Positions 1-39,180 are shown, counted from the stretch's first letter. The stretch is DNA of 39,180 bases from Candidatus Bathyarchaeota archaeon (GCA_026015185.1 JAOZGX010000030.1:1-39180), one strand, 5' to 3'. Program-made: numbers and translations. Notes: generated from the sequence alone by a model not told the origin.

Positions 1-405
1 TAATTCATATAGAATCCCAAGTATGAGACCATAAGCAATTTGAATTGATATGATACAAATTGTGTAGAAGATAAGTGGGGGCTCATATACTATCCAAAAA
101 GATATTGTACGAATATTGAAAATCAATACCAAAATTAAACCAAAAAAGAGACCCTTAGAAAAATGCTTTCCTGGAATTAAATCATAAACCTTTGAATAAA
201 ATGCACCAAGTGCAATTCCCCAAATAATGTTGATTGTGAGTTCAACCATAGTGATGTACATCATAGATGTTTCAGGTGGCGATGGTAAATCGTAATATGA
301 ACGCCCAGTATTGAAAAGAAATAAAACATTAATAATCGCAATAATTCCTGCAGTAATCCCCGCTATTAGTCCAGATACAGAACCAATTTTTAATGAATTA
401 GCCAT
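1..405 (-). CDS. Polytopic membrane protein, C-terminus cut off by the window edge
   Basis: This minus-strand reading frame begins with ATG at 405-403 and runs open for 135 codons to base 1, so the start is intact and the C-terminal end lies outside the window. The translation is strongly hydrophobic. I see about four membrane segments, near residues 5-28 (glycine- and isoleucine-rich), 48-68, 82-104 and 107-132, with short polar loops; the first loop holds a Y-Y-D-L-P-S-P-P stretch. I do not recognise a family. No ribosome binding site is obvious. A 54-nt repeat (441-494) begins 35 nt upstream of the start codon, and a second copy occupies the equivalent position upstream of the small membrane protein at 2044-2208, so the two genes may share control. 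Confidence 0.7.
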   Translation of the reverse strand, partial: MANSLKIGSVSGLIAGITAGIIAIINVLFLFNTGRSYYDLPSPPETSMMYITMVELTINIIWGIALGAFYSKVYDLIPGKHFSKGLFFGLILVLIFNIRTISFWIVYEPPLIFYTICIISIQIAYGLILGILYEL

Positions 406-440
406 TTCTAATATCGAACATAAGTTTAGTTCTTTTTTCT

Positions 441-494
441 AATTAAGAATTAGTATCTGAAGCTTCCAGGATGAGGAGTGGGATTTCAGCACAT
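441..494. repeat. 54-nt direct repeat, copy 1 (upstream of the membrane gene at 1-405)
   Basis: The stretch matches 2247-2300 in the same orientation at about 46 of 54 positions without gaps. Exact shared blocks are AATTAAGAATTA at the left end, AAGCTTCCAGGATGA (460-474) in the middle and GAGTGGGATT just after it. It ends 36 nt before the 3' end of the mtrA-like gene and lies upstream of the membrane protein at 1-405. Read on the minus strand, the AT-rich block is proximal to that gene and could carry the TATA element, leaving the GC-richer part just upstream of it. Confidence 0.7.
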
Positions 495-529
495 ATTTAC
501 CATTAAAAATTGCAGGCATTGGATTATTT

Positions 530-1243
530 CTAACGTGTACGCTTCCGCTCCATCTCTTTTTTATATCTGAGTGCAGCCATCTCCTTTATCTTATTCAACT
601 TTTCTGCATCCTCTTCAGAATGATGGGTCCAAGGTCTCTCGATTCGCCAAGTTATCTTCTGATATATTGGTGGTTCAGGGTAGGCTCCAAGATCATATAG
701 TCTGAATTTGAGAATCTGGGTGGGCGCTTCTTGTATACAAGCGTTAATTATCTTCTTGACTCTTTCGGGATCAATCCTAAGTTTTCTATCGTCCTCAATC
801 AATAGACTTACTAGCTTAACCTGTTTGCGGAAACGTTCTATGGCTTCATATGAGATATTGTAAAGGTATGGGGTTTGAGATATTGCCCCGATTATTGTTC
901 TTTTATCGTCAATACCATTCTCCATGAAAGCCTCGAAGGTCTGTCCAGGATGATGGCCCGCTGACTCAATCCCACAAAGGACTATATATCTAATATTAGG
1001 ATTGGCTACTATATTACAGATTATTTTCTCTATACCTAAATTCTCTGTTTGAAGAAAGCCAGCCAAGGCAGCTCCTGACTCGACTGAAACTTTAGCAAGC
1101 TCCTTTAGAAAATCAGGAATCTTTTCCTGGGCGGTGTGAAGTAGAATAACCACTCCTACAGGTGAATAGTCATTCCCTCTTAGGTACCCCCCATCCTCAG
1201 GAGGATACGCTTTCGGAGGTTTAACTTTCAGAAGCTTGTTCAA
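530..1243 (-). CDS. mtrA: MtrA-like corrinoid protein (soluble homologue of tetrahydromethanopterin S-methyltransferase subunit A)
   Basis: The 237-residue product resembles MtrA, the subunit of the methanogen methyltransferase that carries the cobamide. Family-typical stretches are G-V-V-I-L near residue 30, S-G-A-A-L-A-G near 56-62, the T-E-N-L-G-I-E-K segment at 66-73 and C-G-I-E-S-A-G-H-H-x-x-G-Q at 90-101, where the His after Gly corresponds to the conserved cobalt-liganding region, followed by N-G-I-D-D-x-R-x-I-I-G-A. Methanogen MtrA ends in a membrane anchor; this protein instead ends in a charged Lys/Arg/Glu helix with no hydrophobic segment, so it is probably cytoplasmic. No other mtr subunits are present nearby. 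It may shuttle methyl groups between methylated tetrahydropterin and another acceptor, possibly the MetE-like enzyme at 9420-10367. The start is a TTG at 1243 with a weak AAGGCG upstream. Confidence 0.8.
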   Translation of the reverse strand: MNKLLKVKPPKAYPPEDGGYLRGNDYSPVGVVILLHTAQEKIPDFLKELAKVSVESGAALAGFLQTENLGIEKIICNIVANPNIRYIVLCGIESAGHHPGQTFEAFMENGIDDKRTIIGAISQTPYLYNISYEAIERFRKQVKLVSLLIEDDRKLRIDPERVKKIINACIQEAPTQILKFRLYDLGAYPEPPIYQKITWRIERPWTHHSEEDAEKLNKIKEMAALRYKKEMERKRTR

Positions 1244-1264
1244 ATTGCTTCGCCTTTTTTAATA

Positions 1265-1384
1265 TTAATCGTACCTGTTTTTTCTAATTAGAATCTTGTT
1301 ATTTACCGTCTGCACCATTTCCCATCTGTTGTTTAGATAGTCTTGAATTTTTGCTGGTAGAAATATACTGGAAGCGAAATTCAT
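1265..1384 (-). CDS. Possible 39-residue protein of unknown function
   Basis: A small minus-strand frame starts at ATG 1384-1382 and stops at 1267-1265, 21 nt before the TTG of the mtrA-like gene and on the same strand. The peptide looks protein-like (a short hydrophobic start, then a Tyr/Trp/Asn-containing amphipathic middle and a basic end with K-I-L-I-R-K-N-R-Y-D). There is no good ribosome binding site, but an AT-rich TATA-like stretch lies about 45 nt upstream. It could equally be a chance frame or the remnant of a longer gene. I cannot assign a function. Confidence 0.3.
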   Translation of the reverse strand: MNFASSIFLPAKIQDYLNNRWEMVQTVNNKILIRKNRYD

Positions 1385-1444
1385 GTTTTGAAAGGGGGTT
1401 ACGATTCTACGTTTGCATTCTGTTATATTTTTCTTATTAATTAC

Positions 1445-1957
1445 TTACCAATGGTCATACTTGGCTATCATATCCATCGGAAGACGATTTTTCTCTACTG
1501 GTGATGGATCAGATGGATATCCTAACGGCATAAGTTCAACAACACGTATTTCTTTAGGAATGCCAAGGATTTCCTTTACTTTATGTTCATCAAATGCACC
1601 AATCCAACAAGTACCCAAACCTAATTCAACTGCCGCTAACGATATGTGATCCAGTGCTATGGCCACGTCTATTGGGTAGGAGAGTTGCCCACACCTCATA
1701 ATACGCACGTCTGTTTCAGCACAAGCAACGACAATAACAGGTGCTTCTCCAACAAAGGTTTGTCCATCCGCAGCCTCAGCAATTCTCTGTCTTATTGCAG
1801 GATCTCGAACAATAACAAATCTCCACTCCTGACGGTTTGCTGCCGAAGGTGCACGTCTCCCAGCATTTAGGATAGCATTCAACTTATCATCCTCCACAGG
1901 TTTAACCAAATAACTGCGTACACTTTTTCTGGTTTTTATAGCGTCTAAAACATCCAT
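1445..1957 (-). CDS. Nitroreductase-family FMN oxidoreductase
   Basis: The 170-residue protein has the compact nitroreductase fold pattern. It begins with an I-K-T-R-K-S-V-R-S-Y signature at residues 7-16 that contacts the FMN phosphate, followed by A-G-R-R-A-P-S-A-A-N-R-Q-E-W-R-F at 32-47, and later L-G-L-G-T-C-W-I-G-A (about 112-121) and the G-Y-P motif near the C-terminus. These are the usual flavin-binding elements of this NAD(P)H-dependent family, which acts as a homodimer in the cytoplasm. The length is at the short end for the family, without inserted helices. The physiological substrate cannot be told from sequence; relatives reduce quinones, nitro compounds or flavins. It lies between the small membrane gene at 2044-2208 and the mtrA-like gene, all on the minus strand. 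Confidence 0.9.
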   Translation of the reverse strand: MDVLDAIKTRKSVRSYLVKPVEDDKLNAILNAGRRAPSAANRQEWRFVIVRDPAIRQRIAEAADGQTFVGEAPVIVVACAETDVRIMRCGQLSYPIDVAIALDHISLAAVELGLGTCWIGAFDEHKVKEILGIPKEIRVVELMPLGYPSDPSPVEKNRLPMDMIAKYDHW

Positions 1958-2043
1958 GGGAAAATACCTTCTATGAAAACAGTTTTGTCACTTTCTTGGC
2001 ATCTTAAGTCTTTCTATAGCAATCATTGCGTAAGGCGTGTTCG

Positions 2044-2208
2044 CTATTTCTTTTTGGCTTTGTATGAAAATATAGCCATGGAACATAGAGATATGATTAG
2101 TATAATCGCTCCTAAGATAGTAATAGTCCTTCCAGAGAATTCACTTCCTAATAATAATCCGAGTCCAATACCACCAAATATACCTATTGTCAAACCAGAT
2201 TTAGTCAT
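2044..2208 (-). CDS. Small two-span membrane protein (54 residues)
   Basis: The frame begins at ATG 2208-2206 and encodes a 54-residue protein with two hydrophobic segments, roughly residues 5-22 (glycine-rich) and 27-46, and a basic tail ending A-K-K-K. An upstream extension of the open frame crosses the 54-nt repeat and lacks protein-like composition, so I take the internal ATG. The repeat copy at 2247-2300 starts 38 nt upstream of the start, the same arrangement as for the membrane protein at 1-405. No family is recognised; such small basic-tailed proteins often sit in the membrane as regulators or subunits, but there is no direct evidence here. Confidence 0.55.
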   Translation of the reverse strand: MTKSGLTIGIFGGIGLGLLLGSEFSGRTITILGAIILIISLCSMAIFSYKAKKK

Positions 2209-2246
2209 TTTCTTAAACCAATGAATATGTATAGTCAGTATGTTAT

Positions 2247-2300
2247 AATTAAGAATTAATAGTGAAAGCTTCCAGGATGAAGAGTGGGATTCCCGCACAT
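2247..2300. repeat. 54-nt direct repeat, copy 2 (upstream of the small membrane gene at 2044-2208)
   Basis: This is the second copy of the element at 441-494, about 85% identical by eye over 54 nt. The shared core AAGCTTCCAGGATGA is at 2266-2280. Differences cluster just left of the core (five of eight). It lies in the 149-nt gap between the AOR gene (ending 2358) and the small membrane gene, upstream of the latter. I found no third copy in the window. Confidence 0.7.
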
Positions 2301-2357
2301 GGAGTATGTATTTAATTCCAAATAACCTATTATGTCTATAGTCAAATAGAACGTGTG

Positions 2358-4163
2358 TTATAATTCCTTTATCACATAATCTAAACCTAAATTTTCTAAA
2401 ATGCTTTGCTTTGGAATACCGTCTTTTGTCCATCCTCTTTTTTCATAATACCAATCCAACATGGTATTGTACTTATCATAATCCAGGGTGGATTCCTTAA
2501 ACTCTCCTTCGGAAGTAGGTTCTTTGAACCATCTCGCCGGAGGTATATCCATGTTTCTGTTCCATTTTTTATGTTCTCTGACCCAAGAACTTCTTATTAA
2601 TGTGTAAATCCTATCTGCTATCGTATACAAATCAGATAAGTCAAAATCAAATCCAGTAGCCGCTTTCAATAATTTTGGATACCAATCCAATTCAAGATTT
2701 ATTTCAACCCACGGAAATCTGCATGTCACCAAGCTTTCAAAAATCCCGCCTCTAACTCTTTGCTGCTCTATTAATTTGTCAACTTTCTCCTCAGAATATT
2801 CTTTCCTGCCTTCAGTGACCTCCCAGGCTATTATCCACGCATCTTTATGATGAGCTCCAATTGGAGATGTTCCATATGCTAAAGCCATACCTGGGGTAGA
2901 ATGACAATCATAAGCTGAAATTTCAAGCCCTTTGACATGCATTGCCCATGGAGCCGTATCTGCTCCCAATTTTTGGGACATAAGCCTTACTCCTTGCGCC
3001 AAGAAATCGCCTAAACCTGTTCTATTTGCTATTTGGAGGAGTAAATCCTTTATTTTATCAAAATCTCCCCACTCTATTTTGTCTTCTATAATTCCTTTAG
3101 AGGAACATTCTATGATGAAACCTATTGTATTGCCAGAAGATATTGTATCTATTCCGAGATCGTCTGCCATTCTTGTCAAATAGGATACTTGCTTTAGATC
3201 ATCAATTCCAATATTGGATCCAAGCATTGCTACGTTCTCATAATCAAGCTCTGCACTCCCATTTTGGCAATCTTTTACTATGTTGCCACAGATCATATTG
3301 CAATATGGGCAACCTCTCTGGGTTTCCTTGATGCTTTCCATAATATCTCCGCCTATTTTATCGGCTCCATCAAAAAACCCTTCTTTAAAGTTATAGGCTG
3401 GTAAAACATTGTGTTCTTGACTCCATTCTATTGTCATCATTGTACCTTGTCTCATCCAGAATTCATAATTAGGTTTGTTTCGGATAGTGTCGTAAGCTTC
3501 TTTTCCAATATCCCGTAAATCTTTTTCTTTATTTACAGGAATATCTTTATCTCCCTCTATAACAATCGCCTTTAGATTTTTTGATCCCATAACTGCCCCC
3601 ATTCCGGTTCTACCACCGGAACGACCGTTTTGAGATGTTACAGTTGAGAATAAGACCTTATTTTCGCCTGCCGGACCGATCTGTAGTATTCCTGCATTTT
3701 TGTTATAGTGCTCTCTTAGTGTTTTTTCTACTTCGAATGTACCAAGGCCCCAAAGTTCTCGGGCATCTAATATCTCGACTTTGTCATTTTTAATGTGAAC
3801 ATAACATGGTTTATCATGTTTTCCTTCAATAATAAGGAAGTCAAATCCTGCTTTTCTTAAATTAACAGCTGCCCAGCTACCTAAATTTCCATCACCATAA
3901 GCACCTGTTATTGGACTTTTTGATGCTACTAGAAATTTACCACTACTCGGCAAAGGTAATCCAGTTAAAGGACCTGTAGAAAATATCAGTTTATTTTCAG
4001 GGGATAGGGGATTAACTTCAGGTTTTATTTCATCCCAAAAAATTTTAGCAGCAAAACCTCTTCCTCCAAGGAATGCTTTTGCCATTTCACCGTCATATTT
4101 ATCGACTATGAATTTGTTCTTGGATAGATTAAGTCGCAAAAATTTTTGAATCCAGCCTTGCAT
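2358..4163 (-). CDS. Aldehyde ferredoxin oxidoreductase (AOR) family tungsten enzyme
   Basis: The 601-residue protein matches the AOR family over its full length (family about 605). The N-terminal half has the F-L-G-G-R-G-F-A-A-K segment at 31-40, the G-P-L-T-G and S-K-S-P-I-T-G pterin-binding stretches (64-87), and R-x-G-G-R-T-G-M-G-A-V-M-G-S-K-N-L-K-A at about 181-199. The [4Fe-4S] ligands are C285, C288 and C292, with the fourth in S-L-V-T-C-R-F near the C-terminal third. The active-site His region appears as Y-G-T-S-P-I-G-A-H-H-K-D. AOR enzymes oxidise aldehydes or reduce acids at a bis-pterin tungsten centre, exchanging electrons with ferredoxin in the cytoplasm. The substrate is unknown. 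There is no MoaD or ferredoxin gene beside it, unlike the second AOR at 17675-19540, so it may rely on general ferredoxins. The start ATG at 4163 fits the family N-terminus. Confidence 0.92.
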   Translation of the reverse strand: MQGWIQKFLRLNLSKNKFIVDKYDGEMAKAFLGGRGFAAKIFWDEIKPEVNPLSPENKLIFSTGPLTGLPLPSSGKFLVASKSPITGAYGDGNLGSWAAVNLRKAGFDFLIIEGKHDKPCYVHIKNDKVEILDARELWGLGTFEVEKTLREHYNKNAGILQIGPAGENKVLFSTVTSQNGRSGGRTGMGAVMGSKNLKAIVIEGDKDIPVNKEKDLRDIGKEAYDTIRNKPNYEFWMRQGTMMTIEWSQEHNVLPAYNFKEGFFDGADKIGGDIMESIKETQRGCPYCNMICGNIVKDCQNGSAELDYENVAMLGSNIGIDDLKQVSYLTRMADDLGIDTISSGNTIGFIIECSSKGIIEDKIEWGDFDKIKDLLLQIANRTGLGDFLAQGVRLMSQKLGADTAPWAMHVKGLEISAYDCHSTPGMALAYGTSPIGAHHKDAWIIAWEVTEGRKEYSEEKVDKLIEQQRVRGGIFESLVTCRFPWVEINLELDWYPKLLKAATGFDFDLSDLYTIADRIYTLIRSSWVREHKKWNRNMDIPPARWFKEPTSEGEFKESTLDYDKYNTMLDWYYEKRGWTKDGIPKQSILENLGLDYVIKEL

Positions 4164-4346
4164 TTTACCATTTCCGTACCGAATTCTATGTTCTTAGGGA
4201 CCTTTATTTCTTAAATTGAATGTAATAAGCTTTGTTAAATTTCAAATAATATTGGTGATTAACTGGAAGCTAACTTTAATTTAGTAAAAAAAAGAATAAT
4301 TAAAGTTTTTATTTATTAATTACTTAATTAGTAGCTTGTGTTAGCA

Positions 4347-4673
4347 ATGGGTGGACAAAAGAAAAGGAACATCTCACAAATGGATAAAGCCCAACAAATA
4401 CAAGAGAAAAAAAGAGATGAAGATAAAAAAACAAAAACACGTAAACCAGTTACAGATGTTAAACAGCGAGGAGTCGATCTGCCTAATCTAAACGATGAGA
4501 AGTTAATATCAGAAATAAAAAAATTGAAAGTTTTAACTCCTTATGCAGTATCGTCCCAATTTAATGTAAAGATTAGTCTTGCAAAAGATTTGTTAAAGGA
4601 ACTCGAGAATAAGAACATAATAAAGTTCGTTGAAGGAAACTCTAGAATTAGAATATATCAAGTAGCCGCTTAA
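4347..4673 (+). CDS. rps25e: Small ribosomal subunit protein S25e
   Basis: The 108-residue protein has a long basic, Lys-rich N-terminus (about residues 1-45) and a C-terminal winged-helix-like domain with I-K-K-L-K-V-L-T-P-Y-A-V-S-S-Q-F, the L-A-K-D-L-L-K-E-L-E helix and a final I-R-I-Y-Q-V strand, which together are the S25e signature. S25e is part of the 30S head in TACK and Asgard archaea and eukaryotes. I use ATG 4347 rather than the GTG at 4338 because it gives M-G-G-x-K-K, the usual beginning. There is no clear ribosome binding site, and the AT-rich upstream stretch would suit leaderless transcription. The stop codon overlaps the stop codon of the convergent gene at 4670-5047. Confidence 0.93.
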   Translation: MGGQKKRNISQMDKAQQIQEKKRDEDKKTKTRKPVTDVKQRGVDLPNLNDEKLISEIKKLKVLTPYAVSSQFNVKISLAKDLLKELENKNIIKFVEGNSRIRIYQVAA

Positions 4674-5047
4674 CCTTTCATTACAATCTTTATCCTTTTA
4701 CCGATTTTAATATTCTCGAAGATCTCTAAATTATCTGTAATATGCCCGATAAGATTCATTGGGCTATATGGTTTTGAAGATCCATAGAAAACACATATTG
4801 CCGATCCTAATGGCCAATAAGTAATTTCGCCTTTATTAATATCGGATTTTGCCTTCTCCTTTCCTAGTTTCAATCGAGTCGGGAAATATATACTTGCATT
4901 TGATTTAGAGACAATGCCATCAATAGGCATGGCATTTAAAATATTTTCCACAGTTCTTGGAGCAGAAAATCTAATTAATTCTCCATCAGCACTTCCAAAA
5001 TCTTCTATATCAAACTTAATTCTTATTTTTGAAAGTTCTTCTATCAT
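4670..5047 (-). CDS. Cyclophilin-like fold protein (COG2164 / DUF369 type)
   Basis: The 125-residue protein has the features of the archaeal cyclophilin-like beta-barrel family: an early I-R-I-K-F strand, the S-A-P-R-T-V-E-N-I-L-N-A-M-P helix (residues about 27-40 counted from the ATG), then G-E-I-T-Y-W-P-L-G-S-A-I-C-V-F-Y-G and a Y-S-P-M-N-L-I-G-H-I turn. Proteins of this type resemble cyclophilin in fold but their isomerase activity is unproven, and the function is unknown. A GTG nine bases upstream (5056) is an alternative start; I prefer ATG 5047. The gene is convergent with S25e, overlapping it by four bases at the stop codons, and it is followed after about 65 nt of AT-rich sequence by the aminotransferase gene on the other side. 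Confidence 0.75.
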   Translation of the reverse strand: MIEELSKIRIKFDIEDFGSADGELIRFSAPRTVENILNAMPIDGIVSKSNASIYFPTRLKLGKEKAKSDINKGEITYWPLGSAICVFYGSSKPYSPMNLIGHITDNLEIFENIKIGKRIKIVMKG

Positions 5048-5112
5048 GAAAACCACAATTCGATGAAATCTAAAGATATTACTTGATTATTCATTACTCA
5101 TTGAATGTGAAT

Positions 5113-6222
5113 CTATATTATTCTTTTTAGATTGTCGCTGATATAATCAATATCTTCAAGATTTACTCCAGGATGAATTGGGAGAGAAAAAATTTCTCTA
5201 GCTATCCTTTCGCATTCGGGTAATGGATCACTAATATATTTTTGATATAGCGGTAACATATGCACGGGGACTTCATAATAAATGGTTGCACCTATCCTTT
5301 TATCATGAAGTTTTTGCAATATTTTGTACCTTCTACGTGCATATTTTCCATGCAATCTTACTGTATAGAGATACCAAGCATGCTTCCGATTTTCATACTC
5401 AGTTGGTAATATCAATTTATCAAATGAAGATAATTCCTCAGACAATTTTTTCGCATTTTTTTTACGCTTCTTTAGAAATTCTGGTAATTTCTGAATCTGA
5501 CATAATCCTATCGCAGCAGCAACCTCTGTCATTCTATAATTATGACCAACTCTGGTTACCCAATAGGGCCTTTCTTCACCGTGGATTCTAATGGTTCGTA
5601 ATACATCCGCATAAGTCTCATCATTAGTGGTTATCATGCCACCTTCGCCTGTAGTCATGTTCTTGCCTCCATAAAAACTAAAACAAGTCATGTCACCGAT
5701 GGAACCAATCTTGACATCATTATAAGAGGCTCCATGAGCTTGGGCCGCATCTTCTATTACAATCATATCTTCTTTTCGAGCGATTTCTAAAATTGGATCC
5801 ATATCAACAGGCAGACCATAAAGATGTACTGGTAAAATAGCTCTAGCTCTTTCTGTTATTACTTCATTAACTGTTTCAGCATTCATACAGTATGTTTCAG
5901 GATCGATGTCTGTAAAAATCGGTTTGGCTCCAGTTAGTAGAATGGAAGTAGCTGTTGCGGAAAAAGTAAATGATGGGATTATCACATCATCTCCAGGTCC
6001 AATACCTGCAGCTAATAATGCGGCATGAAGGGCAGAAGTCCCACTATTTACAGCGATAGCGTATTTTGAACCTACTAATTTGGCGAATTTTCTCTCAAAT
6101 TCCAAAACATTTGGTCCAAAACCACTTCTTTCAGTCAATTTACCACTTTTTAAAACAGCTGTAACCGCCTCAATCTCTTCTTCTCCGATCATCGGTTCAT
6201 TAATTTTTATCAGATCTCTCAT
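5113..6222 (-). CDS. DegT/DnrJ/EryC1/StrS-family PLP-dependent aminotransferase
   Basis: The 369-residue protein is a full-length member of the sugar-aminotransferase family. It shows the N-terminal G-x-x-E-I-E-A-V-x-x-V-L-K-S-G-K, the Y-A-I-A-V-N-S-G-T-S-A-L-H-A-A-L cofactor-binding stretch, P-S-F-T-F-S-A-T-A, V-I-E-D-A-A-Q-A-H-G (the Asp that contacts the pyridine nitrogen) and S-F-Y-G-G-K-N-M-T-T-G-E-G-G, whose Lys forms the Schiff base with PLP. Family members convert keto-sugar nucleotides to amino sugars for glycans or antibiotics. No sugar-nucleotide genes are adjacent, so the substrate is open; surface-glycan or N-glycan synthesis is the likeliest setting. I chose ATG 6222 over ATG 6264 because the extra 14 residues are unlike the family and a GAGG lies upstream of 6222. 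It is divergent from the thermosome gene. Confidence 0.9.
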   Translation of the reverse strand: MRDLIKINEPMIGEEEIEAVTAVLKSGKLTERSGFGPNVLEFERKFAKLVGSKYAIAVNSGTSALHAALLAAGIGPGDDVIIPSFTFSATATSILLTGAKPIFTDIDPETYCMNAETVNEVITERARAILPVHLYGLPVDMDPILEIARKEDMIVIEDAAQAHGASYNDVKIGSIGDMTCFSFYGGKNMTTGEGGMITTNDETYADVLRTIRIHGEERPYWVTRVGHNYRMTEVAAAIGLCQIQKLPEFLKKRKKNAKKLSEELSSFDKLILPTEYENRKHAWYLYTVRLHGKYARRRYKILQKLHDKRIGATIYYEVPVHMLPLYQKYISDPLPECERIAREIFSLPIHPGVNLEDIDYISDNLKRII

Positions 6223-6393
6223 ACTATCAATTATCCTCAAGATTAAGCATAAGTATTGTATCATCGAATTATATCTTTTTTATCGATTTTGTTAAAAAGC
6301 ATTTCTTGTTTAGTTATTACTGTTCTTTATAGCAAAATTTATTACCGCCTCCTTTGATTCTTGGTTAATCGCATTTGGAGGTTAAACTTAAAC

Positions 6394-8046
6394 TTGCAGA
6401 AAAACAGCTCCGCGAGCATACCTGTGGCTATTTTAAAGGATGGTGATAGAAAATCCAAAGGAAAAAACGCTCTATATTCGAATATTATGGCAGCAACAAT
6501 TCTAGGGCAGGCAATGAAGAGTTCGCTAGGACCTAATGGTCTTGATAAAATGCTTGTAGATGCTATAGGAAATTCCACAGTGACAAATGATGGAGCTACC
6601 CTGCTTAAACGCATGGAGGTACAACATCCAATAGGCAAAATGCTTGTAGAAATTGCAAAAACCCAAGACGAGATGGTGGGGGATGGAACTACAACTGTTG
6701 TTATTTTAGCAGGGGAATTCTTAAAAGAGGCTAGAGAACTTTTAGATAAAAGAATTCACCCATCCATTATAATGAATGGTTATCAAATAGCCTGTGAAAA
6801 GGCACAAGAAATTTTGAAAGAAATTGCACTAAAAATAGATCTAAAAGATAAAACTGTATTAAGAAAGGTTGCACAAGTTGCGATATCTACGAAAATGTTG
6901 GCTGAGCACAAAGGTATATTGGTCGAACTTATTCTAAGTGCGGTTTTACAGGTAACAAGAAAAACACCAAAAGGATACGATATAGATCTTGACGACATTA
7001 GCATTCAAAGAAAACCTGGTGGTTCGCTTGATGAAACGACCTTGGTTAATGGTGTGATAATAGATAAAGAAATTGCACATGTGGCGATGCCTCGAAGAGT
7101 TGACAATACTAAAATCGCATTAATTGTTTTACCTTTTGAAATAAAAAAAACAACAATCGATTCTAAGATAAACATACAAAATCCAGATCAGTTGAAGACG
7201 TTTACTGTAGAAGAAGAGAATATGTTAAAAAAGATGGTGGGCAAGCTTCACGATGAAGGAGCAAATGTATTATTTTGCCAAAGAGAAATAAGTGAGAAAG
7301 CTCAAAAAATGTTAGCAAATGAAAATATACTCGCTGTGAAAAGAGTAAAGGTAGCAGATATGGAAAGGATAGCTAAGGCTACTGGTGGTAAAATAATAAT
7401 TACGATTGATGAACTTGAAATCAAGGATCTTGGCTCAGCAAAATCGGTTAAGGAAAGAAAATTCGGCAAAGATAAGTTAATACTAGTTGAAGGTTGTAAG
7501 AATCCCAAAGCGGTGACAATTTTTATTCGTGGAGGAACCAATAAAGTAATTGATGAAGCAAGAAGATCGATTCTTGATGGACTTCATGTTTTAAAAGATG
7601 TAATTAATGAACCATTGGTTCTTGGCGGCGGTGGCGCATCTGAACTGGAAGTCTCAAAAAGATTAATAGCCTTAGCTGAGAAAACAAAAGGAAAAGAACA
7701 GTTAGCTATTAAATCATTTGCTAAAGCTTTGGAATCTATACCTACCACTTTGGTTGAGAACGCAGGCCATCGGTCTATAGATATTTTGACTAAATTGCGT
7801 TCAGATCACAAAAGAGATAATATTTGGAGCGGAGTATCACCATTAGACGGTAAAGTAATTGATACTTATGAAAATGGAGTGCTTGAACCTTTAATTATTA
7901 AAACTCAAGCAATTAGTTCAGCAAGTGAAGCTGCACAAATAATTTTAAAAATAGATGATGTAATAGCTAGCAGTAAATCCGAAATTGGAGATACGCAAGC
8001 TAAAGATCAAGAGGAAAACACAAGTGAAGAAGAAAAAGAAATCTAA
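6394..8046 (+). CDS. thsA: Thermosome subunit (group II chaperonin)
   Basis: The product of about 550 residues is a full-length archaeal chaperonin subunit, forming eight- or nine-membered double rings that fold proteins using ATP. Clear motifs are S-S-L-G-P-x-G-L-D-K-M-L-V-D and [10 protein letters not shown] in the N-terminal equatorial domain, G-D-G-T-T-T-V-V-I for phosphate and Mg binding, and [11 protein letters not shown] in the C-terminal equatorial domain. The protein ends in a Glu/Lys-rich acidic tail. I place the start at TTG 6394 behind GGAGGT (6377-6382); the frame stays open upstream to TTG 6361, but that would put the ribosome binding site inside the gene. The last 23 bases overlap rpoK. 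The Gly-Gly-Met tail repeats of bacterial GroEL are absent, as expected for this group. Confidence 0.95.
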
Positions 8047-8302
8047 TGAAGGGACAGTCTCAATTGGACCCAGGAAACTAACTAGATTTGAGAAGGCCAA
8101 AGTCATCAGTGCTAGAGCGCTTCAAATAGCCATGGGAGCGCCAGTATTGATTAATATTTCTGAAAGTGAAGATTCGCCAATTGAAATAGCCTTAATTGAA
8201 TTAAAAGAAGGAATTCTTCCAATTAGTATTAGAAGAAGTTTGCCTGATGGCGCTAGTCAAAATATACCATTAAAATACTTATTGGAAAATGAATTAGACT
8301 AA
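8024..8302 (+). CDS. rpoK: DNA-directed RNA polymerase subunit K (Rpo6)
   Basis: The 92-residue protein contains [22 protein letters not shown], the near-invariant core of the archaeal K / bacterial omega / eukaryotic Rpb6 family, followed by the [16 protein letters not shown] segment. The subunit binds the largest polymerase subunits and assists assembly. I use GTG 8024, which sits inside the 3' end of the thermosome gene with GAGGA at 8010-8014 in front; a longer frame from ATG 7985 would only add a Lys-rich translation of thermosome codons. The N-terminus is a run of lysines. The 23-base overlap suggests translational coupling with the chaperonin. Confidence 0.93.
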
Positions 8303-8724
8303 TTATTATTAAGTATAATAAGGCATGCACTCTAGGTACTATAGAATTTCTAAATAGCGATTATTGAGAACCGGTTCTATTGATAATTCTATTGCTGGAT
8401 TAAATGCAAGATTGTGAATATTGATCCAACGATCTGGAAAGTATTTCAATATTCTTGGGGTGGAATCCTATAATTAAAGGAGGTGAAACTTGCTATGCTG
8501 GCAGTCCTGAATTTTATGGTATTCCGAATCTACGCCAGCAACATTGTAAAGCAAGCGGTAAAATAAGATCTCTTCTGCAATAACGAATGCAATAGATAAT
8601 TTAGAAAAATCAAACCAATGCATTGAAAGCGAAATTATTTGATTCCACTTTCCCAATACTTACATCTAATATAAGCTGAAGATACTATTTAAAGTGAGTG
8701 TCTATAATGAACATCCAAATATTT
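8303..8724. other. 422-nt stretch without a confident gene
   Basis: This is the only gap above 300 bases without a supported gene. It contains a perfect 12-base palindrome AGAACCGGTTCT at 8367-8378 and a textbook Shine-Dalgarno sequence AAAGGAGGTGA (8476-8486). The latter is followed by only a 23-codon frame from ATG 8495 to 8566. A 60-codon minus-strand frame covers 8474-8656, with a TTTAAATA element at 8686-8693 upstream of it. I found no tRNA-like cloverleaf. The Shine-Dalgarno match is also explained by the minus-strand codons for F-H-L-L-stop. It may be a decayed gene or hold a small RNA. Confidence 0.5.
8474..8656 (-). CDS. Doubtful 60-residue protein
   Basis: The frame starts at TTG 8656 and stops at 8476-8474. 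The peptide has a hydrophobic-aromatic N-terminal half (including L-S-I-A-F-V-I-A-E-E-I-L-F-Y) and a His/Cys-containing C-terminal end, without a recognised motif. In its favour, an archaeal TATA-like TTTAAATA (8693-8686 on the minus strand) lies about 34 nt upstream, near enough for an almost leaderless transcript. Against it are the TTG start, the lack of a ribosome binding site and the lack of a family match. I list it because it is the longest frame in the gap. Confidence 0.2.
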   Translation of the reverse strand: MGKWNQIISLSMHWFDFSKLSIAFVIAEEILFYRLLYNVAGVDSEYHKIQDCQHSKFHLL

Positions 8725-9210
8725 TCAATTAATTAATTTAATGCCCATTACCAGGGCATCTGCTCCATCTTGATAATAAGCTTTAATTTTACGAATAGAT
8801 TCAAAACCAATTTTTTTGTAAAGAGTTATTGCATTATGATTAGTCGTTCGCACTTCCATAAAACACTCGCTTACTTTCTGCTTTTTTAGAGCATTAACCG
8901 CTTCTATCAATAACTTTCCTCCGATTCCTTTTTTTCGATATTCCTTCTTAACTGCGATAGAGACAATATGTCCTTTTTTTACCACTCTGAACTTTCTAAA
9001 GTCAGAAAAACCATTTTCAAGCCTGCACATAATATATCCTAAAATTTCACCATTCATTTTAGCTACAAGAAAAGAATCTGGACAGTTTTTACGAATATCT
9101 AAAAAAAATAGCGGAGTATAATTTTCAGGTAAGCATTCTCTATTCAATAGAATTACATCATCTAAATCCTCTGCAGAAAATTTTCTCAATGTTAAATTCT
9201 TAGTCGACAT
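8725..9210 (-). CDS. rimI: GNAT-family N-acetyltransferase, RimI / archaeal N-terminal acetyltransferase (Ard1) type
   Basis: The 161-residue protein has the order of elements of archaeal RimI/NAT enzymes: L-R-K-F-S-A-E-D-L-D-D-V near the N-terminus, N-R-E-C-L-P-E-N-Y for peptide-substrate recognition, F-L-V-A-K-M-N-G-E-I-L-G-Y-I-M-C-R, then G-H-I-V-S-I-A-V and the acetyl-CoA pyrophosphate loop R-K-K-G-I-G-G-K-L-L, and finally E-V-R-T-T-N-H-N-A-I-T-L-Y-K-K-I-G-F. Such enzymes acetylate protein N-termini in the cytoplasm. ATG 9210 is the better start; a TTG 12 bases upstream adds four residues. It stands alone, and an inverted repeat at 9289-9318 lies about 80 nt upstream. Confidence 0.88.
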   Translation of the reverse strand: MSTKNLTLRKFSAEDLDDVILLNRECLPENYTPLFFLDIRKNCPDSFLVAKMNGEILGYIMCRLENGFSDFRKFRVVKKGHIVSIAVKKEYRKKGIGGKLLIEAVNALKKQKVSECFMEVRTTNHNAITLYKKIGFESIRKIKAYYQDGADALVMGIKLIN

Positions 9211-9288
9211 AGATGTGCCCAATTATTTTCCCCAGATTATCTCTTCTTAATATAAGAGCTTAATAAATTTAGAGATTAAAAATTACAC

Positions 9289-9318
9289 TACAGTAATGTA
9301 TAAGTTTGTTTTACTGTA
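9289..9318. promoter_or_regulatory. Inverted repeat upstream of rimI
   Basis: TACAGTAA (9289-9296) and its exact complement TTACTGTA (9311-9318) flank a 14-nt spacer, giving half-site centres 22 nt apart, about two helical turns. This suits a dimeric regulator binding one face of the DNA. It lies 79-108 nt upstream of the rimI start and about 100 nt from the 3' end of the metE-like gene. Function is inferred from symmetry only, and AT-rich sequence can produce such pairs by chance. Confidence 0.3.
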
Positions 9319-9419
9319 ATACAATCTATTTACAACGAATTTGTCTCTTTATTTGTTTTAAAAAGAATTGTTATTGACAATTTACTCGATGAAGATCTAA
9401 TGTAGCAGAATTTTGAATA

Positions 9420-10367
9420 TCATTCTAAAAATGAATCGACTGAACTCGATAAATTCCTTAGAATTCTTTCTACAACATCGATAGAATTGTTTCGGAGACC
9501 ACAATCTGGATGTACGTAGGCTATATTATTCAGATCTATTAATCTAGAGATCTCTTCTAATCTCTTGATTATTTCTATGTCGCTATCTACATCATTTATT
9601 TTACTAACTTGTGTTCCAATACAGCCAAAACCAATCTTCTTTGAAGCTTTTTCGATATCCTTTTTGGAAATGATTTTCAGATTTTCTTTTTCGATATTAC
9701 CACTAAAAGCTAAACTTAAGACGGAGGCATTCAAATCTAAGAGATTACCAAACAAATTTTTAACTCGAGATATGCTGCCACATACATGTATGCTGAGCTT
9801 ATCTCGCCATTTTTCTTTTTCAATTGATTTTTCAAGCATATTATTAATGATCTTTATCGCCATTTCTGGCCTCATAAATCCTCCGGATAGTCCAGGCTCA
9901 TCTATTTGTACTAATGATCCCAATTCCAAAAGTCTGATAATTATTGGTTGAATTGCTAAAGAAATATCCTCATAAATCCTTGTGTCCATAACGCTTGTAT
10001 AATAACTCTTAATTCCATTCATAGCACAAGTCATCCCCAAAGTGATCGGTCCTGTTAGGGCCGTCTTAATTGAGACATCATTTCCAAGTCTTCTAATGTA
10101 ATCTGATGAGAAAATAAAATCAGAAATCTTTTCAAATTCATTTACTTCATCAAGACTTTGAATTTTTTTTCCAATGCAAAGTTTGCCTTTTTCATCGATT
10201 AATCCAGGTATTTGATGGAAATATCCAATCATATCATACCTCTGTTCGCCATCAGAAATTATATCAATCTTGTTAGCCAGTTGAAGATCAATGATGGTCT
10301 TAATTGAATCATCTAAAGAATTATGAAATCTTGGAAAACTACCAATAATGGTTTTTTTCAAAATCAA
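9420..10367 (-). CDS. Core MetE-like cobalamin-independent methionine synthase domain protein
   Basis: The product of about 315 residues corresponds to the C-terminal catalytic half of MetE (COG0620). Visible elements are I-I-G-S-F-P-R at the N-terminus, I-S-D-G-E-Q-R-Y-D-M, A-L-T-G-P-I-T-L-G, I-D-E-P-G-L-S-G-G and the zinc-binding I-H-V-C-G-S and V-H-P-D-C-G-L-R-N. It should transfer a methyl group to the thiol of homocysteine. Short archaeal forms lack the N-terminal folate domain and are known to use methylcobamide donors; the soluble MtrA-like protein at 530-1243 is a possible donor in this genome. The Glu that completes zinc coordination in MetE seems to be Ala here (V-L-S-L-A-F-S). I set the start at TTG 10367, with AGAGGTG spaced about eight bases upstream; ATG 10373 or 10394 are alternatives. 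Confidence 0.82.
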   Translation of the reverse strand: MILKKTIIGSFPRFHNSLDDSIKTIIDLQLANKIDIISDGEQRYDMIGYFHQIPGLIDEKGKLCIGKKIQSLDEVNEFEKISDFIFSSDYIRRLGNDVSIKTALTGPITLGMTCAMNGIKSYYTSVMDTRIYEDISLAIQPIIIRLLELGSLVQIDEPGLSGGFMRPEMAIKIINNMLEKSIEKEKWRDKLSIHVCGSISRVKNLFGNLLDLNASVLSLAFSGNIEKENLKIISKKDIEKASKKIGFGCIGTQVSKINDVDSDIEIIKRLEEISRLIDLNNIAYVHPDCGLRNNSIDVVERILRNLSSSVDSFLE

Positions 10368-10585
10368 AAGCATACACCTCTGGTTAGAATTCAAATTTAT
10401 TTAGCATTCAAGCTATTCTTTACTTCCAGTATAAAATTCAACTCAAAAAAGATTCAATTATGCATATATTAATCTAGACATAAAAATAATCTAAGCCTTA
10501 ATAGTACATGTATGGCATTATTTGGAGTCTTTTACATAAAACTATATTACACAATAATCGGCTAATGTTTGAGCAGGGAGCTAAT

Positions 10586-10906
10586 TTAAGAGCTTTTCTT
10601 ACTTGACTTCTTAGTACTTTTCTGACCCTTTTTTTGAATTTCCTTTGAGATTTGTTCCATAGTCTTCCCCTCAGTCTTTATTCCAAGATTCTTTGCGGTT
10701 TCAAGTAATAGATTTGTTTCCTGTGTTCTGGTAACTGCTGGACTAACTTCGGAACTAGGTGTAGTGATCTTTCCTTCAGAGGCCTGTCGATATTGCTTGA
10801 TGGCATCGCCAACTGATTTAGCTAATTCTGGTAATTTCTTAGGCCCGAAAATTATCAATACGATTGCTAGAATGAGTGCTATTTCCCAAGGTCCAATAAA
10901 AGGCAT
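10586..10906 (-). CDS. tatA: Twin-arginine translocase subunit TatA/Hcf106
   Basis: The 106-residue protein has the TatA layout: a short N-terminal membrane helix (about residues 5-20), then F-G-P-K-K-L-P-E-L-A-K-S-V-G-D-A-I-K-Q-Y, the conserved hinge and amphipathic helix, and a long hydrophilic tail ending in repeated K-K-S-S. TatA polymers form the pore for folded proteins exported by the Tat system. The F-G-P motif and no Glu in the early helix favour TatA over TatB. No tatC is present in the window. It is on the same strand as the DUF89 gene behind it, 63 nt apart, but the two are not obviously related. Confidence 0.95.
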   Translation of the reverse strand: MPFIGPWEIALILAIVLIIFGPKKLPELAKSVGDAIKQYRQASEGKITTPSSEVSPAVTRTQETNLLLETAKNLGIKTEGKTMEQISKEIQKKGQKSTKKSSKKSS

Positions 10907-10969
10907 AATAATACATCTCCTAATTTAGATTAGGTTTCATGCTTTTTAATAAATCTTAACCCTTTATCA

Positions 10970-11851
10970 CTATTTAAATAACTTTGCTATATTCTTATTG
11001 AGATCTACTTTCAAATAATTCGCAACGGGCTTACATTTAGTACGCAATAAAATTGCTCTCGGTGGTTTTGGTTTATACTCTGGTAGAGTTTCAAGATGAG
11101 CCATGCCTTTAGCAACTACAAAATCACTCACATAAAATGCCTTTAGAAATTTTTTTGAACAATATTTGGGAATGAATCCAATAGAATCTGCACCTGTTGT
11201 AATTATTTTATCAGCTACCTTATCAATTCCAGCTATCTTCACATCATCTAATGTAGCATCATTGCTTATAGGAGCACCTTTTACAGCTACAGTTACTTCA
11301 GACCCATAGGATTTGATTTCATTTATCAATAATCTATCGAGTACTATCTCGCCAGCATTATCTGTAAGGAATATTACATTTGTTGCATTCTTTATCATTT
11401 TTTCGATATTTGCTATATCGTCTATCGCTAAATCAACTTCAGCTCTTATTATTTCGCTCTTTATATCCTCATATTTGAACTCGTGTCCAAGCACACCAAG
11501 TTCAATAGTGTTTCCTACTATAGAAGCTAGACAAGCTTTTCTAAATCTAAGTGACTGATTCCTCTGCGAATAAATGAGTTTCTCAATTGTTGGAAGAATT
11601 TCAAGTGCTTTATTATTGCTGATTATTTTATCTTTCTTAAAAGGATCAGGATTTTCTGTTTCTTCTTTGATAATTCTGTCTCTTATCGTGCCTAGATGCG
11701 AAGGAATAGAATCTTTATTCAATTCTTCTGATAATTTTTTTGAAACTTTTATCAGAACTTTCTTCTGTAATTCTTCATCACCAGTGGCTTTTCTCGTTTC
11801 AACATACGCTCTATGAATTAAACATTCAATGCATTCTAAACCGATCTTCAT
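10970..11851 (-). CDS. DUF89 / ARMT1-like metal-dependent phosphatase family protein
   Basis: The 293-residue protein begins M-K-x-x-x-E-C-I-E-C-L, a Cys-x-x-Cys start common in archaeal DUF89 proteins, and carries the family core: V-G-N-T-I-E-L-G (about 112-119), F-L-T-D-N-A-G-E-I-V-L-D (about 160-171), V-K-G-A-P-I-S-N-D-A-T-L-D-D and later V-A-K-G-M-A-H-L-E-T-L. The Asp-Asn pair and the distal Asp residues are the expected metal and phosphate ligands. Characterised relatives hydrolyse damaged sugar phosphates or phosphopantetheine-type metabolites, so a metabolite-repair role is likely. The length is normal for the archaeal subgroup. It lies 25 nt downstream of tpiA on the same strand and could be co-transcribed with it. 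Confidence 0.87.
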   Translation of the reverse strand: MKIGLECIECLIHRAYVETRKATGDEELQKKVLIKVSKKLSEELNKDSIPSHLGTIRDRIIKEETENPDPFKKDKIISNNKALEILPTIEKLIYSQRNQSLRFRKACLASIVGNTIELGVLGHEFKYEDIKSEIIRAEVDLAIDDIANIEKMIKNATNVIFLTDNAGEIVLDRLLINEIKSYGSEVTVAVKGAPISNDATLDDVKIAGIDKVADKIITTGADSIGFIPKYCSKKFLKAFYVSDFVVAKGMAHLETLPEYKPKPPRAILLRTKCKPVANYLKVDLNKNIAKLFK

Positions 11852-11876
11852 TCAGATACGCACTAATCCGAATTAT

Positions 11877-12551
11877 TTATAATTGTAATGCAAGCTCTCG
11901 CAGTATTGATTCTTGGTCATCTGCTTTTACTACTCCGCTTGCCAATAAGACACCTTCAGATCCTAGATCAATTGCGGATTTTACATCTTCTCCATTTGTT
12001 ATACCGGCTCCACAAAGAATTGCAACTGAATTATTGACCTCTTTAACTAATGAAACAGTATCTGTAATTATTTCAGGATTAACTTTAGAGACAGCTGCTC
12101 CCTTCCCAATCAATTCTGGCGGCTCAATAGCAATCATATCAGGATTTAATGCTGCTATTGCTTTGCTAATATTTGCAGTACTGGCACATACTACTGTTAT
12201 TAATCCTAGGGATTTGGCTCTTATTATCGCTGATTCAATATCAGATAATTTTAATCGATTTTCTGAATGATTTATTAATGTCCCAATTGCTCCCGCTTCC
12301 TTAATAGACTCGGGTAAAATTTTTCCTGTATTTGCACCTGCTTCAATTGGATCTATATGTTGTGCAAAGATAGGAATCTTGCATTTTTCGAAAATAGCGC
12401 TTATGTCTGTAAATTGGGGCGCTATAGCTATACATTTACTCGTGTCTGAACTTATTTTCTCTGCAATTTGGGAAAGTTCTATCGCTCTTCTACCTGTGCC
12501 TTCTAAATAGGTTTTAAAATTGATTAGTATCAATGGCTTCTTTAAAGACAT
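11877..12551 (-). CDS. tpiA: Triosephosphate isomerase, archaeal type
   Basis: The 224-residue protein interconverts dihydroxyacetone phosphate and glyceraldehyde 3-phosphate. The short length is typical of archaeal enzymes, compared with about 250 in bacteria. Catalytic residues are visible: Asn and Lys in I-N-F-K-T-Y near the N-terminus, His in I-N-H-S-E-N-R and Glu in I-E-P-P-E-L-I-G-K-G, plus the phosphate-binding C-G-A-G-I-T-N-G and G-V-L-L-A-S-G near the end. I prefer ATG 12551, because archaeal homologues begin a few residues before the I-N-F-K motif; a TTG at 12563 with GGGG upstream is an alternative. With the neighbouring FBP aldolase/phosphatase and glycerate kinase it points to gluconeogenic carbon flow. 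Confidence 0.95.
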   Translation of the reverse strand: MSLKKPLILINFKTYLEGTGRRAIELSQIAEKISSDTSKCIAIAPQFTDISAIFEKCKIPIFAQHIDPIEAGANTGKILPESIKEAGAIGTLINHSENRLKLSDIESAIIRAKSLGLITVVCASTANISKAIAALNPDMIAIEPPELIGKGAAVSKVNPEIITDTVSLVKEVNNSVAILCGAGITNGEDVKSAIDLGSEGVLLASGVVKADDQESILRELALQL

Positions 12552-12716
12552 CCCACTTTTCAAGTATTAATCCCCTTTTTATTTTTAATTTAAAATTGTT
12601 AGTAGTGAAATCATGATAAATATTTATTTTATTCTTTGAGTTTTCCCTTAAAAATAGGAAAAAAACCAAAAAGAATTTTATTCCATAATAAATTAAATTA
12701 ATTTGGTGTACATTTT

Positions 12717-13832
12717 ATGATAAATGTTGCTAAGACAACGGTATCTATAATTAAAGCTGATGTTGGATCTCTAGTCGGTCATCATATTGTTCATCCAAAA
12801 CAAATTGAGATAGCGAAAAAATACATGGAGAAAGGAAAAAAAGCTGGTATAATAAATGATTTTCATGTAACTCATTGTGGAGACGATCTAGAATTAATTA
12901 TGACCCACAATAAAGGGGAGAATAATGCTAAAGTACACAAGTTATCTTGGGAGGTTTTTCAGGAAGTAACTAAACAAGGTTCAAAAAATCTCAAGCTATA
13001 TGCAGCTGGCCAGGATCTATTAACCGATTCATTTTCAGGTAATGTCAAGGGAATGGGGCCTGGAGTTGCTGAAATAGAAATAGAAGAAAGGCAAAGCGAA
13101 CCCGTTGTTATTTTTCTAGCAGACAAGACTTCCCCCGGTGCTTGGAATCTACCATTGTTTAAAATTTTTGCTGATCCATTTAATACAGCAGGATTAATAA
13201 TTGATCCAAATCTTCACGATGGTTTTATATTTGAGGTACTTGATGTAATGGAGGGCAAAACTGTAAAAATTAAATGCCCTGAAGAGATGTATGATATTCT
13301 TGCTCTAATCGGAGATCCAAATCTTTATGTAATTTCAAAAATTGAGCGCCATGATGGCTTGTTAGCTGCTGCTGCAAGTACCACCCGTCTATCTCTTATT
13401 GCAGGTCGTTATGTTGGAAAAGACGATCCAGTCTGCATCGTACGCGCTCAACATGGTCTGCCTGCAGTAGGTGAAATATTAGAAGCTTTTACTTTCCCCC
13501 ATCTGGTTCCAGGTTGGATGCGTGGATCGCACTTCGGTCCTTTGATGCCAGTAAGTGTAGAGAATACGATGAATAAGTGTACTCGTTTTGATGGGCCGCC
13601 ACGTGTTGTTGCTTTAGGTTTTCAAATAACTAACGGGGAGCTTGTAGGACCGGCTGACTTATTCGCTGATCCTGCCTTCGATCATACAAGAGATAAAGTA
13701 AATCAGGTAGCAGATTACATGAGACAACATGGCCCTTTCATGCCACATCGACTAGGAAAGGAAGAAATGGAATATACAACTTTACCATCCGTACTTAAAA
13801 AATTAAAAGATCGATTTAGAAGTGCTGATTGA
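12717..13832 (+). CDS. fbp: Bifunctional fructose-1,6-bisphosphate aldolase/phosphatase (archaeal class V FBPase)
   Basis: The 371-residue protein is the ancestral gluconeogenic enzyme that condenses triose phosphates to fructose 1,6-bisphosphate and removes the 1-phosphate. Family motifs include S-I-I-K-A-D-V-G-S-L-V-G-H-H at 10-23 (metal ligands Asp and His), H-C-G-D-D-L at 53-58, D-K-T-S-P-G-A-W-N at 136-144, D-P-F-N-T-A-G-L at 153-160 and G-R-Y-V-G-K-D-D-P at 230-238, where Y232 and K235 match the proton-relay Tyr and Schiff-base Lys of the aldolase site. Full length. The enzyme marks an anabolic sugar pathway in autotrophic or protein-degrading archaea. It is divergent from tpiA, whose product supplies its substrate, so shared regulation through the 165-nt gap is plausible. 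Confidence 0.96.
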   Translation: MINVAKTTVSIIKADVGSLVGHHIVHPKQIEIAKKYMEKGKKAGIINDFHVTHCGDDLELIMTHNKGENNAKVHKLSWEVFQEVTKQGSKNLKLYAAGQDLLTDSFSGNVKGMGPGVAEIEIEERQSEPVVIFLADKTSPGAWNLPLFKIFADPFNTAGLIIDPNLHDGFIFEVLDVMEGKTVKIKCPEEMYDILALIGDPNLYVISKIERHDGLLAAAASTTRLSLIAGRYVGKDDPVCIVRAQHGLPAVGEILEAFTFPHLVPGWMRGSHFGPLMPVSVENTMNKCTRFDGPPRVVALGFQITNGELVGPADLFADPAFDHTRDKVNQVADYMRQHGPFMPHRLGKEEMEYTTLPSVLKKLKDRFRSAD

Positions 13833-13873
13833 TCTGTTAGACTCGAATCATCAAGCTGCCAATTCAATATCCG

Positions 13874-15259
13874 TCATTTAATTGGCATAGTGATTATTAT
13901 TGTGATATCATTCACATTTGAACCTGTGGGTCCTGTAAATATCAATTCGTTAATTTCTCTAAAGAAATTATAAGAATCATTATTGCTCAAGTATTCCAAA
14001 GGCAACAAATTTTTCCTCTCAGCTTTCATAGCACTTTTACCGTCAATTATTGCACCTGCTGCATCGGTTGGGCCATCTATGCCATCTGTGCCTAGAGACG
14101 CTATCGATACGCCATTTAATCCTTTAATTTTTGTAAGAGCACTCAGAATAGCTTCCTGATTACGCCCTCCTTGACCCTTTCCACTAACTGTTACAGTAGT
14201 CTCACCTCCTAATATCATGGCGAAAGGTTTGGTGGTATTCTCACGATTAACTATCTTTTCTAAAGCTAGAGCTGAATAAAATAATCCAGCATATCTAGCT
14301 TCCCCTTCTAGACAAGATGTTAAAAATAAGGATTCTACATTTAATTCATTCAATTTTTGCATGGCTGCATTACATGCAACTCGATTATTTCCAATTACTA
14401 TATTATCTACATTCTGAAATATTTTATCTTGAGGTTTTGGAGTCTCTGATGTTTTATTTACTATTCCCTCTTCAAATCTTTTTTTAATTGAATCTGAGAT
14501 GTTATTCCATAAGTTGTATTTTTTTAAAACATTTACAGCATCCTCAAAACGACTATTATCAGGCACCGTTGGGCCAGAAGCAATAACATCTAAAGGATCG
14601 TTAACAACATCCGACAAAATTAAACTAACAAGCTTTGTGGGATGAACTGCTTTAGCTAACATCCCGCCCTTAAATTTGGATAGGTGCTTTCTAACAGAAT
14701 TCATTTCGTTGATAGTAGCGCCAGAGTACAACAGGCTCTTTGTAATTTCTTGTTTTTCAGAAAGGTTTACTCCATTAGCTGGTAAAGGCATCATTGCTGA
14801 ACCCCCGCCTGATATTAAGCATATTACTAAATCATTTTCATTGGCATCCCTAGCAACCTCCAACATCTTTTCTACGCCTTCAATGCCGTTGTCCTTAGGT
14901 ATTGGGTGGCTGACTTCGTTAAGCTTTATGATATTTGTTCTATAATCTTCGGAAGTATGCTCAAGAATATTAATTATGCCATGCGAAATCCTATTGACTA
15001 GTATTTCTTCAAGTGCCTTTGCCATTGAACCAGTAGCTTTTCCTCCACCGATAACAAATATTCGTTCATATTTATTCAAATCAAAAGAGAGACCTTTGAT
15101 ATTCAGAATTTTGCCATCGAAATCTATCTTAGATTTAATCAATTCATATGGGTCTATTTTTTCTAAAACATAATCAAGACTTTCAAGTATTATGCGTCTG
15201 CTATCACGATCAGCACTTGATTCGCCATTTTTGACCAATTCTTCTTTATTCCTAATCAT
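13874..15259 (-). CDS. gckA: Glycerate 2-kinase, MOFRL family
   Basis: The 461-residue protein has both domains of the GckA/TtuD family: an N-terminal Rossmann-like half with V-I-G-G-G-K-A-T-G-S-M-A-K-A at about 70-83 and V-I-C-L-I-S-G-G-G-S-A-M-M-P-L-P at about 142-157, and the C-terminal MOFRL domain with I-L-G-G-E-T-T-V-T-V, G-x-G-G-R-N-Q-E and G-T-D-G-I-D-G-P-T-D-A-A-G-A. It phosphorylates D-glycerate to 2-phosphoglycerate, feeding lower glycolysis; in archaea it serves the non-phosphorylative Entner-Doudoroff branch or serine/glycerate use. Full length. It is convergent with the FBP aldolase/phosphatase gene and divergent from the AOR operon starting at 15422. Confidence 0.93.
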   Translation of the reverse strand: MIRNKEELVKNGESSADRDSRRIILESLDYVLEKIDPYELIKSKIDFDGKILNIKGLSFDLNKYERIFVIGGGKATGSMAKALEEILVNRISHGIINILEHTSEDYRTNIIKLNEVSHPIPKDNGIEGVEKMLEVARDANENDLVICLISGGGSAMMPLPANGVNLSEKQEITKSLLYSGATINEMNSVRKHLSKFKGGMLAKAVHPTKLVSLILSDVVNDPLDVIASGPTVPDNSRFEDAVNVLKKYNLWNNISDSIKKRFEEGIVNKTSETPKPQDKIFQNVDNIVIGNNRVACNAAMQKLNELNVESLFLTSCLEGEARYAGLFYSALALEKIVNRENTTKPFAMILGGETTVTVSGKGQGGRNQEAILSALTKIKGLNGVSIASLGTDGIDGPTDAAGAIIDGKSAMKAERKNLLPLEYLSNNDSYNFFREINELIFTGPTGSNVNDITIIITMPIK

Positions 15260-15421
15260 GATAACCTTCTTAACTCCAAAATTACTTCAGATTTAAAAAA
15301 TAATTCAAATCTATTGGGCGAACATTTCTTTTTTTGGATAGCATTCAATTAGGAAATCACTATATTTATATCATAAGATTTCTTCTTTTATTCAAAAAAT
15401 ATATTCAAACAGGTATTCAAA

Positions 15422-16147
15422 ATGAAGATTAATTCTCAAAAATGTGTTGGATGTGCACTTTGCATACCATACTGTGTTGAAGCAGCAATTACAATGGGCT
15501 CAGACAGGAAAGCAACAATAAACAGAGATAAATGTATCGAATGCGCTGTATGCTACAACTCATCGATATGTCCTGTGGATGCATTTGAACTGGAAGAACT
15601 CGAATGGCCAAGATCGGTAAGAGAGGTTTTCGCAACCGTCTATAAATCTCACAGCCAGACCAACGTACCTGGTCGTGGAACTGAGGAAATGAAAACAAAC
15701 GATGTAACTGGAAGATTTAAAGATGGAGAAGTTGGTTTTTCTATAGATATGGGCCGACCTGGGGTTGGCGTTGATCTAATAGATGCTGAGAAGCTTGCTA
15801 TGGCTTTAGCAAAAATTGGTATTGAATTTGAGCCTGAGAACCCGATTACGCATCTTATGAAGGATCCCAAGACTGGTGAGCTTAAGGATGATGTCAAACA
15901 AGAGCGAGTTCATTCATGCATTCCAGAATTTAAAACAAACATGGAGAGGCTTCCAGAAATTCTAGACACACTAAAGAAAATATCTCAAGAAATCAATACT
16001 GTATTCAGTTTGGGTCTTTGTTTAAAATTAACTCCAGAAGGCGAAATCCCTGAATTCATAAAGAACTATTTAGATGAAAATAAGATTCCCTATTATCTTG
16101 GTGGAAAAACAAATATTGGTTTAGGAAAACCATTAGCAAAAATTTGA
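15422..16147 (+). CDS. Ferredoxin-domain protein with an unrecognised C-terminal domain (first gene of the AOR operon)
   Basis: The 241-residue protein starts with a two-cluster ferredoxin domain: C-V-G-C-A-L-C-I-P-Y-C at residues 8-18 and C-I-E-C-A-V-C-Y-N-S-S-I-C-P at about 38-51, giving eight ligands for two [4Fe-4S] clusters. After a linker, residues about 85-241 form a domain I do not recognise; it contains G-F-S-I-D-M-G-R-P-G-V-G-V, a Cys in V-H-S-C-I-P-E-F, and a late L-G-L-C-L-K-L-T segment, then ends G-K-T-N-I-G-L-G-K-P. No membrane segment. It stands 14 nt before the next gene, and the five genes to 19540 all run in one direction with short gaps, so it is probably an electron-transfer or accessory subunit for the AOR enzyme. 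A TATA-like TATATTTATAT at about 15363-15373 fits the operon promoter. Confidence 0.75.
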   Translation: MKINSQKCVGCALCIPYCVEAAITMGSDRKATINRDKCIECAVCYNSSICPVDAFELEELEWPRSVREVFATVYKSHSQTNVPGRGTEEMKTNDVTGRFKDGEVGFSIDMGRPGVGVDLIDAEKLAMALAKIGIEFEPENPITHLMKDPKTGELKDDVKQERVHSCIPEFKTNMERLPEILDTLKKISQEINTVFSLGLCLKLTPEGEIPEFIKNYLDENKIPYYLGGKTNIGLGKPLAKI

Positions 16148-16161
16148 GGTGAGATATAGTA

Positions 16162-16785
16162 ATGACACATACTTTACATAGATCTGGAGATGCTGAATCC
16201 TTAAAATCAGATTATGTTGTACTTGTACTTCCGGCTCAAGGATTTAATAACGAAGGTTCAGCTCCAAAAATGCGTAAAATTCTAGAAATAATATTAAATC
16301 ACAACCCTGTAAATTTCGGGGATATGCGTACTGGCAACTATTTCAGAAAAGGAATGAAACCTATACTTGATAATACACAAGATAATTCGATTGTACACGG
16401 CGTATTCACAAATAGAAAAGATTTGGAGGAGTGCATTGCGGAACTTAAAGATGCTGATTTAGGAATATCTACTGTAGTTACAGGATTATTTGATGATGTA
16501 TGGGATTCAGTGAAGAAGGTTGGTCTAACTCCTCATAGTATTAATTTATCTTTAGGTGTCTGGGGAAAGAAAGAACTTCTTCCAGAACAAGAAGTACTAG
16601 ATATAACTACACAATGTGGTCATCACTGCATAGCTCCAAACTTGGTAAAAAAATTAGCAAATGATGTCAAAAAAGAAAAGATATGTATTGAAGAAGCAGC
16701 AAGAGTTATTGCAAAGCAATGCGTTTGTGGAGTAGCTAATCCATTAAGAACAGAAAAAATTCTTGAGCAGTTTATCAAAAAATGA
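16162..16785 (+). CDS. Conserved-looking Cys/His protein of unknown function (second gene of the AOR operon)
   Basis: The 207-residue protein starts at ATG 16162 after a strong GAGGTGAGAT. It opens with T-H-T-L-H-R-S-G, then a V-V-L-V-L-P-A-Q-G-F strand and turn with N-N-E-G-S-A-P-K. The C-terminal third holds I-T-T-Q-C-G-H-H-C-I-A and A-K-Q-C-V-C-G-V-A-N-P-L-R-T; these two Cys pairs and paired histidines look like a metal or cluster site. I recognise no catalytic family. The tight spacing (14 nt) after the ferredoxin-domain gene suggests the two proteins act together, probably with the AOR enzyme encoded downstream. It might be a substrate-binding, maturation or cluster-bearing subunit; none of these can be shown from sequence alone. 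Confidence 0.7.
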   Translation: MTHTLHRSGDAESLKSDYVVLVLPAQGFNNEGSAPKMRKILEIILNHNPVNFGDMRTGNYFRKGMKPILDNTQDNSIVHGVFTNRKDLEECIAELKDADLGISTVVTGLFDDVWDSVKKVGLTPHSINLSLGVWGKKELLPEQEVLDITTQCGHHCIAPNLVKKLANDVKKEKICIEEAARVIAKQCVCGVANPLRTEKILEQFIKK

Positions 16786-16855
16786 AGCAGACATCGTTAG
16801 AAAGACATAAATTTCCAAGGAATTAATCTAAGGTAACTAATGGAGTTCTTAGAAG

Positions 16856-17350
16856 ATGTGTACAATGTTACTTTTAATACCTGATCGGTGTACTGGGTGC
16901 AGAATGTGCGAACTCGCTTGTACAATGGCTCATGAAAAACTCTTCAATCCAAATAAATCAAGGATATCAATACAATTTGAAGGAACACCTGAGCTTTGGA
17001 ATCCTAGTGTTTGTAGAAGTTGCGGAGACCCACCCTGTGAAGAGGCTTGTCCGACTGATCCAAAAGCCATATATCGAGATGAGAAGATCGGCGGTGGAAT
17101 GTTAATACGTGAAGACGTTTGTATCAAATGCGGTAAATGCATTGAAGCATGTCCTTTTGCAGCAGTTTTTTGGCATCCCGATCAAAAGCTACCTTTAGTC
17201 TGTGATGTTTGTATGGGCGATCCTGAATGTGTGAAATACTGCGCTCCAAAAGCTTTACTTGTGGGTGGAAAACAGAAGCTAGCTGATGAAAAAAAGGCCG
17301 ACTACGGCAAAGACCAAATCAAGAAAGTAGAGGAAGCCTTTAAGAAATAA
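16856..17350 (+). CDS. Four-cluster [4Fe-4S] ferredoxin-type electron transfer protein
   Basis: The 164-residue protein has 16 cysteines in four sets: C-T-G-C-R-M-C-E-L-A-C (about 12-22), C-R-S-C-G-D-P-P-C-E-E-A-C (about 55-67), C-I-K-C-G-K-C-I-E-A-C (about 87-97) and C-D-V-C-M-G-D-P-E-C-V-K-Y-C (about 114-127). This is the arrangement of DmsB/HycB/CooF-type subunits, which wire a molybdo- or tungsto-pterin enzyme to its electron acceptor. There is no signal peptide or Tat motif, so it works in the cytoplasm. Its place two genes before the AOR gene indicates that it passes electrons to or from that enzyme. The start ATG 16856 has GGAG about ten bases upstream. Confidence 0.9.
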   Translation: MCTMLLLIPDRCTGCRMCELACTMAHEKLFNPNKSRISIQFEGTPELWNPSVCRSCGDPPCEEACPTDPKAIYRDEKIGGGMLIREDVCIKCGKCIEACPFAAVFWHPDQKLPLVCDVCMGDPECVKYCAPKALLVGGKQKLADEKKADYGKDQIKKVEEAFKK

Positions 17351-17375
17351 GCTAGACTACTTGGAGACCAAGAAA

Positions 17376-17669
17376 ATGGGAAAGGTAAAAATTAGACTTT
17401 TTGCACAATTGAGAAGGATCGCTGGAGTTAATGAAACTGATCTAGAGATCGATGATAATACGACTCTAAAAGATATTTTAGATAAATCGATAAAAAAATT
17501 CGGACCTGAGTTTGAGAAAAATCTAAAAGACACGAGAACCGGGGAATTAGCACCTTTTCTTATAATGCTTGGAAGAAAGGAGATTAGCAGTGTTAAAGGA
17601 GATTTAGATACAAAAGTTATGGATGGAGATGAAATTTCGATTTTAGAACCTGTTGGTGGAGGTATTTGA
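17376..17669 (+). CDS. MoaD/ThiS-family ubiquitin-like protein linked to the AOR enzyme
   Basis: The 97-residue protein shows the beta-grasp MoaD pattern: V-K-I-R-L-F-A-Q-L-R-R-I-A-G at the start, E-I-D-D-N-T-T-L-K-D-I-L and, at the end, D-G-D-E-I-S-I-L-E-P-V-G-G-G-I. MoaD supplies sulfur for molybdopterin or tungstopterin synthesis through a C-terminal Gly-Gly thiocarboxylate; copies next to AOR genes are thought to serve that cofactor. Here the protein ends G-G-G-I, one Ile beyond the glycines, so either the residue is removed or thiocarboxylation does not occur. ATG 17376 follows GGAG by nine bases and is preferred over the TTG at 17361. The glycine codons at the end also form the GGAGGT Shine-Dalgarno site of the AOR gene (17658-17663), coupling the two. 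Confidence 0.87.
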   Translation: MGKVKIRLFAQLRRIAGVNETDLEIDDNTTLKDILDKSIKKFGPEFEKNLKDTRTGELAPFLIMLGRKEISSVKGDLDTKVMDGDEISILEPVGGGI

Positions 17670-17674
17670 TATAA

Positions 17675-19540
17675 ATGTTTGAATATGGTGGTTATGCGGG
17701 TAAATTCTTAAGGTTGAATTTTACTGATGAAAAAGCTTCGACTATGCCACTAACCAAAGAAATGGCTAGGATGTTTGTTGGCGGTAATGGATTTGCTATT
17801 AAGATTCTCTACGATGAATTGGCAGCAGGTATTGATCCTTTAGGCCCAGAGAATAAAGTTGTAATTGCTAACGGCCCAATACAAGGAACTTTGATTCCAA
17901 CTGCTGGAAGGACTGCTGTGGCAGCAAAATCACCCTTAACTGGAGGATTCTTTGATGCTTATGGCGGAGGATGTTTCGGACCCGAATTGAAATATGCTGG
18001 CTACGATGGAATAATAATTGAAGGTCAAGCAAAAGAACCAACTTATGTAACAATATACGATGATAAAGTCCAATTCAAGGACGCTTCACACTTATGGGGT
18101 AAGACTACATTTGAAATGCAGGAAATGCTAAAAAAAGAATTAGATGATTCGAAGATACAAACCACATGTATAGGACAAGGTGGAGAGAATTTAGTAAGAT
18201 ATGCTGCTGTGATATGGGGCGCAAGAGCTGCTGGCAGAGGTGGATTAGGAGCGGTATTGGGTTCAAAGAAAGTTAAAGCTATTTCTGTAAGAGGTTCAAA
18301 GGATGTAAGTGTGCCTGATATAGAAGAATTCAGAAATTATTTGACTGAATTATATGGGAAAATCATAAGTAATCCTGGAACTGGCCAAGCTTTACCAACA
18401 CTTGGTACGCCCGGTGTAACTACAACACAAAATAAGCTTGGAGTATTGGGAACAAATAATTGGCAAACCGAAATCTTCGATGAAGTGGAAAAAATAAGCG
18501 GTGAAGTAATGAAGGAAAAGATGGTCAAAAGAGATAGAGGCTGTTTTTCATGCCCAATACGATGTACAAAAATGTCCTATATCAAGTCTGGTCCTTATGC
18601 TGGAACATTTGACGAAGGCCCTGAATACGAGACCATTTTTGCATTTGGTTCTATGTGCGGAATTCCTTCTATAGAAGCAATAGCAAAAGCTGACAGATTA
18701 AGTGATGAGTACAGCTTAGATACCATTTCGATGGGTGCAGTAGCGGCTTTTGCAATGGAATGCTATGAGAAAGGAATTCTTACAAAGAAAGACACAGATG
18801 GATTGGATCTCAAATTTGGAAATGATGAGGCCCTAATAGAACTAATTCATAAAGTTGCAAAGAGAGAAGGCATAGGCGACATTCTTGCCGAAGGATGTGA
18901 TATAGCTGCTAAAAAAATTGGCAAAGGATCTGAGAAATTTGTATCTACGATTAAAGGATGCGAGATGGCTGGTCACTCTCCAAGAGGAAATAAGGGATTT
19001 GGATTGGGTGTAGCTACCGGTACGCGAGGAGGTTCGCATCAAGATGCAAGACCTACTGCGGAAAGAATAGGAAAGGCACCTACTGATCGAAAAACTACAG
19101 AAGGCAAACCAGAATATGCTATAGGCACACAACACACCACGACATTGCAGGACTCAATGTGTGTGTGCAGGATGACTGAAGGCATTTATGGTTTATGGGA
19201 AATAACAAACGAACATTTGAATACTGTGAATATTGTTACAGGCATGGGCCTTACACTCGAGGAAATTACTAAATGCGCTGAACGAATAGTCAATCTTGAA
19301 AGGGCCTTTAATTGTAGGGAAGGATTCAATAGAGAAATGGATATATTAAGTCCCAGATTTATGACAGAACCTATTCCGGAAGGGCCTTCAAAAGGAATGT
19401 ATTATCCCAAAGAAGAATTAGAGAAATTGAAGGATAAATACTACGATCTGCGGGGATGGGATAAGAAAACTGGGATGCCTACAAAAAAGAAACTTGAGGA
19501 ACTTGGGTTAACAAAGGAAGCAAAAGATTTATACAAATAA
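17675..19540 (+). CDS. Aldehyde ferredoxin oxidoreductase (AOR) family tungsten enzyme, operon-encoded
   Basis: The 621-residue protein is a full AOR-family member. It has M-F-V-G-G-N-G-F-A-I-K at 33-43, A-N-G-P-I-Q-G-T (65-72), A-A-K-S-P-L-T-G-G-F (83-92) and A-A-G-R-G-G-L-G-A-V-L-G-S-K-K-V-K-A at 185-202 for the bis-pterin cofactor. [4Fe-4S] ligands are C290, C293 and C297, with the fourth in D-S-M-C-V-C-R-M near residue 490. The active-site region reads G-H-S-P-R-G-N-K-G-F-G-L-G-V-A-T-G-T-R-G-G-S-H. It differs clearly from the other AOR enzyme of the window (for example in the extended 255-275 stretch), so the two probably have different substrates. With the ferredoxin, the ubiquitin-like protein and two unknown proteins it forms what looks like a dedicated redox complex. 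The substrate is unknown; aldehydes, hydroxy acids or aromatic acids are all known in the family. Confidence 0.93.
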   Translation: MFEYGGYAGKFLRLNFTDEKASTMPLTKEMARMFVGGNGFAIKILYDELAAGIDPLGPENKVVIANGPIQGTLIPTAGRTAVAAKSPLTGGFFDAYGGGCFGPELKYAGYDGIIIEGQAKEPTYVTIYDDKVQFKDASHLWGKTTFEMQEMLKKELDDSKIQTTCIGQGGENLVRYAAVIWGARAAGRGGLGAVLGSKKVKAISVRGSKDVSVPDIEEFRNYLTELYGKIISNPGTGQALPTLGTPGVTTTQNKLGVLGTNNWQTEIFDEVEKISGEVMKEKMVKRDRGCFSCPIRCTKMSYIKSGPYAGTFDEGPEYETIFAFGSMCGIPSIEAIAKADRLSDEYSLDTISMGAVAAFAMECYEKGILTKKDTDGLDLKFGNDEALIELIHKVAKREGIGDILAEGCDIAAKKIGKGSEKFVSTIKGCEMAGHSPRGNKGFGLGVATGTRGGSHQDARPTAERIGKAPTDRKTTEGKPEYAIGTQHTTTLQDSMCVCRMTEGIYGLWEITNEHLNTVNIVTGMGLTLEEITKCAERIVNLERAFNCREGFNREMDILSPRFMTEPIPEGPSKGMYYPKEELEKLKDKYYDLRGWDKKTGMPTKKKLEELGLTKEAKDLYK

Positions 19541-19557
19541 GAAAATTAAAACACATA

Positions 19558-19566
19558 TTTTTTTTT
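19558..19566 (+). terminator. T-rich terminator after the AOR operon
   Basis: Nine consecutive T residues lie 18 nt after the AOR stop codon, without a strong hairpin. Oligo-T alone is sufficient for archaeal termination. It would close the operon before the PPC-domain gene, which has its own AT-rich promoter-like stretch near 19618-19627 and an AAAGGTG ribosome binding site at about 19650-19656. Confidence 0.55.
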
Positions 19567-19663
19567 ATTGAAACTTATTAAGTAGAATTGAATCTGCTTA
19601 AAACCTGAAGTTAAAAACTTTTAAATTTTAGGCTGTTTGCTTACCATATAAAAGGTGCTTTAA

Positions 19664-20188
19664 ATGAGTGAAGAGATACGTTATGCAGGATCCGAAGCTA
19701 AACTTGGAAGGATAATTCAAGCTCGTTTGAAACCAGGAACCGATCTTATCGCTGGTATAGACAAAGTCTGTGAGGATTATGGAATAGAAAATGGTGTTAT
19801 AACTCTTGGTATCGGGAGTTTACGAAAAACCGCCTTTAAGTTCTTAATTCCAAATGATGAATTGAAACTTGGATCAGGATATGGTGATCCATATTTCATG
19901 GATGGGCCTATAGAATTTCTAGGGGGACAAGGTTTGATTTGTAGACTAGAAGATGGCAATAGAGCAATACACCTACACGGCCTATTGAATAGAACATCTG
20001 TTGAAGGCGGTAAACCTAAGCCAGATTATGTTCTTGGGGGCGACTTCGGTGTCGGAAAAGATAAAAATCCAATTTTAGCAACAATGGATCTGATGATAAC
20101 TGAATTGAAAGGAGTAAAAATCACAAGGAAGTACGACGATGAGACAGAAATACCGACTAGATTAGATTATGAGAAGGGAGAAGATTAA
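19664..20188 (+). CDS. PPC (DUF296) domain protein
   Basis: The 174-residue protein has the compact PPC fold signature: R-I-I-Q-A-R-L-K-P-G-T-D-L-I near the N-terminus, an I-E-N-G-V-I-T-L-G-I-G-S-L segment (about 41-53), and A-I-H-L-H-G-L-L-N-R, whose two histidines with a downstream His/Asp form the metal site seen in archaeal PPC structures. Plant AHL proteins use this domain beside AT-hooks, but prokaryotic single-domain versions have no established function and lack any DNA-binding hook here. It has its own promoter-like elements and a good ribosome binding site, and follows the AOR operon after a T-tract, so a functional link is possible but not required. Confidence 0.85.
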   Translation: MSEEIRYAGSEAKLGRIIQARLKPGTDLIAGIDKVCEDYGIENGVITLGIGSLRKTAFKFLIPNDELKLGSGYGDPYFMDGPIEFLGGQGLICRLEDGNRAIHLHGLLNRTSVEGGKPKPDYVLGGDFGVGKDKNPILATMDLMITELKGVKITRKYDDETEIPTRLDYEKGED

Positions 20189-20269
20189 ATATCTAAGAAA
20201 TGGACTAGAATTCACGCACGAAGACTCAAACTTATTATATTTTTATTTTTTTTATATTTCTAATCGATA

Positions 20270-21343
20270 ATGTTTTTTAGGAATTACATCAAAATCGGAA
20301 AGAGATTTCAATTTTATTTATCTAAATTTTTGAATAACCCTCTATTAGTTTCTTCAATTCTCTTTATTATCGCAATCTCAATACGATATACGGCGTTATT
20401 AATGCCCAATCAAATGTTGATTGATGAGGCATATTATGTTCCCGCCTCTATCTCTATAATCGATAATGGCACTGATCCTAATTATGTCCATCCGCCTTTT
20501 GGTAAATATATGATAGCCTTTAGCATTCTCATGTTTGGAGATAATTCCGCAGGTTGGAGATTCTTTCCAGTAATTTTGGGCAGCCTTTCTGCAAGTATTT
20601 TGTATTTATTGGGCAGAAGATGCTATGGCACTTATGTTGGGATCATTTCAGCTTTTTTTTTGATAATAGATCCTATGGCTTATACAATGTCTCGCTTAGC
20701 CATGCTAGATGTGTTTCTTATGTTCTTTACGATTATAGGCTCTTTAATGCTAATTGAAGAAAAGTATTCGCTTGCTGCCATAGCTTTTAGCCTTGCTTGT
20801 GGAATTAAATTTATTGGTATTTTGCCAATTATAGCTGCGATTATATTCTTGTTCTACAGAAAACAATCTAAGCAAATTTGGAAATTTCTAATATTTCCTT
20901 TTATTTTTATGCTCCTAATTTATCTGCCTTTTATCATTAGAAATAGTTTTTCAGATTGGATTGAAAATATATTCTTTGTAATTAATTGGCATATCACGTT
21001 AACAGCAGAGCACCCTTCAATATCACATCCTTATGGATGGTTATTCAACTTAAATCCATTCCCCGTTGCTAATAGTGAAAATCCAATTATGATTTCAGCG
21101 AATCCTTTCTTATATCCTATGGTTATACCTTTTTCTGCTTACTTGATATATGCTGGTTATAAAGGAAAGTTAAATTATAGTCAAATATATCCTGTATTTT
21201 GGTTTATTTTGACATACATACCTTTTTTTTTACTTCCTAGGGAAACCCAATACATATTCTATTTGTTACCTTCTGTTCCAGCGATATTGCTTATAGTGAG
21301 CTATGGTATCTTACAAGTTTTTCTCAAATTATTGGAAGAATAA
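20270..21343 (+). CDS. PMT-like membrane glycosyltransferase (GT39/ArnT superfamily)
   Basis: The 357-residue protein is strongly hydrophobic, with about nine to ten membrane spans. The first external loop has L-I-D-E-A-Y-Y-V-P, where the Asp-Glu pair is the catalytic motif of GT-C transferases, and H-P-P-F-G-K-Y, the H-P-P-hydrophobic-G-K motif of protein O-mannosyltransferases. It then has R-F-F-P-V-I-L-G-S-L-S-A and S-R-L-A-M-L-D in later loops, also typical of that family. Such enzymes move a sugar from a dolichyl-phosphate sugar to a protein or lipid on the outside of the membrane. At 357 residues it is much shorter than standard family members (about 500-700), lacking the C-terminal extracellular domain. 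The acceptor is unknown. Confidence 0.82.
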   Translation: MFFRNYIKIGKRFQFYLSKFLNNPLLVSSILFIIAISIRYTALLMPNQMLIDEAYYVPASISIIDNGTDPNYVHPPFGKYMIAFSILMFGDNSAGWRFFPVILGSLSASILYLLGRRCYGTYVGIISAFFLIIDPMAYTMSRLAMLDVFLMFFTIIGSLMLIEEKYSLAAIAFSLACGIKFIGILPIIAAIIFLFYRKQSKQIWKFLIFPFIFMLLIYLPFIIRNSFSDWIENIFFVINWHITLTAEHPSISHPYGWLFNLNPFPVANSENPIMISANPFLYPMVIPFSAYLIYAGYKGKLNYSQIYPVFWFILTYIPFFLLPRETQYIFYLLPSVPAILLIVSYGILQVFLKLLEE

Positions 21344-21470
21344 TGCATGTCCTAAGAAAGGAAAATTCCAATAGAAAAAATATCGATTAAGTTTTACAAA
21401 GTTAACGATAATACTAATAATTAAGATAGTTAAATAACAAAACTAGCTTTTGGAGTTTATGCTAACTATA

Positions 21471-21487
21471 AAAATATAATAAAAAAA
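21471..21487 (-). terminator. Oligo-T terminator of the small secreted-protein gene
   Basis: On the minus strand, a run of seven T residues followed by an AT-only stretch begins six bases after the stop codon of the gene at 21493-21846. No hairpin is needed for archaeal RNA polymerase. The next gene on this side is convergent, so a terminator is expected here. Confidence 0.4.
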
Positions 21488-21492
21488 CCATT

Positions 21493-21846
21493 CTAGGAAG
21501 TTATATTAATAAAGAGATTGTAATTGGTTCTTCCTCCATCAAAAGTAGCGTTTACAGGCACTCCAGAGTACCAACCAATTGTGGCATGAACAGCATACTC
21601 CCCAGGCGGGACTCTTATCCAATAAATACCGCTATAGGTAGAATGAGCAGTAAATTCCTCTCCTTGATCATTCACGAAGTGGACTTGGGCCCATGCCCAT
21701 CCCCATAACTTTCCTCTATATCTTAGATAGACATTACCTTGAACAACTGCTTGTGGTGTGTTTGCAGAATATGTATATGGAACCGCCAATATAGAGAAAA
21801 CCGAGGTAATTAGAATAGCCAAAAAAATTGTTCCAACTAATTTCAA
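21493..21846 (-). CDS. Small secreted protein with a carboxypeptidase-regulatory-like beta domain
   Basis: The 117-residue protein has an N-terminal signal sequence of about 25 residues (M-K-L-V-G-T-I-F-L-A-I-L-I..., ending near Y-T-Y-S-A-N), so it is exported. The rest is beta-rich: V-V-Q-G-N-V-Y-L-R-Y-R-G-K-L-W-G-W-A-W-A-Q-V, then Y-S-G-I-Y-W-I-R-V-P-P-G-E-Y-A-V-H-A-T-I-G-W. The P-P-G-x-Y-x-V motif with a preceding Gly-x-Tyr strand is the pattern of the carboxypeptidase-regulatory-like / CnaB-type Ig fold. Probably a surface or extracellular protein; no function can be given. The start codon is TTG 21846 with only a weak ribosome binding site. Confidence 0.65.
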   Translation of the reverse strand: MKLVGTIFLAILITSVFSILAVPYTYSANTPQAVVQGNVYLRYRGKLWGWAWAQVHFVNDQGEEFTAHSTYSGIYWIRVPPGEYAVHATIGWYSGVPVNATFDGGRTNYNLFINITS

Positions 21847-22107
21847 TTAAACCACATCAGCCATTAGGGGAGGATTGTAACTAAATAATTTAGATACAAA
21901 TTTTAGTTCATTATCATTAAATGAATTCTATGTTATTGATATAAAATTACATCAGCGGTTTTGAAATTTATTCAAAAACGATAGTTTTAGACTATTTTTT
22001 AATTAAATTCAAGTTGTGTTAGTCTTTTCTGCTTATATACGGTTAAATATCAATGCCTCGAATTAATGATTGGGTTAATTCTCTGGCTAAATTGGAGTGT
22101 AAGTTCA

Positions 22108-22872
22108 ATGACTTGCGTTAAAATAATGCCCTGTTTAGATATGAAAGATGGTAAAGTGGTCAAAGGGATTCACTTTGTAAATCTTCGAGATGCAGGAGAT
22201 CCTGTCGAAAATGCAAAATTCTATGAAACGGATGGCGCTGATGAAATTGCAATGCTTGATATTGCTGCCACTGTGGAGGGCAGGAAAACCCGATTAGAAT
22301 GGGTCAAAAATGTTTTAGAAAACATATCTATTCCTCTGACTGTTGGCGGAGGGATAAACAGTCTAATTGACATTAAGGAAATCTTGGATTCAGGCGCAAG
22401 TAAAATATCAATAAACACAGCTGCTGTGAAGAATTCAGGTCTAATAAAGGAAGCTTCAGAAAAATTTGGAAAAGAAAGAGTTGTGATAGCGATCGATGGT
22501 AGAAGAAATCTAAAAATGTCTTCAGGATTTGAAGTTGTGATTAAAGGGGGAACTGAAGGAACCGGAATCGATGCTGTTGAATGGGCTAAAAAATGCGAAC
22601 AATTAGGTGCTGGCGAGATCTTGCCAACAAGTATGGATGGTGATGGCACACTATCTGGTTATGATATCCCGTTCACGCGAGCAATTGCTGATTCTATTAA
22701 TATTCCCATAATAGCTTCAGGGGGCGCAGGCAAATTGGAACATCTATATGAAGCTGTTGTAGAAGGTAAGGCGACAACTCTCCTTGCAGCTTCAATCTTC
22801 CATTTCAGAAAATTTACGATAAAAGAAGTTAAAGAATATTTGAAAAGCAGAGGGATAGAAGTCCGATTATGA
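22108..22872 (+). CDS. hisF: Imidazole glycerol phosphate synthase subunit HisF
   Basis: The 254-residue protein is a full-length (beta-alpha)8 HisF, the cyclase that makes imidazole glycerol phosphate and AICAR in histidine synthesis, using ammonia from HisH. The catalytic Asp residues sit in I-M-P-C-L-D-M-K-D-G near the N-terminus and V-V-I-A-I-D-G-R-R in the middle; phosphate-binding loops are V-G-G-G-I-N and A-S-G-G-A-G. The start is ATG 22108 with GGAGTG eight bases upstream, giving the normal M-x-x-V-K-I-x-P-C-L-D beginning; the frame is open from ATG 22066, which would add 14 atypical residues. It is alone here, with no hisH, hisA or other his genes nearby, so the pathway is scattered in this genome. 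Confidence 0.95.
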   Translation: MTCVKIMPCLDMKDGKVVKGIHFVNLRDAGDPVENAKFYETDGADEIAMLDIAATVEGRKTRLEWVKNVLENISIPLTVGGGINSLIDIKEILDSGASKISINTAAVKNSGLIKEASEKFGKERVVIAIDGRRNLKMSSGFEVVIKGGTEGTGIDAVEWAKKCEQLGAGEILPTSMDGDGTLSGYDIPFTRAIADSINIPIIASGGAGKLEHLYEAVVEGKATTLLAASIFHFRKFTIKEVKEYLKSRGIEVRL

Positions 22873-22887
22873 CATTCAATTATTGTT

Positions 22888-24162
22888 TTAGAAATAAAAA
22901 ATGACTATTAAAAGCGATAAAACTAGAGTTAACAGAAAATCCGTCAAAGTAGTCTCAAAGGGAATTATGAAATTATCGGGATCAAGACTTCTAGTGAATG
23001 TGAAAATTCCTATTATGAAAGTAATTCCCATAACTATTGGAAACAAAATCAAGAAAGAAAGCATTATTATCACAAATGGTGTATAAAACCCATCAATAAA
23101 ACTTGAGATTATGCTATAGAGAAGATATGCTATTAAGACTGAACCCCCAATTTGAAGAAAATCTGATAATTCGCCTTTTATTTCACTAAATTTTGTTTGT
23201 ATAAAACCAAGCGCTAATTTTGTTGTAGAGAGAGATCCAAAAATCGCTGCTGCGGCACCTAATGTATTGATTAATGAAGGATAAACTGTCAATATCCCTG
23301 GACTTTTTCTAATGTATAAGCTTATTCTGGAAAGTATCACACCAGATGCTGCACTTATGGGAATTACGATTAAAAGCATTATAAAAGACTCCCTAAGAGT
23401 CTTCCAAAACTCTTCATGTTTTCTAAAAACTATTGCAAGAAATATTATGAGAATAATAAATGATATACTGAAGAAATGTAGTAAAGCAAAGTAAGTACCT
23501 GACCAGAATATGAGTGCAAGTGATAGGATAAATGAGATAGTCGTCCATATATCTGCAATGGTCGCTGAGATAGGATATAGAAATACATCTGGGTCAAATC
23601 CTCTTTTGTAAGTAAAGAAACCTAGTGCTGAGGCAAATGGTATTGTGATTATTACAGATAGAACTTTTGTGATTATAAATATAGCAAATATCTTATCTAA
23701 CTCATAAAATGTGATTTCATAAGTAACATAAGAAAACAAAAATGTGATAACTGAAGCAAATAAACTTGAAATAAGTGAAAGAGTAAGGATGGCGGCAATA
23801 ATCGCATAAAAATAATTGGTATTCTTTTTGAAATTGGGTTCAATTAATCTTGTTTGTAATCCAGTTCCTAGCTTGCCACAAAAAACACCATTTATTGCCC
23901 CTCTTGTACTCAAAACGAGAGGATACATGATAATAATCCAGGGACGAATTAACACTAAGGCCAAAAATGCAACTAGTATGCTTCCTGCAATTAATCCTCC
24001 AAGACCAAAAAGAAGTGTGGCTAATGATTCCCTAAATATTTTAAAAGAACGAATTGACTTCAAAATGGTTCTTATACTTTTCTTGATCCAAGTGATGTAA
24101 GTCATCACCGCAATCACCGTCCATCTACCAACAACCTCTAAAAAATTTAATTCTGAAGCCAT
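22888..24162 (-). CDS. MgtE-like divalent cation transporter membrane protein (COG1824 type)
   Basis: The 424-residue protein consists of about ten membrane spans arranged as two copies of the MgtE membrane domain. The first repeat carries Y-P-L-V-L-S-T-R-G-A-I-N-G (about residues 80-92), the second Y-P-S-L-I-N-T-L-G-A-A-A-A (about 292-304); in MgtE the matching P-x-x-x-x-x-x-G region lines the Mg path. The cytoplasmic N and CBS domains of bacterial MgtE are missing, as in the archaeal form. It is divergent from two genes for PhoU/TrkA-C proteins (24292-25488), a pairing known in archaea, and these likely supply its regulatory domains. The ion could be Mg, Ca or another; no selectivity can be read from sequence. 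Confidence 0.87.
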   Translation of the reverse strand: MASELNFLEVVGRWTVIAVMTYITWIKKSIRTILKSIRSFKIFRESLATLLFGLGGLIAGSILVAFLALVLIRPWIIIMYPLVLSTRGAINGVFCGKLGTGLQTRLIEPNFKKNTNYFYAIIAAILTLSLISSLFASVITFLFSYVTYEITFYELDKIFAIFIITKVLSVIITIPFASALGFFTYKRGFDPDVFLYPISATIADIWTTISFILSLALIFWSGTYFALLHFFSISFIILIIFLAIVFRKHEEFWKTLRESFIMLLIVIPISAASGVILSRISLYIRKSPGILTVYPSLINTLGAAAAIFGSLSTTKLALGFIQTKFSEIKGELSDFLQIGGSVLIAYLLYSIISSFIDGFYTPFVIIMLSFLILFPIVMGITFIIGIFTFTRSLDPDNFIIPFETTLTDFLLTLVLSLLIVIFYF

Positions 24163-24291
24163 TTTTCAATTTAATTATTCTGATTTTTAGGCTATCACCA
24201 ATTATAACTCTTTTTATTTCGATAATAAGCGATAAAGTTTTATTTTAATACATTTTAATCTAGACTTTAGAAATCTGGAGTATTATAACTA

Positions 24292-24894
24292 ATGGCAGAT
24301 ATCGAGAAAGTGGAATATAAACCGATTTCTGTTAGGGACTTGCTTATTGAAGTTAAAGACATATCTGAATTAATGATTGATTTAGCATACTCAGCTGCAC
24401 TTTTTGATAATGAGGAGCTTGCTGAAGAAGTGATGGACCTAGAAAGCCAGGTAAAGACTCTAACTTATCTCATTAATATGAATGCAATGCTAGCAGCTAG
24501 AGACGCAGAAGATGCAGAAGCTTTGGTAGGTGTACCGATGGTTGCTAGTTCTGCTGAAAAGATATCTGATGCAGCTGCTGATATAGCCACAATTGTTCTA
24601 AAAGATATTAGAATTCATCCAATTATACGGGATGTTTTTAGAAAAGTTGAAGAACAACTGGCCCGAATAAAAATTGAATCCACATCATTCTTAATCAGTA
24701 AGCGAATAGATGAGTTAAAACTTGCTGCTGAGATTGGTGTCAACATTCTAGCCATGCGTAGAGGTAAAAGATGGATCTTAGACCCAGAAGATGAAGAAAT
24801 AATTCAGGAAGAAGATATATTGATTGTACGTGGAACTCAAAAAGGAATTGAGGAGTTGGGTAAAGCTGCCAAAGGAAAACTGAAGGAATTATGA
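24292..24894 (+). CDS. PhoU domain plus TrkA-C (RCK_C) domain regulatory protein
   Basis: The 200-residue cytoplasmic protein has an all-helical PhoU-like domain (about residues 12-112) with L-L-I-E-V-K-D-I-S-E-L-M-I-D-L-A-Y-S-A and A-E-K-I-S-D-A-A-A-D-I-A. A C-terminal RCK_C/TrkA-C domain follows (about 120-195), with a typical I-G-V-N-I-L-A-M-R-R-G...W-I-L-D-P and E-E-D-I-L-I-V-R-G-T ending. RCK_C domains bind small ligands and gate ion channels or transporters. The next gene is a paralogue, and an MgtE-like transporter is divergent on the other side, so this pair probably controls that transporter. The ATG start has GGAG about eleven bases upstream. Confidence 0.87.
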   Translation: MADIEKVEYKPISVRDLLIEVKDISELMIDLAYSAALFDNEELAEEVMDLESQVKTLTYLINMNAMLAARDAEDAEALVGVPMVASSAEKISDAAADIATIVLKDIRIHPIIRDVFRKVEEQLARIKIESTSFLISKRIDELKLAAEIGVNILAMRRGKRWILDPEDEEIIQEEDILIVRGTQKGIEELGKAAKGKLKEL

Positions 24895-24912
24895 AGAGGT
24901 CAAAAGTTAGGT

Positions 24913-25488
24913 TTGGTTAAAAATAAAAAGGCTTTTGAAAGAATCGTTGAAAACTTAGTCGAACTCAAAGACACATCTGAAATGATGCTTGATTTAGCAT
25001 ATTCTTCTCTATTACTCAAAAGTAAAAGTCTAGCCGAAGAAGTACAATTTCTTGAGGAGCATATGGATGACTTGCATACTGAACTAGAATTACTAGTTCT
25101 TTCCTGTGGATTTAACTCTAAAGAGTCAAAAGATTTCTTAGGTTTAATAAGATTGGGTTTGTTTACAGAGACAATAGCTGATGCAGCTGCACAAATAGCT
25201 GAATTGGTGTTGAGGGGGATAGAACCACACCCTGTTCTAAAGATGGCTATAGAGGAAGCAGAAAAATCTGTAGTTCGAGTAACAGTTCCAAAAAAATCTA
25301 AGTTAATTGGTCAGACAATTAAGAAAGCTAATATTCCTGAAGAGACTGGAATGTGGATTCTGGCTATTCGAAGAGGAAATAGATGGATTAGACCAAGGCC
25401 AAGAGTCATAATTGAAGCTAAAGACACTCTAATTGCATCTGGTTATGCTGATGGAGAAAAAGATTTCATTAAGCTGATCAAAGGTTAA
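24913..25488 (+). CDS. PhoU domain plus TrkA-C (RCK_C) domain regulatory protein, paralogue of the preceding gene
   Basis: The 191-residue protein shares the layout of its neighbour: E-N-L-V-E-L-K-D-T-S-E-M-M-L-D-L-A-Y-S-S in the PhoU-like domain (the same L-K-D-x-S-E-x-M-x-D-L-A-Y-S pattern), then K-L-I-G-Q-T-I-K-K-A-N-I, T-G-M-W-I-L-A-I-R-R-G-N-R-W-I and K-D-T-L-I-A-S-G-Y-A-D-G in the TrkA-C domain. The two genes are separated by 18 bases and form an operon. The proteins may form a hetero-oligomer, one per half of the two-repeat transporter encoded at 22888-24162. The start is TTG 24913, with GAGGT at 24896-24900 rather far upstream (12 bases). Confidence 0.86.
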   Translation: MVKNKKAFERIVENLVELKDTSEMMLDLAYSSLLLKSKSLAEEVQFLEEHMDDLHTELELLVLSCGFNSKESKDFLGLIRLGLFTETIADAAAQIAELVLRGIEPHPVLKMAIEEAEKSVVRVTVPKKSKLIGQTIKKANIPEETGMWILAIRRGNRWIRPRPRVIIEAKDTLIASGYADGEKDFIKLIKG

Positions 25489-25644
25489 GATATGCTTGAC
25501 ATTAAGTTAATGCACTTTTTACTTCTTCCAATTATTCATTAGGCATCTCAACAAGATTTCTATAACCATCTATTTAATGGAATGTGATAAAGAAACATTG
25601 GTTTGAATTTAATCTTAACAACTTTACATGGACTAAATGTAAAA

Positions 25645-26208
25645 TTAAGGAAGATCTCCTGTCCAGGGCTTGTAGAGGTCATTCTTAATATTCAATTGCA
25701 TTAACACTCGACCAACGATAAAATCAACTATTTGTTCGACATTTTTTGGTTTATGATAGAAAGCTGGGCAAGCAGGAATAATAGACACATTCAATTTCGC
25801 CAATTTTAGAAGATTTTCAAGATGTATTGCATTCATGGGAGTTTCTCGGGGAACAATAATCAACTTTCTACCTTCTTTTAACGCCACATCTGCAACTCTA
25901 CGGATTAAATTATCGGAATATCCATTTGCTATTGCAGCGGCCGTATTCATAGAACAAGGAATAATTATCATTGCATCAAAAGTTTGAGAGCCACTGGAAA
26001 TAGGGGATGATAAATCATCTATTTCGTAATTCTTAGAAGCAATTTTTATCAAATCAATTGGATTAATTTCTAATTCATATTCAATTATCTTTTTTGCAGG
26101 TTCAGAAACTATCAAATACGTTTCTATTTTCTTTGATTTTAAGAATTTTAAAAGGCGTGAAGGATATACCATCCCACTTGCACCTGTAATTGCAACAATT
26201 AATTTCAT
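25645..26208 (-). CDS. ubiX: Flavin prenyltransferase UbiX
   Basis: The 187-residue protein makes prenylated FMN, the cofactor of UbiD-type decarboxylases, from FMN and dimethylallyl phosphate. Motifs are I-V-A-I-T-G-A-S-G-M at the N-terminus, the S-G-S of the flavin site near residue 72, I-I-P-C-S-M-N-T-A-A-A-I-A, V-P-R-E-T-P-M and the late P-A-C-P-A-F-Y-H-K-P. Full length. No ubiD gene is in the window. In archaea the pair can act in menaquinone or aromatic-acid metabolism and in the archaeal mevalonate route through phosphomevalonate decarboxylation. It is divergent from the PPAT gene. Confidence 0.94.
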   Translation of the reverse strand: MKLIVAITGASGMVYPSRLLKFLKSKKIETYLIVSEPAKKIIEYELEINPIDLIKIASKNYEIDDLSSPISSGSQTFDAMIIIPCSMNTAAAIANGYSDNLIRRVADVALKEGRKLIIVPRETPMNAIHLENLLKLAKLNVSIIPACPAFYHKPKNVEQIVDFIVGRVLMQLNIKNDLYKPWTGDLP

Positions 26209-26311
26209 TTTATATCACGACAAGAGGCTATTCTATCAATACTTTATTTAAAAACATCGTCAAGATAATTAATGAAGATATTGAATTGTTGCGGTCTGAT
26301 AGTGATTTCTC

Positions 26312-26803
26312 ATGACTAAAAAACAGTTTAAAAAACTAGCATTGGGAGGGACATTCGACATAGTCCATAAAGGACATGAAGAATTATTCTCAAAGGCATT
26401 TGAGCTGGGTGAAGAGATCATTGTTGGTATTACATCTGATGAATTTGTGCAGGAGATGTACAAAGACCACTCTATAAATGAATATGAATCTAGAAAAAAT
26501 CAATTGTTGGAATTCATAAAACAAATAGCTTCAGAGGATCGTTGTATTGTAGTCCCTTTGGATGATCCATATGGACCAACAATTCATGACAAATCAATCG
26601 AAGCGATCATAGTAAGCAAAGAAAGTGAAAAAACAGCAGATATCATTAATAAAATCAGAATTGATAATGAATTTAAGCCATTGGAGATTATATCAATTGA
26701 GTTTATTCTAGCTGAGGACGGAGAACCAATTTCTACTACCCGCATAAAAAAAGGAATTATAGACAAAAACGGGAAATTAATTAGTAAAATTAGTACGGAC
26801 TAG
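26312..26803 (+). CDS. coaD: Phosphopantetheine adenylyltransferase, archaeal type
   Basis: The 163-residue protein makes dephospho-CoA from 4'-phosphopantetheine and ATP. The nucleotidyltransferase signature G-G-T-F-D-I-V-H-K-G-H is at residues 12-22, and the second ATP-binding motif appears as I-S-T-T-R-I-K-K-G at about 144-152. The archaeal/eukaryotic (COG1019) form differs from bacterial CoaD in the middle region, which this protein follows, including V-G-I-T-S-D-E-F-V after the signature. The N-terminus M-T-K-K-Q-F-K-K-L-A-L-G-G-T-F fits the family. It is convergent with the glycosyltransferase gene, five bases apart. Confidence 0.94.
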   Translation: MTKKQFKKLALGGTFDIVHKGHEELFSKAFELGEEIIVGITSDEFVQEMYKDHSINEYESRKNQLLEFIKQIASEDRCIVVPLDDPYGPTIHDKSIEAIIVSKESEKTADIINKIRIDNEFKPLEIISIEFILAEDGEPISTTRIKKGIIDKNGKLISKISTD

Positions 26804-26808
26804 AGCCA

Positions 26809-27675
26809 TTACCTTTTTAGCAACCCTTCATAAATAGGAATAATTCGATCGACTATCTTCGATCTATCATGATTAGTTTCTACATACTTTCGGCCTTTTT
26901 TACCATATTGCTTACGAATATTTTCGTCATCTAAATCCGACATGCTTTCTAGATTAATTGCAGGTATCTCTTCATTATACAAATTCTTATTGATATTGCT
27001 TAATACTGGCTTTTCACATGCCATTCCTTCCAGTTGAACGTTCTGCAATATTCCTAATTTAAACTCGCCCACTATAACATCTCCTAAATTATAAATAGCC
27101 GGCATTGATTTATGAGGAATGCTTTGGATGAATTTCAAAGTCCAGTTATCTTTCTTAATTTTATTAAATTGCCGTATAAAAGTTTCAGTGCCCTTGGTTT
27201 CTTCATTACGCACATTAGCATAAATAAAGACAAGTTCAGAACCATCTTTCCTGATATTCTGTTCTGGTTTAAAGAGATCTGTGTTTATTGGATTTGGAAT
27301 GTATTCAGCCGTCTCATTATATTTTGTAGCAATATTTAGTATGTCCGGGGTCGAGACCAAGACTTTCTTTGCATTTTGAAGATTGTGTTTTATCATCGAA
27401 CTCCATTTTTTGTTTATTTCCCACCTTAGATCACTTCCATGGCAATGTAAAACATCAAGATGTTTTAAAAGATCCACCAAAAAAGCATCTTGAAGAGCAT
27501 AATTAACATGAAATATATCTGCTCGACTAGCTAGAATTTTAAAAAAAATACCCCAGGTTTTATCGAGTAATCCTCTAGATCTTGGCGAATACTTTGAATT
27601 ATGTCCTCGTTCGATAAGCACTTCATGGATATTCATCCCGACAAATGCACAATCACTAATGATAGAGATCTTCAT
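26809..27675 (-). CDS. GT4-family glycosyltransferase
   Basis: The product of about 288 residues has the two-domain GT-B plan: an N-terminal domain starting M-K-I-S-I-I-S-D-C-A, with D-V-L-H-C-H-G-S-D-L-R-W in the middle, and a C-terminal nucleotide-sugar domain with Y-I-P-N-P-I-N-T-D-L-F-K, then V-Q-L-E-G-M-A-C-E-K-P-V-L, which is the E-x-x-x-x-x-x-P-V/L donor motif of GT4 enzymes. It is shorter than most GT4 proteins (about 350-400), mainly in the N-terminal domain. Donor and acceptor are unknown; a role in glycan or glycolipid synthesis on the cytoplasmic face is likely. ATG 27675 gives the normal GT4 N-terminus; an ATG 12 bases upstream (27687) is possible. No ribosome binding site is visible for either. 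Confidence 0.8.
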   Translation of the reverse strand: MKISIISDCAFVGMNIHEVLIERGHNSKYSPRSRGLLDKTWGIFFKILASRADIFHVNYALQDAFLVDLLKHLDVLHCHGSDLRWEINKKWSSMIKHNLQNAKKVLVSTPDILNIATKYNETAEYIPNPINTDLFKPEQNIRKDGSELVFIYANVRNEETKGTETFIRQFNKIKKDNWTLKFIQSIPHKSMPAIYNLGDVIVGEFKLGILQNVQLEGMACEKPVLSNINKNLYNEEIPAINLESMSDLDDENIRKQYGKKGRKYVETNHDRSKIVDRIIPIYEGLLKR

Positions 27676-27836
27676 GGGGATTATCATCTAATTATTTTTT
27701 AGACTCAATCTTGTTTAGTGAATTTACAATATAGGTTTTTTATATTATATGGCAATTATTCTCAATAAGTTTAATAATATTCTCAAACTAAGAAATGTCT
27801 GGCTCTAATTATTTAACAAGTCAAGAATATGCTACA

Positions 27837-27844
27837 TTTAAATA
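27837..27844 (+). promoter_or_regulatory. TATA box (TTTAAATA) of the CBM9-like gene
   Basis: A consensus archaeal TATA element is centred about 29 bases before the ATG at 27870. Because archaeal transcription starts some 25-27 bases after the TATA centre, the mRNA would be almost leaderless, which agrees with the absence of a Shine-Dalgarno sequence before this gene. Confidence 0.55.
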
Positions 27845-27869
27845 ACATCGGTTTTCCTACACTTAATTC

Positions 27870-28820
27870 ATGAAACGCTTATTGTGGATTATACTTTCGC
27901 TCATTTTAATTACTATAGTGCAAGTATTACCTGTAGTCGCTCAACAAGATTACACAATAATCTGTAATGAGATGGATACAACTATAGTTTTTGATGGTAA
28001 ATGGACTACTAACGAAGAATGGAAAGATGGTACTCCTATATCTATTAGATTTAATCCTACTGCGCAGGAAGCTGGCCTTATAAATAACGGCACCGTACAT
28101 TGTTTGATAAAACATAATGGTGAGAATTTATATACTCTTATCGATGCTGTTTCATCAACTGATCCTTTGGGAAATTTAACTTCTGGAGGATGGGATTTCT
28201 ATGGAGTATGCATTGACTTTAATAATGAAAAGTCTGAATACCCGATGAAAGACGATTTAATTATTTCAATAACCTGGTGGCTTCAAAATGGGAGCTACTG
28301 GATAATGAATGGTTTTGGTAGCGTTACAGAACCTGGATGGGATACTGTAAACGCAAGAAAAGATCCTGTATATTTAAAACACTCCATTAGTTCATCACCA
28401 TTCTCTGAGACACCCCATGTAGTATGCGAATTAGCCATTCCATTAGAAGATATGAGCGATGAAATTGGTTTTGCAGTTGTTGCTATTAATTTTCCAAAAA
28501 AAACTATTAATACGTGGCCAGACAATTTTGTGGACGGTTCACCGAAAACTTGGGGAACCGTAATTATTAATAAAACAACCAAAATCATTGAGGCACCAAT
28601 TTCTAATCAAACAACCAAACCAGCCCAAAATCAAACCACATCTCCTCCAACCGAAGAAATAATTACAACACCTTCCCCAACTGGAGAAATCGATGAGAAC
28701 GGTTTAATGAATATTCAAGAATTTCTTTCTACGCAAACGATCTTCATATTGGCTATCAGTACGGTATTAGTTATCGCAATTATTTTAATAGCTAAGCATA
28801 TTCTAAAAAGAAAGAAATGA
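27870..28820 (+). CDS. Membrane-anchored secreted protein with a CBM9/DOMON-like domain
   Basis: The 316-residue protein has a signal peptide (about residues 1-24, ending V-V-A-Q-Q), a beta-sandwich domain from about 30 to 220, a Thr/Pro/Gln-rich linker (about 235-275) and a C-terminal membrane helix (about 288-308) followed by K-R-K-K. The domain starts I-V-F-D-G-K-W-T-T-N-E-E-W, the T-I-D-G-x-W-x-x-x-E-W pattern of carbohydrate-binding family 9-like domains, and has N-L-Y-T-L-I-D-A and Y-G-V-C-I-D-F-N-N-E-K in later strands. It would be displayed outside the cell on a short stalk and could bind a sugar, haem or another ligand. Several N-x-T/S sequons suit N-glycosylation. It is convergent with the DUF4349 gene. 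Confidence 0.78.
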   Translation: MKRLLWIILSLILITIVQVLPVVAQQDYTIICNEMDTTIVFDGKWTTNEEWKDGTPISIRFNPTAQEAGLINNGTVHCLIKHNGENLYTLIDAVSSTDPLGNLTSGGWDFYGVCIDFNNEKSEYPMKDDLIISITWWLQNGSYWIMNGFGSVTEPGWDTVNARKDPVYLKHSISSSPFSETPHVVCELAIPLEDMSDEIGFAVVAINFPKKTINTWPDNFVDGSPKTWGTVIINKTTKIIEAPISNQTTKPAQNQTTSPPTEEIITTPSPTGEIDENGLMNIQEFLSTQTIFILAISTVLVIAIILIAKHILKRKK

Positions 28821-28836
28821 TGTTTTAGGTTCTACG

Positions 28837-29724
28837 CTATTTCTTCCGAACTTTTTTCCTTTTCGTTACTTTGCTGTATATATAATATGCAGGTATTCCG
28901 ATAATAGCAAACGGTAAAAGCGATACTGTGATGATTATCAACCCACGAACAACCACAAAAAAGCCATTAAGAGCTGTTTGGAAAACCTCTCCCCAATCCA
29001 TTCCCGGGGGTGTGAAAGTAGGTGAAGGCTCTCTGAGTCTAACAGTAATAACAGACATCTCTACGTTACTTTCAAGATATTTTATCTGCCCTTGCAGATA
29101 TTCTATCTCGCTCCTTGTATTCGTAAGCATACTCTCAACCTCAAGTATCTCTTCTATAGTTGTCGCCATTTCAAGTATTTCATGCAATCTATTCTCTTGT
29201 TTTTGTAGATTACCCAACCTTGCTTTTAGATCAATATAGCGTTCAGTTACATCATCACTAGTAGTACTTGCATCCAATACCTCGCCATAGCTCTCTATTG
29301 AAGTGATTATGCTTTGAAATTGGTTTTGAGGAATTCGGATGGTAATTTCTGCTCGATTCTGCGCTCCGTATGATGATCTAGATGAACCCGCTACGTAACC
29401 ATTATGACTTTCAGCAAGATTTCTTATTTTATTCAAAGTCTCCACTATATCTTCTGTTTCTATAGTAATATATCCTTTGTAAACGACCATCCTCTCAGTT
29501 ACATCTGAGGATTCTTCAGAATTGAATCGTTCGCCAGAGTCTGCGGCATGCATTAGAGTTTCATAGTCGTATCCTGGTTCTTTAGAAGCTGGCATTGGAG
29601 AAATATCATAGTAGTTTAGGTAACCTTCTTTTCCATATTGATAGGCAGAGCTTCCGATGTAGGCTGCTGCGATTAATATTATGACTACAGCAATTGCGAA
29701 AAGTATTTTTCGATTTTTAATCAT
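28837..29724 (-). CDS. DUF4349-domain membrane protein
   Basis: The 295-residue protein has an N-terminal membrane segment (about 7-27), an extracellular DUF4349 domain from about 75 to 255 and a C-terminal membrane helix (about 258-283) followed by a basic tail. The DUF4349 core is recognisable from V-V-Y-K-G-Y-I-T-I-E-T-E-D, R-I-P-Q-N-Q-F, D-V-T-E-R-Y-I-D-L-K-A-R-L-G-N-L-Q-K-Q-E and a long coiled coil (about 165-225), then V-E-M-S-V-I-T-V-R-L-R-E-P. The family is found in bacterial and archaeal envelopes and its function is unknown. The promoter region at 29750-29790 holds an operator-like palindrome that recurs at neighbouring genes. Confidence 0.87.
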   Translation of the reverse strand: MIKNRKILFAIAVVIILIAAAYIGSSAYQYGKEGYLNYYDISPMPASKEPGYDYETLMHAADSGERFNSEESSDVTERMVVYKGYITIETEDIVETLNKIRNLAESHNGYVAGSSRSSYGAQNRAEITIRIPQNQFQSIITSIESYGEVLDASTTSDDVTERYIDLKARLGNLQKQENRLHEILEMATTIEEILEVESMLTNTRSEIEYLQGQIKYLESNVEMSVITVRLREPSPTFTPPGMDWGEVFQTALNGFFVVVRGLIIITVSLLPFAIIGIPAYYIYSKVTKRKKVRKK

Positions 29725-29770
29725 TTTTAATCGATTATCTTATTATTGCATATGATTATAAAATACTAGA

Positions 29771-29789
29771 TTTTAGAACAATTTGTTCA
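29771..29789. promoter_or_regulatory. Operator-like site A, upstream of the DUF4349 gene
   Basis: The site contains the palindrome GAACAATTTGTTC (29776-29788; six-base arms around one central base), preceded by TTTTA. On the minus strand it lies immediately upstream of a TATA-like TTTTATAATC (about 29751-29760) that would serve the DUF4349 gene. It shares TTAGAACA (29773-29780) with sites B and C. Confidence 0.45.
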
Positions 29790-29793
29790 CTGA

Positions 29794-29817
29794 TTAGAAC
29801 AGTTTTATGAACAATTC
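29794..29817. promoter_or_regulatory. Operator-like site B, upstream of the winged-helix gene
   Basis: TTAGAACAGTT (29794-29804) is followed by GAACAATTC (29809-29817). The 11-base first part recurs exactly, in reverse orientation, at 30321-30331. The site lies about 45-65 bases before the start codon of the winged-helix regulator, a position that suggests autoregulation. Confidence 0.45.
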
Positions 29818-29860
29818 AAATAATAAGATACTAACAAAATATTATTTCTGAGGCATTATT

Positions 29861-30310
29861 TTGACATTGAAATTTGACGAAGATCATATAGAAACTCAAT
29901 TGAAAGGCAGAACTTTGCAGATCTATTGGCATTTCCTAAGCCTTGGAAAGAAATCTATTGGGGTACGTGAACTCCAGCGAGCACTCAATTTAAGCAGCCC
30001 ATCTGTAGCTTTTCATCACCTTGAGAAACTACGTAGACTGGGTTTACTTCAAAAGAAAATTACTGGAGATTATTATCTTGTTCAGAAAGTAAAAGTAGGT
30101 ATACTAAAGCAATTTATTGGCCTTGGAAAATTATTACTTCCTAGGTATTTATTTTATGCAATATTTTTTACAACAATACTTGTTTCCTATTTAATCATAT
30201 ACGATCAATCTTTGAGCTTTCATAATGTTGTAGCTTTGATTTTTGGAGCATCTTCATGTTTAATTCTATGGTACGAGACTTTCAGAATCTTGAAACAAAT
30301 TCCCTTTTAG
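29861..30310 (+). CDS. Winged-helix transcriptional regulator with two C-terminal membrane spans
   Basis: The 149-residue protein combines an N-terminal winged helix-turn-helix (about residues 15-72) with two C-terminal membrane helices (about 86-110 and 116-137). The DNA-binding part reads I-G-V-R-E-L-Q-R-A-L-N-L-S-S-P-S-V-A-F-H-H-L-E-K-L-R-R-L-G-L: helix, turn and recognition helix, as in ArsR/MarR-like archaeal regulators. A membrane-tethered regulator could sense an envelope signal. Repeated TTAGAACA sites before this gene, before the divergent DUF4349 gene and before the downstream gene at 30378 make it the obvious candidate to bind them. The start is TTG 29861; the T-L-K-F beginning fits, and no longer start is plausible. 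Confidence 0.82.
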   Translation: MTLKFDEDHIETQLKGRTLQIYWHFLSLGKKSIGVRELQRALNLSSPSVAFHHLEKLRRLGLLQKKITGDYYLVQKVKVGILKQFIGLGKLLLPRYLFYAIFFTTILVSYLIIYDQSLSFHNVVALIFGASSCLILWYETFRILKQIPF

Positions 30311-30316
30311 AATATA

Positions 30317-30336
30317 TTTTAACTGTTCTAAAATAT
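30317..30336. promoter_or_regulatory. Operator-like site C, upstream of the gene at 30378
   Basis: AACTGTTCTAA (30321-30331) is the exact reverse complement of the 11-base core of site B, and its flanks TTTT and AATAT resemble those of site A. It sits just upstream of a TATA-like ATATATTTAA (about 30341-30350) and 47 bases before the start codon of the exported protein gene at 30378. Confidence 0.45.
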
Positions 30337-30377
30337 GGTCATATATTTAACAAATACATAGTAATAATGAGTGAAAG

Positions 30378-30968
30378 ATGAACTTAAGAAAGCAAATAGT
30401 AGTTTCCAGTATTGCTGCATTGATAATTGGATTTATCATAATCTTATCACCAACTCTTCTAGTAAATCAATTAGGATTTCAGAAATCCTTCCAAGATGAA
30501 AGTATGGGGGCCCCAGAGGCAGCTCAAGATAATATTATGGCTCAAGATAAATTCGCATCTAGTAGAGGTTCAGAATTATTACCTTTTATGTTTGAAATTG
30601 ACTTGGAATCTTCTTCTGGATTTGAAGAAAAATATCTATCACATAATAATTTTGGAACACCTGTGTTTGTTATCTCAGAGCAAAAATCCGCAAAGATTAC
30701 TTTAACTGTCTCTTCGCTTTCTAATGATTATCTTCAGACATCACTCAAAAGAATAGATGGTCCACCGAACGGAGTAATTATTACGCCTAATGAAGAATTC
30801 ATTAACTTGCAGCCTTTTGAACAAAAGAAAATAGAATTAGAAATTATTGCATTTCCTTCTTCAGATTCTGTGGCTCTAGACGAAGCAATTGAAGGGAAAT
30901 ATATCCAGATATTGCTTAGTGGAAATGGGCATGATGTGGCAACAGGTTTTTGGCTTAAGATAATATAG
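30378..30968 (+). CDS. Membrane-anchored extracytoplasmic protein, unrecognised
   Basis: The 196-residue protein has an N-terminal hydrophobic segment (about residues 8-30) acting as signal or anchor, a polar Gln/Asp/Ala-rich linker (35-70), and a beta-rich domain from about 75 to 196. That domain has V-F-V-I-S-E-Q-K-S-A-K-I-T-L-T-V-S-S-L, N-L-Q-P-F-E-Q-K-K-I-E-L-E-I and a terminal G-K-Y-I-Q-I-L-L-S-G-N-G-H-D-V-A-T-G-F-W-L-K-I-I. Alternating strands and a G-x-Y-x-I-x-L-S-G ending resemble Ig-like domains of surface proteins. The function is unknown. Its promoter carries site C, shared with the winged-helix and DUF4349 genes, so it is probably part of the same response. Confidence 0.65.
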   Translation: MNLRKQIVVSSIAALIIGFIIILSPTLLVNQLGFQKSFQDESMGAPEAAQDNIMAQDKFASSRGSELLPFMFEIDLESSSGFEEKYLSHNNFGTPVFVISEQKSAKITLTVSSLSNDYLQTSLKRIDGPPNGVIITPNEEFINLQPFEQKKIELEIIAFPSSDSVALDEAIEGKYIQILLSGNGHDVATGFWLKII

Positions 30969-31058
30969 ATTACAATTACGAATTAACTCTAAGAAAATAT
31001 CCAATATTATCGCCAAGTTTTTTATAATAACGTACAAATACCTAAGAAGAGATGAACG

Positions 31059-31658
31059 TTGTCTTATTATGCTAGTAGAATTCCAAAACCATTGAGATTA
31101 TTCAGCGCTATTATAGCTGGGATTACTGGAGCTTGGTTTATCTTATTCCTGGCTAAAGTTATTCCCCGATTCTTTGAGTTTGAACCTTTCATTTTTTCAG
31201 GTGAAGAATTACTAATAGTGGCCCTTGCTGGGTTAGTGTTTGGATACTATCTAAGTAAATCACTTTCCGGATTAACCGAATCCTGCGCTTTGATCAGTGC
31301 AGCATTCATATGGATGCTTCTGTCTGCAATATACGATTATCCACCATTTTTCTATGGGGGTATTAACCAAGATTATCTGTTAGCATTCATTCTTTTAGCT
31401 ATCTTTGCATTTTCTCTAAACCTTTCAGGTGCTTTGAGTTCATCACCTTCAGCTCAGAATATCTTTGATACTTTGTGCAGTCGCGTTGCTTGGTACATAT
31501 TTTGGCTACATGTTGGTTTCGTGTACATACTTCCAATATTTCTAAGAACACTTTCTGAACCTATTGGACAAAATTTTCTCTATCTATTGATATTGAGTAT
31601 AGGTTGGATAGCCGCTTTATATCTGGTCAGTGTCTTTACATCTAGAATGGCGCAATAA
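31059..31658 (+). CDS. Polytopic membrane protein, unrecognised
   Basis: The 199-residue protein has about six membrane helices (approximately 15-38, 48-68, 75-93, 104-122, 140-165 and 172-193) and short loops. The loop after the third helix reads Y-D-Y-P-P-F-F-Y-G-G-I-N. I recognise no family or catalytic residues. It begins with TTG 31059 preceded by GAGATG (31047-31052). It lies 90 bases downstream of the exported protein gene on the same strand; site C-like sequences are not present before it, so it may be read through from that gene or have its own promoter (AT-rich stretch near 31018-31028). Confidence 0.6.
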   Translation: MSYYASRIPKPLRLFSAIIAGITGAWFILFLAKVIPRFFEFEPFIFSGEELLIVALAGLVFGYYLSKSLSGLTESCALISAAFIWMLLSAIYDYPPFFYGGINQDYLLAFILLAIFAFSLNLSGALSSSPSAQNIFDTLCSRVAWYIFWLHVGFVYILPIFLRTLSEPIGQNFLYLLILSIGWIAALYLVSVFTSRMAQ

Positions 31659-31702
31659 ATTATGCAATTAATTCTTTTTTCAAAGAATTCTTTTACTAAA
31701 GA

Positions 31703-33319
31703 TTAATTGATTTTATCTCTTCTCTTTTGGTGATATCTTATAGCAAAACGATGAGCCTCATCTCTTACATGCTGAAGTAAAAGACTTGAATTAGAATTTC
31801 TATCTAAATCAAGTACTTCTCCATTAGGCAAATAGATATCTTCCTTTTTTTTAGCTAAACCTATTACTGGGACATTGATTTTTAGCTTATCCAACTCCAT
31901 TTTAGCTACTTTTACCTGTAAGAGCCCCCCATCTATTACTATTAAATCAGGTTGCCTTCCATCTTCTTTTAAAAGTCTGTTAAAGCGTCTTTTAATTATC
32001 TCCCCTATCATTGCTTGATCATCTTGAGTAGAAATTGTTTTGATTTTATACATACGATATTCTTTTTTGTTTGGTTTGCCTTCATAAAATGCGATCTTTG
32101 AACCTACGGCTTCTTTTTCTCCAAGATTTGAAACATCATAACATTCAATGACTCTTGGTATTTTATTGAGTTTGAGATCTTTTTTCAAATTTCTTAAAGC
32201 TTTAGCATTTTTCTCTTGAGTTTTTCTTGATTGTTCTAAATAAATTTGTGCGTTATTCTCAGCAATTATTAATATATTATTTAATTTTTTATCTCTAGGT
32301 TTTTTTATTGAAATTTTTCTATTGAATTTTCTTGATAACCAAGGAGCTATTGTTGTATCTTTAATCGGTAAATTGACAATTATTTTGTCAGGGATTAGTA
32401 TTCTTCTTGAGTAATATTGCTTGAGAAAAGATTCTAAAACATCATTATTATCTACTTCGTTTGATATTTTCATTTCAAAACTTTCAGATGAAAGAATCTT
32501 TCCTTCTCTTACTTGCAAAACCTGCACACAATTGTTATTATCAATTCGAGATAACGCAATTGCGTCGAGATTCTCATTAGTTGACAACACAACTCGAACT
32601 TCTTGCATTATTTTTTCTAAATCAGAAATCTGGTCTCGCAGGATTGCGGCTTTTTCGTAATTCAGTCTCAAAGAAGCATCCTTCATTTCAGAGCGAAGGT
32701 TATGAATAACTTGCCTTCTCTTACCTTCAAGGAAGAGAATTAATTGAGTAACGATTTTGTTGTAATCTTTTAACGAAATTTTTCCTTCACAGGGAGCGAT
32801 ACATTGATTTATTCTATGGTATAAACACGGTCTATCATTGAACTTTTGCAGATCTTTTTTACACATTCTGATAGGAAAGATTCTTCTTATGCTCTTTATG
32901 GAGTTTCGCATAGCCCCAACATCACTGTAAGGACCAAAATATCTTCCTTGATCGTCTTTGATTCTGCGTGAAATGCATAAGAACGGGTAAATATTGGAAA
33001 GATCAATTTTTAGATATGGATAGGTTTTATCATCTCGTAACTGGACGTTATATTTTGGTTTATATCTCTTAATTAAAATATTTTCTTCAATTAATGCATC
33101 CGTCTCATTATCGGTGACTATATATTCAATTTTTTTTATGGAATCTACAATCTTTTTCTCTCTCTTTCTGGTTTTAGCAGATTGAATATGATTTTTCACT
33201 CTTTTTTTGATGTTAGTTGCTTTCCCAATGTATAAGGTATCATGAGCACCTCTAAGTATATAGACTCCAATCTTCTCGGGCATTTGATCGATCTTTGAAT
33301 TCATTTCCTTTGTCTGCAT
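31703..33319 (-). CDS. uvrC: Excinuclease ABC subunit C (UvrC), without the C-terminal helix-hairpin-helix domain
   Basis: The 538-residue protein cuts damaged DNA on both sides of the lesion after UvrAB loading. Domains in order: GIY-YIG nuclease (about 12-95; G-V-Y-I-L and T-L-Y-I-G-K-A), a Cys-containing linker, the UVR motif for UvrB binding (about 205-240; L-N-Y-E-K-A-A-I-L-R-D-Q-I), and the RNase H-like nuclease (about 385-535; C-Y-D-V-S-N-L, L-I-V-I-D-G-G, and R-D-E-A-H-R-F-A with the catalytic Asp, Asp and His). It ends just after R-Y-H-Q-K-R-R-D, so the paired helix-hairpin-helix domain of bacterial UvrC (about 610 residues) is missing. Last gene of the uvrBAC operon. Confidence 0.95.
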   Translation of the reverse strand: MQTKEMNSKIDQMPEKIGVYILRGAHDTLYIGKATNIKKRVKNHIQSAKTRKREKKIVDSIKKIEYIVTDNETDALIEENILIKRYKPKYNVQLRDDKTYPYLKIDLSNIYPFLCISRRIKDDQGRYFGPYSDVGAMRNSIKSIRRIFPIRMCKKDLQKFNDRPCLYHRINQCIAPCEGKISLKDYNKIVTQLILFLEGKRRQVIHNLRSEMKDASLRLNYEKAAILRDQISDLEKIMQEVRVVLSTNENLDAIALSRIDNNNCVQVLQVREGKILSSESFEMKISNEVDNNDVLESFLKQYYSRRILIPDKIIVNLPIKDTTIAPWLSRKFNRKISIKKPRDKKLNNILIIAENNAQIYLEQSRKTQEKNAKALRNLKKDLKLNKIPRVIECYDVSNLGEKEAVGSKIAFYEGKPNKKEYRMYKIKTISTQDDQAMIGEIIKRRFNRLLKEDGRQPDLIVIDGGLLQVKVAKMELDKLKINVPVIGLAKKKEDIYLPNGEVLDLDRNSNSSLLLQHVRDEAHRFAIRYHQKRRDKIN

Positions 33320-33328
33320 TCTTTATCC

Positions 33329-36148
33329 TCAAGCAGATTGAATGACCTTATTCCATTCTCCCTTTTCAATGAAATATTGATCTATTATTTTTTTCAGATA
33401 ACGTCCTGTATAGGAACCTGTCTTGGTGGCAACCTTCTCTGGTGAACCTGTGGCTACAATATATCCTCCTTCTTCACCCCCCTCAGGACCAAGATCAATA
33501 ATATGATCGGCTGTTTTGATAACCTCCAAATTATGCTCAATAACCAGAACCGTATTGCCTAAATCTACTAATCTATGAATAACATCCAATAATCTCTGAA
33601 CATCAGCATAATGAAGACCTGTTGTTGGTTCATCAAGTATGTAGAGGGTTTTTCCTGTACTAATCTTGCTAAGTTCAGAACTTAGTTTAACTCTTTGAGC
33701 CTCACCACCTGAGAGTGTTGTTGCACTTTGACCCAAAGTGATGTATCCAAGACCAACATCGACTATAGTTTGAAGCTTTCTTCTAATCGAAGGAATTTTA
33801 GTAAAGAATTGTAAAGCTTCATCAACAGTCATCTCTAAGACTTCAGAGATCGACTTTCCCTTATAGAGGATTTCTAAAGTTTCTCTACCATATCTTTTAC
33901 TTTTGCATACATCGCATGGGATATATACATCTGGAAGAAAATGCATCTCCATCTTTATAGTCCCTGCCCCACGACATGCTTCACATCGACCACCTTTTAC
34001 ATTGAAGCTAAATCTTCCTGGCTTATATCCGCGAACTCGAGATTCTGGAAGCTTTGAGAATAATTCTCTAATTGGTGTAAATGCACCAATATATGTTGCT
34101 GGATTGCTACGAGGCGTCCTCCCGATTGGTGATTGGTCTATGATTACTACTTTGTCAATATTTTTTACTCCATCAAGTCTTTTGAAACAACCTGGTTTTG
34201 TTTTAGATTGATAGAAAATCTGTGCTAATGCTCTGTATAATATATCATTAAGCAGTGTACTCTTGCCAGAACCAGATACACCAGTTATGCATGCAAAAGT
34301 ACCTAATGGAATCTCAACATCAATATTTTTTAAATTATTTTCACATGCACCTATAACCTTCAACCATTTTGCATTACCTTTTCTTCTTTTTTTCGGTATT
34401 GGAATCGTTTCTAAATGAGAAAGGTATCTTCCTGTAATGGATTCAGACTCTTTCATAATATCTTCTGGCGGTCCTGTTGCTACTATTTTTCCACCCTCAA
34501 CACCAGCACCAGGTCCAAGATCGATGACGTAATCCGCTTCTTTGATCGTTTCTTCATCGTGTTCTACTACTAGAATTGTGTTGCCTAGATCTCTAAGCAT
34601 TTTTAGAATACTTAGAAGTTTTTTATTATCTCTTGGGTGTAAGCCAATACTGGGTTCATCAAGAACGTAAAGAACTCCTGTTAACTTAGAACCTATTTGC
34701 GTTGCAAGTCTTGTCCTTTGAGCTTCACCCCCAGAAAGCGTACCTGTTCTTCTGTCTAAGGTAAGATATCCCAGTCCAACATTTAATAGAAAACCCAACC
34801 TTTCTTTTATTTCCTTTAATAATTGAGATGCGATTTGTTCTTCTTTACTTGTAAGATCTAATTTCTCGTAAAACTCCGAAACTTTTACAATGGACATTTT
34901 TGTTATCTCCGCGATATTCTTTCCTCTTATCTTAACCGCTAAGATTTCAGGTTTTAAACGATCACCATGGCAACTGGGACATATAGTTTCACTCATGTAT
35001 TTTTGATACCATTCTTTCATGGCCTCTGATTCAGTCTGTCTGTATCTTCGTTCTAAAATATTTAAAATTCCTTCCCATGATTGGTTATAATATCCATCCT
35101 TATTTCCATAAAGAAGAAGATTCAGTTGTTTTTTATTCAGTCTCTTTATAGGATCAGTAAAATCAAATCCATAGCTTCTGGCTAATGGTCTAAATCTCGA
35201 TAAAAGCCAATTGTCAATTGAACCAACTACTGCTGTTAAAGCACCCTCATAAATGGACTTATTTTTATCGGGTATAACCAAGTCAGGATCCATTCTAATT
35301 TTTATTCCTAATCCCATACACTCTTTGCAAGCACCATAGGGGCTATTAAAAGAAAACATCCTGGGTTCGATTTCTTCAAAGCTTATACCACATATAGGAC
35401 AAGCAAGTTTTTCGCTAAATAAACTAGAACCAATCTCTGATTCTACAGCTACAACTCCTTGAGTGAGATTTAAAGTCGCTTGTAAAGATTCTACTAATCT
35501 ATCTTTTTCCTCTTTTGTAATTACTAGCTCATCAATAATGATCTCGATATTGTGTTTTTTGTACCTTTCTAGCGATAATGTTTTATCTGTTTTAACTAAC
35601 TTTCCATCTACCCTTGCAGTTAAGAATCCGAGCTTAAAATAGGAATTGAGAAATTTCTTATATTCCCCTTTCTTACTACGAATAATCGGTGCAAGTATCT
35701 TAACCTCATGACCATCATCAGCTTCCAATACCTTATCCACAATTTGCTCTACAGTCTGTTTTTCGATCTTTCTCTCACAAATATGACAATGAGGAATTCC
35801 GATTCTTGCAAAAAGCAGTCTTAAGTAATCATGTATTTCTGTGGTAGTTGCTACAGTTGAACGCGGATTTGAAGAAGCTGTTCTTTGCTCAATAGCTATT
35901 GCAGGTGATAGTCCATCTATATTATCTACGTCAGGCTTATCTAATTGACCTAAGAATTGACGTGCGTATGCTGATAGCGATTCTATATATCTTCTTTGAC
36001 CTTCAGCATAAATTGTGTCAAAAGCAAGTGAAGATTTTCCAGAACCACTAAGACCGGTTATAACAATCAATTTATTTTTTGGAATCTCTACAGTAATATT
36101 CTTGAGATTATTCTCTCTGGCCCCTTTAATGATTAATTGATCAGCCAT
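33329..36148 (-). CDS. uvrA: Excinuclease ABC subunit A (UvrA)
   Basis: The 939-residue protein is a full-length UvrA, the damage-sensing ATPase dimer of nucleotide excision repair. Two ABC modules are seen: Walker [10 protein letters not shown] at 32-40 and G-V-S-G-S-G-K-S-T near 633, each with a signature L-S-G-G-E-A-Q-R. Zinc modules are visible at C-H-I-C-E-R-K, C-P-I-C...C-K-E-C (about 255-285) and C-E-A-C...C-D-V-C (about 735-762). The gene lies between uvrB (two bases upstream) and uvrC (nine bases downstream), so the three are one transcript. It is of bacterial type; archaea with uvrABC are believed to have gained it from bacteria. Confidence 0.97.
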
Positions 36149-36150
36149 TG

Positions 36151-38160
36151 TTAATCAACGCCCTTTAATTCTTTTATTGTATCACGAATTTCAGCTGCCT
36201 TTTCAAATTCAAGCTTAGAAGCCGCATCTAGCATTTCCTGCTCTAGATTTGCTATTAAAGTCTGAAGTTTTGACTCAGACATTTCTTCAGTTATCAACAA
36301 TGAACTTGGTTTTTTAAAATCGGGTTTAGAATCATCGGTTTTAACAACTGCAAGAATTTCCCGAACCTCTTTTCTAATTGTTTCAGGGATTATGTTATGT
36401 TTATTATTATACTTTGTCTGAACAGAACGTCGCCTGTTTGTTTCAAAAATGGCTTTTTTCATGGATTCAGTCATATTATCAGCATACATGATCACTTGGC
36501 CGTAGATGTTCCTTGCAGCTCTACCAATTACTTGGATGAGTGATGTCTCGGATCTAAGAAATCCTTCGCTATCTGCGTCCAAAATAGCTACTAAAGAAAC
36601 CTCAGGTAAGTCGAGACCTTCTCTTAGTAAATTAACCCCGACAATAGCGTCATAAACACCAGTTCGTAGATCTTTTAGAATTTTAACTCTATCTAAAGTA
36701 TCGATCTCAGAATGCAAATAGTGAACTTTAATGTTATTTTCTTTAAGATATTCTGATAAATTTTCAGCCATTTTTTTTGTTAAAGTAGTCACTAAAGTCT
36801 TTTCTTTCTTTTTTGCACGCTTATTTATCTCATTCAATAAATCATCTATTTGACCATTTACTGGCTTGACTATTACTTCGGGATCAACTAAGCCAGTGGG
36901 TCTAATAATCTGCTCCACAACTTTTTTACTATGCCTTAATTCAAAAGGTCCAGGTGTAGCTGACATATAGATGGTTTGACCTATTTTTTCTTCAAATTCA
37001 TCAAATGTTAGTGGGCGATTGTCTTTTGCAGAGGGAAGTCTAAATCCATAATCAATTAATGTATTTTTTCTGGCAAGATCACCGTGATACATGCCCTGAA
37101 TTTGTGGAACAGTGACATGAGATTCATCTAATATAGTCAAAAATCCACTTTTGAAGAAATCAATCAAAGTGTTTGGAGGTTCTCCTGGTTTCCTGCTGTC
37201 GAAATGCCTTGAGTAATTCTCAATACCAGTGACGTATCCAACCTCTTTGATCATTTCAATATCGTATTGGGTTCTTTGCTCTAGTCTTTGGGCTTCTAAA
37301 TATTTCCTTTCTGTTTTGAGTTCTCCCAATTTTTCTTGAAGTTCGGCTTCAATTGAACCTAGAATTTTATTCAATTCTTCTGTTGGAGTTACAAAATGTC
37401 TTGCTGGGAATATCAGAACAGAGTCTCTTTGATCTATTATTTGACCTGTTAATGGATCAAGGTCCATAATTGCTTCAATTTTATTACCTGAAAGCATTAT
37501 TCGCACAGCATTCTCTTGATTAACTGGACAAAATTCTATTGTATTCCCTCGTGCTCTGAACTTTCCTCTAGCAAGAGCGACATCATTTCTTTCATAGAGC
37601 ATATCGACCAATTTTCTAAGTAATTCATTGCGGTGTACAGCTTGACCTTTATTCAAACTATATGCAGCTTTCAAATACTCTGAAGGTGAACCAATACCAT
37701 ATATACAGGATACGCTTGCTACAATAATAACATCCGATCTAGTAAGCAATGATTGTGTTGAGGAATGCCTTAGACGATCAATTTCATCATTTATCGATAC
37801 ATCTTTTGATATATATGTATCTGTTTGGGGTACATAGGCTTCTGGCTGGTAGTAATCATAATAACTTACAAAATACTCTACCGCATTTTCAGGAAAAAAC
37901 GCCTTGAATTCCCCATAAAGTTGTGCGGCCAAAGTCTTATTATGTGAAACGACAAGCGTGGGCTTTTGAACTTTTTCAATTAAGTGAGCAATAACATAGG
38001 TTTTACCAGTTCCTGTTGCACCTTTTAACGTCTGCTTCTTTAGACCATCAAATACTCCTTTTGTTAGTTCTTTTATTGCGTTGGGCTGGTCTCCCTTTGG
38101 TTTGTACTCAGAAATTAATTTAAAATCTTTACTTTCCACTTTCTGATTAAACACCCTCAT
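36151..38160 (-). CDS. uvrB: Excinuclease ABC subunit B (UvrB)
   Basis: The 669-residue protein is a complete UvrB, the helicase-like subunit that verifies damage and recruits UvrC. Walker A G-A-T-G-T-G-K-T is at 47-54; the strand-separating beta hairpin reads [12 protein letters not shown] (about 98-109); the D-E-S-H box and helicase motifs [15 protein letters not shown] and Q-V-I-G-R-A-A-R-N follow; and a C-terminal UVR motif ([11 protein letters not shown]) can bind UvrC. It is the first gene of uvrB-uvrA-uvrC on the minus strand. Two-base spacing to uvrA suggests translational coupling. Order B-A-C is unusual compared with dispersed bacterial genes. Confidence 0.97.
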
Positions 38161-38272
38161 AAAAGTTCATTTTTAATTCTAAAAATTATTATCTAGGGCA
38201 AACTAATATTTTCAGCTAACTTGAGGATTGAAGAATTATTTAAATGATCGATATTTAATTCAATACATAATC

Positions 38273-38280
38273 TTATATAA
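38273..38280 (+). promoter_or_regulatory. TATA-like element of the small zinc-ribbon gene
   Basis: TTATATAA lies about 52 bases before the TTG at 38328, which would give a leader of roughly 25 bases containing the GAGG ribosome binding site at 38314-38317. It is the most TATA-like sequence in the 167-base gap between uvrB and this gene. Confidence 0.35.
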
Positions 38281-38327
38281 CGGTGTTATAATATAAGTAG
38301 GTGTGATGCAATAGAGGTTTTCCAATT

Positions 38328-38459
38328 TTGAAACATAAAAAAAATGATTGTCACCATTGTGAAAAAGAAGGACACAAGGGGAAAGAAGTCCTAGTGAAGG
38401 ATGAAACTGAGAAACATCATCTAGGATATTGTATCTGTTGTGGCGAATTAGCTGCTTAG
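38328..38459 (+). CDS. 43-residue zinc-ribbon protein
   Basis: A small plus-strand frame starts at TTG 38328, ten bases after GAGG (38314-38317), and ends at TAG 38457-38459. The product is highly charged and contains two Cys-x-x-Cys knuckles, C-H-H-C at residues 8-11 and C-I-C-C near 35-38, spaced by about 24 residues as in a zinc ribbon, plus a paired His. The composition (Lys, Glu, His) and the knuckles make it convincing although it is very short. Such small proteins can bind nucleic acids or partner proteins; no specific role can be given. It is divergent from uvrB. Confidence 0.65.
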   Translation: MKHKKNDCHHCEKEGHKGKEVLVKDETEKHHLGYCICCGELAA

Positions 38460-38525
38460 ATATTTGGACTTCAACCCTCTAGAGATTTTGATATATGCCC
38501 CCAATCTACAATTTAGAATTTTCTA

Positions 38526-39113
38526 TTAACTAGGGCTCTCTTTTAATCTTTGTTTCTGTAAGAAAATATTCAAATAATCGCTTGGGTCAAATCTGCACAT
38601 CTTTATTACTTTGATACCAGCTGGGAAATCAAACTTATGAGCAGATTCAATTACTAATAACCCCGTTTCACCCTCTTTCAAGGTTTTATCAATAGTTTTT
38701 ACAATATAATTATCGCGTTCTTTCAAGTTCTCTTGCAGCATCTCAATGATAACACCAAAATCAGGTTTGTTTTGCATAATATCTTGCCAAGAAGAAGCTT
38801 CCATAATTAAAGATGGGTCTTCTGTAACTTGAAGTCTTGCACCATTTTCTAGTAATGCTTTAAAAATCCTAAGGCCCTTAGGATCAAAAATCTTCTCAAC
38901 AATTTTAATACCCTCTTCTCCATCCTTAACTAAAGCCTCTAAATAGACTTTCTTTATATGCTTCATTAAAGGTCGAATTTTTTCTTCAATATAATTCCAA
39001 TATTCTTCTGATTTCTCTTCATAGTCTTCAGGAATTGATGCGCTGATGTTTTTAAACTCATCTTTAGAGTAGAAACGCGGAACTTGAATAAGCATACGTC
39101 CCATTGAGACCAT
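38526..39113 (-). CDS. Protein of unknown function, possibly TraB-like
   Basis: The 195-residue protein is soluble and largely helical. It has a charged N-terminal helix region (about 13-80, with Y-W-N-Y-I-E-E-K-I-R-P-L-M-K-H-I-K-K-V), then M-L-Q-E-N-L-K-E-R-D-N-Y-I-V-K-T-I-D-K-T-L-K-E-G-E-T-G-L-L-V-I-E-S-A-H (about 123-158), and ends F-D-P-S-D-Y-L-N-I-F-L. The E-R-D-x-x-I-x-x-x-I...L...G-E...L-V-I...H pattern resembles the closing part of TraB/Tiki-type domains, where the final His is a metal ligand, but the N-terminal GxxH motif is not seen and I rate the match as weak. Three in-frame ATG codons (39113, 39104, 39095) could serve as start. Confidence 0.55.
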   Translation of the reverse strand: MVSMGRMLIQVPRFYSKDEFKNISASIPEDYEEKSEEYWNYIEEKIRPLMKHIKKVYLEALVKDGEEGIKIVEKIFDPKGLRIFKALLENGARLQVTEDPSLIMEASSWQDIMQNKPDFGVIIEMLQENLKERDNYIVKTIDKTLKEGETGLLVIESAHKFDFPAGIKVIKMCRFDPSDYLNIFLQKQRLKESPS

Positions 39114-39180
39114 TTTCCATACAATAAATATTCGATAATGATATTTTATCTTAAGAAACTAACATTTACCTAGCTTCACT

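Follow-up and report, generated by a model that had tools for sequence, protein, structure and literature searches.

The window, that is, the whole 39,180-nucleotide stretch analysed here from a Candidatus Bathyarchaeota archaeon (GCA_026015185.1 JAOZGX010000030.1:1-39180), carries an operon in which two genes for proteins of no assigned family precede those of a tungsten aldehyde oxidoreductase (AOR). This arrangement raises the questions of whether both proteins are parts of that enzyme or a separate module placed in the same operon, and of which aldehyde the enzyme might serve.

Organization of the operon

Five same-strand open reading frames were confirmed, with the order, short gaps and kinds of product that the original prediction had described from the sequence: an eight-cysteine ferredoxin with an unassigned domain, a protein with C-G-H-H-C and C-V-C motifs, a ferredoxin described as having 16 Cys (17 were counted here), a MoaD-like protein, and an AOR. 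The first gene (15422-16147, plus strand, as for all five) encodes FdX, a 241-aa protein in which a 2[4Fe-4S] ferredoxin domain is fused to an orphan domain, and the second (16162-16785) encodes the 207-aa CGHHC protein, which belongs to an orphan family. They are followed by genes for a 164-aa 4x[4Fe-4S] electron-transfer subunit, classed as AorA/WOR5-small-subunit type from its PDB matches (16856-17350), for a 102-aa MoaD-like sulfur carrier of the archaeal MoaD family with the C-terminus ...VGGGI (17361-17669), and for the 621-aa AorB-like catalytic subunit of an AOR-family tungsten aldehyde:ferredoxin oxidoreductase (17675-19540). Intergenic gaps amount, in order, to 14, 70, 10, and 5 nt. 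A gene for a PCC/DUF296-domain protein (19664-20188, plus strand) starts 123 nt downstream of the AOR gene, is also found in the closest relative (L003) and in L002, and may be a sixth member of the operon.

Genes 3-5 encode an AOR of the multi-subunit type

The catalytic subunit matches AFOR_N (251.6 bits, E 7e-75) and AFOR_C (433.1 bits, E 1e-129), in both cases above the Pfam cut-off. In the comparison with characterised AOR, FOR, GAPOR, and BamB types that had been proposed with the original prediction, it scored best with Pyrococcus AOR (447 bits), followed by FOR (344), WOR5 (273), and BamB (244), and in a small tree it formed a clade of its own with its family relatives, at 37-41% identity to the solved AORs. 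It is not a GAPOR, the NCBIfam model GAPOR_Arch giving only 45.8 bits against a cut-off of 1300 bits. Relative to its top-scoring solved relative, Pyrococcus furiosus AOR (PDB 1aor), all pterin and cluster ligands as well as the active-site Glu and His are kept, with equivalents of C288, C291, C295, and C494 for the cluster and of E313 and H448, these roles being those generally attributed to residues of 1aor. On the contrary, E332 and H383, which we take to be the bridging-iron ligands of that homodimer, are replaced by Lys and Ile in the window and by Lys/Arg and Ile/Leu in its relatives, and the P. furiosus enzyme has no small subunit.

The protein encoded by gene 3, with 17 Cys and multiple Fer4 matches, finds its best PDB match in the Fe-S small subunit of P. 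furiosus WOR5 (PDB 6x1o/6x6u; chain 6x1o_B, 93 bits), followed by the AOR small subunits 8c0z_C (82.5 bits) and 9mqx_E (82 bits), even though the catalytic subunit is, by the scores given above, far closer to AOR than to WOR5. Gene 4 encodes a MoaD/ThiS protein (PF02597) that also exceeds the cut-off of TIGR01687. This gene content supports the predicted multi-subunit type with a four-cluster small subunit and MoaD, and it resembles Aromatoleum aromaticum AorABC, where a catalytic and a four-cluster small subunit are co-encoded with the MoaD-like AorD/AorE (PMC6365974, PDB 8c0z); in two relatives of the window (L026, L027), the AOR gene is likewise followed by a further gene of MoaD-like type. 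The loss of both bridging-iron residues is also shared with the Aromatoleum and Moorella AORs (PMC6365974). Nonetheless, the catalytic subunit is 37% identical to that of Aromatoleum, the operon described there contains nothing equivalent to FdX or CGHHC, and no FAD/NAD subunit (AorC) is encoded in or beside the window operon, so that the electron bifurcation once envisaged for it finds no support.

The nearest homologues of the AOR outside the window's family (44-49% identity) are adjoined by an AorA-type subunit in all eight loci read, without FdX or CGHHC, which indicates that the AOR and AorA unit is general in the class. As judged from their sequences, genes 3-5 represent an established type of system, the multi-subunit, AorAB-like AOR, and the AOR part of the operon is ordinary.

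Metabolic context and candidate substrate

The divergent neighbour of the operon is a gene for a MOFRL-type glycerate 2-kinase (13874-15259, minus strand in the window), which holds this position in all five family loci with enough flanking sequence (the window, L003, L025, L026, and L028), with a 2-hydroxyacid dehydrogenase gene between kinase and operon in L028. Genes for fructose-1,6-bisphosphate aldolase/phosphatase (12717-13832, plus strand) and triosephosphate isomerase (11877-12563, minus strand) complete this context in the window and are also found in L003, L025, and L026. GAPDH is encoded nearby in L025 and L026, and a 2-hydroxyacid dehydrogenase in L024 as well as in L028.

Characterised archaeal MOFRL kinases convert D-glycerate to 2-phosphoglycerate in the branched Entner-Doudoroff pathway (PMC2063504). 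Because glycerate 2-kinase and triose genes adjoin the operon, and MOFRL kinases use D-glycerate, oxidation of glyceraldehyde to glycerate with transfer of electrons to ferredoxin is our best guess for the AOR reaction, drawn from gene context. The aromatic chemistry considered in the original prediction finds no support, these neighbours suggesting triose/glycerate metabolism instead. The operon as a whole might still serve another aldehyde (e.g., an aromatic one, glycolaldehyde, or one derived from amino acids) and the adjoining kinase be incidental, as would be consistent with (i) the wide variety of aldehydes that Aromatoleum AOR accepts (PMC6365974), (ii) the separate clade of the window AOR, and (iii) the divergent transcription of the kinase gene. 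However, the kinase gene stays beside the operon in the different genera of the family even as the rest of the flanking genes vary, and we give this alternative somewhat less than an even chance.

FdX and CGHHC form an obligate pair of orphan proteins

FdX begins with an eight-Cys dicluster ferredoxin (Cys 8, 11, 14, 18, 38, 41, 44, and 50; Fer4 matches at residues 2-56) and continues into an orphan C-terminal domain of ~180 residues with the motif R-G-T-E-E-M-K-T-N-D-V-T-G-R ... G-R-P-G-V-G. It has 41 invariant columns, those of the R-G-T, K-T-N, and G-R-P-G motifs among them, a degree of conservation that appears to exceed the needs of a simple electron carrier. The CGHHC protein of the window does contain C152-G-H-H-C156 and C187-V-C189, as had been noticed before, but the complete first motif is not a family-wide feature: C156 occurs in the window's own family only, the second His there and in one paralogue group only, and the motif common to the family is C-G-H ... 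C-x-C. Residues invariant among 26 sequences include T2, T4, R7, H125, C152-G153-H154, C187, C189, N193, and R196.

Neither CGHHC nor the FdX C-terminal domain (26 members each) reached a Pfam or NCBIfam family above the curated cut-offs, the best matches (E 0.005 and 0.006, respectively) bearing unrelated names; neither has a sequence relative in the PDB, and searches of plasmid and viral contigs returned no relatives. Profile comparison also indicated no relation between FdX and CGHHC. The FdX C-terminus gave weak matches with glycerate kinase 2b8n (E 0.04) and with DUF4147 (E 0.18), which were taken as chance, and the idea of a 6-hydroxynicotinate reductase was abandoned, since neither a profile match nor support in the library searched was found.

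The AlphaFold2 model of CGHHC (pLDDT 86.6, confident) displays a ferredoxin-like N-terminal domain and a helical C-terminal domain carrying the Cys residues, while that of FdX (pLDDT 76.3, moderate, higher in the orphan domain than in the ferredoxin part) displays a ferredoxin-like, ACT/PII-like alpha/beta domain, fold names being in both cases read off the order of secondary structure. When both models were compared with the PDB using Foldseek, no match reached E <= 1e-3; the best that appeared were generic PII/ACT-like folds, among them SbtB (prob 0.97) and PstA (prob 0.90), both with E about 0.1. Profile search and structure prediction thus agree with the earlier description of the first two proteins as unassigned, no known family being recognised beyond the FdX ferredoxin domain. 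Ferredoxins fused to ACT/PII-like or NIL domains offer the closest comparison, in that FdX also joins a dicluster ferredoxin to an alpha/beta domain, predicted to be ferredoxin-like, and stands beside a conserved-Cys partner. Sequence similarity to those fusions is not detectable in FdX, however, NIL and ACT models give no match, and CGHHC is not a DUF39/HcyBio protein.

FdX and CGHHC form an obligate pair. Of 151 related genomes, 25 contain CGHHC and 23 contain the FdX C-terminal domain, every one of these 23 having CGHHC as well; in the two genomes with CGHHC and no FdX, the locus lies beside an N-gap (G066) or at a contig end (G112). In every other locus read both genes are adjacent, with an overlap of a few bases in some. 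The pair is tandemly duplicated in three genomes (G046, G064, and G118), tandem copies being seen in loci L030-L032, and present as two separate copies in G083. The distance matrices of both proteins correlate with r = 0.954, whereas 2000 permutations gave 0.37 at most.

The pair within and outside AOR operons

In the window's family (f1; relatives G002-G007) the pair always comes first in the operon, directly upstream of AorA-MoaD-AOR. The neighbourhood survey recovered the five-gene order in six relative loci, complete in L003, L024, L026, and L028 and intact up to the contig ends in L025 and L027, so that, as the original prediction had implied, it is conserved outside this genome, namely in relatives belonging to five further genera of a single Bathyarchaeia family. 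L003, which is identical with contig G002:C30, is of Bathyarchaeota. Matches labelled Aminicenantes (L002) and Borrarchaeum (L001) suggested horizontal spread, which was rejected because scaffold gaps of 100 N exactly flank the L002 operon on both sides and the L001 contig, 98% identical, measures 3.3 kb; both are probably products of mis-scaffolding or mis-binning.

Elsewhere in the class, namely in families f13, f14, and f22, the pair appears as a free-standing two-gene cassette with changing neighbours. Among 16 such loci (both genes readable, tandem copies counted once, several flanks short), 15 show no AOR gene within the flanking sequence retrieved, and of 26 genomes sampled for having no pair, 23 contain AORs. 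Thus, AORs do not generally require the pair, nor is the pair limited to AOR operons, a distribution that argues for an independent redox module that the operon has recruited and against dedicated AOR parts.

The original prediction had favoured the latter, with FdX and CGHHC as dedicated subunits or W-cofactor maturation factors forming a multi-subunit complex with this AOR. Their invariable position upstream of AorA-MoaD-AOR in the window's family would fit such a role, as would the one exceptional locus outside it (L043, in G077), where the pair is divergently transcribed from another AOR/AorA pair, and the fact that every pair-containing genome examined encodes AORs, including all 17 pair genomes of f13, f14, and f22 (4-20 matches each). 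Nonetheless, a single adjacency among 16 loci is unsurprising in genomes so rich in AORs (about 10-15% by a rough estimate), and, together with the 15 free-standing loci, the AOR-bearing genomes devoid of the pair, and the nearest outside AORs that have AorA and no pair, this makes dedicated parts unlikely. Considering that AORs occur in all pair genomes, and the arrangement in L043, the pair may still act with an AOR in trans. DUF1786 (ASKHA-like), whose gene immediately precedes the pair in G088 and lies in the same contig block in G066, was evaluated as an energising partner and retained as no more than a lead, only 12 genomes having both, mostly of one family, and its context not being conserved.

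Proposed function of the two units

The explanation we put forward, with an even chance of being right, is that the operon combines two units, a multi-subunit tungsten AOR (genes 3-5) and an independent FdX/CGHHC redox module with a three-Cys site. In the first, composed of the AorA-like four-cluster subunit, MoaD, and the AorB-like AOR, the W-bispterin would oxidise an aldehyde, the most likely one being D-glyceraldehyde, whose product D-glycerate would go to the adjoining glycerate 2-kinase; electrons would leave through the small subunit to ferredoxin, and MoaD would provide sulfur for the cofactor. In the second, presumably recruited into the operon in the window's Bathyarchaeia family, the two FdX clusters would feed electrons to the three-Cys site of CGHHC (C152, C187, and C189), probably an Fe-S cluster or a metal with an open coordination position, while the conserved Arg/Lys/Thr/Asn-rich domain of FdX would bind a small anionic ligand. 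From the three invariant Cys and the conserved His we infer a metal or site-differentiated Fe-S centre in CGHHC; the site might instead hold Zn or be structural.

Taken one step further, FdX and CGHHC could constitute a new two-component redox enzyme. Its dicluster ferredoxin, with a fused ACT-like domain for substrate binding, would drive a partner from a previously undescribed protein family that carries a site-differentiated, three-Cys Fe-S cluster, and Bathyarchaeia would use the enzyme as a portable module, which one family has connected to tungsten-dependent aldehyde metabolism. This more specific proposal is tentative and we regard it as rather improbable. A redox or metabolite sensor-regulator, whose PII/ACT-like domains would bind a metabolite and whose Fe-S clusters would report the redox state so that a partner enzyme is controlled, is likewise improbable: it agrees with the closest, non-significant folds (PII, SbtB, PstA, and aspartokinase-regulatory ACT domains) and with a cassette free of fixed metabolic neighbours outside the window's family, but these fold matches are generic for the ferredoxin-like superfold, there is no DNA-binding or signalling domain, and the many invariant polar residues together with three invariant Cys resemble an active site.

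Most Bathyarchaeia are uncultured, and many of the AORs in their genomes have no assigned substrate; to one of these the conserved link with glycerate kinase gives a substrate that can be tested. The FdX/CGHHC pair is, in turn, a redox module without a known family, small and well conserved, which a laboratory host could express, so that its chemistry is directly testable.

Operon matches under other taxonomic labels

In the chromosome labelled 'Aminicenantes' (L002), the entire operon is bounded exactly by 100-N scaffold gaps at 7104-7203 and 12233-12332, and because it sits precisely between the two, this stretch is probably a mis-scaffolded archaeal contig. The 3.3 kb contig labelled 'Borrarchaeum' (L001), with an identity of 98%, was probably mis-binned.

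Further AOR-family genes and features of the gene pair

Five AOR-family genes are present in the genome of the window. Besides the gene of the operon, the window itself contains a second one (2358-4163, minus strand), which the tree places, at a support of 1.0, beside the formaldehyde ferredoxin oxidoreductase of Pyrococcus.

Regarding the FdX/CGHHC pair, most loci of family f14, where it forms a free-standing cassette (L033-L040), carry an insertion of ~29 residues in FdX between Cys of the second ferredoxin cluster. In the window-family locus L026 (5327-6695), the full FdX gene is directly preceded by a partial copy, reflecting either a duplication or an assembly artefact. A DUF1786 gene, with an ASKHA-like motif, lies directly upstream of the pair in genome G088 (L034 6266-8893, minus strand), and another shares one contig block with CGHHC in G066 (L029 7136-12742, plus strand).

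MoaD-like proteins

A second MoaD-like gene follows AOR in the relatives L026 (10078-10431) and L027 (3641-4102), an arrangement like that of Aromatoleum aorD/aorE (PMC6365974). MoaD-like C-termini extend one or two residues beyond GGG (GGGI, GGGVY, GGGIK, GGGW) in the window (17361-17669), L002, L003, L025 and L026, and end in GGG, without extra residues, in L024, L027 and L028. For function as a thiocarboxylate carrier, trimming would be required.
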